Positions 1-64,000 of a DNA stretch of 64,000 nucleotides are shown here, piece after piece. Source of the DNA: Bacteroidota bacterium. Lineage in GTDB: Bacteria > Bacteroidota > Bacteroidia > 2-12-FULL-35-15. The notes under the pieces were generated by a model. That model did no database searches. It saw only the letters and a list, made by a program, of their open reading frames with translations, and was not told where the DNA came from. Position 1 is the first letter of the stretch; each line of letters begins with the position of its first letter. The stretch spans positions 248,001 to 312,000 of the forward strand of contig CANNHN010000002.1 in NCBI GenBank assembly GCA_947504725.1, given 5' to 3'. A program made the translations under genes and the position numbers.

Positions 1-227
1 GAAGGGGTTTCTTTTTTGTTGTAATCAAGAATAATCCCCTTTTTATCAATTACCAGTATTGTGTGTTCTGAGTTTTTGAAATAAGACTCCCATTTGGAAT
101 CCAATGTTGCAGCCTTTTTGGGGGTTGAGGACGCAACAACCTGTTTTTTATTCAAAAGATCAATTTTTTTCTGAAGTTTTTTTACTTCAGAAATTAACTG
201 GTCTTTTGTTTTTTTTGATATTGTCAT
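1..227 (-). CDS. PAS-domain signalling protein, N-terminal fragment
   Basis: An open frame starts at an ATG (225-227, read on the minus strand) and runs off the left edge, leaving about 75 residues. The first 30 residues are Lys-rich and heptad-like, which suggests a short coiled coil. They are followed by a segment of the type HTILVIDKKGIILDYN, which matches the first strands of a PAS sensor domain. Proteins starting this way are usually sensor histidine kinases or PAS-linked regulators, but the output domain lies outside the window, so the function is not determined. It lies 17 bp upstream of the MORN-like gene's stop and runs in the same direction. Confidence 0.55.
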   Translation of the reverse strand, partial: MTISKKTKDQLISEVKKLQKKIDLLNKKQVVASSTPKKAATLDSKWESYFKNSEHTILVIDKKGIILDYNKKETP

Positions 228-244
228 TAAATTTAATCCTGCAA

Positions 245-1822
245 TTATTTTATACTTGGCTCTGATGTGGATGTTTCGGGTAAAACTTTTATTCCATCAA
301 ATCTTATTTCAATATCGTTTTTGTATAGGATAGTTAAAAACAAAAAACCTGCTTCGTCATAAAACTTCCACTCTCCCTCTTTCATTCCTCCAGCGTATTT
401 TCCTGTTAGTCGTTCTTTCCCATCCAAATAATAAAATATTTGCATTCCATCAGGAATACCATCTACAAACTTTCCTACAAAGCGTAGTTTCCCGTTCTCT
501 GTAAAATAATGCTTCCATTCGCCTTCTCTTTGATCTGCCTTAAAAACGCCCTCCTCTTTATATTCCTGAAGTTCCAACATCCATGGCCCCTCTTTTTGTC
601 CATCTATATAATCACCTTTTGTAATTACCTGCCCCGTATCGCTGTATTCGGTCATTGTTCCATCTTGCAAATCATTGCGATATGTTTCTTCGCGCAACAA
701 GTTTCCGCTTTCGTAATACCATTTCCAAGGGCCTTGGGCTCTTCCTTTTTTATCGTACTTCCCTTTTTGTTCAAGTTTTTTATTGGAATGATAAAATGTC
801 CAATCGCCAATTCTTTTTCCATTCAGATATTCTCCTTGCGATTTTAATTCCCCGTTTGGATGATATTCTTTCCATGGACCTTGTTGGCGACCAGCTGTAT
901 CTAAAATTCCTTCTCCTGTTAAATAACCATCGACATAAACTTTTGCGGCAATTACTTTTCCTTCTGGAGAAAATTCTCTGTGAATTCCTTCTGCAACTCC
1001 ATCTCTATATGTGCCACTGAATTTAACGGTTCCAGTTTCGTGATAGGATGTTTTTACATCAAGTTTCGCTAGTTCTGGAGCATTCGTTTGCAAAACTCCA
1101 TTAATAAACTTTGTTGTGTTTGATAAACTTCCGTTGGCAGCATATTCTTTTAGGTACCCATTCATTTTATCATCTGAAAAAGTAACTTCTGTTTTTACAA
1201 TTCCTGTTGGATAAAATGTTTTCCAAGAACCTTGCTTTAGTCCTGCTTCGTCTTTTCTGTTTACTTTTTCTTCTTTTTGAATAAAGCCCATTTTATATTG
1301 AGTGAGCGTTATGATTGTGCTATCTGGTGCTAATTCATACCCTTGCCCTTCTTCTTTTCCTGCAATAAATGGAATCGTCTTTTTTACTTTAGCAACTCCC
1401 CATGTTGAGTCTGCCTGTTTTTGAGGTTTGTAATATGTAATGGTGTTGCCTTGTTTTACATCATTTTCAAAACTTTCTGAAATCGCGAGCATTCCATCTT
1501 TTGTATCAAACGTTTTTTTGGAGCCGTTTTTTTTCCCCTCCTTGTAATTAAATTCAAATGCTAGTTTTCCTTGCTCACTATAGAATTTCCAAACACTATC
1601 CAGTTGATAGTTTTTTCTATTCCCCTCTGACTTTAAAGTTCCATTCAAAGAGTATGTTTTCCAATAACCATCCGGCTTACTATCACGCATTGGGCCTTCA
1701 CTAGAAACCTTCCCATTGTCATAATAGAATTTATTGTAACCATTTGGAATAATGTTTTGCTGCGGTTGTGCAACCAGAACTGTTGGAAATAATACTAAAA
1801 AGAATTTAAAAATACTTCGCAT
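245..1822 (-). CDS. Secreted MORN-like (YwqK-type) repeat protein
   Basis: The protein has 525 residues. An N-terminal hydrophobic segment of about 18 residues ending in a VAQ-type cleavage site points to export. The remainder is an array of roughly a dozen 20-25 residue units with cores such as GxWKxYyxnGxLxxEg, the signature of MORN_2/YwqK repeats. Databases often label these proteins as 'YwqK antitoxin', but no toxin partner is visible and that name should not be read as function. The repeats form an extended beta-hairpin ladder and probably serve as a periplasmic or surface scaffold. There is no T9SS sorting domain at the C terminus. It is the last complete gene of a leftward run, 113 bp after the OmpA/PD40 gene. 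The specific role is unknown. Confidence 0.8.
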   Translation of the reverse strand: MRSIFKFFLVLFPTVLVAQPQQNIIPNGYNKFYYDNGKVSSEGPMRDSKPDGYWKTYSLNGTLKSEGNRKNYQLDSVWKFYSEQGKLAFEFNYKEGKKNGSKKTFDTKDGMLAISESFENDVKQGNTITYYKPQKQADSTWGVAKVKKTIPFIAGKEEGQGYELAPDSTIITLTQYKMGFIQKEEKVNRKDEAGLKQGSWKTFYPTGIVKTEVTFSDDKMNGYLKEYAANGSLSNTTKFINGVLQTNAPELAKLDVKTSYHETGTVKFSGTYRDGVAEGIHREFSPEGKVIAAKVYVDGYLTGEGILDTAGRQQGPWKEYHPNGELKSQGEYLNGKRIGDWTFYHSNKKLEQKGKYDKKGRAQGPWKWYYESGNLLREETYRNDLQDGTMTEYSDTGQVITKGDYIDGQKEGPWMLELQEYKEEGVFKADQREGEWKHYFTENGKLRFVGKFVDGIPDGMQIFYYLDGKERLTGKYAGGMKEGEWKFYDEAGFLFLTILYKNDIEIRFDGIKVLPETSTSEPSIK

Positions 1823-1935
1823 AAATAATAGTAGTCTCCTACAAAATTAAACAATTTAGGGGATTTTTAAAAGGAAAAGGGTGTTCATTTTCCCTTAACA
1901 TTCCAATAATAAAACGCAGAAACGGGGGAATTGTT

Positions 1936-3942
1936 TTACTCGCGATTTGCTGAAAAGGTGGATATGGCGATTATCTGTATTTTCCGCTCCAGCGCTGCGA
2001 CTGGATTATAGATGGAGTTTTTTGTATCATAATAATCATCGCTTACGTTTGGTCTTGCTTTCAATTCACCAATATCTTCATCAAAGAAAGTAATGCTTCC
2101 TTCCTTAGGGTTTTTGTTGTCGATATATTTTACAAAAACACCGTTTTCATATTCTCTAAAATAATTTCTTAGGCTTGATATTCTTCGTTTTGCAAGATTC
2201 ACATTGTAATCTGTAGAAGCTAACGGACTACAAAACCCTTTCATTGTAATGGTTACTTTTTCATTGTCTGCTAAAACCTTTTTTAGAAGTTGAGCAAACT
2301 TTTCTAAATCTTGCATTCCCGCATCAACCGAGTCGTCAAACAAATTATCAATGTCTCCTACTGCTCTTTCTAAATCAGCATCTTTCGCTCCTTTAGAATA
2401 TTCTTTCTTATACAAATCACGCATAGCAGAATAGTCTTCATACGTTTTTTTATAGTTTTTGGGAGTAGTAATCGCCAACGTTTTTTTGTCTGGTTCATCA
2501 TTATGAAAATACAGCGTAAGTGGAACCAACAATTTCATTTGCGTTACAAAAACTTGTGTGCTATCAATCTTTTGGGGTGGTTCATCCACTTTCGGAAGTT
2601 TGATCATATAGATATCGTTACAACAACTTTCTTTTTCTTCAAAATAAGAGCCAATTCTATTTGATGAAATAAAAGCTTGTGTTTTTTTAGAATTAATTGA
2701 AAAATAAATGTCGTTAAGGTTACTATTAAATGGTAATCCAAGATTCTTTGGCTCGCCCAGTTCGTCATTTTTAAATTCACTTTTAAAAATATCAAATCCG
2801 CCTAATCCTTTGTGCCAATTGGAACTGTAAAACAATTCCTGACAAGGTTTACAATAGAATGGAGTAATTTCATCGTCAATAGAATTTATTTTTTTGCCTG
2901 CGTTTACAGGTTTTCCATAGCTTCCATCCTTTTTAATTTTGCTATACCAAATGTCCATTTTCCCTTCTCCGCCCGTCCTGTCAGAAGCAAAAAACAACAC
3001 CTCTTCCGCTCCTAAAAAGCCAATTGCAGGCTGCGTATTTGTTGCGCCTTTTGCGTTTATATCGGCAGGTAATTTTTGCAAAGATGTCCATTTACCATTC
3101 TTATATTCCGATGAATAAATATCACAATTGAATTCCATGGCGTTTTTGGGAACACATCGAGTTATGTAAACTTTCGTGTAATCTGCATTAAATGATGTGT
3201 TTGCATTGTGTATTCCGTTACGATTAAAAAGTGTGTCTAACTCAATTGCCTTTAGCCAGTTTACTGAATCTTTTTGAAAGGAAGTATAAATTTTATTGTA
3301 ATTAACGCTGTTTTTTTTGTCGCGATCTTTTCCATCACGCAAAGAAGAAAAATATAAAAGACTGTCGACCTGAAAAGGGGCATACTCTGAAACCTTGCTG
3401 TTTACCATGGTATCTAGGTGAGTTATGCTAACTGTTTTGTCGGGAGTAGCCATTAACAATTGTGCGTAATCGCAAGCTGCAACTTCTTGAATTGCTTTTT
3501 TTACAAAATAACTGTCTTTCTTCTTTTTGTTTTTCTTAGCATACTTATCAAACATTTTTTTTGCATCCTTGTAGTTGCCTTTGTTCTTTTTTAGTGTTGC
3601 CAACCAAAAAGAACATTCTGGATAAAGTTTTCCTTGTGCATCTTTTTTAAAAACTTTCGTGTACCAATGTTCTGCAATTGCTAAATCAAAGTTTAATCGA
3701 CTAGCATCTGCATATTTGTATTGAACAACAATGTCTGATGAGTCCTGCATGATGGCTCTGTTGTAGTATCCTGCGGCAGAAAAATAATCTTTTTCAGCAA
3801 AGGCTTTGTCGCCATCTGCTAATAATGTTTTTGTTTTTTGAGAAAATGCAGGAGAAGCCAATAGCAAGATACAAGTAGCAAGAAAAAGTATTTTTTTTGC
3901 TTTCGTAAAACGGTTCAATTTTTCTTTCGTCTCAAAAATCAT
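1936..3942 (-). CDS. PorE-like outer-membrane protein: TPR, PD40 propeller, OmpA domain
   Basis: The protein has 668 residues. A signal peptide (about residues 15-34, cleavage after AFSQ) is followed by TPR-like helices (about 35-160), a WD40-like PD40 beta-propeller (about 175-450, with units such as LLYFSSLRDG and VLFFASDRTGG), a Lys/Asp-rich linker and a C-terminal OmpA-like peptidoglycan-binding domain (about 560-665, core GFCSPLASTDYNVNLAKRR). This is the layout of PorE, a T9SS component that links the outer-membrane machinery to peptidoglycan. No lipobox is evident. It lies 3 bp after the PorP/SprF gene, which follows the type B adhesin, so the three form one operon. It is more likely a module-specific PorE paralogue than the core PorE, because core T9SS genes are absent here. 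Confidence 0.82.
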   Translation of the reverse strand: MIFETKEKLNRFTKAKKILFLATCILLLASPAFSQKTKTLLADGDKAFAEKDYFSAAGYYNRAIMQDSSDIVVQYKYADASRLNFDLAIAEHWYTKVFKKDAQGKLYPECSFWLATLKKNKGNYKDAKKMFDKYAKKNKKKKDSYFVKKAIQEVAACDYAQLLMATPDKTVSITHLDTMVNSKVSEYAPFQVDSLLYFSSLRDGKDRDKKNSVNYNKIYTSFQKDSVNWLKAIELDTLFNRNGIHNANTSFNADYTKVYITRCVPKNAMEFNCDIYSSEYKNGKWTSLQKLPADINAKGATNTQPAIGFLGAEEVLFFASDRTGGEGKMDIWYSKIKKDGSYGKPVNAGKKINSIDDEITPFYCKPCQELFYSSNWHKGLGGFDIFKSEFKNDELGEPKNLGLPFNSNLNDIYFSINSKKTQAFISSNRIGSYFEEKESCCNDIYMIKLPKVDEPPQKIDSTQVFVTQMKLLVPLTLYFHNDEPDKKTLAITTPKNYKKTYEDYSAMRDLYKKEYSKGAKDADLERAVGDIDNLFDDSVDAGMQDLEKFAQLLKKVLADNEKVTITMKGFCSPLASTDYNVNLAKRRISSLRNYFREYENGVFVKYIDNKNPKEGSITFFDEDIGELKARPNVSDDYYDTKNSIYNPVAALERKIQIIAISTFSANRE

Positions 3943-3945
3943 ACA

Positions 3946-4962
3946 CTACATATAAATTGGACAAACACGTTTCTTAGCAATAAATGGAGTAACTTTTTTG
4001 AAGATATAGATCACTGAAATTTCGAAACCACCTCTTCTGTTTGTTGCTTCAATTAATTTTGATGTATTAACATCATAACTAACGCCAACATTAAAGTTTT
4101 TGTAATCCATATTGGCAACTAAAATAAAAGCATCTTTCATTCGATAAAAGCCACCAAGCGAAACAGCTGTTGTCATTCCGTTAATCGGTTTTAAATGATA
4201 TTTACCAAACAACCCAACAACTGTTTCCTGAAATTTTCCTTGTCGTTGATACATAACCGATGGCAAAACATCCAACTGAGCAGCAATAGGAAACTCAGCG
4301 ATTCCACTAACACACGTTTTCATGTCTAAACGAATGTCATCATTATTAAAAAAGGATTGTTTAGGGCGATTGATATGTAATGTCGACACACCAATATTCA
4401 CAAGTGTACGATGATTTTTTCTCCAGAGATACGCAACTCCACCGCCCAAATCAAAATAGGTCATTCGTGTTTTTGGAAAACTTTCTCCACTTGCTAATGC
4501 AGCATTGTAAGCATCTCCATCGTATTGATTATCGAAAGTAAGTTCCGCTATATTAAAACTTTTTGTAGTTATTCCTGGCTGAATTGCTAAAGAAACAAAA
4601 TGTGTCGAGTCTTTATTTAATTTTTTTATATACGCTCCTGATAATAAAATTTGTGTTGTTGTAAATTTTGAATCTCCCGACTTATCGGTGTTTACAACTA
4701 ATCCTACTGCTGGAACATCGTTTTCTAATTTTGTTTTTAATCGAGTATCTGCTGCTATTGAGAACGTTCTGTAAGGAACAGGGATCACAGACCATTGGCT
4801 TCTGAAATTTCCAACAAAACGCCAATCGCCATCAAACAAACCTGCTTGAGCTGGATTTAAATTTTGTGGTGACGCATTAAATTGCGAATAATGAATGTCT
4901 TGCGCATGAATAATTCCAGCACCTAACATAAATAAAAACAATATGATTCTGTTTTTTTTCAT
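3946..4962 (-). CDS. PorP/SprF family type IX secretion membrane protein
   Basis: The protein has 338 residues, with a signal peptide ending in IIHAQ and the family hallmark DIHYSQFNASPQNLNPAQAG just after it. The rest alternates in the manner of a 12-14 strand outer-membrane barrel. In Flavobacterium johnsoniae, SprF is needed to display the adhesin SprB, and type B sorting domains depend on a cognate SprF-like partner. The gene starts inside the stop codon of the adhesin (sequence TAATG), so translation is probably coupled. I infer that it secretes or anchors that adhesin. It is one of two PorP/SprF genes in this window; the other is at 22523-23530. Confidence 0.9.
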   Translation of the reverse strand: MKKNRIILFLFMLGAGIIHAQDIHYSQFNASPQNLNPAQAGLFDGDWRFVGNFRSQWSVIPVPYRTFSIAADTRLKTKLENDVPAVGLVVNTDKSGDSKFTTTQILLSGAYIKKLNKDSTHFVSLAIQPGITTKSFNIAELTFDNQYDGDAYNAALASGESFPKTRMTYFDLGGGVAYLWRKNHRTLVNIGVSTLHINRPKQSFFNNDDIRLDMKTCVSGIAEFPIAAQLDVLPSVMYQRQGKFQETVVGLFGKYHLKPINGMTTAVSLGGFYRMKDAFILVANMDYKNFNVGVSYDVNTSKLIEATNRRGGFEISVIYIFKKVTPFIAKKRVCPIYM

Positions 4963-7900
4963 TACCTGATTAATGTTGTATTTCCTTGTTTTTTCAGTTC
5001 GTCTCCGTTATAGCATTTTGCTCTTAAATACCACGCAAAAACAGCCGGATCGGCTTTCATGCCTTTGTATATTCCATCCCAACCAACTGTTTGGCTTGTG
5101 GTTTCAAAAACCATTTCCCCCCAACGATTGTAAACGGCAAAATACATTTCGGTAATCATGTTTCCTCTCACATATAAAATATCATTTTGGCCATCTTGAT
5201 TCGGAGTAAATGTATTGGGTACAAATACATCAGCGGGATCACATTGCATGGAAACAACGTAAATTGTAACAGTGGCCGTTTTCGGACAACCCAGAGAATC
5301 TGTAATTGTTACCGTATAGGTTGTGGTTACTGTTGGTGAGGCAATAGGATTAAACGATGTTGGATCGCTGAGTGATGCGGAGGGACTCCAAATAATTGTA
5401 AGTGTTGTGTCGGTTATGGCATGAATAATTGTTGTCTCTCCCGCACTTAATGTGTCGTCATCTGCTGTTGCTGAAAGTACAAATGTTGATGGGCTGGATA
5501 CAAAAACAGTGGTCGATAAAATTTGAACACAAGTGTCTCCCATTCCATTTACAGTTGATATTGCAACCGTATACGTTGTTGTGGAATCAGGGCTTGCCAG
5601 TGGATTAAAAATAGTTGTTCCGCTTAAGCCTGCAGGTGGCGACCATAAATAAGCAAATCCACCTGTTGCAATAAGCTGAACCGTGTTTCCTTCGCAAATA
5701 GATGAATTCGCGGATATCGTTACAGGAACGGCTCCAACAAAATTTACTGTTACATCTGTTGTGTCTTTACAACCATTACTGTTTGTCGCAATTAGCGTAA
5801 CAACATATGTTCCTGTTGTGTCATAAAGATGAGTTGGATTTTGAACACTAGACGAATCTCCGTCATCAAAATTCCATAGCCAAGAAATTGGTCCAACTGC
5901 AGAAGAGTCGGTAAACGAAACTTGGTTTGTGCACGGAACGGTTGTAAAATCAAAATCGGCTGTGATTGGAGGATACACTGTTACATATTGATACGCAGTA
6001 TCCCATAAATTACAACTTGCAGGATCGTTAACATATAGTTCAACAAGATATGTTCCTGGAGTTGGATATATTCTTATTGGATTTAAATCTGTTGACGTTG
6101 TGTCGCCTCCTCCAAAATTCCACATATAGGATGAGCCAGCAGAGCTTTGATTGTCAAACTGAACAGTTAATGGTGCACAACCATCTAAATAATCCAAAGT
6201 AAATTCTGCATCCGCAATTGCAACTTGAAAATCGAATTTGAAAGTTCCGTTATTACAATTCGAATTCATATTGATTCCTGTTGCTGGAACACCAGGAGTG
6301 AAAGGAGTATAAATTGGACTTGTATATGGCCAAGAGCCTGGTGTTACAGGAAAGTCATCATTCCCTCCGCAACCAGCACAAACCGATTGATAGATAATTC
6401 CTTTTTTATCAAAACGACTGGTTCCACCATCAACATGCTCCCAACTACTTGCACCACCAAAATATGTTGCGTACAATAAAGATGCGGCATTGGTAGAAAG
6501 CACCATCAAATAAAAATTATGTCCATCCGTTGTCGGTTGAATCGCATCAAACGTAACGGGCATTCCAGTTGTGCTTGTAATCGGAGGAACAATTTTCCCG
6601 CCCCATCCTGAAACATAAATATTTTCGCAATAATCAACCAAAAAAGCTGATGGCGAAATATTTGGAATTCCGCCTCCGTTACCAAAAACTGTAGAAAAAG
6701 CAAGAGTTGTAAGCGACTCATTCATTTTTGAAATGAATTGTCCACTTCCCGGATTTACATACACTCCTCCCGTAACAGGCATTGCACCTTCAGTTTGACC
6801 AACAACATAAACATCGTTGTCTTTATCAAGTTGAACAAAATAACATTGATCGTACGAACCAGTGCCCCAATAAGTAGAGGACAAAATTGCAGATCCGTCA
6901 TTTTTTATTTTTGTTATATAACCGTCCGCTTTTCCTGCACCATAAGTTGGTTGCAGAACACCTGCTGTTATTGGGAAATTATTACTTCTTGTTCCGCCAG
7001 TTACAAACACGTTGGTTGAATCATCTATTGATAATGCATATCCTGCATCATTATCGCTTCCCCCTAAAAAGGTGCTCCAGATTAATGTTGAGAAAGTGCT
7101 GTTGAATTTAAACACAACGGCATCTTGTTTTCCACCTAAGGTGTTATCAAATGCACTTACAGTCGGAAAATCTCCAGAGCGCGTAGAACTTGCGATGTAA
7201 GCATTTCCATATTGATCCACATTGATTTCTCCGCGAAACTGATCTCCGTAATTGTATTGTAATGAATCGGATGGAAACTCATAAACGGCAGGAGGACCAG
7301 AAGAAAAAAGCACGCTGTCGTTGTTCACATTCACTCCGTCATTTAAGCCACCACCAATATATGTAGAGGCCAAGAGCGATGTTCCTGTTGAATTAAATTT
7401 TGCTACATAAATATCTGTTCCATTGTCAAAATAACTTCCGTTGTAAACGAATCGCAAAAGAATTCCACCATTAAAAGTTGTATCGTAAGCTGTTGGGGTT
7501 ACAGGAAAATCAGATGATCCTGTTGCTCCATATAAAAGCAATTCGTTTGAACCGTCAACAACCAAACTAGTAACAATTTCCGTACTTGTTGCTCCTCCAA
7601 TGTACGTGGAGTATTGCAAAAACGTTCCTGATGAATCGTATTTTGTTACAACCACATCTGTTCGTCCATAAGATGTTCCGCCATTAAAAGTAACATCATA
7701 AGCACCCAATGTTGTTGGGAACCCAATATCAAAACAGGTTCCTCCCGAATACAAATTTCCATCTGCATCGTAAGTTGCTGTCATTCCAAAATTATCTGCG
7801 GTTGAACCAGAAGAACAAGCAAAAACCAAAATCGGATCAATCACCAATTCATATCCTTTATCGTATCCGCGAGGAAAAAGGAAACCAACTTTGTTATTAT

Positions 7901-8579
7901 TCAAAACAAATTCGCAAGGTACTTCCACTCGTTTACCACCAATCCACTGATATGCGTAGGGGTGTTGTTCTGTCATTTCATTTACACTTGTCTTTAAAAT
8001 CAAAGCCCCTTTCTCAAGTGAAATATTGTCAAGTCCTTCATAAAAAAGAGCAATGTTGTTAGCGTTAGCCATCGGTGCAACGAACAGATTATATTTCAAA
8101 CTGTTTTCTAATCCGAGAACTTGAAGATCAATTCCTGAATAAAGATTTTTATAGTTTACTTCTCTATAATTTTTTGCTCCTCCCACCCATTTTTTTCTGT
8201 CTTTCCCCAAATAAAAATTACAATAATCATGCGTGACTTGTGTTGAAGACGTTTCAACCGTTTTCAATGCATTTAAAAAAGTCATTCGGAATGCGTGAGA
8301 GCGAACGGGGCTACCAGAAGGGGTTTTAGTTTTCCCCATGTGATTATTTCGGAGCGTTTCTTTGTCGTAAAAATTGTAGGTGAATGCATTTTTTTCTAAA
8401 AACAAAACACCGCCATCCAGCTGGGCACGGTATACTACTTTTTTGTCCCACTGGTTTTTATTCTCAGTAAATTTTATAGCGCTTTGGGATTCGATCTGTT
8501 TTCCTTTTTGAGCAAAAGCAAACGAAACGAATAGGAACAAAAAGAAAGAAAGAAAATATTTTTTACCAGTAACCGACAT
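4962..8579 (-). CDS. Giant T9SS cargo adhesin: SBBP repeats, PKD domains, type B sorting domain
   Basis: The protein has 1205 residues from the ATG at 8579; a TTG at 8603 would add eight. A signal peptide (cleavage near AFAQ) is followed by an N-terminal domain of the kind seen in SBBP proteins (about 30-255, with ENKNQWDKKVVYRAQ), SBBP beta-propeller-like repeats (about 255-770, units such as STYIGGATSTE and STFLGGSDNDAGYAL), two PKD domains (about 790-955, MWNFGGGD and LWNFDDGD), two Ig-like units with LWSPPAGLSG-type cores, and a C-terminal gliding-associated/type B sorting domain (PNTFTPNQDGQND, YNRWGEMVF, GWDG). The protein is exported by T9SS and placed on the cell surface. It is first in an operon with PorP/SprF and the PorE-like gene. 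The ligand is unknown. Confidence 0.9.
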   Translation of the reverse strand: MSVTGKKYFLSFFLFLFVSFAFAQKGKQIESQSAIKFTENKNQWDKKVVYRAQLDGGVLFLEKNAFTYNFYDKETLRNNHMGKTKTPSGSPVRSHAFRMTFLNALKTVETSSTQVTHDYCNFYLGKDRKKWVGGAKNYREVNYKNLYSGIDLQVLGLENSLKYNLFVAPMANANNIALFYEGLDNISLEKGALILKTSVNEMTEQHPYAYQWIGGKRVEVPCEFVLNNNKVGFLFPRGYDKGYELVIDPILVFACSSGSTADNFGMTATYDADGNLYSGGTCFDIGFPTTLGAYDVTFNGGTSYGRTDVVVTKYDSSGTFLQYSTYIGGATSTEIVTSLVVDGSNELLLYGATGSSDFPVTPTAYDTTFNGGILLRFVYNGSYFDNGTDIYVAKFNSTGTSLLASTYIGGGLNDGVNVNNDSVLFSSGPPAVYEFPSDSLQYNYGDQFRGEINVDQYGNAYIASSTRSGDFPTVSAFDNTLGGKQDAVVFKFNSTFSTLIWSTFLGGSDNDAGYALSIDDSTNVFVTGGTRSNNFPITAGVLQPTYGAGKADGYITKIKNDGSAILSSTYWGTGSYDQCYFVQLDKDNDVYVVGQTEGAMPVTGGVYVNPGSGQFISKMNESLTTLAFSTVFGNGGGIPNISPSAFLVDYCENIYVSGWGGKIVPPITSTTGMPVTFDAIQPTTDGHNFYLMVLSTNAASLLYATYFGGASSWEHVDGGTSRFDKKGIIYQSVCAGCGGNDDFPVTPGSWPYTSPIYTPFTPGVPATGINMNSNCNNGTFKFDFQVAIADAEFTLDYLDGCAPLTVQFDNQSSAGSSYMWNFGGGDTTSTDLNPIRIYPTPGTYLVELYVNDPASCNLWDTAYQYVTVYPPITADFDFTTVPCTNQVSFTDSSAVGPISWLWNFDDGDSSSVQNPTHLYDTTGTYVVTLIATNSNGCKDTTDVTVNFVGAVPVTISANSSICEGNTVQLIATGGFAYLWSPPAGLSGTTIFNPLASPDSTTTYTVAISTVNGMGDTCVQILSTTVFVSSPSTFVLSATADDDTLSAGETTIIHAITDTTLTIIWSPSASLSDPTSFNPIASPTVTTTYTVTITDSLGCPKTATVTIYVVSMQCDPADVFVPNTFTPNQDGQNDILYVRGNMITEMYFAVYNRWGEMVFETTSQTVGWDGIYKGMKADPAVFAWYLRAKCYNGDELKKQGNTTLIR

Positions 8580-8650
8580 TTTAAAGAGTAGCAGTTGTTT
8601 CAATACAAAATGTTATAACCAAAAATAAGAAAAAATAATCGTTTTTCAAA

Positions 8651-10540
8651 CTATTGTGCTGGTAATGCCGACACCCCCTGTTGAGCCTGTGCGTGGTCGG
8701 GTTTTAATGTTAATGTTTTTGTCCAAGCAATCCGCGCTTTACCAAAATCTTTATTAGTAAAACAGGCTCCTCCTAAATTATACCAATACTCAACATTTGT
8801 AGAATCGACACTAACCGCTTTTTCCAACCACACAATAGCAGCAGGAATGTCTTTCGCCCCCAATGTCATTCCTTCATTAAAATAGGTTGAACCTAAAAGT
8901 TCAAGGTTTCTTTTAATAAATGGATTACTTGGATAAATCTCACGCGCCTTGTCCCAGTTTGCTTTTGCCTTGTCGTATTCTTTCAATTTAAAGTACCCAA
9001 CACCTAGGTTTAAGTATCCATTCACATACTTATTGTGAATCGTTACCGAGCGACTTAGGTGATACATTCCCTTTTTTATTAGCTCTACTTCCTGAGCTTT
9101 GTTTTCAGGTTTTTCAGATAAATCAATGTATGCTTTTCCTGCATTTCCATTAACTAAGGCGCTATTTGGAACTGTTTTTGCATCCGCAATAAATAGAGTT
9201 TGGTCGTTTTTCCATTCAGCATTTCTGCTAATTGTTTTTGCACCACACCAAATAACAACAATACATCCCAAAGAAACCGCAATTGCTTTTCTTATTTGTT
9301 CGGAAGAAATTTTTTGCAGAAACCAAGCAACAAAAACGGCAATTGCAATTGCGAAACCAAAGGATGAGTGATAAACCATCCGCTCACCCATTGTGGCACC
9401 AACATTGAAAATCAGGTTGGATATTAAAAACAAATGCAACAGATAAAATGTAATCGCAAACGATAAGATGTTTCTCTTAAAAAACAATATTATTGCAGTT
9501 GCAAAAAGTGAAACATGAATAACAACAGAAGCCCAAACGCTTCCGCTGCTGAAGTTTGCAAAAGGAATCGTGTTGTATGAATAATCACTCGAAAGAGGGC
9601 TTGGATAAAAAAGAAGTTTTAAATATCGTAAAAGCACATCAATTTTTGTCGCAAGTTTTTCGGGTTTACTTGCGTATAAATAAGGATTGTTCAACACGTC
9701 TGGATTTTCGAAGCTTGCACCCGCTCCAACAATTTTGTATCGAATTAACAAGTAGACAAGTGCGATTGCAACAAATGGAAGTGTTGTTAATGCTGCCTTA
9801 ACGAAGGTTTCTTTTAAAACAATGTACAGCAACATTGGAATTAAAATCAATAACGTAATGGCGTATTCTTTTGACAGCAGGGCTAAAAAATAAAATAAAA
9901 GTCCTAGCAACAGGTCTGATTTTTTATTGTTTTCGCGATATTTAAAAACAGAAATAAATGTAATAACTATAAACAAAAAGGATAAAATTTCATCTCTACT
10001 TTTTACGTTAGCAACCACTTCGGTGTGCATCGGATGAATTAAAAAAACAAGGCAAGCAATAAAAGCAGCAAGATGATTTTCTTTAAAAATGTAGTTTCTC
10101 AAAAGGAAAAACAAAAACACAATCGACAAAAGATAGTAAAGCACACTCATTATGTGCCTTAGGGTAGCGGCATCATCAAGTGGTTTTGTTTTTTCATTGC
10201 TGCCAAAAAACTGTTGCTCGATTGCAAATGTAACAACAGAGAGCGGACGAAAGCGGCCGCCTTCAAGCTGTTGCTTCGCTCCCATTTGTCGATAGAAACT
10301 TTCGTAAGCATCTGTGCTTAATATTTTGGGAATGCCTCTAAACCCTTGTTGTACGTAGTCGTTGTTCTGAATTACAATTCCGTCATCCAGTGCATATTCA
10401 TTTGAAAAAGAATTTGCATAGAAAACAAACCCAATAAAGACAAGGATGATCGCTTGAATTTTAAAACTGTAAATGTTAAGCGCACCCGATTTTTCAAGCG
10501 ATAATTCAGGCATTTCTTTTTTCGTTTTTTGACGAGCCAT
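8651..10540 (-). CDS. Membrane GT-C/TPR protein resembling TMTC family
   Basis: The protein has 629 residues. About ten hydrophobic segments occupy residues 25-430 and TPR units occupy about 450-629. The first periplasmic loop carries an acidic pair (LDDGIVIQN, about residue 53) and the motif GRFRPLSVVTFAIE, which match the DUF1736/TMTC group. Members have a GT-C fold and the eukaryotic relatives are O-mannosyltransferases that use a lipid-linked sugar donor. The TPR tail probably binds protein partners or acceptors. Protein O-glycosylation of exported proteins is common in Bacteroidota, which would fit a location next to a large secreted adhesin, but the substrate is inferred. It lies 71 bp upstream of the adhesin start and in the same direction. 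Confidence 0.75.
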   Translation of the reverse strand: MARQKTKKEMPELSLEKSGALNIYSFKIQAIILVFIGFVFYANSFSNEYALDDGIVIQNNDYVQQGFRGIPKILSTDAYESFYRQMGAKQQLEGGRFRPLSVVTFAIEQQFFGSNEKTKPLDDAATLRHIMSVLYYLLSIVFLFFLLRNYIFKENHLAAFIACLVFLIHPMHTEVVANVKSRDEILSFLFIVITFISVFKYRENNKKSDLLLGLLFYFLALLSKEYAITLLILIPMLLYIVLKETFVKAALTTLPFVAIALVYLLIRYKIVGAGASFENPDVLNNPYLYASKPEKLATKIDVLLRYLKLLFYPSPLSSDYSYNTIPFANFSSGSVWASVVIHVSLFATAIILFFKRNILSFAITFYLLHLFLISNLIFNVGATMGERMVYHSSFGFAIAIAVFVAWFLQKISSEQIRKAIAVSLGCIVVIWCGAKTISRNAEWKNDQTLFIADAKTVPNSALVNGNAGKAYIDLSEKPENKAQEVELIKKGMYHLSRSVTIHNKYVNGYLNLGVGYFKLKEYDKAKANWDKAREIYPSNPFIKRNLELLGSTYFNEGMTLGAKDIPAAIVWLEKAVSVDSTNVEYWYNLGGACFTNKDFGKARIAWTKTLTLKPDHAQAQQGVSALPAQ

Positions 10541-10574
10541 ACTCTTTGGTACAATTTCTGTGGCTGAATGTGCC

Positions 10575-10602
10575 TTGTTTATTTATTTTATTCGCACCTT
10601 TG
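10575..10602 (+). promoter_or_regulatory. Possible Bacteroidota promoter upstream of the NtrY-like kinase
   Basis: A TTG at 10575-10577 is followed 17 bp later by CACCTTTG (10595-10602), close to the Bacteroidota -33 TTG / -7 TAnnTTTG pattern. It lies 54 bp before the kinase start and faces away from the divergent membrane TPR gene. The weak first two bases of the -7 element make this tentative. Confidence 0.4.
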
Positions 10603-10655
10603 TTTAACTGAATAGTACATTTTCTTGAACACTAAATGTATAAATAATAATTTTC

Positions 10656-13600
10656 TTGAAAAAATTTTTTAAAAACAAATACTCTCTTTTTCTGCTTGCC
10701 TTTCTTTTTTTGGCAACTGGAGCCTTTCTATATTATACGTTTTCGGGTGGCGCAGCCCCAACTATAAAGGGGTTTGAAAGCGTTTTACATAAAAAAGAAC
10801 TGCGCCTCAATCAAGAAATGTTAGCGCTTGCAAAGCGTGCAGAATCTGAAAACTATACTGATCTTTTTGCCAAAAGTCCTGCTTATTATGGGGATTTAAT
10901 GAAAAACGAAGGTGTTGCGTTACTTATTTATGAAAACGACACATTAAAGTTTTGGAGCGACAACTCGATTGCAGTTGAAAATTGGGTGAAAGAAGTTTGT
11001 TTAGATCAAAAAATGGCGAAGCTACACAATGGTTGGTTTGAAGTTGTTCGCCCTAACACCAACGCAACGACAACAAGAGCTATCGTTGGACTGGTTTTAG
11101 TAAAGAATGAATATCCCTATCAAAACAAATATTTGGTAAATGAATTTCAAAAAGACTTTGCTGTTCCTTCTGAGACAAAATTAATTACCGACAATCCGAA
11201 CGCCACAAATGATGTTAGAAATTATAATGGAGAGTATCTCTTTTCTCTAGAATTTAACTCCGCTAACAATTCCGTTTCGAGCGCAACTTACGTTTCAATT
11301 CTTTTAACCTTAATTGGTTTTGTTTTTTTAATTCTATTCTTAAAAGTGCTTTGCAGTGATTTGTTATCAAAACAAGGGAAAAATTATTCAACTATCGTAT
11401 TCCTAATTTTGATTGTTGTGATACGTTATTTTTCAATAACACTTTCTCTTCCTGAAAGCTTTTATTCGTTTGACTTGTTCAGCCCAACAATCTTCGCAAA
11501 CGCAAATTCTATTTGGCTTACATCGCTTGGCGACTTACTGCTAAATGTAATTTTGTTGTTTTATATGACTTACACATTTTTTAATGACTGCGAATTCGAT
11601 GCGCTTGTAAGCAGATTACAAAAAATCAATAAGCTTATTTTGTCATTTATGTTTTTCCTTGGTTTCTTTTGGTTTTCATGGCTAATTAACGGATTATTTA
11701 CTGGTTTAATTAAAAACTCAAACATTCCTTTTGGCATAAACAATCTTTTCACTCTTAATCAATATAGTTACGTTGGCATCATTACAATTGGTCTTTTGCT
11801 TTTCATATATTTCCTTTTTGCCGATAAGCTTGTTTCGGTTTTAAAGCAGCTGAAGCTTAACAACAAGCAATACTTTCTTGTTTTTATTGTTTCGTCTGCC
11901 GTCCATACGCTTATCTCTCATTTGCTAGGCACACTGGATTTAATAGTGATTTTCTGGCCGTTCTTGTTGGTGCTTTCTATCGCTTTAATAAAACGAAAGC
12001 AAACTTTTTACCCTTTTTCGAGTATTATCTTTTTGGTTTTTCTTTTCTCATTATACTCTGTTCACATTTTTATAAAACATTCTGGTTTAAAAGAAGTAGA
12101 GAGTAGAAAAGTTTATGCGGAAAAATTAGCTGCCGAACAAGATCCTGTGGCGGAACTTTTGTTTAAAGATGTAGAGAAAAAACTACAAGTAGATACGGTA
12201 TTGTTATCACTAGTAAGTGGTCTCGAAAAGGAACCCGAAGCTTTTGAGAAAAGAATTAAACAGCAATATTTTAGTGGCTTTTGGGAAAAATACGATGTGC
12301 ATGTTGCTCTATTCGACAGCGCTTGCGCGCCAATCATTCGTTCACAAAATCCATTGTTCGATAATAATTTTTATTTTGATGAGCTTATCGAAAAACGTGG
12401 ACAAGAAACTTCTTGTGAGGGTTTTCACTTTATCAACAACTCTTCTGGTAAAATAAGTTATTTAGCAAAGCTTCCGTTGTATAAGAAAAGTCCCGCATCC
12501 TCAAAATTTGGAACTATTTATATTGAATTAGATGCAAAGTTTGTTTCTGATGAAGTTGGATTTCCAGAGCTTTTGCTAGATAGAAACATTGGTTTGTCTC
12601 AAGAGTTGAGTAATTACTCATATGCAAAATACAAACACAATCAACTATTAAATCATTATGGAAAGTATACATATCGTTTAACCGCATTTGATTTTAAAAT
12701 GTCTGCAGAAGATTTTGTTTATCAGAAGAAAGACGGGTATAATCATTTGCTATATCGCCCAAACCCCGAAACGCTTGTAGTGCTTAGCAAGCGCAACGAT
12801 GGGTTGGTTGGGAAGGTGACTACGTTTTCTTATTTGTTTGCATTTTTTAGTTTGCTTTTGTTGTCGATTTTGTTCTTACGACAAGTTTCATTGGGTCGTG
12901 TTTTAGAAAATTTTAGTTTTAAATATCGCATTCAAGTTCTTCTCGTTTTTATTGTTCTTACATCACTTGCGTTATTTGGTGGCGGCACTATATATTATAT
13001 CAAACAACAGTTTGAATTCAAAAACAAGGAAAATATTAGCGAAAAAATTCATTCTGTATTAATTGATGTAGAAAGTAAATTGTCAACAGAAGCTGTTTTA
13101 AACAAAGGATTAACAGAGTACGTAGCTTTTATTCTAAAAAAATCTTCTTCTGTTTTCTTTACCGACATCAACTTGTATGATGTGGAGGGAAACTTGTATG
13201 CATCATCAAGGTCGAAGGTTTTTGACGAAGGATTAACATCTAAAAAAATGAATCCGGAAGCCTTTTTACAAATAGCCCTTTTGGGAAAATCAGAATTTAT
13301 ACATGATGAAAGAATAGGAAAATTAGAATATTTGTCAGCATACATTCCATTTAAAAACAAAGAAGGAAAACTTCTTGCCTACCTAAACCTTCCTTATTTT
13401 GCGAAGCAAAGTGAATTAGAAAAAGAGATTTCGGGATTCTTAGTTGCATTAATAAATATTTATGTTTTACTTTTTGCGCTCTCAATTGTCTCTGCTATTT
13501 TTATTTCTAATTATGTTACGAAACCGTTGAAATTAATTCAAGACAAGCTGAGTAAAATCAAACTTGGCACCACCAATGAGCCAATAGAATGGAAAGAAAA

Positions 13601-14363
13601 CGATGAAATTGGAAGTCTAGTAAGTGAATACAACCGAATGATTGTTGAGCTTTCAAATAGTGCAGAATTATTAGCAAAATCAGAACGAGAGAGCGCCTGG
13701 AGAGAAATGGCAAAGCAGGTGGCACACGAAATAAAAAACCCTCTAACACCAATGAAACTGAGCGTTCAACACTTGCAGCGAACCTGGAAAGATGATGGAC
13801 CCGATATGGATGAAAAAATGGAGCGCCTAACAAAAACCATCATCGAACAAATTGACACGCTATCAAATATCGCTACAGAATTTTCTAATTTTGCGAAAAT
13901 GCCAAAAGCAAATTTGGAAAAAATAAACATTAAAGAACTTATTGTAAATACAATCGCCCTTTTCCATGATTCAGAAAATTTGGAAATTGTTTTTGAAACC
14001 AAAATTGAAATCGAGGCTTTTGTAAACGCTGACAAAGAGCAATTGTTGCGGGTCTTTAATAACCTAATCAAAAATGCAGCACAAGCAATTCCTGAAGAAC
14101 GAAAAGGCAAAATTGTTGTTTCGCTGAGCCGCGAAAAGCTACATTATATAATATCGGTTTCTGATAATGGAAATGGAATAGACGATGATGTGTTAGATAA
14201 AATATTTGTTCCAAACTTTACTACAAAAACAGGCGGAATGGGACTTGGATTAGCAATGGTCAAAAACATAGTTGAAACTGTAAATGGTAGAATTTGGTTT
14301 GAAACCAAAACAGGAACTGGCACAATATTCTTTGTTTCGTTGCCTTGTTATTTGGAAGACTAA
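10656..14363 (+). CDS. Large NtrY-like membrane sensor histidine kinase
   Basis: The protein has 1235 residues and starts with TTG, directly giving a Lys-rich, membrane-entering N terminus (KKFFKNKYSLFLLAFLFLA). About ten membrane segments are predicted: one at 8-28, a cluster at roughly 205-465, two near 725-780, and one before HAMP at about 920-945. Two extracytoplasmic sensor regions lie between them. The cytoplasmic part holds HAMP (about 945-1000), a dimerisation helix with the phospho-acceptor His1024 in VAHEIKNPLTP, and an HATPase domain with NLIKNAAQA, DNGNGI and GGMGLGLAMV boxes. The kinase core resembles NtrY, but the N-terminal half is far longer than usual. No response regulator gene is adjacent, so the partner is unknown. 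Confidence 0.88.
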   Translation: MKKFFKNKYSLFLLAFLFLATGAFLYYTFSGGAAPTIKGFESVLHKKELRLNQEMLALAKRAESENYTDLFAKSPAYYGDLMKNEGVALLIYENDTLKFWSDNSIAVENWVKEVCLDQKMAKLHNGWFEVVRPNTNATTTRAIVGLVLVKNEYPYQNKYLVNEFQKDFAVPSETKLITDNPNATNDVRNYNGEYLFSLEFNSANNSVSSATYVSILLTLIGFVFLILFLKVLCSDLLSKQGKNYSTIVFLILIVVIRYFSITLSLPESFYSFDLFSPTIFANANSIWLTSLGDLLLNVILLFYMTYTFFNDCEFDALVSRLQKINKLILSFMFFLGFFWFSWLINGLFTGLIKNSNIPFGINNLFTLNQYSYVGIITIGLLLFIYFLFADKLVSVLKQLKLNNKQYFLVFIVSSAVHTLISHLLGTLDLIVIFWPFLLVLSIALIKRKQTFYPFSSIIFLVFLFSLYSVHIFIKHSGLKEVESRKVYAEKLAAEQDPVAELLFKDVEKKLQVDTVLLSLVSGLEKEPEAFEKRIKQQYFSGFWEKYDVHVALFDSACAPIIRSQNPLFDNNFYFDELIEKRGQETSCEGFHFINNSSGKISYLAKLPLYKKSPASSKFGTIYIELDAKFVSDEVGFPELLLDRNIGLSQELSNYSYAKYKHNQLLNHYGKYTYRLTAFDFKMSAEDFVYQKKDGYNHLLYRPNPETLVVLSKRNDGLVGKVTTFSYLFAFFSLLLLSILFLRQVSLGRVLENFSFKYRIQVLLVFIVLTSLALFGGGTIYYIKQQFEFKNKENISEKIHSVLIDVESKLSTEAVLNKGLTEYVAFILKKSSSVFFTDINLYDVEGNLYASSRSKVFDEGLTSKKMNPEAFLQIALLGKSEFIHDERIGKLEYLSAYIPFKNKEGKLLAYLNLPYFAKQSELEKEISGFLVALINIYVLLFALSIVSAIFISNYVTKPLKLIQDKLSKIKLGTTNEPIEWKENDEIGSLVSEYNRMIVELSNSAELLAKSERESAWREMAKQVAHEIKNPLTPMKLSVQHLQRTWKDDGPDMDEKMERLTKTIIEQIDTLSNIATEFSNFAKMPKANLEKINIKELIVNTIALFHDSENLEIVFETKIEIEAFVNADKEQLLRVFNNLIKNAAQAIPEERKGKIVVSLSREKLHYIISVSDNGNGIDDDVLDKIFVPNFTTKTGGMGLGLAMVKNIVETVNGRIWFETKTGTGTIFFVSLPCYLED

Positions 14364-14465
14364 GCGCTCGTTTACTTCTATCTTTTATTTTGTATTTACT
14401 TCTTTAGAAAAGGCATTTTCCAAGCAATACATTTTGTATATTCGTAACCTATAATTATTATTATT

Positions 14466-14873
14466 ATGAATAGACCAATACGTGTTTTAGTAGCAAAAGT
14501 TGGCCTTGATGGACACGACCGCGGTGCAAAAGTAATTGCGTCTTTTTTGCGCGATGCAGGAATGGAAGTAATTTATACCGGCCTCCGCCAAACACCCGAA
14601 ATGGTTGTAAATGCTGCTTTGCAAGAAGATGTAGACGCAATCGGTATAAGCATATTGTCGGGAGCGCATAACACTGTTTTTCCTAAAGTCATTTCTATGA
14701 TGAAGGAAAAGGGCCTGAACGATGTTCTGTTAACTGGGGGAGGAATTATTCCAGATAAAGATATTCAAAATCTAAATAAACTGGGCGTAGGAAAGCTTTT
14801 TCCTCCTGGCACCGACACGAAAGAAATCGTTGAATACATCACAAATTATGTTAATGAGCACAGAACCTTTTAA
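14466..14873 (+). CDS. Stand-alone cobalamin-binding subunit of methylmalonyl-CoA mutase type
   Basis: The protein has 135 residues and contains only the B12-binding Rossmann-like domain. The motifs are visible: [12 protein letters not shown] (the DxHxxG loop whose His coordinates cobalt), ISILSG (SxL) and LTGGGI (GG). The mutase catalytic barrel is absent, so it must pair with a separately encoded large chain, as in two-subunit acyl-CoA mutases, or act as a B12 carrier. No large subunit is in this window. The downstream enoyl-CoA hydratase begins 10 bp after its stop codon, so the two are probably co-transcribed and tied to short-chain acyl-CoA metabolism. A TATATTCG sequence at 14437-14444 may be its -7 promoter element. 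Confidence 0.85.
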
Positions 14874-14883
14874 TCCTTCCGTT

Positions 14884-15663
14884 ATGACATTCGAAACCCT
14901 TTTAGCTTCAATAGAGAATAATATTTTAACGATTACCATTAATCGTCCAGATAAACTAAATGCACTGAACAAAAAAACGGTCGAAGAAATTGGTGTTGCA
15001 GTTAAAAACGGTGAAACGAACAATGATGTGAAAGCAATTATCATTACAGGGGCTGGACCAAAATCATTTGTTGCGGGGGCTGATATTGCTGAGTTTGTTG
15101 GTCTTTCGGTAGAACAAGGAATGGCGTTGGCAAAAGCCGGACAAGATGTTTTCAAGCAAATTGAAAATTGTTCGAAGCCTGTTGTAGCTGCGGTGAATGG
15201 CTTTGCTTTAGGTGGCGGGTGTGAGTTGTCTATGGCGTGCCACTTGAGAATTGCGAGCGACAATGCAAAATTCGGTCAACCAGAAGTAAACCTTGGTTTG
15301 ATTGCCGGTTATGGTGGAACACAACGATTGATTCAATACGTGGGCAAAACAAAAGCATTGGAACTACACATGACGGGCGATATGTTAAATGCAGAACAAG
15401 CATTGACTTTGGGTTTAGTAAATTATGTTGTTGCTCAGGATCAGCTAATGGCAAAATGTTCTGAAGTAATCGAAAAAATAAAAACAAAATCACCAAAAGC
15501 AATTACTGGTGTTATCAATAGTGTGAATGCTTATTTCGAAAATGGGGTTGATGGTTTTAATGCAGAAATAAACGAGTTTGGAAAATGTTTTGCTACAGAA
15601 GATTTTAAAGAAGGAACAACTGCGTTTTTAGAAAAACGAAAAGCAAATTTCACAGGAAAATAA
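14884..15663 (+). CDS. Enoyl-CoA hydratase/isomerase (crotonase) family protein
   Basis: The protein has 259 residues. The frame is open further upstream, but the ATG at 14884 gives the family start MTFETLLASIENNILTIT and clears the previous gene. Crotonase signatures are NRPDKLNALN, the first oxyanion-hole segment FVAGADIAEF, the second one GFALGGGCELSMACH, and the acid/base region FGQPEVNLGLIAGYGGTQRL, with both catalytic Glu positions present (GGGCELS and GQPEVNLG). It hydrates 2-enoyl-CoA to 3-hydroxyacyl-CoA in beta-oxidation, branched-chain amino acid or butyrate-type pathways. Which substrate cannot be decided from the sequence. It probably shares a transcript with the B12-binding subunit, and the flippase gene follows after 1 bp. 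Confidence 0.9.
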   Translation: MTFETLLASIENNILTITINRPDKLNALNKKTVEEIGVAVKNGETNNDVKAIIITGAGPKSFVAGADIAEFVGLSVEQGMALAKAGQDVFKQIENCSKPVVAAVNGFALGGGCELSMACHLRIASDNAKFGQPEVNLGLIAGYGGTQRLIQYVGKTKALELHMTGDMLNAEQALTLGLVNYVVAQDQLMAKCSEVIEKIKTKSPKAITGVINSVNAYFENGVDGFNAEINEFGKCFATEDFKEGTTAFLEKRKANFTGK

Positions 15664-15664
15664 A

Positions 15665-17137
15665 TTGAATCCATTAAAAAAACTCGCATCACAAACCGCC
15701 ATTTATGGTTTGCCTACTATTGTGGGGCGATTGCTGAATTACCTTTTAACTCCCCTTTTTACTTATAATTTTTCTACTGAAGAGTTTGGTGTTGTAACAT
15801 CCGCGTATGCTTATGTTTCTTTCTTGTTGGTGTTTCTAACCTATGGAATGGAAACCGCACTTTTCAAGTTTTCACAATCCGAAAACGATAAACAAAAAGT
15901 TTATACCACAGCATTAATTTCTCTTTTTACAACTAGCGTTCTCTTCATTATTTTAGCAAGCGCCTTTTCTAGCTCTATCTCCGAAAGCATTAAGTTTAAT
16001 GGCCACCCCGAATATGTAATTTGGTTTGCTATTATCATTGCTACCGATGCGCTTACAAGTATTCCGTTTGCCAAACTTCGTGAACAAGGAAAGGCAAAGC
16101 GCTTTGCAATTGTAAAAGTCATTAATATTGCAACCTATATCGGACTCAACGTTTTCTTTATTTTGTTCTGTAAACCTGTTTACGAAGCTGAAGCATCTCC
16201 ATACAAAAGTTTTGTTGAGTCCGTTTACAATCCTGAAATTGGGGTAGGATATATTTTCATTTCCAATTTAATAGCAACACTTGTAACGCTTTTGCTTCTT
16301 TCTCCTGAGATTTTAAGAATGCGATATGTGTTTGATTCGCCACTTTGGAAACGAATGATGTTGTATGCTCTTCCTTTGTTAATTGCTGGTTTGGCTGGAA
16401 TGGTAAACGAAACGCTTGATCGTGTTTTATTAACTTATTTGCTACCTGAAAGCGAAGCTATGTCGCAAACGGGTATATATGGCGCATGCTACAAGGTTTC
16501 TATCATCATGACTATTTTTATTCAAACTTTTCGTTTTGCTGCAGAACCCTTCTTTTTTAGTCAGTCGAAAGACAAAGACTCAAAAAAAACAAATGCTTTA
16601 ATAATGAAATATTTTGTAATTATTTGTGCAATTATTTTTTTAGGAACCACCATGAACTTGTCGTGGATCCAATATTTTGTTGGTGAAGATTTTAGAGCAG
16701 GGATGGGTGTTGTTCCAATTTTGCTTTTAGCTAATTTGTTTTTGGGTGTTTTCATTAACCAATCTATCTGGTATAAACTAACCGGACAAACGGGATATGG
16801 GGCGTTGCTCACTATTTTTGGTGCAATAATTACAATTTCATTAAACTTTTACTGGATCCCGCGCATCGGATATATGGGCTCCGCATGGGCTACACTTATT
16901 TGTTATGCCAGCATGATGGTGCTTTCCTACTTTTTGGGTAATAAACATTACCCTGTTAATTACGACCTAAAACGCATCTTCACTTACTTGGGATTATCAT
17001 TAACTTTGTACTTTCTGGCGCTTTTGATTCAAACAGAATCTGTGTCAATAAATCTTATAATAAACAACGTCTTGCTTATAGGATATGTGTTGTTTGCATG
17101 GAAAATGGAGAAGCAAAATTTTAAAAAACTAACATGA
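15665..17137 (+). CDS. Polysaccharide flippase (Wzx-like, MOP superfamily)
   Basis: The protein has 490 residues with a TTG start one base after the hydratase stop. Twelve to fourteen hydrophobic helices cover nearly its full length and no soluble domain is present. The N terminus ([21 protein letters not shown]) is typical of the Bacteroidota lipopolysaccharide/oligosaccharide flippase family, which moves lipid-linked sugar units across the inner membrane. No glycosyltransferase cluster surrounds it; in this phylum the gene is commonly found in front of dut and a nucleotidyltransferase, as here. Its stop overlaps the dut start by four bases (ATGA), consistent with an operon. Confidence 0.85.
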
Positions 17138-17568
17138 AAATTAAAGTCATAAATAAATCAAAACACGAACTGCCAACTTATGCAACTGGTGGCGCAGCCG
17201 GAATGGACTTGCGTGCAAATATTGATGCTCCTCTTGTTTTAAAATCACTCGAAAGGACCTTGGTGGCAACAGGTTTATTTATTGAATTGCCTCTCGGATT
17301 TGAAGCTCAAATTCGTCCTCGCAGTGGTTTAGCGTTTAAAAATGGATTAACGGTGTTAAACTCTCCGGGCACAATTGATGCAGACTACAGAGGAGAAATA
17401 AAAGTAATTCTAGTGAATCTTTCAAAAGATGATTTTACTATAAATGACGGAGAGCGGGTTGCTCAAATGGTGATTGCAAAACACGAACAAGCTGAGTGGG
17501 AGCCGGTTCAGGTGTTAGAAGAAAGCACAAGAGGCGAAGGCGGATTCGGAAGCACAGGAAAAAAGTAG
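17134..17568 (+). CDS. dut: Deoxyuridine 5'-triphosphate nucleotidohydrolase (dUTPase)
   Basis: The protein has 144 residues, the normal size for a trimeric dUTPase. All five family motifs are present in order: [29 protein letters not shown] (with the catalytic Asp), GERVAQMVI and the C-terminal P-loop-like lid [10 protein letters not shown]. It hydrolyses dUTP to dUMP and pyrophosphate, which keeps uracil out of DNA and feeds thymidylate synthesis. It acts in the cytoplasm. The start codon overlaps the flippase stop, and the nucleotidyltransferase follows after 59 bp. Confidence 0.97.
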
Positions 17569-17627
17569 ACAATAAACAGCAAACAAAGAATTAAAAAATT
17601 CCAAACAATAAACTCTAAATTGTTTTT

Positions 17628-18629
17628 ATGAAAATTATTATACCAATGGCTGGAATGGGCAAGAGAATGCGCCCACATACATTAACAACTCCAAAGCCAC
17701 TTATTCCAATTGCTGGAAAACCAATGGTGCAGCGTATTGTCGAAGACATTATTAAGGTTTGTGACGAAAAAGTGGATGAGGTTGCGTTTGTTGTTGGGCG
17801 TTTTGGCAAAGAGGCAGAAGATAGCTTGGTAGCGGTTGCAGAAAGTTTTGGAGCCAAAGGAAGTATTTTTTATCAAGACACGCCTCTCGGAACAGCACAC
17901 GCAATTATGTGTGCAGAACGCTGCGTTACCGGAAAGGTTGTTGTTGCTTTTGCCGACACCCTGTTTAAGGCAGACTTTAAAATGGACTCTTCTCAAGAAG
18001 GAATTATTTGGGTACAAAAAGTAGATGACCCAAAACCTTTTGGTGTTGTAAAAATTGATGCAAACAATGTGATAACGGACTTTGTGGAAAAACCACAAGA
18101 GTTTGTTTCCGATCTAGCGATTATTGGTATTTACTATTTTAATGATGGCGATTATTTGAAACGTGAATTAAAGTATTTGTTAGATAACGACATTAAAGAA
18201 AAAGGAGAATATCAGCTGACAAATGCCTTAGAAAATATGAAAGCCAAAGGAACAAAGTTTTCTCCAGGAAAAGTTACCGAGTGGTTAGATTGTGGAAATA
18301 AAGATGCTACAATATATACGAATCAACGTGTGTTAGAGTTTATAAAAGGCACTGGGATAGTGGCTTCTTCACACAAAAACAACAATTCAAAAATTATTGA
18401 GCCCTGTTTTATTGGTGAAAACGTACAGCTAATTGACTCTGTAGTTGGTCCGCATGTGTCTATTGGAAGCAACACTATTATTGAAAATTCTACTGTAAAA
18501 AACAGCATTATTCAAACGAACAGTAAAATTAAAAATGCCGACATCAGCAATTCGATGATTGGAAACTATTCTGAATACACAGGAAAATCAAATGATTTAA
18601 GCATTGGTGATTACAGCACTATTAGATAA
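17628..18629 (+). CDS. Sugar-phosphate nucleotidyltransferase with left-handed beta-helix tail
   Basis: The protein has 333 residues. The N-terminal nucleotidyltransferase domain (about 1-240) has the nucleotide-binding loop PMAGMGKRMRPHT with TTPKPLIPIAGKP, the loop YQDTPLGTAHAI and the metal-binding region VVAFADTLF. The C-terminal part (about 255-333) has hexapeptide-type repeats (SVVGPHVSIGSNTIIENS), expected to form a short left-handed beta-helix. The family makes NDP-sugars (glucose-1-phosphate thymidylyl- or uridylyltransferase, or related GlmU-like enzymes) for cell-envelope glycans. The exact sugar and nucleotide cannot be read from the sequence. It sits in the conserved dut - nucleotidyltransferase - TPR lipoprotein order. 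Confidence 0.88.
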   Translation: MKIIIPMAGMGKRMRPHTLTTPKPLIPIAGKPMVQRIVEDIIKVCDEKVDEVAFVVGRFGKEAEDSLVAVAESFGAKGSIFYQDTPLGTAHAIMCAERCVTGKVVVAFADTLFKADFKMDSSQEGIIWVQKVDDPKPFGVVKIDANNVITDFVEKPQEFVSDLAIIGIYYFNDGDYLKRELKYLLDNDIKEKGEYQLTNALENMKAKGTKFSPGKVTEWLDCGNKDATIYTNQRVLEFIKGTGIVASSHKNNNSKIIEPCFIGENVQLIDSVVGPHVSIGSNTIIENSTVKNSIIQTNSKIKNADISNSMIGNYSEYTGKSNDLSIGDYSTIR

Positions 18630-18639
18630 TAAAACGATT

Positions 18640-20415
18640 TTGACTAATTGGAATTACATTTTCTTTTTACCTTTTTCTAAGAACAAATTATTCATTGTTC
18701 TGCTTTTAGCATTTTTTGGTTTCTCTTGTAAATCTCCAAAGTCGGGTCAAGATAGCGGATCTGTAAACCAGCCGAACAAAGGCCTTTCAGATAAAGAGAT
18801 TATTTTGTTTAAGCGTCTTTTCTTCGATGCAAACAAAGAGCGCATACTAAACAATTATGATATGGCAGAAACGCTTTTTGTTCAAGCGTTAAAAATTGAC
18901 CCAACAAGCGCTCCAACAATGTATGAGCTTGCAAATATATATTCCTTTCAAAACAATAAAAATCAAGCTTTGTTTTATAGTAAAAAGGCCGCTTCCATTG
19001 ATCCAAAAAATGTTTGGTACCAACTTTTATATGCCGCCTGTTTAAAAGAAAACAAAATGCTTCCGGAGGTTGCCACCGTTTATGAACGACTAGTAAAGGA
19101 CAATCCAGGAAATTATGATTTTTATTACGAGCTAGCAAACATATACTTGTATCTAAACAAAACGAGCGAAGCGATAAAAGTGTATAACAAAGTTGAGGAT
19201 GCGATTGGTGTAACAGAAACATCGTCTATGCAAAAATTAAAAATCTATAAAAACAATAATAACTTCGAAAAAGCGGTTGATGAAGCAAAAAAATTAATCA
19301 AAACGTTTCCAAAAGAATCAAAATATTATGGAATCCTTGGAGAGCTCTATCAAGAAAAAGGCATGAGCGAAAAGGCTTTTGAGACCTATAACGAATTAAT
19401 TAAAATTGACTCTAACAACGCTTACGTACATCTTTCTTTGGCTGATTATTATCGAAGTTTAAAACAAAACAACAACGCCTTTCAAGAAATAAAACTAGCC
19501 TTCAAAAGCCCAGAGTTAGACATTGATACAAAAATTAAAATCCTTTTATCATATTACGACATTACCGAAAATTATCCTGAATTAAAATCGGATGCAGATG
19601 AGTTGTGTAAAATTGTTGTTGCAGTTCATCCTGATGAAGCAAAGGCGTATGCTGTTTATGGCGACTTTCTATATCGCGACAAGAAGTTTGAATTGGCAAG
19701 AACGCAATTCAGAAAAGTGCTTTCTTTAGATCGGGGAAAATATATTTTCTGGAATCAATTACTTGAAATTGAAAACGAATTAAACGATTACAGCGCTCTT
19801 CAAAAAGAAAGCAAAGAGGCGCTTGATCTGTTTCCAAATCAGCCACTAACCTATTATTACAACGGGCTCTCAAACTATCAACTAAAAAATTATGCGGAAG
19901 TTGTTTCTGTATTATCTGAAGGAAAAGAGTTTGTTTTTGACAACAACCTATTGTTGGCTCAATTTTATGCGATTATTGGCGATGCTCAAAATCAATTAAA
20001 AAAACACGAGGAGTCAGATGCGGCTTACGACAAATCGCTTGAGTATAATCCCACAAACGTTTTTGTTTTAAACAACTACTCCTATTATCTGTCACTCCGA
20101 AATGCAAACCTTGAAAAGGCAGAAACAATGTCAAAAAAATGTAATTCACTTGAGCCAAATAGCAGCACGTTTCAGGACACTTATGGTTGGATTTTGTATC
20201 AAATGAAAAAATATGATGATGCGAAAGTTTGGATAGGAAAAGCAATCGAGAATGGAGGAAAAACAAATGGCACCCTTCTTGAACACTATGGAGATATATT
20301 ATATCAACTTGGAGAGAAGGAGAGCGCAATTAGCTTTTGGGTAAATGCAAAAAAGCAGGGCGGGGGCTCTACACTGCTTGATAAAAAGATTGCTGACAAA
20401 AAATTATATGAATAA
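18640..20415 (+). CDS. TPR lipoprotein
   Basis: The protein has 591 residues from a TTG at 18640. The frame is open back to a TTG at 18604 inside the previous gene, but the later start leaves a clean 10-bp gap and puts a hydrophobic stretch directly before the lipobox FGFSC (Cys30). The rest is almost entirely TPR helices, with at least ten units such as AETLFVQALKIDPTSAPTMYELA and AYDKSLEYNPTNVFVLNNYS. It is likely an outer-membrane lipoprotein facing the periplasm that scaffolds envelope assembly. It lies directly before a DUF4292 lipoprotein and an EnvC-like factor, so I infer a role in envelope biogenesis. The partner is unknown. Confidence 0.85.
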   Translation: MTNWNYIFFLPFSKNKLFIVLLLAFFGFSCKSPKSGQDSGSVNQPNKGLSDKEIILFKRLFFDANKERILNNYDMAETLFVQALKIDPTSAPTMYELANIYSFQNNKNQALFYSKKAASIDPKNVWYQLLYAACLKENKMLPEVATVYERLVKDNPGNYDFYYELANIYLYLNKTSEAIKVYNKVEDAIGVTETSSMQKLKIYKNNNNFEKAVDEAKKLIKTFPKESKYYGILGELYQEKGMSEKAFETYNELIKIDSNNAYVHLSLADYYRSLKQNNNAFQEIKLAFKSPELDIDTKIKILLSYYDITENYPELKSDADELCKIVVAVHPDEAKAYAVYGDFLYRDKKFELARTQFRKVLSLDRGKYIFWNQLLEIENELNDYSALQKESKEALDLFPNQPLTYYYNGLSNYQLKNYAEVVSVLSEGKEFVFDNNLLLAQFYAIIGDAQNQLKKHEESDAAYDKSLEYNPTNVFVLNNYSYYLSLRNANLEKAETMSKKCNSLEPNSSTFQDTYGWILYQMKKYDDAKVWIGKAIENGGKTNGTLLEHYGDILYQLGEKESAISFWVNAKKQGGGSTLLDKKIADKKLYE

Positions 20416-21295
20416 AAGAATTAGCAGGTTTTTCTTTTTAATGAAACACTCCACTCGGATTGCTTCTGCTATGCTTTTTGTTATAATTGTTCTTTCTGCC
20501 TGCAAGGGCCGCGAAAAAATTACACTAAACAATGGTCGTTGTATTTTAGATTTCAAAAACGCAAAAACGCTTACTTCTAATTTAAAAGAAAAAGAATTTA
20601 AGTTTGACCGCTTAAATGGAAAGCTTTCTGTTGATGCAGAAATCGATAGCACCTCAGCCTCCTTTACTGTAGCTTTAAGAATGAAAAAAGACAGCGTTAT
20701 TTGGATGTCCCTGTCTAAGCTTGGAATAGAAGGGGCTCGTGTCTTAATTACAAAAGATTCCGTTAAATTTATTAAACGCCCACTTGGTGATGACACCGGG
20801 AAGTTTTTTATTGGCGACTATGCATACATAAGTAAAATGTTAAATACAGATTTGGATTTCGAGTTATTACAATCTCTTTTAATTGGTAACAGTGTTGAGT
20901 TTTATGATGAAGATGAAAAGATAAAACCAGGAATTGATAATTGTCAATACACGCTTGGAACAATTCGCAAAAACAAACTTCACAAAGTGATGGAAAAGGG
21001 GAAAGAGTTAAAAGAGCCAGCACAAAGTATTTACATGATTCCCGAAACGTTTAAGATTGCAAGAATTTTGTTTTATGAGTTTGGTCCAGATAGAAGTTTT
21101 GATGCAAGATATAGCGAATATGAACTAAAAGACTCCGCTCAACTGTTTCCAATGAAGATGAACTATACTATTAAGGCACAGAAAAACGTTAAGATAGATA
21201 TCTCTTACAGCAAACTTGTTTTAAACGAAGAACAATCGTTCCCTTTTAAGATTCCAGAAAACTATGAGGCCATTACCGTTAAAGAAAAAAAGTAG
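20408..21295 (+). CDS. DUF4292 family lipoprotein
   Basis: The protein has 295 residues and starts at the ATG at 20408, which overlaps the end of the TPR lipoprotein gene by eight bases. A second ATG at 20441 is possible. A hydrophobic segment ends in the lipobox VLSAC (Cys32). The mature part is predominantly beta, with the DUF4292 hallmarks FDRLNGKLSVDAEID, SVIWMSLSKLGIEGARVLIT and a C-terminal NYEAITVKEKK. The family has the appearance of LolA/LolB-like lipoprotein-binding folds and occurs widely in Bacteroidota next to EnvC-like proteins, but its biochemical role is not established. The EnvC-like gene starts 32 bases before its stop. Confidence 0.85.
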   Translation: MNKRISRFFFLMKHSTRIASAMLFVIIVLSACKGREKITLNNGRCILDFKNAKTLTSNLKEKEFKFDRLNGKLSVDAEIDSTSASFTVALRMKKDSVIWMSLSKLGIEGARVLITKDSVKFIKRPLGDDTGKFFIGDYAYISKMLNTDLDFELLQSLLIGNSVEFYDEDEKIKPGIDNCQYTLGTIRKNKLHKVMEKGKELKEPAQSIYMIPETFKIARILFYEFGPDRSFDARYSEYELKDSAQLFPMKMNYTIKAQKNVKIDISYSKLVLNEEQSFPFKIPENYEAITVKEKK

Positions 21296-22520
21296 TTTCT
21301 TCTTGTTTATTTTTCTTTTATGTTTCGCGTTATTAAATGCGGGGACTGCATTTGCACAAAAACAAACCAAAAAAGATTTAGAAAATAAAAAGAAGCAACT
21401 TCAAAAAGAAATTGAGGCTACGAATCAATTGCTTGCAGAGACCAAAAAAAACAAAAAACTTTCTTTGAATCAACTTGTTATGTTGAACAAAAAAATTAGT
21501 GCGCGCGAAGAGTTAATTGCAACCATAAATAATGAAATTGGCGTTTTAAACAAACAAATTAAAGAGAACAATGCCTCTATTAGTGGCTTACAAAAAGACC
21601 TTACTAAACTAAAAGCAGAGTACGCTAAAATGATTTATTACGCTTATAAAAATCAGGATTCGTATAGCCGATTAATGTTTGTTTTTGCGGCTTCGGATTT
21701 TGAACAGGCATATATGCGTTTGAAATACCTTCAACAATATAGCGAATATCGACACAAGCAAGCAGGAAGAATTATTGATACAAAAAAACAGTTGAATGAA
21801 AAAGTTCAGGAATTAGAAACAAAAAAATCCGACCAACGTGTTTTGTTAGGAAGCGAAGTAACAGAAAAACAAAGTTTAACATCCGAAAAAACAGAGAAAG
21901 AACAAGTTTTTTCAGAACTTCAACAACAAGAAAGCAAACTAAAAAAGGATCTTGAGAAAAAGAAAAAAGATGCACAGAAGTTACAACAAGCTATTCAGCG
22001 CGTTATAGAAAAAGAATTAGAAAAGGCGCAAGCAGATGCAAAAGGAAAAGGAAAGCCCGTTCCACAAAAGCTTGTACTTACTCCTGAGTCGCAACAGCTA
22101 TCAAACTCCTTTTCAAGCAACAAAAGCAAATTGCCTTGGCCTGTTGCTAAAGGACAAATCAGCGAACATTTTGGTGTACACGCCCATCCAATTATGAAGG
22201 ATATTGAGATAAACAACAACGGAATTGATATTACTACAAACAGTGGCTCTTTGGCTCGTGCTGTTTTTGAAGGTGAAGTAAAGGCGGTTGTTAGTATGCC
22301 TGGTGCAGGGCAATTTGTGCTCTTAAGACATGGTGAATTTTTGACAATTTACTCTAATTTAAAGGATGTTTATGTTGGGGTTGGCGACAAAGTAACTACG
22401 AAGCAAAACATTGGCTCTGTGCTCTTGGATGACGATGACAATAAAACCGTTGTTCACTTTGAGGTATGGAAAGGACAAATAAAATTAAATCCAGAAGACT
22501 GGTTATATAAAAATAATTAG
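21264..22520 (+). CDS. EnvC-like murein hydrolase activator with degenerate LytM domain
   Basis: The protein has 418 residues. A signal peptide (cleavage near AFAQ) precedes two long coiled coils (about 30-110 and 160-260, rich in Lys, Gln and Glu). A C-terminal M23/LytM domain occupies about 300-415. The zinc-site positions look altered: the usual HxG(I/V)D strand is replaced by NNNGIDI, and the late YxHL becomes YSNL. The coiled-coil-plus-degenerate-LytM layout is that of EnvC, which does not cut peptidoglycan itself but activates amidases during cell division. The start ATG lies 32 bases inside the DUF4292 gene. It is convergent with the PorP/SprF gene, with only two bases between their stop codons. 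Confidence 0.87.
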   Translation: MRPLPLKKKSSFFLFIFLLCFALLNAGTAFAQKQTKKDLENKKKQLQKEIEATNQLLAETKKNKKLSLNQLVMLNKKISAREELIATINNEIGVLNKQIKENNASISGLQKDLTKLKAEYAKMIYYAYKNQDSYSRLMFVFAASDFEQAYMRLKYLQQYSEYRHKQAGRIIDTKKQLNEKVQELETKKSDQRVLLGSEVTEKQSLTSEKTEKEQVFSELQQQESKLKKDLEKKKKDAQKLQQAIQRVIEKELEKAQADAKGKGKPVPQKLVLTPESQQLSNSFSSNKSKLPWPVAKGQISEHFGVHAHPIMKDIEINNNGIDITTNSGSLARAVFEGEVKAVVSMPGAGQFVLLRHGEFLTIYSNLKDVYVGVGDKVTTKQNIGSVLLDDDDNKTVVHFEVWKGQIKLNPEDWLYKNN

Positions 22521-22522
22521 TT

Positions 22523-23530
22523 TTAGAATTTCGGACAACTCACATACACTCTTTTTCTTTTGCTCTTCTTCGCAATTTCATAAATAATGGAAAGTTCTGC
22601 AGCACCAAAAGATCGTGAAGCTAAACGCGAAAGTGTAACATCATAACTAAACCCTATTCGCATATCATAATCCTTAATATCTAAGCCAACCATAAAGCTA
22701 AGCGCATCGGTATTTGGATAAGTTGGTTCATAATGTTTTATTGGAATTCCGCGATACCATATTCCCAAACTTATTGGAGAATAAAAATAATATGCGCCAA
22801 TATCCAACTGGTCAAATTTCTTTTGGTGGCGATACATAAACGAAGGAGCAAAATATTTTTGTAAGAAATTTCCTTTTTTAGAAATAATAAAACGGTACCC
22901 TCCGTGAATTGAAAACTTCATTGGAAGCGAATTTGTTCCTTCTGTTAGCGATGTGTTTGGACGATTAATGTTGTGTAGAGCTACCCCCGCCCACAAAAGA
23001 CGTGTAGTATAAAGCGCACCTGCGTTTATGTTCACATAGTTTATTTTAGGAACAACTTCTTGGTCGTTAGAAACAGAAGAGCCAGTAAACAGTTGATCAT
23101 TAAACGTTAAGCGGTTGTAATCATAAAACTTGCTGAAATAGCCCAACTGCAACCCCATTCTAATTTCCTTAAATTTTTGAACTTGATAGTAATATGCATA
23201 AGAGGCAGAAAACCCTGTTGTTGTGAGATTAGACGTACCAGCTCTGTCGCGCAACACTTGAATGCCAACGCCACTTTTTATTTCAGTCATGTTGTAATCA
23301 TAAGAAACTGCGTAGGTGCTAAATGCTTTAGAAATTCCTGGCCATTGATTTCTATAGTTAGCAACAAAACGATGTTCAAACGTTGCACCTGTATAAGCGG
23401 GGTTCAAGAATATTGGATTCGCATAGTATTGAGAAAAATGAACATCCTGCGAAACGGCATTAAATGCAAGTGTCGAGAACAAAAAAAGAATACTATGTTT
23501 AATTTTATTTATCACTTTTCTTAAATTCAA
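22523..23530 (-). CDS. PorP/SprF family type IX secretion membrane protein (second copy)
   Basis: The protein has 335 residues if read from a TTG at 23530; a GTG at 23515 is equally possible and overlaps the preceding stop by 11 bases. A signal peptide ending near NAVSQ is followed by the family hallmark DVHFSQYYANPIFLNPAYTG. The mature part looks like an outer-membrane beta-barrel. It is the last gene of the second T9SS module, after the PKD adhesin and a PD40 protein, and probably serves as the dedicated SprF-like partner of that adhesin. It differs clearly in sequence from the copy at 3946-4962, so it is not a recent tandem duplicate. Confidence 0.9.
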   Translation of the reverse strand: MNLRKVINKIKHSILFLFSTLAFNAVSQDVHFSQYYANPIFLNPAYTGATFEHRFVANYRNQWPGISKAFSTYAVSYDYNMTEIKSGVGIQVLRDRAGTSNLTTTGFSASYAYYYQVQKFKEIRMGLQLGYFSKFYDYNRLTFNDQLFTGSSVSNDQEVVPKINYVNINAGALYTTRLLWAGVALHNINRPNTSLTEGTNSLPMKFSIHGGYRFIISKKGNFLQKYFAPSFMYRHQKKFDQLDIGAYYFYSPISLGIWYRGIPIKHYEPTYPNTDALSFMVGLDIKDYDMRIGFSYDVTLSRLASRSFGAAELSIIYEIAKKSKRKRVYVSCPKF

Positions 23531-25127
23531 GTGTTAATACATCTACTTCAACTTCATAGTCTTCTTGCTCAACTAGCGGTGCAAATGGCAACGAGATTGT
23601 TTCATATCCTTTTGCTTCTGCAACAATTTTATATTTGTCATATGGATTAACAGTAAAAACAAAGCTGCCACTCGCATTTGGTTTGTATGTTCCGATGACT
23701 TTTTGTGTCACCTCATCGTATACAGAAACAAGAACCTGTAAAGGAAATTCGGTTTGTTTTTCAAAAACACAAGCCCCTTTTTTCACGCACGTTTCATTTT
23801 CTCCATAACGCATATCTATTAAAAAAATATCATCACTCAAATAGTTTGGGTCGACTTTGTCTTCATTTAAGGATGAAAAGTATCCGTGTTTGGAATCCGC
23901 GCTAATAACAAAAAAGATGTCGTCACCTACTGAATTTATTGGGTATCCAAGGTTTTGTGTTTCACCAAAAGAATAATCGGCAAACGCGTCTGCTCTAAAA
24001 ATATCATACCCGCCCATCGTATTCAATCCGTTTGAACTGAAATATAAAAACTGACCATTTGAAGAAAAAAATGGTGCGTCCTCATCAAATTTTGTATTTA
24101 TTTTTTCTCCTAAATTTTGCGGCTTGCTCCACTTTCCATTTGGGAGAAAAACTATTCGATATAAGTCTTTTCCTCCGAATCCGCCTGGCCTGTCGGAACT
24201 AAAAATAATCATTGAGTTGTCATTGTTGTTGCAAGCGCTTAGTTCTTTATGCTCCGAATTAATTTCTGCACCTAGCATTACTGGCTCGCCCCAATTTTTT
24301 CCATTCCAATATGTAGAGTACAAATCGCCACTACTTAAATCTTCACTCGTTCTAAAGATTAACATGTGTTGAGCATCCGGCGACAAGCTTACACAGGCGT
24401 CATGTCTTTCTGTGTTTACGGGCGAACCAATATTTTCAGGTTTACTCCAGCTTCCATTTATTTCCTTATTTGATACATAAATATCTTCATTGTAAGTGCC
24501 TAGCACATCTGTTTCATCACCGGTGCTACCAGGTCTTCGCGAAGTGAAAAACAATTTACTTTCATCTGCTGAAATTAGCGGAACGTATTCTTGATATTTT
24601 GTGTTTATGGATTGTCCAATATTTTTAATTAGGGCTTTGTGGGGTTGTTGCATTTCGTTTTTAGCATGCTTCGACATTTCAATAAATCGATTCACCGTTT
24701 CGTTGTTAAACTCCCGAGTCTTTTCATCAAACACTTTATAATTGTTGTAATGGCTTATTGCCTCTTCGAATTGGCAAGCCAGATGATATACTTTTCCTAA
24801 ATATAATTGCGCTAAAGCCAACTTGCTTTTTTCTGCTTTTAACAAATATGGAAAAATTTCTTCTGGAAATTGTTTTTGTTTGAATTTGCAAATAGCAATA
24901 TTCAAATTAATTTTTTCGTTTAACGAGTCGCTTGGTAAGATGCTTAAATAAAGCTTTTCAGCATTTTTAAAATCATCTATGTCAAAAAAGTCATCTGCCT
25001 CTTGTAGCTTTTTCTTAAATTGAAAATCGTGTTTCACCTGTTGTGCAGCAACTACTGAAAACGAAAAAACAAGCAACAAAAGTAGTGTTGCAAAAGAACA
25101 ATAACGTATTTCCTTTTGTTTTTTCAT
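23505..25127 (-). CDS. TPR/PD40 propeller protein with C-terminal carboxypeptidase-regulatory domain, lacking OmpA domain
   Basis: The protein has 540 residues, with a signal peptide ending near VVAAQQ. It has TPR-like helices (about 30-160), PD40 beta-propeller repeats (about 165-440, including LFFTSRRPGS, IIFSSDRPGGFGGKDLYR and LYFSSNGLNTMGGYDIFRA) and a C-terminal beta-sandwich of the carboxypeptidase-regulatory type (about 460-530, with TQKVIGTYKPNASGSF). PorE-type proteins carry a further OmpA-like domain after this point, but here the frame stops at KKSDK. The start overlaps the adhesin stop by one base (TAATG). I infer that it is a module-specific, non-peptidoglycan-anchored counterpart of the OmpA/PD40 protein at 1936-3942. 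Confidence 0.83.
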   Translation of the reverse strand: MKKQKEIRYCSFATLLLLLVFSFSVVAAQQVKHDFQFKKKLQEADDFFDIDDFKNAEKLYLSILPSDSLNEKINLNIAICKFKQKQFPEEIFPYLLKAEKSKLALAQLYLGKVYHLACQFEEAISHYNNYKVFDEKTREFNNETVNRFIEMSKHAKNEMQQPHKALIKNIGQSINTKYQEYVPLISADESKLFFTSRRPGSTGDETDVLGTYNEDIYVSNKEINGSWSKPENIGSPVNTERHDACVSLSPDAQHMLIFRTSEDLSSGDLYSTYWNGKNWGEPVMLGAEINSEHKELSACNNNDNSMIIFSSDRPGGFGGKDLYRIVFLPNGKWSKPQNLGEKINTKFDEDAPFFSSNGQFLYFSSNGLNTMGGYDIFRADAFADYSFGETQNLGYPINSVGDDIFFVISADSKHGYFSSLNEDKVDPNYLSDDIFLIDMRYGENETCVKKGACVFEKQTEFPLQVLVSVYDEVTQKVIGTYKPNASGSFVFTVNPYDKYKIVAEAKGYETISLPFAPLVEQEDYEVEVDVLTLEFKKSDK

Positions 25128-28100
25128 TATCTTAAAAGCGTTACATCACCTGTTTTAACAAGCACTTCGCCAGTGTTGGTTGTGGCTTTTATTTTCCAGA
25201 TATACACATCTTGTTGGCAAAGCGTTTCTCTATAATATCCATCCCAACCAATTTTAGGATCCAAACTTTCAAAAATTAATTCTCCCCATCTGTTATAAAT
25301 GCTCAGTTGATATTTTTTAACACCTGTGATGTTCGGATGAAAAACATCGTTTGATAAATCTGCTGGATCATATCCCCCGCCATTCCCTCCGCTTTCGTTT
25401 GGCGTAAAGGCGTTTGGAACTTCTATCTCCGTTGCGGCCTCAACCGTTATTTGGGTTGGTAAATTAAATGTGTCACGACAACCAAATCCGTTTATTGCAA
25501 TTAACGTTATTTGATATTGTCCTTGTGTTTGATAAACATGCGTAGGGCTTACGTCCGTTGAACCTGTTCCATCACCAAAGTCCCAAATGTAACTCGTTGC
25601 TCCTGTGCTTAAATTAACACACGTAACTGGGTCGCTTGTTGCATTCACCAATGTTGGGCTTGCTACAAAAACGGCAACAGGTATGTCGTAAACAATTGCG
25701 CTGTCTATGCCAATAACGCTGTCTACTCCACCGGGGCCGCTTGCTGTTAAAGTGATTGTATAGTTCCCGGCATTATAATAAGTATATGTTGGGTTCGTAG
25801 CTGTTGATGTTCCGATTCCATCACCAAAGTCCCAAAAATAAGACGATGCAAATTGTGATGTGTTTGTTGGAGAAATTGTTAATGGTCTACAACCAGCATA
25901 AACACCAAGAAAACTCGCAACTGGCGGAGGAGGAACAATTGTAATGGTTTGTGTTGTTGTGTCACTACAAAAACCGTTTGTTACGATTAAGGAAATATTA
26001 TAAACTCCCCACGTTGCGTAAACATAAGGTCCAGGAGAAATTGCTGTCGATGAGTTTCCGTCTCCAAAAGTCCAAAAGTGAGTGTAACTCGCAGCGTTTA
26101 TCGATGTGTTGGTAATTGTTACTGTTGTTGCAGGAAATGTTTGCAAAGGAGGTGTTGCCGTAAACGAAGCTATTGGCGTTGGGTAAACAGTATATGGTTG
26201 TGCAAAAACGGACACGCAACCAAATGAAGATGTTACCGTTAAGGTAATTGTAAAATTAATAGATGCAGGCCCCGGATTGATGTATGCGTTCGTTGGAGAA
26301 AAAAGATTGCTGGTATTCACGTCTCCAAAATCCCAACTATATGTTGCTGCACCTAAACTTAAATTATTAAATGTTGCTGCGCTTGGTGAGCAAATTGGAG
26401 TGTTTGCTGTAAAATTGGAAATAACATTCGGATAAACAACTATACTTGTGTTTGCTGTATCGATACACCCAAATGCACTAGTTGTAATCAATTGTACGTT
26501 GAACGTATCTGAAACACTTGTTGAAATATTATTAAAAATATGACTCGGGCTTGTTGATGTATCGATTGGCGAACCATCACCAAAATCCCACTGATAAGAC
26601 GTTCCACCAATACTTGAATTTGTAAAATTAACAGTAAGCGCAGGACAGCCTTGTGTGACAGACGAGGTAAATGCTGCCTGAGGTTGCGGATAAACAAGCA
26701 CATCTCCGTAAGTAGTATCCTGACACGTAAATGCATTTGTTGCAATTAATTGAACAGTATAAGTAATGTTTGCGGCAGTAGCGTTTGTAAAAACATGTGT
26801 TGGACTTGCTCCTGTTGAAGTAAAGCCATCGCCAAAATCCCATTGATACATCACCGCCCCAAGCACAGAAGGAAAGTTGACAGAAAGTGCAGTACAGCCC
26901 GAATCTGGAATCATCGTAAAACCAAATATCGGTTCGGGATATACCTGAACCACCATCGTTGCCGTATCGGTACATCCGCCTATGTTTGTTGCAATAAGCG
27001 TAACAGTATAGTTTTGAATAAATAGTGTTAGATTTAAATATAAGTGTGATGGGCTTGTTGCAGTTGATGTTGGTGAGCCATCACCAAAATCCCAAAGATA
27101 TGTAGTTGATGCAACCGAGGTGTTGGTAAACACAACCATTACTGGTGCGCAAGCAGCCACGGCATTCGATGTAAACGATGCTAGTGGTTTTCCAAAAATT
27201 GTAACACTGTCCACAATACTGTCCACACAACCCAACGCTGTTGTGGCTAATAAAGAAATATAATACGTTGTATCTGTGCTCCCGGGATTTGTATAAATCT
27301 CTAAAGGGCTTGTTGTTGTTGACGAATTTCCGTTTCCAAAGTCCCACAAATATGTTGCAGCACCAACAGATGTGTTGGAAAAAGACACGCTTAGGGGGCC
27401 ACAACCGTTAGGTGGCGCCACGCTAAACAGGGCCGTTGGAAGAGGGTTAATGGTTATGGTTCCTGAAGTTGAATCGGTGCAATTTGCGGTATTGGCAAAA
27501 AACACAATCGTAAATGTTCCCGCAGTTGCATAGGTATGGGATGGGTTTTGCAAGTTGCTTATTGGCGAGCCGTCACCAAAGTCCCACGACCAGGTTACTA
27601 ATGGATCACCAACCGAACTTGTTGAAACGTCCGTAAAATTTACTGGAGATCCCTGACAGGTTGGGCCTGTAGCAAATGCTGCAACTGGCGTTTGAAAAAC
27701 ATTTATTGTTTGCTGACTGTTATCGGGACAACCATTTAATGAAGTAACATCCAAAGAAACTAGAAAAGATCCGATACCATAATTTTGGATTGGAGGCGTT
27801 TGGTTTGTTGATGTGTTTCCGTTACCAAAATTCCAACTCCAAGTAATTGCAGAAATAGAAGCGTCTACAAATGTTACGTTTAGAAAATCACAACCAACGA
27901 GAGCGGATGCATTAAAAGCAGAAATCGGACTAGGAAAAACAGTAACAACAACCGTTGCTGTATCTCGGCAAGCAGATCCTGCGCCAGGCACAAAAAGCGA
28001 CCACACTTACTGTGTAGGTTCCTGCAACGGCATACGTATATGTTGCTGGACCAAACGGCAGCGTCACGAAACCTGGAGTATCTCCAAAGTTCCAAGAATA

Positions 28101-29129
28101 ACTATATCCAGGCGTGCTTGTATTGTTAAAATTGAAAACGACTCCAACACATCCAGAATCTACTGGCGCAATAATTCCTGCTGTAGGCGGAGCAACAATA
28201 CTTACAGTTACAAATGCAGTATCAAGTCCACAAAAACTACTATCAACAAGCATGCTTGTATAGCTTCCTATTCCGGGGTAAGTAAGTGTGTGCGGAAACG
28301 TTGGTGGCCACAACGTCCAGTTGATAATTGAGTCGTAACCTAGTCCCCAATAGTCTCCAAAGTTCCAGTATTCATAGCGTTGCGCCACATTGCCTTGCGC
28401 TAAACAATTTCTTGCCGTTGTATTGGTAAGTGTAAATGTGTTGTCCGGAAAACATTTTAAAATCGCATCTGGCGTTATTGCTGCATCGTCAATATCATAA
28501 ATCTGAATCGGATTAAAAGAGGCAAGCGTTGGGCTTCCAAAACTACAATAGTTTTGTGCGCTTAGTGTAACTGCTGTTTGGCAATTCACTGTTCCTTGCA
28601 AATAGGTGTGACTGACTATTTGACCAGCGTTTAAATAATTAAACGTTAACGGTGGAGAGCCATCTCCAAAGTCCCAAATAAAGGTTGTTGTAGGAGAAAC
28701 ATCGGTGCTCGAATTCATGAATTGAAGCGTTGCGGGAGCGCAAGCAGTAGTAACTCCACCAATTGGAATTTGTATGGAAGCGTTGACCGGTTCTTCCATT
28801 ATAACCGTTCCCGTAAGAACACAAACAACTCCTGTGTTCGTAGTAATGGTTACTAAAAAAGTATCAATTGTTGCTGTGTAGTTGTGAACGATTGGTGTGT
28901 TTGCTGGTTGCGGTCCACCTGCAGTAACGGGTGAGCCATCGCCCCAATCAATCGAATAGGTTATTAAAACAGTTGGTGAAGAAACGTTAAGAGTATAAGC
29001 TCCACCAGAACAACTAACCCAATAAGGTGCTGACGAAGGAACACCCATGCCATCATAGAATTGAGGACACTGGGCTTTTATGCCAAGAGAAAAAAAACAA
29101 ACAATAAATAGTACGTAAAGTTTTTTCAT
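25127..29129 (-). pseudogene. T9SS PKD-repeat adhesin with type B sorting domain, interrupted by a single-base frameshift
   Basis: Two overlapping frames (27930-29129 and 25127-28006) read as one protein of about 1333 residues once one base is skipped in the A5 run at 27992-27996 (T5 on the coding strand). The fused reading VVAFVPGAGSACRDTAT is smooth. Upstream, the first frame has a signal peptide ending near GIKAQ and four PKD-type units. Downstream, ten more PKD units (WDFGDG or WNFGNG cores) lead into a type B gliding-associated domain (VPNAFTPNESGG, YNRWGELIF, GWDG). The protein would be a surface adhesin exported by T9SS. The run-length difference may be a sequencing error, phase variation or a true mutation, and the reads are needed to decide. 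The PD40 gene starts inside its stop codon. Confidence 0.85.
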
Positions 29130-29269
29130 TCGCCCCTTTTAGAAAAAATATCCTTTCGTTTCAGATTGTATTATACTACTAACTTATGTACGAAGTTACT
29201 CCTTTTTTTGTTTTCTTGTATACCTACTAAATCTCACAGTCCGCCTACACTTAAAACAAATTTATTCAA

Positions 29270-29302
29270 TTGTTATTGATAATCTGCTTTTGTGTATCTT
29301 GC
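29270..29302 (+). promoter_or_regulatory. Possible promoter for the small membrane protein gene
   Basis: A TTG at 29270-29272 and TATCTTGC at 29295-29302 approximate the Bacteroidota -33 and -7 elements with 22 bp between them. The position supports translation from the ATG at 29326 rather than from the upstream in-frame ATG at 29290. Confidence 0.4.
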
Positions 29303-29325
29303 TTTACATTTTAAATCTTTCAATC

Positions 29326-29727
29326 ATGCTAGGTGGCTCCGAATTTTTAATTCTTCTTTTAATTCCATTAATAATAATTCCTTTTGTTTTTTATTTGATT
29401 ACACTTCAAAATGTTTTGAAAAAAGTAAGTCAAGAAAATCAAAAGATGCCGCCTGCGAATGTTTGGTTGCTTTTCATCCCATTATTTAACATTGGGTGGC
29501 ACTTTGTTGTTGTTAGTAGAGTTTCAGATTCTCTTAAAGCAGAATTTGCAACACGGGGTATCGATGTGGGCGTTGATCGTCCAGCTTACGGAGTTGGTTT
29601 GGCGTATTGCATTCTTAATTGTTGTTCCATAATCCCGTTTTTAGGTATCCTCGCGGGACTTGGATGGCTTGTTTGCTGGATTGTTTTTTGGGTTAAGATT
29701 GGTGGCTATGGGGCTAAACTAAATTAA
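29326..29727 (+). CDS. Small hydrophobic membrane protein of unknown function
   Basis: The protein has 133 residues. The frame also contains an ATG at 29290, but that lies upstream of the likely promoter, so I prefer MLGGSEFLILLLIPL at 29326. There are three to four membrane segments: residues about 6-27, 48-65, and 90-125 as one or two passes. A conserved-looking stretch PANVWLLFIPLFNIGWHFVVV resembles small DUF4870/DUF805-like membrane proteins. A cytoplasmic or periplasmic loop of mixed charge lies between (VSDSLKAEFATRGIDVG). No catalytic motif is seen. It lies in front of tatA but behind its own promoter, so shared function is not implied. Confidence 0.7.
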   Translation: MLGGSEFLILLLIPLIIIPFVFYLITLQNVLKKVSQENQKMPPANVWLLFIPLFNIGWHFVVVSRVSDSLKAEFATRGIDVGVDRPAYGVGLAYCILNCCSIIPFLGILAGLGWLVCWIVFWVKIGGYGAKLN

Positions 29728-29752
29728 ACAAAACGTATTCTGATCTGAATTT

Positions 29753-29783
29753 GTTTGTTCAGCACGAATAATTCGTATCTTTG
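29753..29783 (+). promoter_or_regulatory. Promoter upstream of tatA
   Basis: A TTTG at 29753-29756 and TATCTTTG at 29776-29783 are separated by 19 bp, an excellent match to the Bacteroidota -33/-7 consensus (TTTG, TAnnTTTG). The tatA start codon lies 26 bp downstream of the -7 element. Confidence 0.7.
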
Positions 29784-29809
29784 TGGCTCAATAAAAAAAT
29801 CACAACAAA

Positions 29810-30004
29810 ATGTTAAACAGTATATTTCTAATTTTTGGTTTAGGCGGAACAGAAATGATTATAATTTTAATCATTGTTTTGTTGCTTTTTGGTGGTAAAA
29901 AAATTCCTGAATTAATGAAAGGGCTTGGAAAAGGCGTTAAAGAATTTAAAGACGCATCCAAAGGAGAAGACGCAAATAGCGCTTCAACTGATAAAAAAGA
30001 TTAA
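29810..30004 (+). CDS. tatA: Sec-independent (twin-arginine) translocase subunit TatA
   Basis: The protein has 64 residues, typical of TatA/TatE. An N-terminal membrane helix (about residues 12-29, [14 protein letters not shown]) ends in the hinge [21 protein letters not shown], which starts the amphipathic helix along the inner membrane. A short acidic/Ser tail follows. TatA oligomers form the translocation path for folded proteins delivered by TatC. No tatC is adjacent. The gene has its own consensus promoter and is closed by a strong hairpin, so it is probably monocistronic. Confidence 0.93.
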
Positions 30005-30027
30005 TTTTTTATTTTAATAAAACCATC

Positions 30028-30055
30028 TCCTCTTCCCATACGGAAGAGGATTTTG
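30028..30055 (+). terminator. Intrinsic terminator after tatA
   Basis: A perfect nine-base-pair stem, TCCTCTTCC (30028-30036) with GGAAGAGGA (30042-30050) around a five-base loop, is followed by TTTTG. It lies 24 bp after the tatA stop. Confidence 0.8.
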
Positions 30056-30077
30056 TATTTATAATATTCCTGCATTT

Positions 30078-31505
30078 GTGAAGAAATACAACTCTTTTTC
30101 TGAAATTAAATCCGATTTAAATTCCAACGCAACTTCTTGTGTTGCTCTTGTAAATTCTTATGTTCAAACCATTCAAGCAAATAAAAATCTAAATATTTTT
30201 TTAGAGGTTTTCGAATCTTCTGCTTTGGAAAAAGCAAAGCTTGTTGATGAAAAACTAAAATCCAAAACTGCAGGAAGGCTTGCAGGAATGGTGATTGCGC
30301 TGAAAGATAATTTGTGTTATAAAGGACATAAAGTTTCTGCTTCTTCAAAAATTTTAGAGGGATTTGAATCGTTATACAATGCAACTGTAGTTGAGCGTTT
30401 GTTGGCTGAAGATGCTATTATCATTGGTCGTTGCAACTGTGATGAGTTTGCAATGGGAAGTTCCAATGAAAATTCTGCTTATGGAAATGTATTAAATCCG
30501 TTAGATATTAAACGTGTCCCTGGTGGCTCTTCCGGTGGCTCTGCTGCTGCGGTTGCTGCAAATATGTGCATTGCTGCATTGGGAACAGATACGGGTGGCT
30601 CCATACGTCAGCCCGCTTCCTTTTGCGGTGTTGTTGGATACAAGCCAAGTTACGGGCGAGTATCGCGCTACGGAGCGATTGCTTATGCTTCTTCGTTTGA
30701 TCAAATTGGTCCGCTAACAAAAACGGTTGAAGACGCTGCTTTGATTATGGAAGTCATTGCCGGAAAAGACGAATACGACAGCACTGCTTCATCAAAACCT
30801 GTTACTCCTTATTCTAAAGAATTAAAAAAAACACCCGCGAAACTTCGCATTGCATACATTAAAGATTGTCTAGAAAACGAAGGATTAAATCCTGAAATAA
30901 AAAATCGCATCAACGATGTCATCAGTAAATTAAAAGCTGCTGGACACACTGTTGAAGCTGTTGATTTTCCTTATTTGGATTATTTGGTGCCAACATATTA
31001 TGTGTTAACAACAGCTGAAGCTTCTTCTAATCTTGCTCGTTTTGACGGAATAAATTTTGGATACAGAAGTAAGAACGCAACGGATTTAGAATCGACATAT
31101 AAAAAATCGCGGACAGAAGGATTTGGAGTAGAAGTAAAACGAAGAATTATGCTGGGAACATTTGTTTTAAGCTCGGGATATTACGATGCTTATTATTCAA
31201 AAGGACAAAAAGTTCGCAGAGTTATTCAAAATAAAACAAACGAAATTTTAGAAAAATACGATTTCATAATTTTGCCTACCACTCCAGGAACGGCATTTGA
31301 GTTCGGACAAAAAAGTGCAGACCCAATTGCCATGTACTTAGAAGATATTTTTACTGTACAAGCAAATATTACTGGACTTCCAGCTATTTCATTGCCGATG
31401 GGAAAACATTCTAATGGTTTACCTTTTGGATTACAAGTGATTGGTAAAAACTTTGCCGATGCAGAAGTGTTTGCTTTTTCAGATTACTTGATGAGCGCTT
31501 GTTAG
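30078..31505 (+). CDS. gatA: Asp-tRNA(Asn)/Glu-tRNA(Gln) amidotransferase subunit A
   Basis: The protein has 475 residues with a GTG start. The amidase-signature triad is visible: Lys76 in VIALKDN, and the Ser residues in the stretch PGGSSGGSAAAVA and in GTDTGGSIRQPAS. GatA hydrolyses glutamine to release ammonia, which GatB uses to convert misacylated Glu-tRNA(Gln) or Asp-tRNA(Asn) to the correct aminoacyl-tRNA. gatB and gatC are not in this window, as is common in this phylum. The upstream tatA terminator separates it from that gene. It is cytoplasmic and likely essential. Confidence 0.96.
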   Translation: MKKYNSFSEIKSDLNSNATSCVALVNSYVQTIQANKNLNIFLEVFESSALEKAKLVDEKLKSKTAGRLAGMVIALKDNLCYKGHKVSASSKILEGFESLYNATVVERLLAEDAIIIGRCNCDEFAMGSSNENSAYGNVLNPLDIKRVPGGSSGGSAAAVAANMCIAALGTDTGGSIRQPASFCGVVGYKPSYGRVSRYGAIAYASSFDQIGPLTKTVEDAALIMEVIAGKDEYDSTASSKPVTPYSKELKKTPAKLRIAYIKDCLENEGLNPEIKNRINDVISKLKAAGHTVEAVDFPYLDYLVPTYYVLTTAEASSNLARFDGINFGYRSKNATDLESTYKKSRTEGFGVEVKRRIMLGTFVLSSGYYDAYYSKGQKVRRVIQNKTNEILEKYDFIILPTTPGTAFEFGQKSADPIAMYLEDIFTVQANITGLPAISLPMGKHSNGLPFGLQVIGKNFADAEVFAFSDYLMSAC

Positions 31506-31617
31506 CTTTTCGCTTTCTTATAAAAAAATTTTCTTCCTTTAACAATTTTTAGTTAACAAAAACGCTTTACTTGTCTATAAATGCTTGTTATTCTAAACAA
31601 TCATCACGATATTTGTA

Positions 31618-33132
31618 ATGGTGGTAAAACTTATTTCTTCATACAAAAAAGCGATTCAAATCGTTGGTGTTTTTCTTTTTTTGTTTGTGAGCACAACAAT
31701 GTTGCGCTCCCAGACTGTTCCTTACGTACCCGAAATTGTTGATGATCCTATCGCTGCTGCCCTGGACAGCTTATACAAATTAAATTTATTTGAAAAGGGT
31801 TATGGTAAAATCATCTATTCTAAAAATCCAAAATATAACTTTCCGCACGATTCTGTTCCACGTTACGATGAAATGATTTTAGAATCCCGTCTAGTAAAAC
31901 TAGATGCTGCTTCTCCTTTTGATTTACAGTACAATCCTGTTGTGAAAGGCTATATCGATATGTACACAACACGCAGAAGAGAGCTTGTTTCAAGGATGAT
32001 GGCCCTATCGCAATTTTACTTTCCAATGTTCGAAGAACAATTAGATAAATATAACTTGCCATTAGAATTAAAGTATTTAGCTATTTGCGAATCGGCTTTA
32101 AACCCTTTGGCAAAAAGCCGTGCAGGAGCAATGGGTTTGTGGCAATTCATGTATCCTACTGGAAAAATTTATGGACTACAAGTTAGTTCTTATGTTGACG
32201 AGCGCTGTGATCCCTATAAATCAACCGTTGCGGCTTGTGAGTATTTTAAATATTTGTACGGCTTATTTGGTGATTGGCAAATGGTGATTGCGGCTTACAA
32301 TTGCGGTCCTGGAAATATCAACAAAGCCATCCGTAGAAGTGGCGGAAAAACTACTTATTGGGAGATTCGTCCGTTTTTACCAAAAGAAACACAAGGCTAT
32401 GTTCCAGCTTTTATTGCTGTAAATTATGTTATGAATTATACAGCAGAACACAATATTTACACCGCTATTCCTAAAAAAACATTTTTGCAAGTAGATACTG
32501 TTGCAGTAAAAAAACAAGTTTCGTTTGCTCAGTTGTCAAGCGTTTTGGGTATTCCCGAAGACGAGTTGATGTATTTGAATCCGAGTTATAAAAAGAAAGT
32601 AATTCCTTTTTCTGCTGATGAAATAAATACGCTTGCGCTTCCTTCTGCCAAAATGGGCGTTTTTGTTGCCAACGAAGACAGTATTTACAACAAGGGCATT
32701 GGAAAGGTACACAGTCAAGATGCTTTGGCAAGCCAAGAAACAATTAAAACACATACAGTAAGAAGTGGCGAACATTTAAGTACCATTGCAAAGCGCTATG
32801 GTTGCACGGTTACTGATATCAAAACATGGAATGGATTAAAATCGAATTCGGTTAAGCCTGGAAAAAAGCTTACAATTTACATATATGGAAAAAAGCCTGT
32901 TGAGAAAACGACAACGATCTCCGAAAACAAAACAACCGCTTCGTCTGGCACAAATAATGTTACCACAAGCACTTCAGGGAAATACAAATATCATTTGGTT
33001 CAAAAAGGAGATTCGCTTTACAAAATATCTCAGATGTATAAAACAACCGTAGATGAAATAAAGCGATTAAATAATTTCGGAGCAAAATATTCGTTATTGC
33101 CTGGTAAGAAAATAAAGGTTGGTACAATCTAA
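31618..33132 (+). CDS. LysM-containing lytic transglycosylase (MltD-like)
   Basis: The protein has 504 residues with a signal-anchor at about 15-32. A lytic transglycosylase (SLT) domain spans about 130-280, with the catalytic Glu in the motif YLAICESALNPLAKSRAGA, then GLWQFMYPTGK and VIAAYNCGPGNI. Two LysM domains follow at the C terminus (about 375-425, THTVRSGEHLSTIAKRYG; about 455-504, YHLVQKGDSLYKISQMY), with a third, weaker LysM-like stretch around 290-340. It cleaves the glycan strands of peptidoglycan to 1,6-anhydro products in the periplasm. It is monocistronic by position, between gatA and a repeat element. Confidence 0.93.
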   Translation: MVVKLISSYKKAIQIVGVFLFLFVSTTMLRSQTVPYVPEIVDDPIAAALDSLYKLNLFEKGYGKIIYSKNPKYNFPHDSVPRYDEMILESRLVKLDAASPFDLQYNPVVKGYIDMYTTRRRELVSRMMALSQFYFPMFEEQLDKYNLPLELKYLAICESALNPLAKSRAGAMGLWQFMYPTGKIYGLQVSSYVDERCDPYKSTVAACEYFKYLYGLFGDWQMVIAAYNCGPGNINKAIRRSGGKTTYWEIRPFLPKETQGYVPAFIAVNYVMNYTAEHNIYTAIPKKTFLQVDTVAVKKQVSFAQLSSVLGIPEDELMYLNPSYKKKVIPFSADEINTLALPSAKMGVFVANEDSIYNKGIGKVHSQDALASQETIKTHTVRSGEHLSTIAKRYGCTVTDIKTWNGLKSNSVKPGKKLTIYIYGKKPVEKTTTISENKTTASSGTNNVTTSTSGKYKYHLVQKGDSLYKISQMYKTTVDEIKRLNNFGAKYSLLPGKKIKVGTI

Positions 33133-33145
33133 TCGCTCCGTTTGG

Positions 33146-33398
33146 TTTTAAACACATAGACACATCGCTTCTTAATTTTTGTGGACGATTGTGAACTGTG
33201 GTTTTCAATTGTGTTTGCGTGAACTTTTTCATAGAAAATAAAAATTTTCACAGAGGCGATTCTCTTAAAAGAAGCAACGCTTCTCTATGTAAAATTATAG
33301 CCCGCAGACTCTGCTTCTTTGTATAAACAATTGTAGTGGCAAAGTAATTGCTACACATAAAACAAGACATTAAAAACTATGTGCCTATGTGTTTAAAA
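33146..33398. repeat. MITE-like element with 20-bp terminal inverted repeats
   Basis: The sequence at 33146-33165 (starting TTTTAAACACATAG) is the inverse of 33379-33398 (starting ATGTGCCTATGTG), with 19 of 20 bases matching. The 253-bp element carries no gene of its own and fills the gap between the LysM transglycosylase and the CHAP-like gene. Its right arm contains the ATG of the latter. No clear target-site duplication is seen at the ends. Confidence 0.6.
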
Positions 33399-33848
33399 AA
33401 GTTCGCCCCGCTTGTCATCTTGTTTCTCTTCGCTATACAAAATGTAAAAGCGCAAGAAGCCAGCCCTGTAGCGAAAAAAATTCTTGCTTTTTGCGATCTC
33501 AACAAAGGAAAAAAAGTAGGCAAAGGAGAGTGCTGGGACCTTGCGAAAGAAGCATTAAATGCTGCAGGCGCGACTTGGACGCCTCCTTATGTTTTTGGAA
33601 AAGAGCTTGGTAAAAAAGAAACCTTAAAAGCAGGCGACATCATCCAATTTGAAAAAGTAAAAATCGAGTATCCTGATGGAGCTTGGAAAGAGCTTCCGCA
33701 TCACACAGCTATTGTTTACAAAGTAATTGAAGGAACAAAATTTACAATGGCAGAACAAAACGCCAACGGCAAACGCTTCGTTATTTTTTCCGACATTGAT
33801 TTGTCTTATGTAAAAAAGGGCAAATACACCGTATATCGACCGCAATAG
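33387..33848 (+). CDS. Secreted CHAP/NlpC-like cysteine amidase
   Basis: The protein has 153 residues from the ATG at 33387; a TTG at 33348 in the same frame would add 13 residues made from the repeat element. A signal peptide ends near VKAQ. The mature part keeps the layout of a papain-like CHAP/NlpC domain: GKGECWDLAKEAL with the likely nucleophile Cys49, HHTAIVYK with His105 or His106, and a third polar position around AEQN (residues 122-125). The length is at the short end for a CHAP domain. The likely role is peptide or amide hydrolysis in cell-wall material, in keeping with the transglycosylase upstream, but the substrate is inferred. Confidence 0.65.
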   Translation: MCLKKFAPLVILFLFAIQNVKAQEASPVAKKILAFCDLNKGKKVGKGECWDLAKEALNAAGATWTPPYVFGKELGKKETLKAGDIIQFEKVKIEYPDGAWKELPHHTAIVYKVIEGTKFTMAEQNANGKRFVIFSDIDLSYVKKGKYTVYRPQ

Positions 33849-33862
33849 CCTCCTCTTCACCC

Positions 33863-33966
33863 TTGTCATTCCGACCGAAGCGGAGGAATCTAACTGCCTT
33901 TTTTATCCCATTACACCTTTCTTAGGCTTCTCGATAGTGTCTGCTACAAAGCAGAATACTCGAAAT
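33863..33966. repeat. Two dispersed intergenic repeats
   Basis: The 199-bp gap between the CHAP-like and the transglutaminase-like genes holds TTGTCATTCCGACCGAAGCG (continuing to about 33895) and a second unit at 33927-33966 (starting CTTCTCGATAGTGTCTGCT) that includes the hairpin TCTGC/GCAGA. The second unit recurs with few changes at 60421-60460. Confidence 0.6.
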
Positions 33967-34047
33967 AAGAAACAAGTAAGCGCTTTCGTATCCAATAAAC
34001 CTTTTGTTTTTCCAGATTTTGTTATAAATTAGCAAAAAACTCTTCTC

Positions 34048-35307
34048 ATGCAAAAGATTTTACGTTGCTTATTTATTGCTTTGGTATTCTGTTCATTCAA
34101 TTCCTCAGCACAAGATTTTACATACTCGAATGTTGACTTGGTAAATGTTACTTTTAGTGGCGGAAACCTTGGTATACGAAGAGATATGGTTGGTGGAACG
34201 GTTTATCCTTCTCCACAATATGTTTCTGGAGCAACGACACAAAATCCTGTTGCATATGTGAGCGGAAACACACCAACAGTTGCCGCTGCATTTACAATCG
34301 ACTGCCCCGCTGTTCCCACATCAGTAAACGTAAGAGGGTTTGGCTCTGACGCAATTAATTTTGCTTCTTCTGCTTGCACAGTAAATCCTTCTGCTACAAC
34401 TGTTCATACGTTTAACTATCCCGCAACCGCTGGCTCACATGTTTTTACAGCAACAACTGTTCGTTTTTTTAAACCTTATACAATCAACTGGGAAATTTCT
34501 TTTGATGGTGGCACAACATGGAAAGCAATAGGGACAAGCAACAACACGCTTTATGTAACACGAAGCACGCCACAAACAGAAGGAACAACATTTAAATGGT
34601 ATCATTCTGTTTTTGATATCAGTTGCCGAAATGCACAAGGCTATAGCCTCGACACAGCAATCATTTCACACGTCTGGAGCGAATTTACAGATCAAGTTGT
34701 TTTAAATTGTAATGACGATAGTTTGTTTTATTATAAAGTGATGAACATCTCAAACACTTCTCTTGGTGCGCTTTTACAGTATCGCGATGCGCAGTGCTAT
34801 ACTTTTGCGCAATTATTTTTAGCTACAATAAAAATCCAAGGCGTTGTTCGCACAAGCAACTATGTATACATAACTCCAATAAACAATCTCGTTTGCGGAT
34901 ATTCTGTTAATCGCTTTCTTGTTAAAAATTGGACCTTTGGAACGGCTACCGGTGCAGGAACTTGTGCTACGTTTCCGTGGACAAATACTTACAACACAGC
35001 TACAGGAACAATTCCTCCACCTTACAATCAATATGTTTTCTTAACGTCTGATGTAACTGATCAGTCGGGAATCCCAGGATCTTGCAACATTCGTCCATCT
35101 TCGTATTTTAATAATCATCAGATTGCAAAAATTGACGGTGTTTATTACGATGCTTGTTATGGTGTTACATTTCCATCTCTCGTATCAATCAAAACCGCAG
35201 CATTTAGTGGCTGGGGATTCCGTTATTCATCAGGATCTACAACCAATTGTTTCTTTACAAACAACATGACATTATCAGATTTGTCGGAATCGATTAGCAC
35301 ATTTTAA
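34048..35307 (+). CDS. Secreted protein with divergent transglutaminase-like (papain-fold) core
   Basis: The protein has 419 residues, with a signal peptide ending near NSSAQ. The first half (about 25-190) is beta-rich and Ser/Thr-rich, like an Ig-type or adhesive module. The second half carries the three marks of a transglutaminase core: Cys250 in AQCYTFAQLFLATIKIQG at the start of a hydrophobic helix, His357 in NNHQIAKIDG, and Asp368 in VYYDACYG. Order and spacing fit a Cys-His-Asp triad. I did not recognise it as a named family. It could be a protease, a crosslinking enzyme or an inactive domain. No T9SS sorting domain is present. The next gene starts one base after its stop. Confidence 0.6.
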   Translation: MQKILRCLFIALVFCSFNSSAQDFTYSNVDLVNVTFSGGNLGIRRDMVGGTVYPSPQYVSGATTQNPVAYVSGNTPTVAAAFTIDCPAVPTSVNVRGFGSDAINFASSACTVNPSATTVHTFNYPATAGSHVFTATTVRFFKPYTINWEISFDGGTTWKAIGTSNNTLYVTRSTPQTEGTTFKWYHSVFDISCRNAQGYSLDTAIISHVWSEFTDQVVLNCNDDSLFYYKVMNISNTSLGALLQYRDAQCYTFAQLFLATIKIQGVVRTSNYVYITPINNLVCGYSVNRFLVKNWTFGTATGAGTCATFPWTNTYNTATGTIPPPYNQYVFLTSDVTDQSGIPGSCNIRPSSYFNNHQIAKIDGVYYDACYGVTFPSLVSIKTAAFSGWGFRYSSGSTTNCFFTNNMTLSDLSESISTF

Positions 35308-35308
35308 A

Positions 35309-36133
35309 ATGCAAAAAACGTTCTTTGTTTCTTTTTTTATTCTTGTTTCATCTTTTGTTTTTGCGCAGGCGATAGAGCGAAAAATAATTATTCAAAATGG
35401 AAATTATTATTTTACAACTATTGATGAACTAACGCAATTAGCAACGTTGCATACAGGAAAAGACACTTCAAAAATTAAAAATGCTAAGAAGTTAGCAATG
35501 CCTGCGGGCAGAAATTTTGATGATCCAATTATTCCTTTTTGCTGGGATGTTGTTGATACAAGTGTTTATGCAATTAGCTTTTTGTTACATCCGCTAAACG
35601 ATAGAAACGAAGCCATTAAGCGCATGAACATTAATTCGTTGAAAGAGCCAAGCAAAACCGTTACGCCAATGGATTTGATTGTGTTAAGTGTTGACTTGAA
35701 TCCATACGCCTACAACGATCCATATTTGTTTGTAACACGAAGATCGAATACCATTGAAGGTTTTTTTTATGATGGCATATCAACAAGTGAAGGCTACACC
35801 GTGGCGATATCAAACAATGGCGAGCTGAGTATTTGGAATTATAATGGAACAGAATGGAAACATAGTGAAGTGATGAAATTTTCTGTTGATGGATATTTTT
35901 CACTCTTCGAAAAGAATAAAAAAATCTATTTTTTAACAACAGGAGGCGTTGTGCAAGAGGTTTCAACAGCTGGAATTTCGCCCTTAAAAAAAGACATAGA
36001 AATCAATCAGAAAGAGGGTTTCCTGATTATAAATAAAGATGATAAAACGGTTTGGTTTATGAAAAATAATGACTTAAACCAAAACACATCTTTGAACGAA
36101 TTGATTACTAAAAAAGCAAAACGTATTTTATAA
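35309..36133 (+). CDS. Exported protein of unknown function, paired with the transglutaminase-like gene
   Basis: The protein has 274 residues, with a signal peptide ending near FVFAQ. The mature part is mainly beta with Asn, Tyr and Asp-rich turns. The middle has short repeated units of propeller type (about 130-240: NPYAYNDPYLFVTRRSN, SISTSEGY-like, SNNGELSIWNYNGTEW, KNKKIYFLTTGG), so a small beta-propeller or similar fold is possible. No catalytic motif and no sorting domain are seen. It begins one base after the preceding stop, so the two are likely co-translated and act together, possibly as enzyme and binding or inhibitory partner. This is inference from position only. Confidence 0.6.
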   Translation: MQKTFFVSFFILVSSFVFAQAIERKIIIQNGNYYFTTIDELTQLATLHTGKDTSKIKNAKKLAMPAGRNFDDPIIPFCWDVVDTSVYAISFLLHPLNDRNEAIKRMNINSLKEPSKTVTPMDLIVLSVDLNPYAYNDPYLFVTRRSNTIEGFFYDGISTSEGYTVAISNNGELSIWNYNGTEWKHSEVMKFSVDGYFSLFEKNKKIYFLTTGGVVQEVSTAGISPLKKDIEINQKEGFLIINKDDKTVWFMKNNDLNQNTSLNELITKKAKRIL

Positions 36134-36143
36134 AAATTATACT

Positions 36144-36695
36144 ATGAAAAAAATTACTTTATCATTCCTATCGCTTTTGTTTGTTGGCGCTACGTTTGCG
36201 AGCGACCTAACATTCTTGGTAACCAACACCATCACAGGATTGTTTACAGGGTCTGTTGACCTTTCTGTATCGGGAGGCGTTCCGGGGTTTACGTATAGCT
36301 GGACTGGACCATCTGGTTTTACAGCTACCACAGAGGATATTAGTGGATTAGAATACGGAAATTATACCGTAACCGTTACTGATCAATACTGCGGAGTTGC
36401 TGTTTTTACGGTGCTTGTAGACAATGATGTTGCAAGTTCTATTGATGAAAATAATTTAAATCCTATTTCTGTTTTTCCAAATCCGGCTAGCGGAAACGTA
36501 AATCTTGTTTCTGGGAAACCACTGTCTGACGCAACCTTCAAGATGGTTAATCTTGCTGGACAAGTTGTATTAGAGAAAAAAGAAATTGCAGGAAGTTCTT
36601 TTGTTTTTGATGTATCAGAGCAAGCAGCAGGAATTTATTTTATTGAAATTAATAATGAAGGAAACATTTCGCGAACACGATTTGTGAAGGACTAG
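36144..36695 (+). CDS. Small T9SS cargo protein with SprB-like repeat and type A sorting domain
   Basis: The protein has 183 residues, with a signal peptide ending near ATFAS. One SprB-like repeat occupies about 30-95 (VSGGVPGFTYSWTGPSGF, then GNYTVTVTD). The C-terminal type A sorting domain starts at about 110: SVFPNPASGNVNLV, VNLAGQVVLEK, AAGIYFIEINNEG and the basic end RTRFVKD. The type A domain routes the protein through T9SS and is removed as it is attached to the cell surface. It is only 10 bp after the preceding gene. Its neighbour at 36725 has the same C-terminal domain, so the two may be surface partners. Confidence 0.88.
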   Translation: MKKITLSFLSLLFVGATFASDLTFLVTNTITGLFTGSVDLSVSGGVPGFTYSWTGPSGFTATTEDISGLEYGNYTVTVTDQYCGVAVFTVLVDNDVASSIDENNLNPISVFPNPASGNVNLVSGKPLSDATFKMVNLAGQVVLEKKEIAGSSFVFDVSEQAAGIYFIEINNEGNISRTRFVKD

Positions 36696-36724
36696 ATACA
36701 TACTACTACTAAAAACTACTAAGC

Positions 36725-37540
36725 ATGAAAAAAATCTACTATTCGCTTGCCGCTCTTTTGTTTTCCTCTTTCACTTTTGCACAAACGATTTGCAACCCAA
36801 CAGGAAACTTAATTATTTTTTCGAATTACGATGGCGGAACACTAAATATTAATTTGGATGCACCCATGTCGAACATTAAAATTGGTGTTTTAACTTATGA
36901 AGGCGTAAACATTAACATTACTGGAATTGGTGCTAGCGCGGTAACTGCTGTTGCTTATGTTGGATTCAATGCAAACAACGCACATTGTGGCTCTATAATT
37001 AATACTAATATTACCGGAACTCCCGGCACTTCTGTTAATACAATTACGTTTGCGCCTCCTTCCAGTTTTCCGAATCCAAACGGAAGCACAAGCATGGTTT
37101 GCGCTTATTCTTGTTCCACCACTACTAATCAGGGCGGTTGCAATACAGTTGATCAGGTAGAAGACTATTTTATGGATCTTTTTCCGGGCAGCACGATTTT
37201 TATGCACAAGGTTCAATATGGTTGCTGGACTGGAACTCAGAACGTTTCAAACGGAGGAACATGCTGCGCTTTGCCAACTGGAATTACGGCTTATGAGGAT
37301 GAAAAAATCGTTTCTGTTTTCCCAAATCCTGCTTCTGATAATTTAACCCTTTCGTTTGTAACACCTGTAAACAAAGCAACGGTGAAGGTTTTAAATGTTG
37401 CCGGACAAGTTGTAAAAGAAATAAATGCTGTTAGCGGAAACGGTGTAACGGTTGATGTTGCCGCTTTTCCTGCTGGTGTTTATTTTGTGGAAACAACAAA
37501 CGAAGGCGCTGTAACTCACACACGATTTATCAAAGAATAA
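36725..37540 (+). CDS. T9SS cargo protein with Cys-rich body and type A sorting domain
   Basis: The protein has 271 residues, with a signal peptide ending near FTFAQ. The body (about 20-185) has about ten Cys residues (including CAYSCSTTTNQGGCNT and GGTCCALPTG) that could form disulfides, and no recognised enzyme motif. The type A sorting domain begins at about 197: SVFPNPASDNLTL, VLNVAGQVVKE, AGVYFVETTNEG and the end HTRFIKE. It is exported by T9SS and surface-attached. It follows the SprB-repeat protein by 29 bp, and a strong bidirectional terminator closes the operon at 37560. Confidence 0.85.
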   Translation: MKKIYYSLAALLFSSFTFAQTICNPTGNLIIFSNYDGGTLNINLDAPMSNIKIGVLTYEGVNINITGIGASAVTAVAYVGFNANNAHCGSIINTNITGTPGTSVNTITFAPPSSFPNPNGSTSMVCAYSCSTTTNQGGCNTVDQVEDYFMDLFPGSTIFMHKVQYGCWTGTQNVSNGGTCCALPTGITAYEDEKIVSVFPNPASDNLTLSFVTPVNKATVKVLNVAGQVVKEINAVSGNGVTVDVAAFPAGVYFVETTNEGAVTHTRFIKE

Positions 37541-37553
37541 AAAGTCAACAAAT

Positions 37554-37589
37554 AAAAAAGCCCGAAACGAATCTGTTTCGGGCTTTTTT
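37554..37589. terminator. Bidirectional intrinsic terminator
   Basis: A perfect nine-base-pair GC-containing stem, GCCCGAAAC (37560-37568) and GTTTCGGGC (37575-37583), is flanked by six A on the left and six T on the right, so it works on both strands. It separates the convergent T9SS cargo gene and the PLP enzyme. Confidence 0.92.
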
Positions 37590-37605
37590 ATTTTTTAATA
37601 TGCAG

Positions 37606-38763
37606 CTACACCTTGTCCAGCGCCTGTTTTAAATCTTCTATCAATAAATCAGCGTCCTCTAGTCCGATATAAAGTCTTACCATGTTCCAAGGTAATGGGT
37701 TTTCAAAGCTTTTGCTCGCAGCCAATGCACACAGCGGAAACAGCAATGATTCATAACCACCCCAAGATGTAGCCATGATGAAGCGTTTCAGATTATCACA
37801 AAACCGCTCTACTCCTGCTTCGTCCTTCGCATCAATCACAATCGATAAAAGTCCGCCCCCTTGTTTCATTTGTTTTTTGGCAAGTTCCAATTGTGGGTTT
37901 TTGCTGGAGAATGGATAATTTAATTGTTTTATTTTAGGGTGCTTTTCTAAGAAATCAGACACTTTTTGGGCGCTTTTGGCACTTTGGTTAACGCGAAGCT
38001 CAATTGTTCTTAAACCGCGTAAAATTAAGCCGGCATCTTGTGGTGAAATACAGCTTCCAATCGTCATGTATTCTTCCGCCATCATCTTCATAATTCTCTC
38101 GTGTGACCCACAAACAACTCCGCAAATAACATCGCTGTGTCCGTTGATATACTTGCTTCCAGAGTGAACCACCAAATCCATTCCCATTGTGATTGGATTT
38201 TGATTTAACGGTGAATTGTAGCTGTTATCGATGATTGTTGTAATGTTTTTGCTCTTCGCTAATTTCGCAATGGCTTCAATGTTTTGCAACTCAAAAGTCA
38301 ATGAATTCGGGCTTTCAAGATAGATTAACTTTGTGTTGGGTTGCAATGCTTTTTCAAAATCTGCCGCCTCTCCCCCACTCACAAACGTGTGTGTAACACC
38401 ATATTTTACAAGGTATTTCGACAACAAATTGTTGGTCCAACTGTATGGCTTTTGCACACAGACAACATGGTCTCCGCTTTTAACAACGCTCATTACAGCG
38501 GCTGCTACAGCTGCACTTCCACTCGAAAACACAAGCGCGTCTTCTGCATTTTCTAGTGCAGCTAACTTCTTTCTAAGCGTTGCTACCGTTGGATTATAGC
38601 CTCTTGTATAAAACGGTGTTTCTAATTCTTTTGTTAGTTTTTGACGCATTTCTGCGACTGTTTTAAAACAAAAGTTGGTTGTCTGAAAGATCGGTGGTGC
38701 TACGGAACCGTAGTATTCATCGCGATCTTCGCCAAGGTGATTGAGGATAAAAGAGTTGTCCAT
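37606..38763 (-). CDS. PLP-dependent trans-sulfuration enzyme (Cys/Met metabolism family)
   Basis: The protein has 385 residues, the normal size. Family marks are YTRGYNPTVATLRKKLAALE, SSGSAAVAAAVMSVVKSGDHV, the PLP-phosphate-binding and Asp region TIIDNSYNSPLNQNPI, and the lysine that binds PLP in VHSGSKYINGHSD. The family includes cystathionine gamma-synthase, cystathionine lyases, methionine gamma-lyase and O-acetylhomoserine sulfhydrylase. The sequence alone does not separate these. It sits alone, convergent with the T9SS cargo operon, with a long non-coding region upstream. Confidence 0.93.
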   Translation of the reverse strand: MDNSFILNHLGEDRDEYYGSVAPPIFQTTNFCFKTVAEMRQKLTKELETPFYTRGYNPTVATLRKKLAALENAEDALVFSSGSAAVAAAVMSVVKSGDHVVCVQKPYSWTNNLLSKYLVKYGVTHTFVSGGEAADFEKALQPNTKLIYLESPNSLTFELQNIEAIAKLAKSKNITTIIDNSYNSPLNQNPITMGMDLVVHSGSKYINGHSDVICGVVCGSHERIMKMMAEEYMTIGSCISPQDAGLILRGLRTIELRVNQSAKSAQKVSDFLEKHPKIKQLNYPFSSKNPQLELAKKQMKQGGGLLSIVIDAKDEAGVERFCDNLKRFIMATSWGGYESLLFPLCALAASKSFENPLPWNMVRLYIGLEDADLLIEDLKQALDKV

Positions 38764-38887
38764 GCTGGAAATTATAAATGGTGAATTATGAATTATAAAT
38801 CATTTGTGCTTTCTCCAAAAGTAGTAAAGTCTTTTATTCTAAAGTTCAAATTGATTGTCTTTCCGGTTCGCTGTTTAAAAAAAGTTC

Positions 38888-38927
38888 AATCGTTCAAGTT
38901 TTTTCATTTTCAAAAACTTGAACGATT
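38888..38927. terminator. Long hairpin with T tracts on both strands
   Basis: A perfect 16-bp stem pairs 38888-38903 (AATCGTTCAAGTTTTT) with 38912-38927 around an eight-base loop. Runs of T follow on the plus strand, and on the minus strand the stem leads into a further T run after GAAC. It could terminate leftward transcription from the methyltransferase region before the PLP enzyme promoter. Confidence 0.6.
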
Positions 38928-39328
38928 TTTTTAAATTTCGTGATTTTGGGTAAAAATGTCCTCAAAAACAGGCAAAAACGGCTGTAATCGCCACCCAGAA
39001 AGACCTACAGAAAAGCTCGTTTTTGGGCGATTTGGGCGCACTTTACCCCTCCTGACAACAAAAGTACACTAGCGAAGGGGCTTAGGCGGTTTTAGGCCCC
39101 AATTTGAGGTTTTGTTTGCATTTTTTATAGATTTGGGGGTCAATTTTGATCTCGGTTCAGAATTCTCGACTTTTTGCCGCTTCTGACTCCACCCGAAATG
39201 ACAAATCAAAAAAACACCTAGAAGAAAAAACCAAATCTAAAATTGTGGTTTAAAGTACCCCATTTCTTAATTCTGGATTTTGATATTCGTTTCGTTTTTC
39301 CGTCTTTTCTGTCCTCTATAAATTTTTC

Positions 39329-39342
39329 GTTCCACGTGGAAT
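39329..39342. promoter_or_regulatory. parS-like ParB-binding site 1
   Basis: GTTCCACGTGGAAT differs from the palindromic parS consensus GTTYCACGTGRAAC only at its last base. It lies in non-coding sequence, the leftmost of five sites. Confidence 0.75.
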
Positions 39343-39514
39343 AGGGTTTCATTTTGATTCCTAAAATAAGATTTAGGACTATCAAAACGCATACGAAAAC
39401 ATCCCTTAAATAAATTTTAGGTTTAGAAAATTTCACGAAAATGTCCTTGAAATAAAATTGAGCGATTTGAATTGTGAGCATAAAAAAACCACCGAATTGG
39501 TGGTTAATATTTGG

Positions 39515-39542
39515 CTGTCATCCTAATCGAAGTCGAAGGATT
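39515..39542. repeat. Dispersed repeat at the end of the methyltransferase gene
   Basis: CTGTCATCCTAATCGAAGTC and the following bases belong to the GTCAT...CGAAG class of intergenic repeats seen elsewhere in the window, and the unit reaches the stop codon at 39541. Confidence 0.45.
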
Positions 39543-40425
39543 ATTTCTTGCTGATTAGATAAATCTGACTAGAATAAGTCTTACCAGATTTGATCGCAGA
39601 GAGGTTAGATAGGAGTCCGTTCCACGTGGAACGTAGGATGTTTGTTTTGCCCGTTTTTATCTTCTCGCTGAGCATAGAAACATAGAACGAATCAAATACC
39701 ATTGGGAGAACTTTAAACACTTTTAAATCGTGTTTCTGGAACAATGAATCAACATCTTTTGGGGTAAAGTGGTAAAGGTGACGAGGAACATCGTACGCGG
39801 CCCACTGTTCTTTATAAATCTTTGCGTCTAGCGAGTTGCAGTTTGGAACAGCGATAATGATGATTCCGTTGGGCTTAATTAATCGTTTTAACTCCTCTAC
39901 TCTTTCGTTTAATTTGGGTACATGTTCGAGAACATGCCACATGGAAATAATATCAAAACTGGCATCAGAAAGGTTCTTTAATTCGCCTTCATCTCTCACG
40001 TCCAAACCATAATTTTTGATCGCCATTTGACGAGCATCTGAATCGGGTTCAATTCCAATTGTGTTCCATTTTGCACTTTTGCAGGTGTTCAAAAACTCAC
40101 CTGTTCCACATCCAATATCCAAAATATTTCCTGTTTTAAAGTACTTCGAAATGAGCTGAAGTTTCTTCAATAAAGTATATTTTCTGACAGACTGATAGGT
40201 TGAATTAATGAATCCTTTTTTGGTGTTTGAATGAGAAACGTAGTCCTCCGATTTATAATATTTGCCCAAATCTTTTTCTTCGGGACGAGGATTTGTGAAC
40301 TTAAATCCACATGATTCGCACTCAACAATTTGGAACGTTTCACGTGAAACAGTATGATCAACACAAGCCAAAAAAGGCTTGTTTCGAATCGAATTACATA
40401 CAGGGCATTGTTCTAATTTCTCCAT
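39541..40425 (-). CDS. Class I SAM-dependent methyltransferase with N-terminal zinc ribbon
   Basis: The protein has 294 residues from the ATG at 40425. The frame is open to a GTG at 40467, but those extra residues would be encoded by a dispersed repeat and a parS site. The N terminus has two CxxC pairs (CPVC at 7-10, and CESCGFKF near 40), a zinc ribbon. The methyltransferase core follows: ILDIGCGTGEFL (SAM loop), GIEPDSDA, and ISMWHVLEHVPKL. Many family members act on sugars or quinones; the substrate here is unknown. Two parS palindromes lie within the coding sequence, reading VSRET (40337-40350) and STWN (39619-39632). It sits beside mnmG in the origin region. Confidence 0.88.
   Translation of the reverse strand: MEKLEQCPVCNSIRNKPFLACVDHTVSRETFQIVECESCGFKFTNPRPEEKDLGKYYKSEDYVSHSNTKKGFINSTYQSVRKYTLLKKLQLISKYFKTGNILDIGCGTGEFLNTCKSAKWNTIGIEPDSDARQMAIKNYGLDVRDEGELKNLSDASFDIISMWHVLEHVPKLNERVEELKRLIKPNGIIIIAVPNCNSLDAKIYKEQWAAYDVPRHLYHFTPKDVDSLFQKHDLKVFKVLPMVFDSFYVSMLSEKIKTGKTNILRSTWNGLLSNLSAIKSGKTYSSQIYLISKK
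39619..39632. promoter_or_regulatory. parS site 2, inside the methyltransferase gene
   Basis: GTTCCACGTGGAAC is a perfect 14-bp palindrome matching the parS consensus. On the coding strand it reads through R-S-T-W-N near the C terminus of the methyltransferase. Confidence 0.85.
40337..40350. promoter_or_regulatory. parS site 3, inside the methyltransferase gene
   Basis: GTTTCACGTGAAAC is identical to the core of the classic parS sequence. It reads V-S-R-E-T in the methyltransferase N-terminal region. Confidence 0.88.
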
Positions 40426-40450
40426 TTCTCGGCTCCGCTCGAAATGACAA
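40425..40450. repeat. Dispersed GC-rich repeat, copy A
   Basis: TTTCTCGGCTCCGCTCGAAA followed by TGACAA. It abuts the methyltransferase start codon and lies 11 bp from parS site 4. Near-identical copies occur at 42803, 44818, 49743 and, more loosely, 49872. Confidence 0.75.
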
Positions 40451-40460
40451 GCGAAGGTCT

Positions 40461-40474
40461 GTTCCACGTGGAAC
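40461..40474. promoter_or_regulatory. parS site 4, upstream of the methyltransferase gene
   Basis: GTTCCACGTGGAAC is a perfect parS palindrome between the methyltransferase start and the end of the small unknown gene at 40479. Confidence 0.86.
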
Positions 40475-40478
40475 CTAC

Positions 40479-40850
40479 TTAGTTATTCTTGATATAATTT
40501 AAAATAAACGTGTGGTGTTCGCCATAATAAACGTCCTTATCCATCTTGGCATTTATATAATAAATCTGCTCACCTATTGTTTGTTTCGGTCCACAATTCT
40601 TTCTCAAAGATTCAAAAACTGTTGTACATATTTGCTCCCCATTCTTCCTTAAAAAGAGAGTGGGGCGGTTGCCTCTTTGCCACCAAAAATCAAAATCAAT
40701 TGTTCCGTTTGAGTATACCATGTGGTTCTCAGAGCCCTCAAAAGTTGACTCCAATTTAAAGCCTTCTTTAATAAAAAGATCGCTCAAATAATATCTAACG
40801 TCTCTTGCGTTTGCGTTTGTTATCCAAAAAAGGTTGCTTAATATTCCCAT
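40479..40850 (-). CDS. Small cytosolic protein of unknown function in the parS zone
   Basis: The protein has 123 residues with no signal peptide or membrane segment. It is a mixed alpha/beta protein with many aromatic residues: VRYYLSDLFIKEGFKLES, IDFDFWWQRGNRPTLFLRK and DVYYGEHHTFILNYIKNN. No known motif was recognised. It lies tightly between parS sites 4 and 5, downstream of mnmG (14 bp from its stop) and upstream of the methyltransferase, all leftward. Base composition resembles its neighbours, so recent transfer is not suggested. Function is unknown. Confidence 0.65.
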   Translation of the reverse strand: MGILSNLFWITNANARDVRYYLSDLFIKEGFKLESTFEGSENHMVYSNGTIDFDFWWQRGNRPTLFLRKNGEQICTTVFESLRKNCGPKQTIGEQIYYINAKMDKDVYYGEHHTFILNYIKNN

Positions 40851-40851
40851 T

Positions 40852-40865
40852 GTTTCACGTGAAAC
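40852..40865. promoter_or_regulatory. parS site 5, between mnmG and the small unknown gene
   Basis: GTTTCACGTGAAAC is a perfect parS core. Its last base is the first base of the mnmG stop codon complement, so the site sits exactly in the 14-bp gap between the two genes. Confidence 0.88.
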
Positions 40866-42769
40866 TATCTACCTAAATAAACCATTAAAATGGAAATATC
40901 TGATGGAGTAATTCCTGATATTCTTGATGCTTGTCCAATTGTTCTTGGACGAACTTTTGTTAATTTTTCACGAGCCTCTTTCGATAAAGATGTTAGTCGG
41001 ATGTAATCAAAATCATCATGCAAAACTAAATCTTCTAATCGAGTTTGCTTGTCGGCTAACTCGTGTTCTTTAGAAATATATCCTTCGTACTTCATTAAAA
41101 TTTCTGCCTGCTCAATGCTCTCCATATCAAATTGAGAAATGAATTCTTTCACCTTTTCAGATGCAATGGCAAAGTCCAAAAGTGTAATTGTTGGACGAGT
41201 TAAAACGCCAAACATTTTTACTTTTTGAGAAGTAGGAGCGGAGCCAATTGTTTCCAAAACTGGATTAATATCACTTGGATCAATGCTTTCTTTTTTGAAA
41301 TAAGAGATAATGTCGTTCGTGTTTTTTTGTTTGATTTGAACACGATCCATGCGTTCCTTTTTAGCCAACCCCAATTCAAATGATTTAGGAGTTAGACGTA
41401 TATCTGCATTGTCCTGACGCAACAAAATTCTATACTCTGCACGAGAAGTAAACATGCGATAAGGTTCATCTGTGCCCTTCGTTACCAAATCGTCTATTAA
41501 AACGCCTATATATGCCTCAGAACGTTGAAGAATAAATGGCTCTCTGCTATTAATTTTTAAATGCGCATTGATTCCTGCCATCAAACCTTGGCAAGCTGCT
41601 TCTTCATATCCTGTCGTTCCGTTAATCTGTCCAGCGAAATACAAGTTGTTTACAAGCTTTGTTTCAAGCGTTAAATTCAATTGCTGAGGAGGAAAATAAT
41701 CGTACTCAATTGCATAACCTGGACGGAACATTTTAACGTTCTCAAATCCTGGGATTAATTTTAAAGCTTTGTATTGAACATCTTCGGGCAGGGAAGTAGA
41801 GAAACCGTTTACATAGATTTCAACAGTATTCCATCCTTCTGGTTCAACAAATATTTGATGCCTATCACGTTCTGCAAAACGGGTAATTTTATCTTCTATG
41901 CTTGGACAATATCTTGGACCAAGTCCTTGAATTCTTCCAGAAAACATCGGTGATTTTTCAAAACCAGTTCTTAAAATTTTGTGAACAGCTTCGTTTGTAT
42001 AGGTTGTAAAACAAGGGATTTGGCCTTCTGGACCGTTTTTAAAAGCATCTTTTCTTTCTACTTTAAAACCGAATTGATCCACATCTAAATAAGAAAACTT
42101 ATTTGGGTTTTCGTCACCGTGTTGAACCTCCATTTTAGAATAATCTAAGGAACGACCATCCACTCGGGGAGGCGTCCCTGTCTTCATTCTACCTGCTTCA
42201 AAACCTAATTTTACTAATTGTTCTGTAATTCCTGTGGATGACTTTTCACCCGCTCTTCCGCCACCATATTGCTTTTCTCCTAAGTGAATCAATCCATTTA
42301 AAAAGGTACCATTGGTTAAAACCACTGATTTTCCTCGTATTTCAATGTCCATTCCGGTGATTACACCTTTTACAACATTGTCTTCAACGATTAAAGATTT
42401 TACCATATCCTGCCAGAAATCCAAGTTGGGCGTGGCTTCCAGCATTAATCTCCATTCTTCAGCAAATTTCCATCGATCACTTTGTGCTCTAGGACTCCAC
42501 ATGGCTGGGCCTTTTGAGCGATTTAACATTCTAAATTGAACAGCAGTTTTGTCTGTTACAATTCCTGAATATCCTCCCAAAGCATCTATTTCACGTACAA
42601 TCTGACCTTTTGCAATTCCACCCATAGCAGGATTACAGCTCATTTGAGCTATTGTCTGCATATTCATGGTTATCAACAATGTTGAAGAACCCATGTTTGC
42701 AGCAGCAGCAGCAGCTTCACAACCTGCGTGACCAGCACCAACAACTATAACATCGTATTCTTTAAACAT
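40865..42769 (-). CDS. mnmG: tRNA uridine-5-carboxymethylaminomethyl modification enzyme MnmG (GidA)
   Basis: The protein has 634 residues, full length. The N-terminal FAD loop is [12 protein letters not shown] (about 9-20). Other family marks are [35 protein letters not shown], the catalytic-cysteine region [10 protein letters not shown] (near 275), and the C-terminal helical domain that binds MnmE, with [15 protein letters not shown] at the end. With MnmE it installs 5-carboxymethylaminomethyl on the wobble uridine of several tRNAs. In many bacteria the gene lies next to the replication origin, as the neighbouring parS and DnaA-box clusters suggest here. Confidence 0.97.
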
Positions 42770-42802
42770 TTTTTATTTTTAAAAAGTCTGTAAAAGTAGT
42801 GA

Positions 42803-42828
42803 TTTCTCGGCTTCGCTCGAAATGACAA
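42803..42828. repeat. Dispersed GC-rich repeat, copy B
   Basis: TTTCTCGGCTTCGCTCGAAA then TGACAA, one base different from copy A. It lies between the mnmG start and the nadA stop, followed at 42838-42870 by a stretch of almost pure A and T. Confidence 0.75.
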
Positions 42829-42881
42829 GGACTTCAATAATTATATATTATATAATTTATTAATAATCAGATAGTTACAAT

Positions 42882-43868
42882 TTATAATCCAAATTGTTTA
42901 GAAAGATCAAGCATTCTAATAATTGGTTTCTTTGCTTTTTCAATTAAATCAGCGGACAATATAATTTCTGGTTGTTCGTGTTTAAGGCAATTATAAAGCT
43001 TTTCAAGCGTGTTTAATTTCATGTGAGGACAATTATTACAAGCACAAGAATTATTCGGTGGAGCTGGTATAAACGTCTTATCCGGATTCTTTTTTTGCAT
43101 CTGATGAATAATGCCTGATTCAGTCGCAACAATAAATTCTTTTGCTGAAGATTTAGATGCGTAATTTAATATACCTGTTGTACTACCAATATAATCTGCT
43201 ATTTCGAGAAGATTGGCTTCACACTCAGGATGTGCTAACAAAATTGCTCCAGGATGTTTATTTTTTAATTTTACTATTTTCTCTAATGAAAAAATTTCGT
43301 GAACCATACATGCTCCATCCCAAAGCAACATATTTCTTCCTGTTTTTTTATTTATGTATGCACCTAAATTTTTATCTGGAGCAAATATTATTTTTTGATC
43401 TTTTGGAAGACTTTCAACAATTTGAACGGCATTTGTTGAAGTACAAACTATATCAGTTAACGTTTTTAAATCAGCTGAACAATTGATGTAAGAAATAACT
43501 AAATAATCAGGATGAAGTTTTTTGAATTCCGCAAATTTATCTGCTGGGCAAGAATCTGCTAATGAACATCCCGCTCTTAAATCTGGTAATAAAACTTTTT
43601 TGTTAGGCGAAAGAATTTTTGCAGTTTCGGCCATAAAATGAACTCCAGCAAACACAATGATGTCGGCACTTGTTTTTGCAGCTTCCTGTGATAAACCCAG
43701 GCTATCTCCGATGTAATCGGCAATGTCTTGAATGTCAGCATCCTGGTAGTAGTGGGCGAGTATGATTGCATTTTTTTCTTTTTTGAGCTTGTTTATTTCA
43801 GCAAACAAATCTAGAGAAAAATCAATCGGAATATCAAGAAAGCCTTTTGTTTTTAAATCATCACCCAT
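42882..43868 (-). CDS. nadA: Quinolinate synthase A (4Fe-4S enzyme)
   Basis: The protein has 328 residues. NadA marks are [38 protein letters not shown] and the three Cys ligands of the 4Fe-4S cluster: [31 protein letters not shown] and [14 protein letters not shown]. It condenses iminoaspartate with dihydroxyacetone phosphate to quinolinate, the second step of NAD synthesis. nadB and nadC are not in the window. It is the first leftward gene next to the proposed origin gap, with mnmG 112 bp downstream. Confidence 0.96.
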
Positions 43869-44373
43869 AATAACAATATTCTTTTTTATTTTAAATATTT
43901 AAAAATTTGTTGTTGTTGTTGGTCTGTTAGTTGAGTGTAAAAAAAAACAACAAAAGCATTGCAATAATGAGTTCTAACATTCAACCAACAACAATTAAAA
44001 AGTTCTTAGCGTGTAACGTGTTGAACACTAGATTTGTTTAGGTTTATCAACAGACTGTTAGTATACTTTTCATCTAATAACTTCTCTGCAAAATTACATT
44101 AATTTATGTTACCAAATTGTTGATTAATGGTGTTAAATTCTAAAAAGAAAATGCTTGTGAATCCAAAAATTAATACAAGGAATATCTTGTTTTAACAAAG
44201 CAAGAAAAATGTTCTACACATTTACAACAAAACCTTTTGTTATCAACAGAAACCGTGTTGATAAAATAAAAACCAGACGCCTAGTTATCAGCACTTTATT
44301 TTTCAACTTTACAACCGTGTTCACAAGCCTAAAAAGCTGTTAATAACGTTGTAAAAACACTAAAATAATCAAA
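43869..44373. other. Candidate replication origin (oriC) region
   Basis: A 505-bp gene-free, AT-rich gap between the divergent nadA and rpiB genes. It holds several DnaA-box-like nonamers: TTATCAACA at 44044-44052 and 44240-44248, TGTTGATAA (its inverse) at 44256-44264, TTATCAGCA at 44285-44293, TGTTAATAA at 44338-44346 and TGTTGATTA at 44118-44126. Short A/T tracts (for example 43876-43913) could be the unwinding element. The parS cluster lies 3.0-4.5 kb away, and gene direction switches from leftward to rightward here. DnaA itself is not in the window. Confidence 0.65.
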
Positions 44374-44808
44374 ATGAAGATAGCGATTGGTTGCGATCAC
44401 GCAGCATTTTCTTTAAAAGAAAAACTAAAACCCTACTTAGTATCAAAAGGTTATGAGATAAAAGATTTTGGATGCTATTCAGAAGAGCGTGCCGACTATC
44501 CAGATTTTGCTCATCCGGTTGCAAATGCTGTAGAAAGCAAAGAGTTTGATTTAGGTCTATTAATGTGTGGAAGCGGAAACGGAATAAACATGACCGCCAA
44601 TAAACACAAAGGAATTCGCTCAGCATTGTGCTGGAACGCAGAAATAGCAGAGCTTGCGCGACAACACAACGATGCAAACATTTTAACTTTACCAGCAAGA
44701 TATATGAGCGAAGAAGAAGCAAAAAAATGTATTGATGTGTTTTATACTACAGCATTTGAAGGTGGTAGACATAGCGATAGAGTAAAGAAGATTAGCGAAG
44801 GCTGCTAG
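44374..44808 (+). CDS. rpiB: Ribose 5-phosphate isomerase B
   Basis: The protein has 144 residues, standard for RpiB. Visible marks are IGCDHAAF (Asp8, His9) at the N terminus, YPDFAHPVANAV, the catalytic Cys65 in LMCGSGNGI, and the C-terminal GRHSDRVKKI. It interconverts ribose 5-phosphate and ribulose 5-phosphate in the cytoplasm as part of the pentose phosphate pathway. It is the first rightward gene beside the proposed origin gap. A dispersed repeat follows its stop, so it is probably transcribed alone. Confidence 0.96.
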   Translation: MKIAIGCDHAAFSLKEKLKPYLVSKGYEIKDFGCYSEERADYPDFAHPVANAVESKEFDLGLLMCGSGNGINMTANKHKGIRSALCWNAEIAELARQHNDANILTLPARYMSEEEAKKCIDVFYTTAFEGGRHSDRVKKISEGC

Positions 44809-44817
44809 GCGCCAACG

Positions 44818-44843
44818 CTTCTCGGCTCCGCTCGAAGTGACAA
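44818..44843. repeat. Dispersed GC-rich repeat, copy C
   Basis: CTTCTCGGCTCCGCTCGAAG then TGACAA, immediately after the rpiB stop codon and before the M28 peptidase gene. Confidence 0.75.
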
Positions 44844-44873
44844 AAAACAAACAGATTAGTGCGCAGAGAAAAC

Positions 44874-46415
44874 ATGATTAAAAAAACAATTTTTCTTTTA
44901 TTATTCCCATCACTTCTTTTTGCACAACAAAAAGACACAACAGCCATTCGTTATTCTACTATTATTACGGCCTCCGAAATGAGCAAAAATCTGCACGTGT
45001 TGGCATCTGATGAATATGAAGGCAGAGAAACAGGGAAGAAAGGGCAGAAGATGGCGGCAGAATATCTTTCCAATCAATTCAAGAGCTTTGGAATTCCTCC
45101 TTATAAAGAGAACACCTATTATCAAACCTATCCGCTAAACATGATATTGCCTGTTCCGGCAGACGTGATGATTAACGAAAAGAAATATATTGGAAACAAA
45201 GACTATTACAACTTTCCAGGAATAACAGAACAAACGATTTTAACATCAAAAGTCTTGTTTTTAGGTTATGGAATACAAGACGACAACTATAACGATTATA
45301 AAGGCGTTGATGTAAGTGGAAAAACGATTATGATTTTATCGGGCGAACCTTATGGTGCAGACGGAAACTCGTTGATTACAAAAAACAAAGACGCATCTCA
45401 ATGGACAACGCGCCAACGAAACAAATCAGAAAAAGCTAAAGACGCTGGAGCAGCAGCAATTTTAATTGTTGTAGAGGATGTACAAAAAGGAATTGCCGAC
45501 AACAAACATCGCTTGGAATCGTCCTCATTGAAACTAGAATTGTCTAGAAAAGAAGCGCCAGTAATTTATATTTCGAAAGAAATGGCGAACTCGATTCTGA
45601 AAAAAACAACAACCGAAAAAATTATCACGAAAATTTCGAAGAGCGGGAAACCGCTGAAAATAAAGGCAAAATCCAACCTTGTGATTGATGTAAAAAACAA
45701 CGTACAAAAAATTGAAGCAGAAAATGTTTTAGGTTTTGTAGAAGGAACAGACTTAAAAGAAGAGATCATTGTTATTACCGCACACTACGATCATTTAGGA
45801 AAAGAAGGCGATGTGGTTTATAATGGAGCGGACGATGATGGTTCCGGAACAGTTGCAGTAATCAACCTTGCACAAGCGTTCGCGAAAGCAAAAAAAGAAG
45901 GACGCGGTCCGCGCAGAAGCATGTTGTTTATGCCCGTTTCCGGAGAAGAGAAAGGATTGTTAGGCTCTGCTTATTATACCGAAAATCCTGTTTATCCATT
46001 AAAGAACACCGTTTGCGATTTGAATATTGATATGATTGGACGACTAGACGAAAATCACGAAAAGAACTCGAACTACTTGTATTTAATAGGTTCTGATAAG
46101 TTGAGTTCACAATTGCACAACGTAAGTGAACAAGCAAACAAAACGTATACGAATATAGAATTAGATTATACTTTCAACGATGAAAAAGACAAAAACCGTT
46201 TTTATTATCGCTCCGACCACTACAATTTCGCGAAAAAAGGAATTCCTGTCATCTTCTATTTCAACGGTGTTCACGCGGATTACCATAAAGAAACAGACGA
46301 AGTACAGAAAATAGATTTTAATAAAATGGAAAAAATTACCCGCTTGGTTTTTTTCACAGCATGGGAATTAGCGAATAGAGATGAGAGGATTGTAGTAGAT
46401 TCTAATAAGAAGTAA
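44874..46415 (+). CDS. Secreted M28-family metallopeptidase with PA domain
   Basis: The protein has 513 residues from the ATG at 44874, which is followed directly by a signal peptide (cleavage near LLFAQ). A protease-associated (PA) domain is inserted at about 90-255 (with GYGIQDDNYNDYKGVDV and DAGAAAILIVV). The M28 zinc peptidase follows: TAHYDHLG, GADDDGSG, PVSGEEKGLLGS, NIDMIGRLDE and RSDHYNFA supply the five metal ligands and the catalytic Glu. Family members remove N-terminal amino acids from peptides in the periplasm or outside the cell. No sorting domain is seen, so it is likely periplasmic. A palindromic hairpin follows its stop. Confidence 0.93.
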   Translation: MIKKTIFLLLFPSLLFAQQKDTTAIRYSTIITASEMSKNLHVLASDEYEGRETGKKGQKMAAEYLSNQFKSFGIPPYKENTYYQTYPLNMILPVPADVMINEKKYIGNKDYYNFPGITEQTILTSKVLFLGYGIQDDNYNDYKGVDVSGKTIMILSGEPYGADGNSLITKNKDASQWTTRQRNKSEKAKDAGAAAILIVVEDVQKGIADNKHRLESSSLKLELSRKEAPVIYISKEMANSILKKTTTEKIITKISKSGKPLKIKAKSNLVIDVKNNVQKIEAENVLGFVEGTDLKEEIIVITAHYDHLGKEGDVVYNGADDDGSGTVAVINLAQAFAKAKKEGRGPRRSMLFMPVSGEEKGLLGSAYYTENPVYPLKNTVCDLNIDMIGRLDENHEKNSNYLYLIGSDKLSSQLHNVSEQANKTYTNIELDYTFNDEKDKNRFYYRSDHYNFAKKGIPVIFYFNGVHADYHKETDEVQKIDFNKMEKITRLVFFTAWELANRDERIVVDSNKK

Positions 46416-46416
46416 A

Positions 46417-46456
46417 ACCTCACCCCCAGCCCCTCTCCAGCTGGAGAGGGGAGTAG
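46417..46456. repeat. Palindromic GC-rich repeat, possible terminator
   Basis: Contains a perfect 22-bp palindrome at 46430-46451 (CCCCTCTCCAG/CTGGAGAGGGG), preceded by CCTCACCCCCAG. It lies just after the M28 peptidase stop. A related hairpin (CCCCCT/AGGGGG) occurs at 56628-56643. Confidence 0.7.
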
Positions 46457-46534
46457 AGAAGATTTGATAAAAGGGTTGAGAACAAAAATTAGTAATTAGT
46501 ATTTTTAGTAAAAAACTAGTAATTCGTTGGAAAT

Positions 46535-47917
46535 ATGTCGCACGCAGAAGAATTATTTTTAGAAGCAGCAGAAATAAAATCGTTCGACCTAGAACACCGC
46601 AAAACCATATTGCACAACATTTCGCAGTATGATAAAAAAGTGGTGGAAGGGAAAGAACAGTTTTCGAATTTAGAATTGGCGAAGACGAGAGCAGCTGCAT
46701 TAAAACAAAAATCAATTGAGAATCTTGATAAATATTTAATTGAATTTGAGGCGAATTTTATCAAACGTGGAGGAAAAGTAATTTGGGCGCAGGATGCTGA
46801 AGAGGCCGTGAAAGAAGCGCTTCAAATTATGAAGAAAGCGAAAACGAAAACAGTAGTGAAAGCAAAATCCATGGCAACCGAAGAAATTAATTTCAATGAA
46901 GCGCTGGAAGAACAAGGAATAGAAAGCATTGAAACAGATTTAGGCGAATACATTGTACAGCTCCGTAAAGAGCCACCGTACCATATTGTAACGCCTGCCA
47001 TGCATCTTTCAAAAGAAGAAGTGGCGAAAACATTTCACGAGAAAAAACAAACACCGCTAGAATTTACTCCTGAACAAATTACCAATTTTGTACGCGAAGA
47101 ATTGCGCCTCAGATACAGCAAAGCAGAAGTAGGGGTGAGTGGAGCAAACTTTTTAATTGCCGATGTTGGGGGAATAGCAATTACCGAAAACGAAGGTAAT
47201 GGCTTGATGTCAGCAGCTTTCCCCAAAATTCAAATTGCGATTGTTGGGATAGAAAAAATAATTCCTTCGATTGTAGATGTTGATTTATTTTGGCCACTAC
47301 TTTCTACATACGGAACGGGACAAGGAATTACAGCATACAACACCATTTACACAGGACCAAAACAACAAGGCGAAAATGATGGTCCAGACGAAATGTATGT
47401 GATTCTTTTAGACAATGGAAGAACAAGCGTTTTAGCTGAAACAGAACAACGCAGAGCGCTTTCTTGCATTAAATGTGGTGCTTGTTTAAATGCGTGTCCA
47501 GTTTACCAAACCGTTGGCGGACACACATACGGAACAACTTATAGCGGACCAATTGGTTCCATCATAACGCCCCATTTTAAAGGCGTGGAAGAGTTTAAAC
47601 ATTTGAGTTTTGCTTCTACTATGTGTGGAAAATGTACAGAAGTTTGTCCCGTTAAAATTGATATTCACAAGCTTTTATTGATCAACAGAAAACAATCTGT
47701 TGATATGAAACTGTCTACTAAAACAGAAAATTGGGTATGGCATTTTTGGAAACGCGCCATGCTGAAACGCAGCAAAATGGACAAAGGCGGAGCGAAGTTA
47801 AAAAACTTCATGATCAAGCAGTTCTTCAAAAAAGAATGGGGCGAACGCAGAGACTTACCACAAATGGTGAATAAATCGTTCAATCAAATCTGGCGAGAGC
47901 GGAAGGGGATAAAGTAA
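46535..47917 (+). CDS. lutB: LutB-type iron-sulfur lactate utilisation protein
   Basis: The protein has 460 residues. The N-terminal LUD domain spans about 60-300 (GVSGANFLIADVGGIAITENEGN, FPKIQIAIVGIEKIIPS). A dicluster ferredoxin domain follows, with Cys ligands in CIKCGACLNACPVYQTVGGH and MCGKCTEVCPVKIDIHKLL. LutB belongs to the LutABC L-lactate dehydrogenase complex and probably transfers electrons between clusters. lutA and lutC are not adjacent, which is frequent in this phylum, so the substrate is inferred from the family. It is cytoplasmic or membrane-peripheral. Confidence 0.9.
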   Translation: MSHAEELFLEAAEIKSFDLEHRKTILHNISQYDKKVVEGKEQFSNLELAKTRAAALKQKSIENLDKYLIEFEANFIKRGGKVIWAQDAEEAVKEALQIMKKAKTKTVVKAKSMATEEINFNEALEEQGIESIETDLGEYIVQLRKEPPYHIVTPAMHLSKEEVAKTFHEKKQTPLEFTPEQITNFVREELRLRYSKAEVGVSGANFLIADVGGIAITENEGNGLMSAAFPKIQIAIVGIEKIIPSIVDVDLFWPLLSTYGTGQGITAYNTIYTGPKQQGENDGPDEMYVILLDNGRTSVLAETEQRRALSCIKCGACLNACPVYQTVGGHTYGTTYSGPIGSIITPHFKGVEEFKHLSFASTMCGKCTEVCPVKIDIHKLLLINRKQSVDMKLSTKTENWVWHFWKRAMLKRSKMDKGGAKLKNFMIKQFFKKEWGERRDLPQMVNKSFNQIWRERKGIK

Positions 47918-47975
47918 AGCCGAGTTCTTGCAAAAGTGATTACATAAAATAAAGCAAACGTGTTTGCCATTTCTT

Positions 47976-49421
47976 TCATTCTATATCACCGCGCAAACGC
48001 CTTCCTCTCGGCTCATCACCTTCATGCAACACAAATTCAGAATGCAGAAACATTGCAGCTGCTTCTGAATCTTTTACTTTGGATGAAGAGCGCTCTAACA
48101 TTTCTGATTCAAACTCCGTTAATATAGATTCTCTTATTCCTTTTTCTCTCCAATTAGACAAAGGTCTGCAGTTTTTTGATATTGCACGTGCCAGCGCCAA
48201 AGCATCTAATAGCGCTTGGTTTGCACCTTGTCCTTTGAATGGACTCATGGGATGAGCCGCATCTCCAATCAACGTAGCCGCTCGAGCATTTTTCATCCAT
48301 TCGGGTTTTAATAATTCTCGGTCATACACAGGATAGCCAGAAATTTGAGCTTCTTTGGTTGCGGATAAAATCTCAGGAATAGGGCTATGCCATTGCGTTC
48401 TCTTACATGCTTCTTCTTTAAGTGCATGCGTTCCTTTAGCGCTTAATTCTTTGGCTTCTTCTTCTGACATCGGGAAACTCAGTTGCCACATTACAGTATC
48501 AGATGAATAAGGCATGATGTAAATCCGTTCATTGCCATTGGCGGTTTGAAATACTGTTGCAGAGTCCAGCAAAGGGTTTTCAAGGCCATTGAGAGCAGCA
48601 AAAGGACAAATTCCCAAAATCACAATACAACCCAAGTAACGCAAAGGAGCAATTTCCTCGCTAATTAACAAGCTTCGCAACGAACTACGAATACCATCAG
48701 CTCCAACCACAAGATCCGCTTTAGCGCTCTTCATTTTCCCATTCACCAGAAATTTCAACTCACCATCCATCTTAAAATCAATTAATTGGTGTCCCCAAGA
48801 AACCTTGTTGTGTCCACCAAGTTGCTCAAGAAGAGCTGAACGCAAAGCCTGTCGTGCGATGTGGACATTTGTTTTTTTTGGAATTTTATTAGAACTAGTA
48901 GACATCCATTTTCTCATTCCCCATTCCCCAATTACTTTTCCGTCTGTAGTATGCACCAAATGCCTTGTTGAGACAACACCTTCTTTTAATGAAAAAAGCC
49001 CTAATCCATGAATCGCTTTGCTGGCTTGTTGTAACGTAAGTCCATAACCTTGAGAGCGAGCTTCGAAATTGTTATCGCGCTCATAAAGAGTAAACGGAAT
49101 TCCGCGGTGCAAACAAGCCACAGCCAGCGCTACGCCTCCTATTCCAGCACCAACAATAGCAATATGTGGGAAGTTTTCTTTATCAGGAATGGGAAATTTA
49201 GTAGAGGGAAGCAGCCCAGAACCCTTACAGGTCAAGCAGGAATACAAATGTCCCTTAGGGCGAACAGGAGCAACACCATCGCCTTTCGTTTTTTCAAATT
49301 GATCGAGTGCTAGTAGGTGGCGGAGTCGAACACTCTTTCGGAGCTTCTTACTTTTTTTTCCTCGTCCTTGACAATCATTGCAAATAGCCCAGTAAACCTC
49401 TTTGTTTTCTACCTTTTTCAA
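47976..49421 (-). CDS. FAD-dependent monooxygenase with N-terminal zinc-finger-like CxxCxGxG motifs
   Basis: The protein has 481 residues with a TTG start. The first 80 residues carry two DnaJ-type motifs, CNDCQGRG (Cys14, Cys17) and CLTCKGSG, spaced like half of a DnaJ zinc site. The rest is a class A flavin monooxygenase: IVGAGIGGVALA (FAD loop), GADGIRSSLRS, and GDAAHPMSPFKGQGANQAL (second FAD motif). It resembles salicylate hydroxylase-type enzymes that use NAD(P)H and oxygen to hydroxylate aromatic compounds. It is the only leftward gene in this stretch and is flanked by unrelated genes, so acquisition by transfer is plausible. Substrate unknown. Confidence 0.85.
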   Translation of the reverse strand: MKKVENKEVYWAICNDCQGRGKKSKKLRKSVRLRHLLALDQFEKTKGDGVAPVRPKGHLYSCLTCKGSGLLPSTKFPIPDKENFPHIAIVGAGIGGVALAVACLHRGIPFTLYERDNNFEARSQGYGLTLQQASKAIHGLGLFSLKEGVVSTRHLVHTTDGKVIGEWGMRKWMSTSSNKIPKKTNVHIARQALRSALLEQLGGHNKVSWGHQLIDFKMDGELKFLVNGKMKSAKADLVVGADGIRSSLRSLLISEEIAPLRYLGCIVILGICPFAALNGLENPLLDSATVFQTANGNERIYIMPYSSDTVMWQLSFPMSEEEAKELSAKGTHALKEEACKRTQWHSPIPEILSATKEAQISGYPVYDRELLKPEWMKNARAATLIGDAAHPMSPFKGQGANQALLDALALARAISKNCRPLSNWREKGIRESILTEFESEMLERSSSKVKDSEAAAMFLHSEFVLHEGDEPRGRRLRGDIE

Positions 49422-49497
49422 TCTTTTTTAATTTCTGTTTCGGCTTATACAATCAAACATACGACAAATATTTCATTCCAAAAATCATCCCTTTTTG

Positions 49498-49505
49498 TAC
49501 ATTCG
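49498..49505 (+). promoter_or_regulatory. Possible -7 element for ybeY
   Basis: TACATTCG resembles the TAnnTTTG element and ends only four bases before the ybeY ATG, so if it is used the message would be nearly leaderless. Confidence 0.3.
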
Positions 49506-49509
49506 CAAC

Positions 49510-50052
49510 ATGATTAGTTTTAATTCAGAAGACATACAATTCAATTTAAAATACAAAACGAAGCTGAAAGGCTGGATTGTTAAAACGATTGAAAGCAAGA
49601 AAAAAAAAGCAGGAGACATTTCTTTTGTGTTTTGTTCAGATGCGTTTTTGTTGGAGATGAACAAAGAGTATTTGAATCACGATACGTATACGGATATTAT
49701 AACATTTGATTATTCGAGTGATTTGTCCGCAAAGGGCAAAGGCTTCTCGACTCCGCTCGAAGTGACAACCAAAGGAGCAAAATCGAAAATGACAAAAACA
49801 GTGGCTCCGATTTCTGGCGACATCTTCATCAGCATTGACAGAGTTCAAGAGAATGCAGATAAATTTTCACCCATCGGCTCCGCTCAGGGTGACAAACAGC
49901 GGAAGAAAAGCTCTAATTTTGAGGACGAATTACACCGTGTAATTATTCACGGAGTTTTGCATTTACTGGGCTATAAAGACAAAACAAAAATTGCGAAAAC
50001 GGAAATGACTAAGCAAGAAGATAGTTGTTTAAAAGCATTTAAAAAGAGTTGA
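49510..50052 (+). CDS. ybeY: Endoribonuclease/rRNA maturation factor YbeY with repeat-derived insertions
   Basis: The protein has 180 residues; the family is usually about 140 in this phylum. The N-terminal part (MNKEYLNHDTYTDIITFDY) and the zinc-binding tail IIHGVLHLLGYKDKT (His147, His151) are normal for Bacteroidota YbeY. Between Tyr68 and ISGDIFISIDRVQENA there are about 32 residues (69-100), and between Phe119 and the NFEDELHRV helix there are about 16 (120-135). Both extra pieces are encoded by copies of a dispersed GC-rich repeat. YbeY acts in 16S rRNA 3'-end processing and ribosome quality control. The extra loops lie outside the metal site, so activity may survive. The next gene starts within its stop codon. 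Confidence 0.92.
   Translation: MISFNSEDIQFNLKYKTKLKGWIVKTIESKKKKAGDISFVFCSDAFLLEMNKEYLNHDTYTDIITFDYSSDLSAKGKGFSTPLEVTTKGAKSKMTKTVAPISGDIFISIDRVQENADKFSPIGSAQGDKQRKKSSNFEDELHRVIIHGVLHLLGYKDKTKIAKTEMTKQEDSCLKAFKKS
49743..49768. repeat. Dispersed GC-rich repeat, copy D, translated within ybeY
   Basis: CTTCTCGACTCCGCTCGAAG then TGACAA. It is read in the ybeY frame as F-S-T-P-L-E-V-T and matches intergenic copy C with one base changed. Confidence 0.8.
49872..49896. repeat. Dispersed GC-rich repeat, copy E, translated within ybeY
   Basis: CATCGGCTCCGCTCAGGGTG then ACAAA. It is read in a different register from copy D, giving I-G-S-A-Q-G-D-K. The same core CGGCTCCGCTC is present in copies A and C. 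Confidence 0.7.
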
Positions 50053-51995
50053 GCTTCTTCAAAAAAATATCTCCAAACCATTATCTGCTTCTGTTTGTAA
50101 TTATAGTCGCAACTACCATTCGTTTCTGGGATTTTTCTTCCATGCAATTTATGCATGATGAATTGAGTGCTGTTATTCGTTCACAAGCAAACAGTTTTTC
50201 TGAATTAATTTACAAAACAAAAACCACAGATGTGCACCCTGTTGCAGTTCCCATTTTTGTGCATTACTGGACAAAGTTTTTCGGAACAAATGAAATGGTT
50301 GTGAAATTTCCTTTCATCATTTTCGGTCTGATTTCCATTTATTATTCTTATAAAATTGCGGAGAAATGGTTTAATCCAACGGTCGCCATTTTAACTTGTG
50401 CATTTTTAGCAACCCTTCAATTCCCAACAATGTATGGACAATTGGAGCGACCATACGCAACAGGAATGTTGTTTTCGGTTTTGATGGTTTGGTGTTGGAC
50501 ACAGTTTTTCTTTTCTGAAAAAAGCAAAAACAAATACGCCATTGGGTTTGTGATTTTTGCTTCGCTTTGTACTTACAATCATTATTTCAGTTTGTTGTTT
50601 GCGGGGCTGGTGGGCGCAACAGGACTATTTTTTCTAACCAAAGAAAACTGGAAAAAATATTTATTGATGTGTCTTTCGGTGCTTTTGCTTTTTATTCCAC
50701 ATATTTCTATCTTGCTTTTTCATTTATCCATTGGCGGTGGAGGAGAAGAGAGTTGGCTAGGAAAGCCACAACCAGACTGGCTAATCACGTTTTTGAAATA
50801 TTTGTTTCACTATTCGGTTTACGTTTATGTATTGGTGGGAATTTTGTTTTTAGGAAGTTTTTATTTTAGAAACAGAGAGAAAAAAGTGTTTGACAAAATG
50901 CGAATCATCGCATTGGTTTGGGCAATTTTAGTTCCTTGTTTGGCGTATTTTTATTCCATCACAAAAACACCTGTGTTGCAATTTTCTACGTTTACCTTTT
51001 CACTTCCGTTTTTATTGATATTTATTTTTTCTTTTTATGCAGAGCTGAAAACAACAATAAAAGCAGGTATCGTAGCGATTATTGTTTTAATAAATGTATA
51101 TACGCTTTTTGTAAATAGAAAACACGATCCACTTTTTTACAACCACCCATATGCAGAAATGGCGAGAATTAGCGACAAAGCAATTGCTGCTTTTGGAGAA
51201 AGCAACGTGTCGGTTTCTCTGTCGGCAATGAACGGGTTTGTGGATTATTATTTTGACAAATTAGGAAAACCGTTTTCATATTTATGTGTTGAAAAATCAG
51301 ACACGAAAGCCTTTTTATTGTATTTAGAAAACGAACAAACAGATTATTTTGTTGCAGGAAACTTGCCACTAGAATATTATCAATTAATCAAAGAGCGCTA
51401 TCCGTTTGTTATAAGCAAGAACGAAGGGTTTACGTTTACTGTGTATTGTTATTCTAAAATTAAACCAAAAAATGTGCTTAAAGAAGCTGTTCTTTTTTCT
51501 GAAAATCAGAGCGAGGAGCAGGTGCTCAAAAATAAAAAAAGTCATTGGGTGGCAAACCCAAGCATGTCTGAGGACCCCGTTTATCCTGGCGTTTTTTACA
51601 TGGAATTAGACAGTACACAAGAATATAGCACAGGCTTTTCGGCAAAACTAAGCGACATTGTTAAATCAAGACACTCTATTTTAAATATAAGCGCAGAGAT
51701 TAGTGTAGGAAAGGAAAAGTCTAATCCAACAATTGTTGTTTCCATTGAAGAAGAAGGAAAGTCTTTGTTGTGGAGGGGTTCAGGTCATGATGAATACAAA
51801 ACAAAAGAATTGTTTTTTAACACTATTTACGTTTCACATTTATTTTCGGGAATGGATTTATCAAAACATCCCGATGCGACAATAAAAATTTATGTTTGGA
51901 ATCGAGACAAAAAAGGGGCGCTTGTGCGCAACTTTAAAGTAGAAGTGATTGAAAGCAATCCAATGATTTATGGGCTGTATGAGCCGATTGAGTGA
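50049..51995 (+). CDS. GT-C membrane glycosyltransferase (GT39/ArnT-like) with C-terminal beta domain
   Basis: The protein has 648 residues with a TTG start that overlaps the ybeY stop (TTGA). About eleven to twelve hydrophobic helices lie between residues 10 and 360. The first periplasmic loop carries the acidic motif FMHDELSAVIRS (about 38-42) with DVHPVAVPIFVHYW, the pattern of GT-C enzymes that use polyprenyl-phosphate sugars. The last 250 residues are soluble: a mixed domain (about 370-470), then a beta-sandwich (about 510-640) ending IYVWNRDKKGALVRNFKVEV. The protein at 62146 has the same layout. The acceptor, lipid or protein, is unknown. Confidence 0.82.
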   Translation: MSFFKKISPNHYLLLFVIIVATTIRFWDFSSMQFMHDELSAVIRSQANSFSELIYKTKTTDVHPVAVPIFVHYWTKFFGTNEMVVKFPFIIFGLISIYYSYKIAEKWFNPTVAILTCAFLATLQFPTMYGQLERPYATGMLFSVLMVWCWTQFFFSEKSKNKYAIGFVIFASLCTYNHYFSLLFAGLVGATGLFFLTKENWKKYLLMCLSVLLLFIPHISILLFHLSIGGGGEESWLGKPQPDWLITFLKYLFHYSVYVYVLVGILFLGSFYFRNREKKVFDKMRIIALVWAILVPCLAYFYSITKTPVLQFSTFTFSLPFLLIFIFSFYAELKTTIKAGIVAIIVLINVYTLFVNRKHDPLFYNHPYAEMARISDKAIAAFGESNVSVSLSAMNGFVDYYFDKLGKPFSYLCVEKSDTKAFLLYLENEQTDYFVAGNLPLEYYQLIKERYPFVISKNEGFTFTVYCYSKIKPKNVLKEAVLFSENQSEEQVLKNKKSHWVANPSMSEDPVYPGVFYMELDSTQEYSTGFSAKLSDIVKSRHSILNISAEISVGKEKSNPTIVVSIEEEGKSLLWRGSGHDEYKTKELFFNTIYVSHLFSGMDLSKHPDATIKIYVWNRDKKGALVRNFKVEVIESNPMIYGLYEPIE

Positions 51996-52027
51996 TTTGT
52001 GTTTTGAACAGGCGCACCATTAAAGTC

Positions 52028-52125
52028 GTCATGCCGTGCTCCCACACGGCACCTTCCTGTTAATGGCGATTGTCTTTCTCTGGATGAGATCCCGTGTCGT
52101 GGCACGGGATGACGGTTATGACGGA
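52028..52125. repeat. GC-rich double-hairpin repeat after the GT-C gene
   Basis: Contains stem GCCGTG (52033-52038) with CACGGC (52045-52050) and stem ATCCCGTG (52089-52096) with CACGGGAT (52103-52110). The second stem shares its parts with the repeat at 58930. It fills the space between convergent genes and may terminate transcription. Confidence 0.65.
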
Positions 52126-52141
52126 AACCGTTTTGACAAGG

Positions 52142-53332
52142 TTATTTCTCAACCGCGTCAACACCCGGCAAACTACCGCTCTCAATGTATTCCAACAACG
52201 CGCCACCGCCTGTAGACACATACGAAACATCGTTTCCGAATTTATATTTGTTGATTGCAGCAACAGAATCGCCACCACCAATTAATGAGAAGGCTCCTTT
52301 TTTAGTAGCAGCAACAATTGCTTCTGCAACCGATTTTGTTCCGTGTTCAAACGAGCTCATTTCAAACACACCCATTGGTCCGTTCCACAAAATTGTATTT
52401 GAGTTCGCGATTACATCAGCGTAAATAGCTTCTGTTTTTGGTCCAATGTCTAATCCCATCCAACCATCAGGAATAGCTTTTATATCAACTGTTTGCTTGT
52501 TTGCTTCGTTCGAAAAATTATCTGCAACAATAGCATCAACAGGAATATAAATATTCACACCTTTTGCTTTTGCGGTTTTTAAAATGTTTAATGCTGTTTC
52601 TAATTTTTCTTCTTCAACAAGTGATTTTCCAATCTGTCCGCCTTGCGCTTTTACAAACGTAAATGCCATTCCGCCTCCGATAATAATGTTATCTGCTTTG
52701 TTGATTAGTTGTTCTAAAATTAAAATTTTGTCCGAAACCTTTGCTCCGCCCATAATGGCTGTAAATGGCTTAACGGCTCCGTTTAAGACTTTGTTTACAC
52801 TGGCAATTTCTCCACTCATGACGTAACCAAAACATTTGTTGTTAGGAAAAAATTGTGCAATCACAGCGGTGGAAGCGTGCGCTCTGTGAGCTGTTCCGAA
52901 TGCATCATTCACATAAAATGTTCCTAAAGTTGAAAGTTGTTTTGCAAAATCAACATCTCCTTTTTCTTCTTGTTTGTGGAAACGCAAATTCTCTAAAAGC
53001 AATACTTCGCCTGATTTTAAAGCTTTTGCAGCAGTTGTTGCAACATCGCCAACACAATCGGAAGCAAAAGAAACAGGTACGTTTAATAATTTAGATAAAT
53101 GATTTATTGTGTGTTTCAACGAATATTTTTCAGTTGGACCTTCTTTCGGCCTTCCTAAATGCGACATTAAAATAACAGCTCCGCCATCTTTCAAAATCTT
53201 ATTAATGGTAGGCAACGCAGCACGAATACGCGTATCGTCTGTGATGTTGTATTGAGCATCCAAAGGAACATTAAAGTCCACACGAATTAATGCTTTTTGT
53301 CCAGCGAAATTATAATTGTCGACCGTTTTCAT
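52142..53332 (-). CDS. pgk: Phosphoglycerate kinase
   Basis: The protein has 396 residues from the ATG at 53332. The frame is open for 30 more codons upstream, but that part has no family similarity. Family marks are [65 protein letters not shown] and the nucleotide-binding end GGGDSVAAI with [19 protein letters not shown]. It transfers the phosphate of 1,3-bisphosphoglycerate to ADP in glycolysis. It is cytoplasmic. It runs opposite to its neighbours and is preceded by a divergent promoter region shared with holB. Confidence 0.97.
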
Positions 53333-53461
53333 GAGTGAGAGATTTTGTTTTGTGGTGCAAAAATAACTTTTATGTTTAAATGAAGAAATGATATCCAAAC
53401 TTAGACACATTTTAGTGTTCAAAATTTATCCAAAAGCCCACTTTTGCGTGAAATGATTTAT

Positions 53462-53469
53462 TATCTTTG
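53462..53469 (+). promoter_or_regulatory. -7 promoter element upstream of holB
   Basis: TATCTTTG is a perfect Bacteroidota -7 element 17 bp before the holB ATG. TTTTG at 53442-53446 may be the -33 element, although the spacing of about 15 bp is short. Confidence 0.55.
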
Positions 53470-53486
53470 AAATCGGTTTAAAAACA

Positions 53487-54623
53487 ATGCTATTCAAAGA
53501 AATCATAGGTCAGCAAGCAATGAAAGACAGGCTTGTTCGCTCTTTTAAAGAAGGGCGTATTAGTCATGCGCAACTGTTCCTCGGTCCAGAGGGTTCTGGT
53601 AGCTTGCCGATGGCGGTTGCTTACGCTCAATATATTTCTTGTACCAACAAAACGGAAGTCGATTCCTGCGGAACCTGTTCTTCGTGTGTGAAATACAATA
53701 AACTGATTCACCCTGACTTGCATTTTGTTTACCCGGTAGCCCTTTCTGCAAACGTGAAAACAAGTGCTGATGTTGCAGTAAATTGGAGAGAAGCCTTTTT
53801 AGATAACCCATACATTACACTTTTTAGCTGGTTTGAATCGCTTTCAGCAGAAAATAAGCAAGCCGTAATTGGAACAGAAGAAAGCGGAGAAATTCTTAGA
53901 AAACTCAGCTTAACAACCTATGAATCGGAATATAAGATTATGGTTATTTGGCAAGCAGAAAAGATGAATCAGTCGGCAGCCAATAAGCTTTTGAAAATAT
54001 TAGAGGAGCCACCAGACAAAACATTATTCTTGTTGGTTTGTGAAAACGAAGATCAATTATTGAGAACAATTGTGTCGCGTACGCAGTTGATTAAAATAAA
54101 CAAAATCAACGACAAAGATTTGATGGATGCGCTTGTGTCTATTCACGGTCAAACAGCAGAAGCGGCAGAAAAAATTTCTCATTTAGCAGATGGAAGTTAT
54201 GCCGAAGCGATTACGCTAATGAGTGAAAATGAAAATGCAGGACAAAATTTAGCAAGTTTTCAAAAGTTGATGCGTGCTAGTTTAAAGTTTGATCCCAAAG
54301 CAGTAATCTCTTGGATTGATGAAATAAGTTCTGCAGGAAGAGAGCGCCAAAAGAATTTTTTAAATTATGCTTTACACATTATGCGCGAAAGTGCTATGGT
54401 GAATTACGGTGATGATAGTCTAGTGAAATTAAGTGCAGACGAACAAGAATTTGTAAAAAAGTTTTCTCCATTTATTCACGGAGCAAACATCGAACGATTT
54501 ATAGAAGAATTAAATAAAGCGCATTATCACATGGAACGAAATGCGAGTCCGAAAATTTTATTTATGGATTTGGCGTTTAAGTTCAACGAGTTGTTGAATG
54601 TGCCGAAACCAGAGTTAGTTTAA
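53487..54623 (+). CDS. holB: DNA polymerase III clamp-loader subunit delta prime
   Basis: The protein has 378 residues. The start LFKEIIGQQAMKDRLVRSFKEGRISHAQLFLGPEGSGSLPMA is the clamp-loader AAA+ N terminus. The Walker A loop is GPEGSGSL, lacking the usual Lys-Ser/Thr, as expected for delta prime, which does not hydrolyse ATP. A four-Cys zinc module (YISC...DSCGTCSSCVKY) follows. The sensor region contains NKLLKILEEPPDKTLFLLV and SRTQLI. It opens and loads the beta clamp with delta and tau/gamma. The gene order holB - ricT - gldH is typical of Bacteroidota. Confidence 0.9.
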   Translation: MLFKEIIGQQAMKDRLVRSFKEGRISHAQLFLGPEGSGSLPMAVAYAQYISCTNKTEVDSCGTCSSCVKYNKLIHPDLHFVYPVALSANVKTSADVAVNWREAFLDNPYITLFSWFESLSAENKQAVIGTEESGEILRKLSLTTYESEYKIMVIWQAEKMNQSAANKLLKILEEPPDKTLFLLVCENEDQLLRTIVSRTQLIKINKINDKDLMDALVSIHGQTAEAAEKISHLADGSYAEAITLMSENENAGQNLASFQKLMRASLKFDPKAVISWIDEISSAGRERQKNFLNYALHIMRESAMVNYGDDSLVKLSADEQEFVKKFSPFIHGANIERFIEELNKAHYHMERNASPKILFMDLAFKFNELLNVPKPELV

Positions 54624-54681
54624 TAGTTAAACCCTAAAATTTGTTCGCGAAAGCAGAAACAAATTCATAATAGAAATAGAA

Positions 54682-56040
54682 ATGGGATGTAGTGGATGTT
54701 CAACAGGAAGAGGATGCAGCACAGCTAGCAACGGTTTGCCTGGTGGCTGTAAAAATAATGGATCGTGCGGAGCGGGTGGATGCAATAAATTAAATGTATT
54801 CGATTGGCTTGCAAACATGGAATTACCAAGCGGTCAAGCGCCATGTGATATCGTTGAGATTCGATTTAAAAACAGCAGAAAAGCGTTTTTCAAAAATGTG
54901 AATAATTTACAGCTCAATGTTGGAGACGTTGTTGCTGTTGAAGCAACAGGCGGTCACGATATTGGAGTTATTTCTATTTCGGGAGAATTGGTTCGTTTGC
55001 AAATGAAGAAGCGAAACGTTAAATCCGATTCCGAAGAAATAAAAAAAGTATATCGCAAAGCAAAACAAGCCGACATTGAAAAATGGCAAGAAGCACAAGG
55101 TCTTGAGCACGCTACAATGTATCGCGCCAGAACATGCGCTGTAAAGCTGAATTTACAGATGAAAATCAGTGATGTAGAATATCAAGGAGATAGAACAAAA
55201 GCAATTTTTTATTATACAGCAGAAGACCGTGTCGACTTTCGTGAATTGATAAAAGTGTTAGCAGACGAATTTAAAGTTCGAATTGAAATGCGTCAAATTG
55301 GTGCTCGTCAAGAAGCAGGAAGATTAGGAGCGATTGGTTCTTGTGGAAGAGAGTTGTGCTGTTCAACGTGGTTGACTGATTTCCGTTCAGTGTCTACAAG
55401 CGCTGCACGTTACCAACAACTTTCTTTAAATCCATTGAAGCTTGCTGGACAATGTGGAAAATTAAAGTGTTGTTTAAATTTTGAATTGGATAGTTACATG
55501 GATGCGCTTCACGATTTTCCGGAAGTGAACAATGTAAAATTAGAAACTGATTTAGGAAGAGCGTTTCACCAAAAGACAGACATTTTTAGAAGAACAATGT
55601 TTTTCTCATATACACATGAACCAGACAATTTTATTCCTCTTCCAGTTGATCGTGTGAAAGAAATTATGGAGATGAATAAAAACAGCTTGAAGCCAACAGA
55701 CTTGTTGATTAAGTTGGCTCCTAAAGTGCTTGTGAAAGCACCAGACTACGAAAACGTAGTAGGACAAGACAGCTTAACGCGTTTTGATAAAAGCAAAAAA
55801 GCGAAAAGCAAGAACAAGAAAAGAAGCGGTCCACCGAATCAAAACAAACCAGGTGGAAATACGAATCAAAACAAACCGGCACAAAACCAAAACAAGCCGA
55901 ACCCGAATCAAAACAAGCCGAATCCAAACCAGAATAAACCAAACCCGAACAACAACAATCGTCCGAGACCGAACAATAATCGTCCGCGTCCGAACAATAC
56001 CAGCAACAACAATCCGCCACCACCGAAACCAGAGGCTTAA
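54682..56040 (+). CDS. ricT: RicT/YaaT-family PSP1 protein with Asn/Pro/Lys-rich repeat tail
   Basis: The protein has 452 residues. An N-terminal Cys-rich segment (about 1-35, eight Cys, GCSGCSTGRGCSTAS onward) probably holds an iron-sulfur cluster. The PSP1 C-terminal domain core spans about 60-280, with GARQEAGRLGAIGSCGRELCC, then QCGKLKCCLNFE. The last 65 residues are low-complexity repeats of NQNKPNP, then RPRPNNN units, encoded by a near-perfect 21-bp tandem repeat at about 55850-56000. In Bacillus, RicT acts with RicA and RicF in RNA processing and development; in this phylum its role is not established. It precedes gldH by five bases. Confidence 0.9.
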   Translation: MGCSGCSTGRGCSTASNGLPGGCKNNGSCGAGGCNKLNVFDWLANMELPSGQAPCDIVEIRFKNSRKAFFKNVNNLQLNVGDVVAVEATGGHDIGVISISGELVRLQMKKRNVKSDSEEIKKVYRKAKQADIEKWQEAQGLEHATMYRARTCAVKLNLQMKISDVEYQGDRTKAIFYYTAEDRVDFRELIKVLADEFKVRIEMRQIGARQEAGRLGAIGSCGRELCCSTWLTDFRSVSTSAARYQQLSLNPLKLAGQCGKLKCCLNFELDSYMDALHDFPEVNNVKLETDLGRAFHQKTDIFRRTMFFSYTHEPDNFIPLPVDRVKEIMEMNKNSLKPTDLLIKLAPKVLVKAPDYENVVGQDSLTRFDKSKKAKSKNKKRSGPPNQNKPGGNTNQNKPAQNQNKPNPNQNKPNPNQNKPNPNNNNRPRPNNNRPRPNNTSNNNPPPPKPEA

Positions 56041-56045
56041 TTTTT

Positions 56046-56537
56046 ATGAATTCAATTAACATAAAAACGATTACAGGCAGGACAACAATTTTATTTTTGT
56101 TGTGTTCGCTGTTTTTTACTTCTTGCGATGATGCCCGTATTTTTGAGCAAAACCAAGAAATTCCAGAAAGCGGTTGGGCACAAAGCAACATTGTAAAATT
56201 TGATGTAGACATCAAAGACCCAGCAACACCAGCACATTTTTATATTAACATTCGCAACGCGGAGGGTTATCCTTATGGTAATTTATTTTTATTTATTAAA
56301 ACGGTTTTCCCAAATGGAAAGTTTTCAAGCGACACTTTAGAGTGCGTTTTGGCCGATGAAAAAGGAAAATGGTTAGGAACAGGAGTAGGAGATTTATATG
56401 ACAACCAAATACCATTCAAACGAAATGTACGTTTTCCATTGGCAGGAATCTATCATTTTGAAATAGAACAAGGGATGAGACTAGAAACCACACCTTTGAT
56501 TTTGGACGTTGGATTGCGAATTGAAAAAGCTGAATAG
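56046..56537 (+). CDS. gldH: Gliding motility lipoprotein GldH
   Basis: The protein has 163 residues. A hydrophobic N terminus ends in the lipobox FFTSC (Cys27). The mature part is beta-rich, with the family stretch NAEGYPYGNLFLFIKTVFPNG, then DTLECVLADEKGKWLGTGVGD and the end IYHFEIEQGMR. GldH is required for gliding in Flavobacterium johnsoniae and is found near the T9SS/gliding genes; relatives occur in non-gliding Bacteroidota too. It sits in the outer membrane or periplasm as a lipoprotein. The position between ricT and a class A PBP gene is a typical order in the phylum. Confidence 0.93.
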   Translation: MNSINIKTITGRTTILFLLCSLFFTSCDDARIFEQNQEIPESGWAQSNIVKFDVDIKDPATPAHFYINIRNAEGYPYGNLFLFIKTVFPNGKFSSDTLECVLADEKGKWLGTGVGDLYDNQIPFKRNVRFPLAGIYHFEIEQGMRLETTPLILDVGLRIEKAE

Positions 56538-56624
56538 TACAAATATCGAATCTATACGAATTTACAAATCTGTGGTTGTTAAAACAGATTATAGTTTTTA
56601 AAAGAAAAAAATTATTACGGAGCT

Positions 56625-56655
56625 TGTCCCCCTTTGGAGGGGGCAGGGGGAGGAA
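56625..56655. repeat. GC-rich hairpin repeat in front of the PBP gene
   Basis: Stem CCCCCT (56628-56633) with AGGGGG (56638-56643) around TTGG, followed by CAGGGGGAGG. It ends a few bases before the PBP start codon at 56661, and is related to the palindrome at 46430. Confidence 0.6.
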
Positions 56656-56660
56656 AATTA

Positions 56661-58913
56661 ATGGCTGCAGAAAAAGCAAATAAAAACAACAATAAAAAAT
56701 TTATACTTTGGTTTTGGCTAATTTTTGGCGGACCAGTGGTTGGTGTTTTTATTTTTGTATTGTTTGTCCGCATGTTTGGCGATTTGCCCAACACTGAAGA
56801 ATTACAAAACCCAAAAACCTTTTTAGCGACAGAAGTTTATTCAAGCGACATGAAAGTGCTCGGAAAATTTTATGCAGAAAACAGAACGAATGTAAAATAC
56901 AATACCATTTCTCCGCATGTTATAAACGCACTAGTTGCAACAGAGGATGCTCGTTTTTTTGATCATTCGGGGGTGGATTTGAGGGCGCTGGGAAGGGCTG
57001 TTTATGGCGGGATGACAGGAAGTTCGTCAAGTGGAGGAGGAAGCACGCTTTCACAACAATTAGCAAAAATGCTTTTTCCTAGAGAAGATTTAAGCAAAGC
57101 AGAGTTGGTGCTTCGAAAGTTTAAAGAATGGATTATTGCCGTGAAACTGGAAAGAGAATATACCAAGCAAGAAATCATTGCAATGTATTTGAATAAATTC
57201 GATTATGTAAACAATGCAGTCGGAATAAAATCGGCAGCACAAATTTATTTTAATACAACGCCCGATTCTTTACGAATAGAACAAGCAGCAACACTTGTGG
57301 GAATGGCCAAAAACCCCGCATATTTTAATCCAAATCGTTTTCACGACCGTGCAGAAGGAAGAAGAAACACGGTGCTTTTACAGATGGAAAAATATGGTTT
57401 TTTAACAAAAACGCAATCCGATTCTCTTCAAAAAATTCCATTGAAATTAAGCTTTCATCCGGAAGACCATAACGAAGGTTTAGCGCCTTATTTCCGCGAA
57501 TATTTACGAGATGTTTTTTTAAAAAAATGGTGCGAAAAAAATCGCAAACCAGACGGAACAAAATATGATGTGTATCGTGATGGGTTAAAAATTTATACAA
57601 CTATTGATTCGCGAATGCAGCGCTATGCTGAAGAATCGGTGCAAGAACATTTGCCAGTTTTACAGGCGCAATTCGAAAAGGAATTAGCGAACAAGAGAAA
57701 CGCTCCGTTTGCTTGGAATGTAAACAAAGAAGAAATTGCGGGTATTTTAAAACAAGGTATGAAGCGCTCAGAACGTTACCGAGTTTTGAAAAAAGCTGGA
57801 ATGAGCGAAGAAAACATTATTAAAAACTTCGAGCAGAAAATTGAAATGACCATTTTCACATGGAAAGGACAAAAGGATACGCTCATGTCTCCGAAAGATT
57901 CCATCCGTTATTACAAAGCATTTTTGCAATCTGGTTTTATGTCGATGGAGCCACAAACCGGTTATATTAAAGCGTGGGTAGGAGGAATCAATCATAAGTT
58001 TTTTCAATACGATCACGTGCAAATTGGGCATGCGCGACAAGTTGGCTCAACATTCAAACCGTTTGTTTATGCTTTAGCAATTCAAGAAGGCTATTCTCCA
58101 TGTTATCGATTACCAAATGTTCCAACAACAATTACGTATGACGGAAAAGATTGGACACCAAACAATTCTGAAAATAAAAAGAACGGAAGAATGATGACGC
58201 TTCAACAAGCGTTGGCAAATTCCGTAAACTATATTACCGCTTATTTGATGAAACAGTTCGGACCGCAAGCAACCGTTGATCTTTGTAGACGAATGGGTGT
58301 AGTTGCTCCAATAGAAGCGGTTCCAGCTATTTGTTTAGGAACGCCCGAAATTTCTGTTTTCGAAATGGTGGGCGCAAATTCAACTTTTGCAAATAAAGGA
58401 ACCTGGATTGAACCAACTTTTGTAACACGTATTGAAGATAAAAACGGAAAAGTTTTAGCCGATTTTGTTCCGCGCACAGAAGAGGTGTTGAGCGAAGAAA
58501 AAGCGTATGTGATGATTCAATTGATGAAAGGTGTTGTACAAATCGGAACAGGTTCTCGACTGCGTTATCGTTTTAAATTAAACATGCCGATTGCAGGAAA
58601 AACAGGAACGACACAAAACAACTCCGATGGTTGGTTTATGGGAATTACGCCAGATTTAGTTTCTGGATGTTGGACAGGAGCAGAAGATCGTGCGGTGCAT
58701 TTTGACAATACACTTTATGGTCAAGGAGCAGAAATGGCGCTTCCTATTTGGGCAAAATACATGCAAAAAGTATATGCTGACAAATCGATAAAATTAACGC
58801 AAGGAGATTTTGAAAAGCCGGCTAAAAAAATTGATATAGAAATGGATTGTAGTAAATACAACAAAGAATTAGAAGCAGAGGAAGATCAGTTTAATACAGG
58901 AGAAACAGAATAG
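56661..58913 (+). CDS. Class A penicillin-binding protein (transglycosylase/transpeptidase)
   Basis: The protein has 750 residues from the ATG at 56661; a TTG at 56634 would read through a repeat. One membrane anchor lies near 15-40. The GT51 domain has the catalytic Glu95 in TEDARFFDHSGVD, then GGSTLSQQLAKML and KEWIIAVKLER. The transpeptidase domain has the active Ser463 in VGSTFKPFV, the SVN triad in LANSVNYIT and Lys647 in AGKTGTTQ. It polymerises and crosslinks peptidoglycan in the periplasm. It is the third gene of the ricT - gldH - PBP series, with a repeat between gldH and this gene that could give it separate control. Confidence 0.96.
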   Translation: MAAEKANKNNNKKFILWFWLIFGGPVVGVFIFVLFVRMFGDLPNTEELQNPKTFLATEVYSSDMKVLGKFYAENRTNVKYNTISPHVINALVATEDARFFDHSGVDLRALGRAVYGGMTGSSSSGGGSTLSQQLAKMLFPREDLSKAELVLRKFKEWIIAVKLEREYTKQEIIAMYLNKFDYVNNAVGIKSAAQIYFNTTPDSLRIEQAATLVGMAKNPAYFNPNRFHDRAEGRRNTVLLQMEKYGFLTKTQSDSLQKIPLKLSFHPEDHNEGLAPYFREYLRDVFLKKWCEKNRKPDGTKYDVYRDGLKIYTTIDSRMQRYAEESVQEHLPVLQAQFEKELANKRNAPFAWNVNKEEIAGILKQGMKRSERYRVLKKAGMSEENIIKNFEQKIEMTIFTWKGQKDTLMSPKDSIRYYKAFLQSGFMSMEPQTGYIKAWVGGINHKFFQYDHVQIGHARQVGSTFKPFVYALAIQEGYSPCYRLPNVPTTITYDGKDWTPNNSENKKNGRMMTLQQALANSVNYITAYLMKQFGPQATVDLCRRMGVVAPIEAVPAICLGTPEISVFEMVGANSTFANKGTWIEPTFVTRIEDKNGKVLADFVPRTEEVLSEEKAYVMIQLMKGVVQIGTGSRLRYRFKLNMPIAGKTGTTQNNSDGWFMGITPDLVSGCWTGAEDRAVHFDNTLYGQGAEMALPIWAKYMQKVYADKSIKLTQGDFEKPAKKIDIEMDCSKYNKELEAEEDQFNTGETE

Positions 58914-58929
58914 GTTTCCACAACAGGGA

Positions 58930-58978
58930 GATCCCGAGCCTGTCCAGAGCGGAGTCGAAGGATGGCACGGGATGACGA
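58930..58978. repeat. GC-rich dispersed repeat between PBP and CoA-transferase genes
   Basis: Starts GATCCCGAGCC and ends TGGCACGGGATGACG, with a possible stem ATCCCG/CGGGAT. It shares its ends with the second hairpin at 52089-52110. Confidence 0.6.
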
Positions 58979-59031
58979 TAAAAAAAAGAAAACACAGATT
59001 TGTAAATTCGTAAAGATTCGTTATTTGTACC

Positions 59032-59739
59032 ATGAATAAAACAGTAAAAAATGCCGATGAGGCAATCAAAGACGTATTTGATAATTCCACGATAATGCTT
59101 GGTGGATTTGGCTTATGTGGAATTCCGGAAAATTGCATTACTGCTCTTGTAAAAAAGGGAGTAAAAGGATTAACCTGTATTTCGAACAATGCAGGAGTTG
59201 ATGATTTTGGAATTGGCTTGATGTTAAAAACACGCCAAGTGAAAAAAATGATCTCTTCTTATGTTGGAGAAAATGCAGAATTTGAAAGACAATTATTAAG
59301 CGGAGAATTAGAAGTGGAATTAATTCCGCAAGGAACACTCGCAACAAGATGCTTGGCTGCTGGATATGGAATGCCAGCAATTTTTACACCAGCAGGGGTG
59401 GGAACTGAAGTAGCAATTGGAAAAGAATCGCGCAAATTTTTAGTGGAAGGCGTTGAAAAAGAATTTTTAATGGAAATGGCTTTTGATGCAGATTTTGCAA
59501 TTGTAAAAGCATGGAAAGGCGATCCACATGGAAATTTAATTTTTAGAGAAACAGCAAGAAACTTTAATCCGATGATGGCGATGGCTGGAAAAATTACCAT
59601 TGCGGAGGTGGAGGAGTTGGTTCCTGCTGGTTCGCTTGATCCTGATCACATTCACACTCCAGGAATTTATGTTCATCGCATTTTCCAAGGAGCGAATTAT
59701 GAAAAACGAATTGAACAAAGAACCGTTAGAAAAAAATAA
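59032..59739 (+). CDS. scoA: 3-oxoacid CoA-transferase subunit A
   Basis: The protein has 235 residues, full size for the alpha chain. Family marks are STIMLGGFGLCGIPENCI (the CoA-transferase 1 signature), NNAGVDDFGIGLML, ELIPQGTLATRC, GYGMPAIFTPAGVGT and KGDPHGNLIFRETARNFNP. With subunit B it moves CoA between succinyl-CoA and acetoacetate (SCOT) or a related 3-oxoacid. It is cytoplasmic. The B gene follows after 2 bp. Confidence 0.95.
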   Translation: MNKTVKNADEAIKDVFDNSTIMLGGFGLCGIPENCITALVKKGVKGLTCISNNAGVDDFGIGLMLKTRQVKKMISSYVGENAEFERQLLSGELEVELIPQGTLATRCLAAGYGMPAIFTPAGVGTEVAIGKESRKFLVEGVEKEFLMEMAFDADFAIVKAWKGDPHGNLIFRETARNFNPMMAMAGKITIAEVEELVPAGSLDPDHIHTPGIYVHRIFQGANYEKRIEQRTVRKK

Positions 59740-59741
59740 GT

Positions 59742-60398
59742 ATGTTAGATAAGATTGGAATCGCGAAACGAATCGCAAAAGAAATAAAAGACGGCTATTA
59801 TGTGAATTTAGGAATCGGAATTCCTACGTTGGTAGCAAACTATATTCCGCAAGGAATGAACGTTGTTCTGCAGTCGGAAAACGGGCTCTTAGGTATGGGT
59901 CCGTTCCCTTTTGAAGGAGAAGAAGATGCAGATTTAATTAATGCCGGTAAACAAACCATAACAACCGTTGATGGTTCAGCATTTTTTGATTCGGCTATGA
60001 GTTTTGGAATGATACGCTCTCGTAAAGTTGATTTAACGATTTTGGGAGCAATGGAAGTATCAGAAAAAGGCGATATTGCTAATTGGAAAATTCCAGGCAA
60101 AATGGTGAAGGGAATGGGAGGCGCAATGGATCTTGTTGCTTCTGCAAAAAATATTATTGTTGCCATGCAACATGTAAACAAAGCAGGCGAATCAAAACTA
60201 TTACCCAAATGTGATTTACCGCTTACCGGTGTTCGTTGCGTTAAAAAGATTGTTACGGAGCTAGCGGTACTGGATGTTACGCCCGATGGTTTTAGATTAT
60301 TAGAACGCGCTCCGGGTGTGTCTGTAGAGGAAATAAAAAAAGCAACATTAGGAAGATTGATTATTGAAGGAGATGTTCCTGAAATGATCATTGATTAG
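59742..60398 (+). CDS. scoB: 3-oxoacid CoA-transferase subunit B
   Basis: The protein has 218 residues. The catalytic glutamate is Glu46 in QSENGLLGMG, the residue that forms the glutamyl-CoA intermediate. Other marks are VNLGIGIPTLVANYIP, FDSAMSFGMIRSRKVDLTILGAMEV and KGMGGAMDLVASAKN. It forms a heterotetramer with subunit A. The pair supports ketone-body or branched-chain and short-chain fatty acid use, fitting the enoyl-CoA hydratase and B12 mutase subunit elsewhere in the window. A long repeat-filled gap follows. Confidence 0.95.
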   Translation: MLDKIGIAKRIAKEIKDGYYVNLGIGIPTLVANYIPQGMNVVLQSENGLLGMGPFPFEGEEDADLINAGKQTITTVDGSAFFDSAMSFGMIRSRKVDLTILGAMEVSEKGDIANWKIPGKMVKGMGGAMDLVASAKNIIVAMQHVNKAGESKLLPKCDLPLTGVRCVKKIVTELAVLDVTPDGFRLLERAPGVSVEEIKKATLGRLIIEGDVPEMIID

Positions 60399-60420
60399 TT
60401 TTGAGTAATGAATAAGCAAG

Positions 60421-60530
60421 TCTTCGATATTGTCTGCTTCAACGCAGAATGCTCGGACTGACGTCCGAAATGTCACACTGAGTGGATTCGACTCCGCTCA
60501 CCATAAACTCAGTCGAAGTGTTTAGCAAGC
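60421..60530. repeat. Compound intergenic repeat before the GT-C pair
   Basis: Starts with TCTTCGATATTGTCTGCTTC (compare 33927-33966), includes the hairpin TCTGC/GCAGA, and continues into GATTCGACTCCGCTCACC and CAGTCGAAGTG, parts of the other GC-rich repeat. Fills most of the 157-bp gap after scoB. Confidence 0.6.
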
Positions 60531-60555
60531 TTCAAAAGGTCAAACAAAAACAAGG

Positions 60556-62145
60556 ATGAAAAAATTAAACGCTTTATGGAAATATGAAAAATATTTCTTT
60601 ATCATTATTGTTCTTGTTTCGCTTATCCCCATCCTTTCTAGTAAATACTTTCCAACCATTGATGGTCCCGCACATTTGCACAATGCCAATTTATTAAAAC
60701 ACATTTGGTTTGGCGGAAACACGAATCTCCTGCAGTTTTTTGATTTTAATCAAGACCTAAATTCAAACTTAGTAAATCACGTTTGGTTCGCGTTAGCAGG
60801 AGTATTTCTACCCTCATATCTTGTAGAAAAAAGCATTTTAATTTTTTATGTCATTGCGCTTCCATATGCATTCCGTTTCATGATTAAAAATATTGTGGAT
60901 TCTGAAGGCTCTTGGAAAATGGCCTCTTATCTGATTTTTCCTTTCATTTATTCTTTTCCATTTTGTATCGGATTTTTTAATTTCTGCATTGGAATTCCAA
61001 TTATTTTTTGGTGTTTGGGTTTGTGGTTTAAAAACAGTACCAACCGAAATCTTAAACCCACAATTAGTTTATCTGCACTCATCACGCTATTGTATTTCAC
61101 ACACGTTTTTAATTTTTTACTACTCGGGTTCATTCTGTTTTTTGTTGTAATTAAACACGTATTCTTTCCTCTTCAAACGCTCTCGTTGAGAGGGACACGA
61201 TTTGTTTTTAAACAATTCATTCGCCCCGTAATTATTTTTTTACCAGGAACACTTTTGTTCTTGTCGTTTCTTCTTAACAACAACAAGTTTGAACATGAGC
61301 CACCACGGTATTCAACGCATGAAAAGCTTGTTGACCAAATTTTAAATGCTGGGCCAATTATTACGCTCAACAAAGACAAAGAAATTGGATTTGCTCAAAC
61401 AATATTTTATTCACTTTGTCTTTTGGCGGTTCTCGTAATCATAAATAATCTAAGAAAAAGAAAAGAGGAAGTTTCCAAAAATAGTTGGTTTTGGTTTGGT
61501 TTAGCACTGCTTGCGTTAGTGATATATTTTGTTTCACCAGACTGGCTTTCATCGGGCGGTTTTATTTCCATACGATTAGCCTTGTTTTTTTATCTCGTTC
61601 TTGTTGTATGGATTGGCGCATCTTCACTACCAGCCATACAACTTGCCGTTCCAATGATTACGATTGTTGTAGCGCACATATTATTTATGAACTATCACAA
61701 CGATGAAACAAAGGTGCTTAGCTCTGATGCGATTGAAGCAACGAGTGCAGAGTTTATGATGGAAGACAACACCGTATTGTTGCCACTAAATTATTCTGAT
61801 AATTGGATTCACATTAATTATGGTAGTTATGTATCTACAGAAAAAGCAATTGTGAGCCTTGATAATTACGAAGCTACAAAACCACACTTTCCGCTTTTGT
61901 GGAAAATGGGGGAATCTGTTTACGATTTGATGAAACATTATGGTGATAAAAATCCTCCGTGCACAGACATTGCAAATTACGAACGTGTAACAAAACACAA
62001 AATAGATTATGTTAGTCGCTGGTGTTTTGTTGATGATAAAAATGACTCTTGCTCCATAGAAACATCAAGAGTGTTGGCAACTCAATTTGATTTGGTTTAT
62101 GAGTCGCCACGAAAAAGATTGCAGCTGTTTAAACGAAAAAAGTAA
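60556..62145 (+). CDS. Integral membrane GT-C-like glycosyltransferase of unknown specificity
   Basis: The protein has 529 residues. About eleven hydrophobic helices cover residues 15-400, and a periplasmic tail of about 130 residues follows. The first loop after helix 1 carries an acidic motif (TIDGPAHLHNANLL, Asp at about residue 36), as in GT-C enzymes that take sugars from polyprenyl phosphate. No other known catalytic motif was recognised. The next gene, also a GT-C protein, begins directly after its stop codon, so they are an operon. The role is probably in cell-surface or protein glycan assembly. The substrate is unknown. Confidence 0.65.
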   Translation: MKKLNALWKYEKYFFIIIVLVSLIPILSSKYFPTIDGPAHLHNANLLKHIWFGGNTNLLQFFDFNQDLNSNLVNHVWFALAGVFLPSYLVEKSILIFYVIALPYAFRFMIKNIVDSEGSWKMASYLIFPFIYSFPFCIGFFNFCIGIPIIFWCLGLWFKNSTNRNLKPTISLSALITLLYFTHVFNFLLLGFILFFVVIKHVFFPLQTLSLRGTRFVFKQFIRPVIIFLPGTLLFLSFLLNNNKFEHEPPRYSTHEKLVDQILNAGPIITLNKDKEIGFAQTIFYSLCLLAVLVIINNLRKRKEEVSKNSWFWFGLALLALVIYFVSPDWLSSGGFISIRLALFFYLVLVVWIGASSLPAIQLAVPMITIVVAHILFMNYHNDETKVLSSDAIEATSAEFMMEDNTVLLPLNYSDNWIHINYGSYVSTEKAIVSLDNYEATKPHFPLLWKMGESVYDLMKHYGDKNPPCTDIANYERVTKHKIDYVSRWCFVDDKNDSCSIETSRVLATQFDLVYESPRKRLQLFKRKK

Positions 62146-64000
62146 ATGTCAAAACACATAAATAAAATAATTTTTGGAATAGCATTGTTTCTGTTTGCTT
62201 ACACTGCATACAGAGCGCTTGTTTTGTCGATCACGTGGGATGAAGCGTTTTCGTATTTACAGTTTACGCGGCATGAAATTTTTATTCCTGAAAAGTACGA
62301 ACAGATGCATGCGAACAACCATTTTTTAAACACATGGATGAGTATTTACTTTATAAAGTGGTTTGGAGTAAGTGAATTTGTATTGCGATTACCTGCTTTA
62401 ATAGCACATCTTTTATTTTTATTTTTCTCCTATAAACTGATTAGGAATTTTGAAAACAAATGGCTTGTGCTAGTAGCATTTCTAATCATTAATCTGAATC
62501 CATACATTCTCGATTTCTTTTCTCTATCACGAGGATATGCGCTTTCTCTGGGCTTAATGATGACAAGCATCTATTATTTGTATACCTATTTAACAAACGA
62601 ATATAAAGCAAAGTATGCCATTTATTCTTCTGTAACTGGCGCCTTGGCCACATTGGCAAACTTTGTTATTCTGAATTATTTTATTGTTTCGTTTGGAATT
62701 ATTTTATTGGTAGCAGGATATATTTTTCTGAAGTACAAAGGAAAACTTGCGAACCAAAGTTTGGTTGCAATTGCTGGCACTACTGTAATCGTTTCTTTAT
62801 CCTTGTGGTTTTTAGTTCCTGTTGCCATGAAACTAAAGGAAGGAGGCGCCCTATTTTATGGAGGAAAAAGCGGTTTCTGGTCGGATACAATTTGTACAAT
62901 TACAGATCGTTGTTTTTACGGACTTCCGTATCCGCATATTTTTCAGCAAGCAGCAAAAGGATTTTTATTTTTTATTATTGCAGCAGTAATTGTTTTTGTT
63001 GGTTATAAGATCATTAAGAAGAAAACGTCTTCTTCTCTCTTGTTTTTGGGAGCACTTCTTTTTCTGATTTTGTTTTGTGCACTTTCCACGCTTGTGCAAC
63101 ATCATTTTTTAGGAACACTTTTATTGATAGACAGAACAGCAATGTTCTTTGTCGTGTTATTTAATCTTTTGCTTGTGTTTTTTATAAATGAGTTATCGAA
63201 ACAAAATTCAAAGGCAATTATTTTATCACTATTGATAAACGGATTGATTGTTGTTCATTTTGTTTGGGCCTTTAATTTAAACTATGTGTTAGAATGGAAA
63301 TCAAATGCCGATATAAAGGAGATGCTTGTAGATTTAAAAAAGGTAGTCGAAATTCCCAAAGAAAAAACCAGCATCGATATTTGTATTCCGCTTTCATTTG
63401 ATCAACCGATTAACTACTACAGAGCCGTTGATAATTTAAATTGGATAAATACAGTTGAAAGAAATTCTACAGCCAATTTTCTGTTTGATTACTTATATCT
63501 AGAACCTTCGGAGTTTACATCCATCAACACCGATTCCATGATTGTTTTTAATACCTATCCAATTACGGGAAACATTTTCGGAAAACCGAAAGAGTCTCCG
63601 AATCTTACGAAAGTGTGTTTTTTGCAAGAGCATGATTTTACTAAAACAAAGGAAGGTGTTTATATAATTGACGAAAAAATAGAATATGCTCAAGGCTTTA
63701 ATTATATCATCAACGATAGCATCACACCAAGCAGAACAGCACAAGTTGCATTTAAAGCAACCGTTTCATCATCTGATGCAAGCACTTGTGATTTGATTAT
63801 TGTTCTTTCTTTAGAGAACAAAGACGGAGCTTATTTATGGAAACGAGCATACATAAAAGACTATGTTAAAAAGTCAAACGAATGGACAGATATCAGTTAT
63901 ACAAGCCTAGTTCCAGATGATGCCAAAGCAGGAGATGAACTAAAGGCATATATTTGGAATCAAAATAAACATTCACTTTCGGTAAAAAAAATGGAACTTA
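62146..64000 (+). CDS. GT-C membrane glycosyltransferase, C terminus beyond window
   Basis: At least 618 residues from the ATG at 62146, running past the right edge without a stop. I checked the frame at several points along its length. Helix 1 is followed by the acidic loop ITWDEAFSYLQFTR (near residue 33) and MHANNHFLNTWMS, the usual GT39-like pattern. About ten more helices extend to about residue 380. The visible soluble tail has a beta-domain (about 525-618) with LKAYIWNQNKHSLSVKKMEL, closely matching the end of the protein at 50049-51995. The start immediately follows the previous stop (TAA ATG). It is a paralogue by layout; donor and acceptor are unknown. Confidence 0.75.
   Translation, partial: MSKHINKIIFGIALFLFAYTAYRALVLSITWDEAFSYLQFTRHEIFIPEKYEQMHANNHFLNTWMSIYFIKWFGVSEFVLRLPALIAHLLFLFFSYKLIRNFENKWLVLVAFLIINLNPYILDFFSLSRGYALSLGLMMTSIYYLYTYLTNEYKAKYAIYSSVTGALATLANFVILNYFIVSFGIILLVAGYIFLKYKGKLANQSLVAIAGTTVIVSLSLWFLVPVAMKLKEGGALFYGGKSGFWSDTICTITDRCFYGLPYPHIFQQAAKGFLFFIIAAVIVFVGYKIIKKKTSSSLLFLGALLFLILFCALSTLVQHHFLGTLLLIDRTAMFFVVLFNLLLVFFINELSKQNSKAIILSLLINGLIVVHFVWAFNLNYVLEWKSNADIKEMLVDLKKVVEIPKEKTSIDICIPLSFDQPINYYRAVDNLNWINTVERNSTANFLFDYLYLEPSEFTSINTDSMIVFNTYPITGNIFGKPKESPNLTKVCFLQEHDFTKTKEGVYIIDEKIEYAQGFNYIINDSITPSRTAQVAFKATVSSSDASTCDLIIVLSLENKDGAYLWKRAYIKDYVKKSNEWTDISYTSLVPDDAKAGDELKAYIWNQNKHSLSVKKMEL

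Follow-up and report, generated by a model that had tools for sequence, protein, structure and literature searches.

A conserved DnaA-box array between nadA and rpiB marks the probable chromosomal replication origin of an uncultured Bacteroidota genus

The window analysed here, a 64,000-nucleotide stretch of a Bacteroidota genome (3.40 Mb in 43 contigs, 99.6% complete), contains a 505-bp intergenic gap that is gene-free and AT-rich (GC 0.27) and is flanked by the divergent genes nadA, encoding quinolinate synthase, and rpiB (Table 1). In this respect a sequence-only reading of the same DNA was accurate, as it was in describing mnmG (gidA) as adjoining nadA. That reading also had the genes to the left of the gap running leftward and those to its right running rightward; the leftward run does extend to 43868, but the rightward one consists of only three genes, ending at 47917, with leftward orientation resuming at 47976-49421. 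The gap is located at about 292120 on contig C2, while dnaA (C1:344959) and parB (C1:416642) are on a different contig.

Table 1. Features in and around the nadA–rpiB gap (window coordinates).
Feature	Position	Strand	Basis or remark
Candidate oriC	43869..44373	.	ORF map and alignment of 19 species
nadA (quinolinate synthase), left neighbour	42882..43868	-	PF02445
rpiB, right neighbour	44374..44808	+	PF02502
mnmG/gidA	40865..42769	-	PF01134
parS core GTTTCACGTGAAAC	40852..40865	.	motif search
parS core GTTCCACGTGGAAC	40461..40474	.	motif search
parS core GTTTCACGTGAAAC, within methyltransferase gene	40337..40350	.	motif search
parS core GTTCCACGTGGAAC, within methyltransferase gene	39619..39632	.	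motif search
Candidate duplex-unwinding stretch, least stable 60 bp of gap	43869..43928	.	nearest-neighbour energy
Top-conserved non-box block TTGTTGTTGTTGTTGGTCTGTTAGT	43907..43931	.	92-99% identity to window, across genus alignment
DnaA box 1, TTATCAACA	44044..44052	+	gap position 176; kept in genus
DnaA box 2, TAATCAACA, weaker	44118..44126	-	gap position 250
DnaA box 3, TTATCAACA	44240..44248	+	gap position 372
DnaA box 4, TTATCAACA	44256..44264	-	gap position 388; forms an inverted pair with box 3
DnaA box 5, TTATCAGCA, weaker	44285..44293	+	gap position 417; 3' end less conserved
DnaA box 6, TTGTGAACA here (degenerate), TTATTAACA in most relatives	44318..44326	-	gap position 450
DnaA box 7, TTATTAACA	44338..44346	-	gap position 470

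Boxes 1, 3 and 4 are exact copies of the nonamer TTATCAACA, and boxes 2, 5 and 7 deviate from it by one mismatch; together they are the six DnaA-box-like nonamers that the sequence-only reading had placed within about 300 bp (44044-44346). The seventh site, box 6, is visible by cross-species comparison only. That the boxes arose by chance in AT-rich DNA was ruled out by shuffled sequences and permuted motifs. Dinucleotide shuffles of the gap contained a mean of 0.55 boxes at ≤1 mismatch, with none of 2000 reaching either three exact or six total sites, and among 1260 permutations of the motif these numbers were attained by TTATCAACA alone; those control motifs that scored high either resemble the box closely or match it in a shifted register. 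Across the 440 kb of C2 that were scanned, the gap was the sole place with three exact boxes inside 350 bp, and no other such trio occurred among 100 listed of the 108 exact boxes in the genome. Over the whole genome the nonamer shows no enrichment (108 copies versus 107 for a reversed control), and it is thus the clustering that constitutes the signal. The canonical TTATCCACA box has zero copies in the gap, and a search with it would therefore overlook the candidate origin.

Searching 36 congeneric genomes matched nadA in 29, and 19 nadA–rpiB gaps, that of the window included, were aligned. The first ~480 bp counted from nadA are almost indel-free over the 19 species, the rpiB-proximal end being variable in length, and all seven boxes stay at the gap positions listed in Table 1 across these congeners. 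Mean conservation was 0.857 for the boxes compared with 0.713 for random 9-bp sets (P 0.00045), box 4 being the most conserved, with the spelling TTAT[C/T]AACA in 19 of 19 species. In four relatives, identity across the gap (82-89%) exceeded that at third codon positions of nadA (56-77%). The genes dnaA and nadA are on separate contigs in each congener for which both were located and listed.

The core parS motif (GTTYCACGTGRAAC) occurs exactly four times in the 3.40-Mb genome, each time beside mnmG within window positions 39619-40865, and a weaker fifth parS-like site is present at 39328. The four core sites are 3.2-4.4 kb to the left of the gap, in agreement with the 3-4.5 kb previously given for the cluster. 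Two of the sites are within a methyltransferase gene (39541-40467) and their 718-bp spacing is kept in many relatives, which indicates that coding sequence and parS are jointly constrained. A 123-amino-acid ORF between two parS sites (40479-40850) has no Pfam match and has a counterpart at a single locus among the relatives (L133/L002, 71% identity).

GC skew was computed per contig, the chromosome not being closed. Third-codon-position skew, which gene orientation affects less than total skew, has its minimum on C2 at C2:297014, 5 kb from the gap, and its bins are nearly all negative to the left of the gap and mostly positive to the right, constituting a switch of sign. Total GC skew of C2 is noisy, with a broad minimum at 260-350 kb and an absolute minimum at C2:260082 (window position 12082), 32 kb from the gap; the gene-orientation minimum is at C2:258540 and that of intergenic-only skew at C2:344519. 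In this draft genome the skew minimum anticipated at the gap by the sequence-only reading was therefore recovered with third-position skew but not with total skew. In one relative (G017) the total and third-position minima (981078 and 981070) are both 0.65 kb from the gap (~980.4 kb). A second relative (G014) displays a local sign change at the gap but has its contig-wide minimum elsewhere, which is either counter-evidence or a sign of rearrangement. On C1 of the window's own genome (G000), third-position skew turns from positive to negative at about C1:275000, a terminus-like pattern ~70 kb from dnaA and ~140 kb from parB. Both genes may belong to the terminus half; C1 was covered in part and misassembly is possible.

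A box cluster beyond chance and unique in the DNA scanned, a third-position skew minimum, nearby parS sites and a position and architecture conserved throughout the genus, all read directly from sequence, are features by which an oriC is recognized. They support the earlier proposal that the gap is the chromosomal replication origin, a reading that we hold with high confidence. In the mechanism that we infer, DnaA encoded on C1 would bind some seven boxes, each of 9 bp and of the form TTATNAACA, the core of the array being the close inverted pair 44240/44256 with the outer boxes at fixed distances. Oligomerization of DnaA would open AT-rich DNA of the gap, leading to helicase loading, and forks would depart from the gap in both directions. 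ParB, by binding to the parS sites on the left, would then allow the new origins to be segregated.

It might be argued that the boxes constitute a regulatory or titration site for DnaA, either datA- or DARS-like or controlling transcription of nadA and rpiB, and that the origin is elsewhere. DnaA does bind regulatory sites away from origins, the gap must house both divergent promoters, and the conserved block at 43907-43931 may be a control element of nadA. The skew switch and parS, however, coincide with the cluster, whereas datA and DARS sites are away from origin signals, and the cluster has no comparable counterpart in the scanned part of C2 or among the exact boxes listed genome-wide; we consider this explanation improbable. 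An origin a few tens of kb away, for example near window position 12000 or in the parS cluster, with the gap being only origin-proximal, would agree with the minima of total skew and gene orientation. Near window 12 kb, however, there is one exact box (12430) and no cluster, the conserved array is found at the gap only, and the skew at third positions, which is free of the influence of gene orientation, indicates 297 kb, making a displaced origin very improbable.

What speaks for an origin beside dnaA is solely the textbook arrangement, which is found in many model bacteria. Either flank of dnaA (C1:305-385 kb) has strongly negative third-position skew, with no change of sign between them; there is thus no origin signature at dnaA, and an origin at this gene was rejected on skew. 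Furthermore, no parS is near dnaA and, among 100 listed of the 108 exact boxes, none is within 30 kb of the gene, leaving this location a next to negligible probability.

Apart from the boxes, the block TTGTTGTTGTTGTTGGTCTGTTAGT lies 38-62 bp upstream of nadA, is present in a single copy in ~840 kb of genome at ≤1 mismatch, and may be a nadA leader or promoter or, alternatively, an element of the origin. Near-copies of this block (≤3 mismatches) occur ~150 bp or less upstream of nadA at several distant loci (L005, L012, L013, L016, L018, L021, L033, L037, L059 and L066). Within the gap, duplex stability is lowest in a 60-bp stretch (energy -64.5 against a contig mean of -75.6, beyond 99.3% of contig windows) that was at an equal place in six of six species checked and overlaps the nadA promoter region; this stretch is a candidate for duplex unwinding and could equally be the nadA promoter. 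The published criterion for a DnaA-trio element next to a box (BUS) is three NAN motifs within 16 bp (PMC8287927), which is loose. A scan of the gap detected A/T-rich runs only, at places that are not conserved, and no convincing array. Scanning for sigma-70 promoters revealed no excess, and a riboswitch or other structured RNA ahead of nadA was rejected, as Rfam yielded no match at gathering level and sub-threshold noise with E values of 1.6 or worse.

Predicted oriC regions away from dnaA are common in the Bacteroidetes (DoriC; Prevotella intermedia OMA14, PMC4755523). A dnaA-distant origin is therefore expected in this phylum and unsurprising, which corrects the suggestion in the sequence-only reading that such a location would be informative. 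Similar to the oriC of P. intermedia OMA14 (PMC4755523), the gap combines a skew switch with a box cluster spanning a few hundred bp, dnaA being distant in both, but it belongs to another genus, is flanked by nadA and rpiB, has parS adjacent, and keeps its box positions fixed genus-wide. In Algorimicrobium (Flavobacteriaceae), Ori-Finder and GC skew assigned oriC to mnmG (PMC12843772); the present candidate is likewise mnmG-linked, although its array is past nadA, ~1.3 kb from the start of mnmG. Origins of this kind, dnaA-distant and mnmG-linked, are thus already published for the phylum and are not new (PMC4755523, PMC12843772). What is informative is the comparative anatomy, together with an altered pair of box and initiator. 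For an uncultured genus of Bacteroidota, having a well-supported origin that has been dissected by comparison also aids origin annotation and growth-rate estimates based on coverage.

In E. coli and B. subtilis the boxes of oriC are TTATNCACA and, as in the gap, these 9-bp elements are clustered in both orientations in AT-rich surroundings. In contrast to those species, position 6 of the four core boxes in the 19 congeners is A and not C (75 of 76 instances); position 5 is free (C, T, A or G), giving the consensus TTATNAACA, and the genus gaps contain 68 copies of TTATNAACA versus one of TTATNCACA. The gap may also depart from these models in its DnaA-trio, no clear array of which was found in it. 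The initiator differs as well. Residues were numbered against what we take to be the E. coli DnaA domain IV sequence, and the numbering agrees with published residues. Helix 5 in every congener read is GGKDHATVLHA, that is, GGKDHATV and not GGRDHTTV, corresponding to R432K and T435A relative to E. coli (K432/A435); nearly all DnaA proteins read from the genus additionally carry P423A, one having S423. Elsewhere helix 5 contains RDHTT (Chitinophaga) or RDHST (Pedobacter and Sphingobacterium). Base-specific contacts are made by DnaA positions 399, 423, 432-435 and 438-439 (PMC5043019), the helix reads TnCACA, and T435M abolishes box binding (PMC5742627).

When residue 435 was compared with box type, the four T435 genomes read were C-type (TTATNCACA), S435 was mixed and A435 was mostly A-type; the D-H-A435-T-V version was present at dnaA in 8 of 32 genomes of the sample. 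Outside the genus, A435 loci with clusters comprised three A-type, one C-type and two ties, against a remainder of ~9 A-type and ~18 C-type loci, an association that is weak and phylogenetically confounded, the lineages not being independent. For this reason the co-change of initiator and box is put forward as a hypothesis. Judged from these sequences, it is conceivable, though somewhat doubtful, that both changed together in the lineage, K432/A435 (with A423) accompanying TTATNAACA, such that a C at position 6 is unneeded or even disfavoured. As part of the same tentative proposal, T435, S435 and A435 might represent a graded natural series of co-change within one phylum. The altered box and DnaA helix provide a testable case of initiator/origin co-change.

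Across the phylum, 58 nadA loci of ≥6 kb were compared (Saprospiraceae and cyanobacteria left out), and at 38 of them the top DnaA-box cluster was upstream of nadA at a distance of ≤900 bp, permuted motifs averaging 5.4-5.9. At this wider set of nadA loci, mnmG and parS are as a rule found within 3-8 kb. The region upstream of nadA is therefore an origin-like place that recurs in several Bacteroidota families, Chitinophaga and Pedobacter being among the genera concerned. In the Saprospiraceae, the top cluster was upstream of nadA at 1 of 13 loci. Nearly all Sphingobacteriaceae loci (L012-L043; Pedobacter, Mucilaginibacter and Sphingobacterium) have parS ≤~150 bp from mnmG and ~5-6 kb from nadA; the link between mnmG and parS is phylum-wide. 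A Chitinophaga chromosome available in complete form has nadA at 5617389; within the surrounding 400 kb, total skew is lowest at 5614431, ~3 kb from the gene. In 20 sampled stretches of this chromosome the skew passes from positive to negative somewhere from 2.2 to 2.5 Mb, near the point opposite 5.617 Mb (~2.47 Mb); the third-position minimum in the densely covered stretch is not at nadA. Two Chitinophaga loci (L039:10422 and L064:16465) display a second strong box cluster, 2.4 and 8.4 kb, respectively, from the nadA start, which may have a regulatory role or form part of a bipartite origin.
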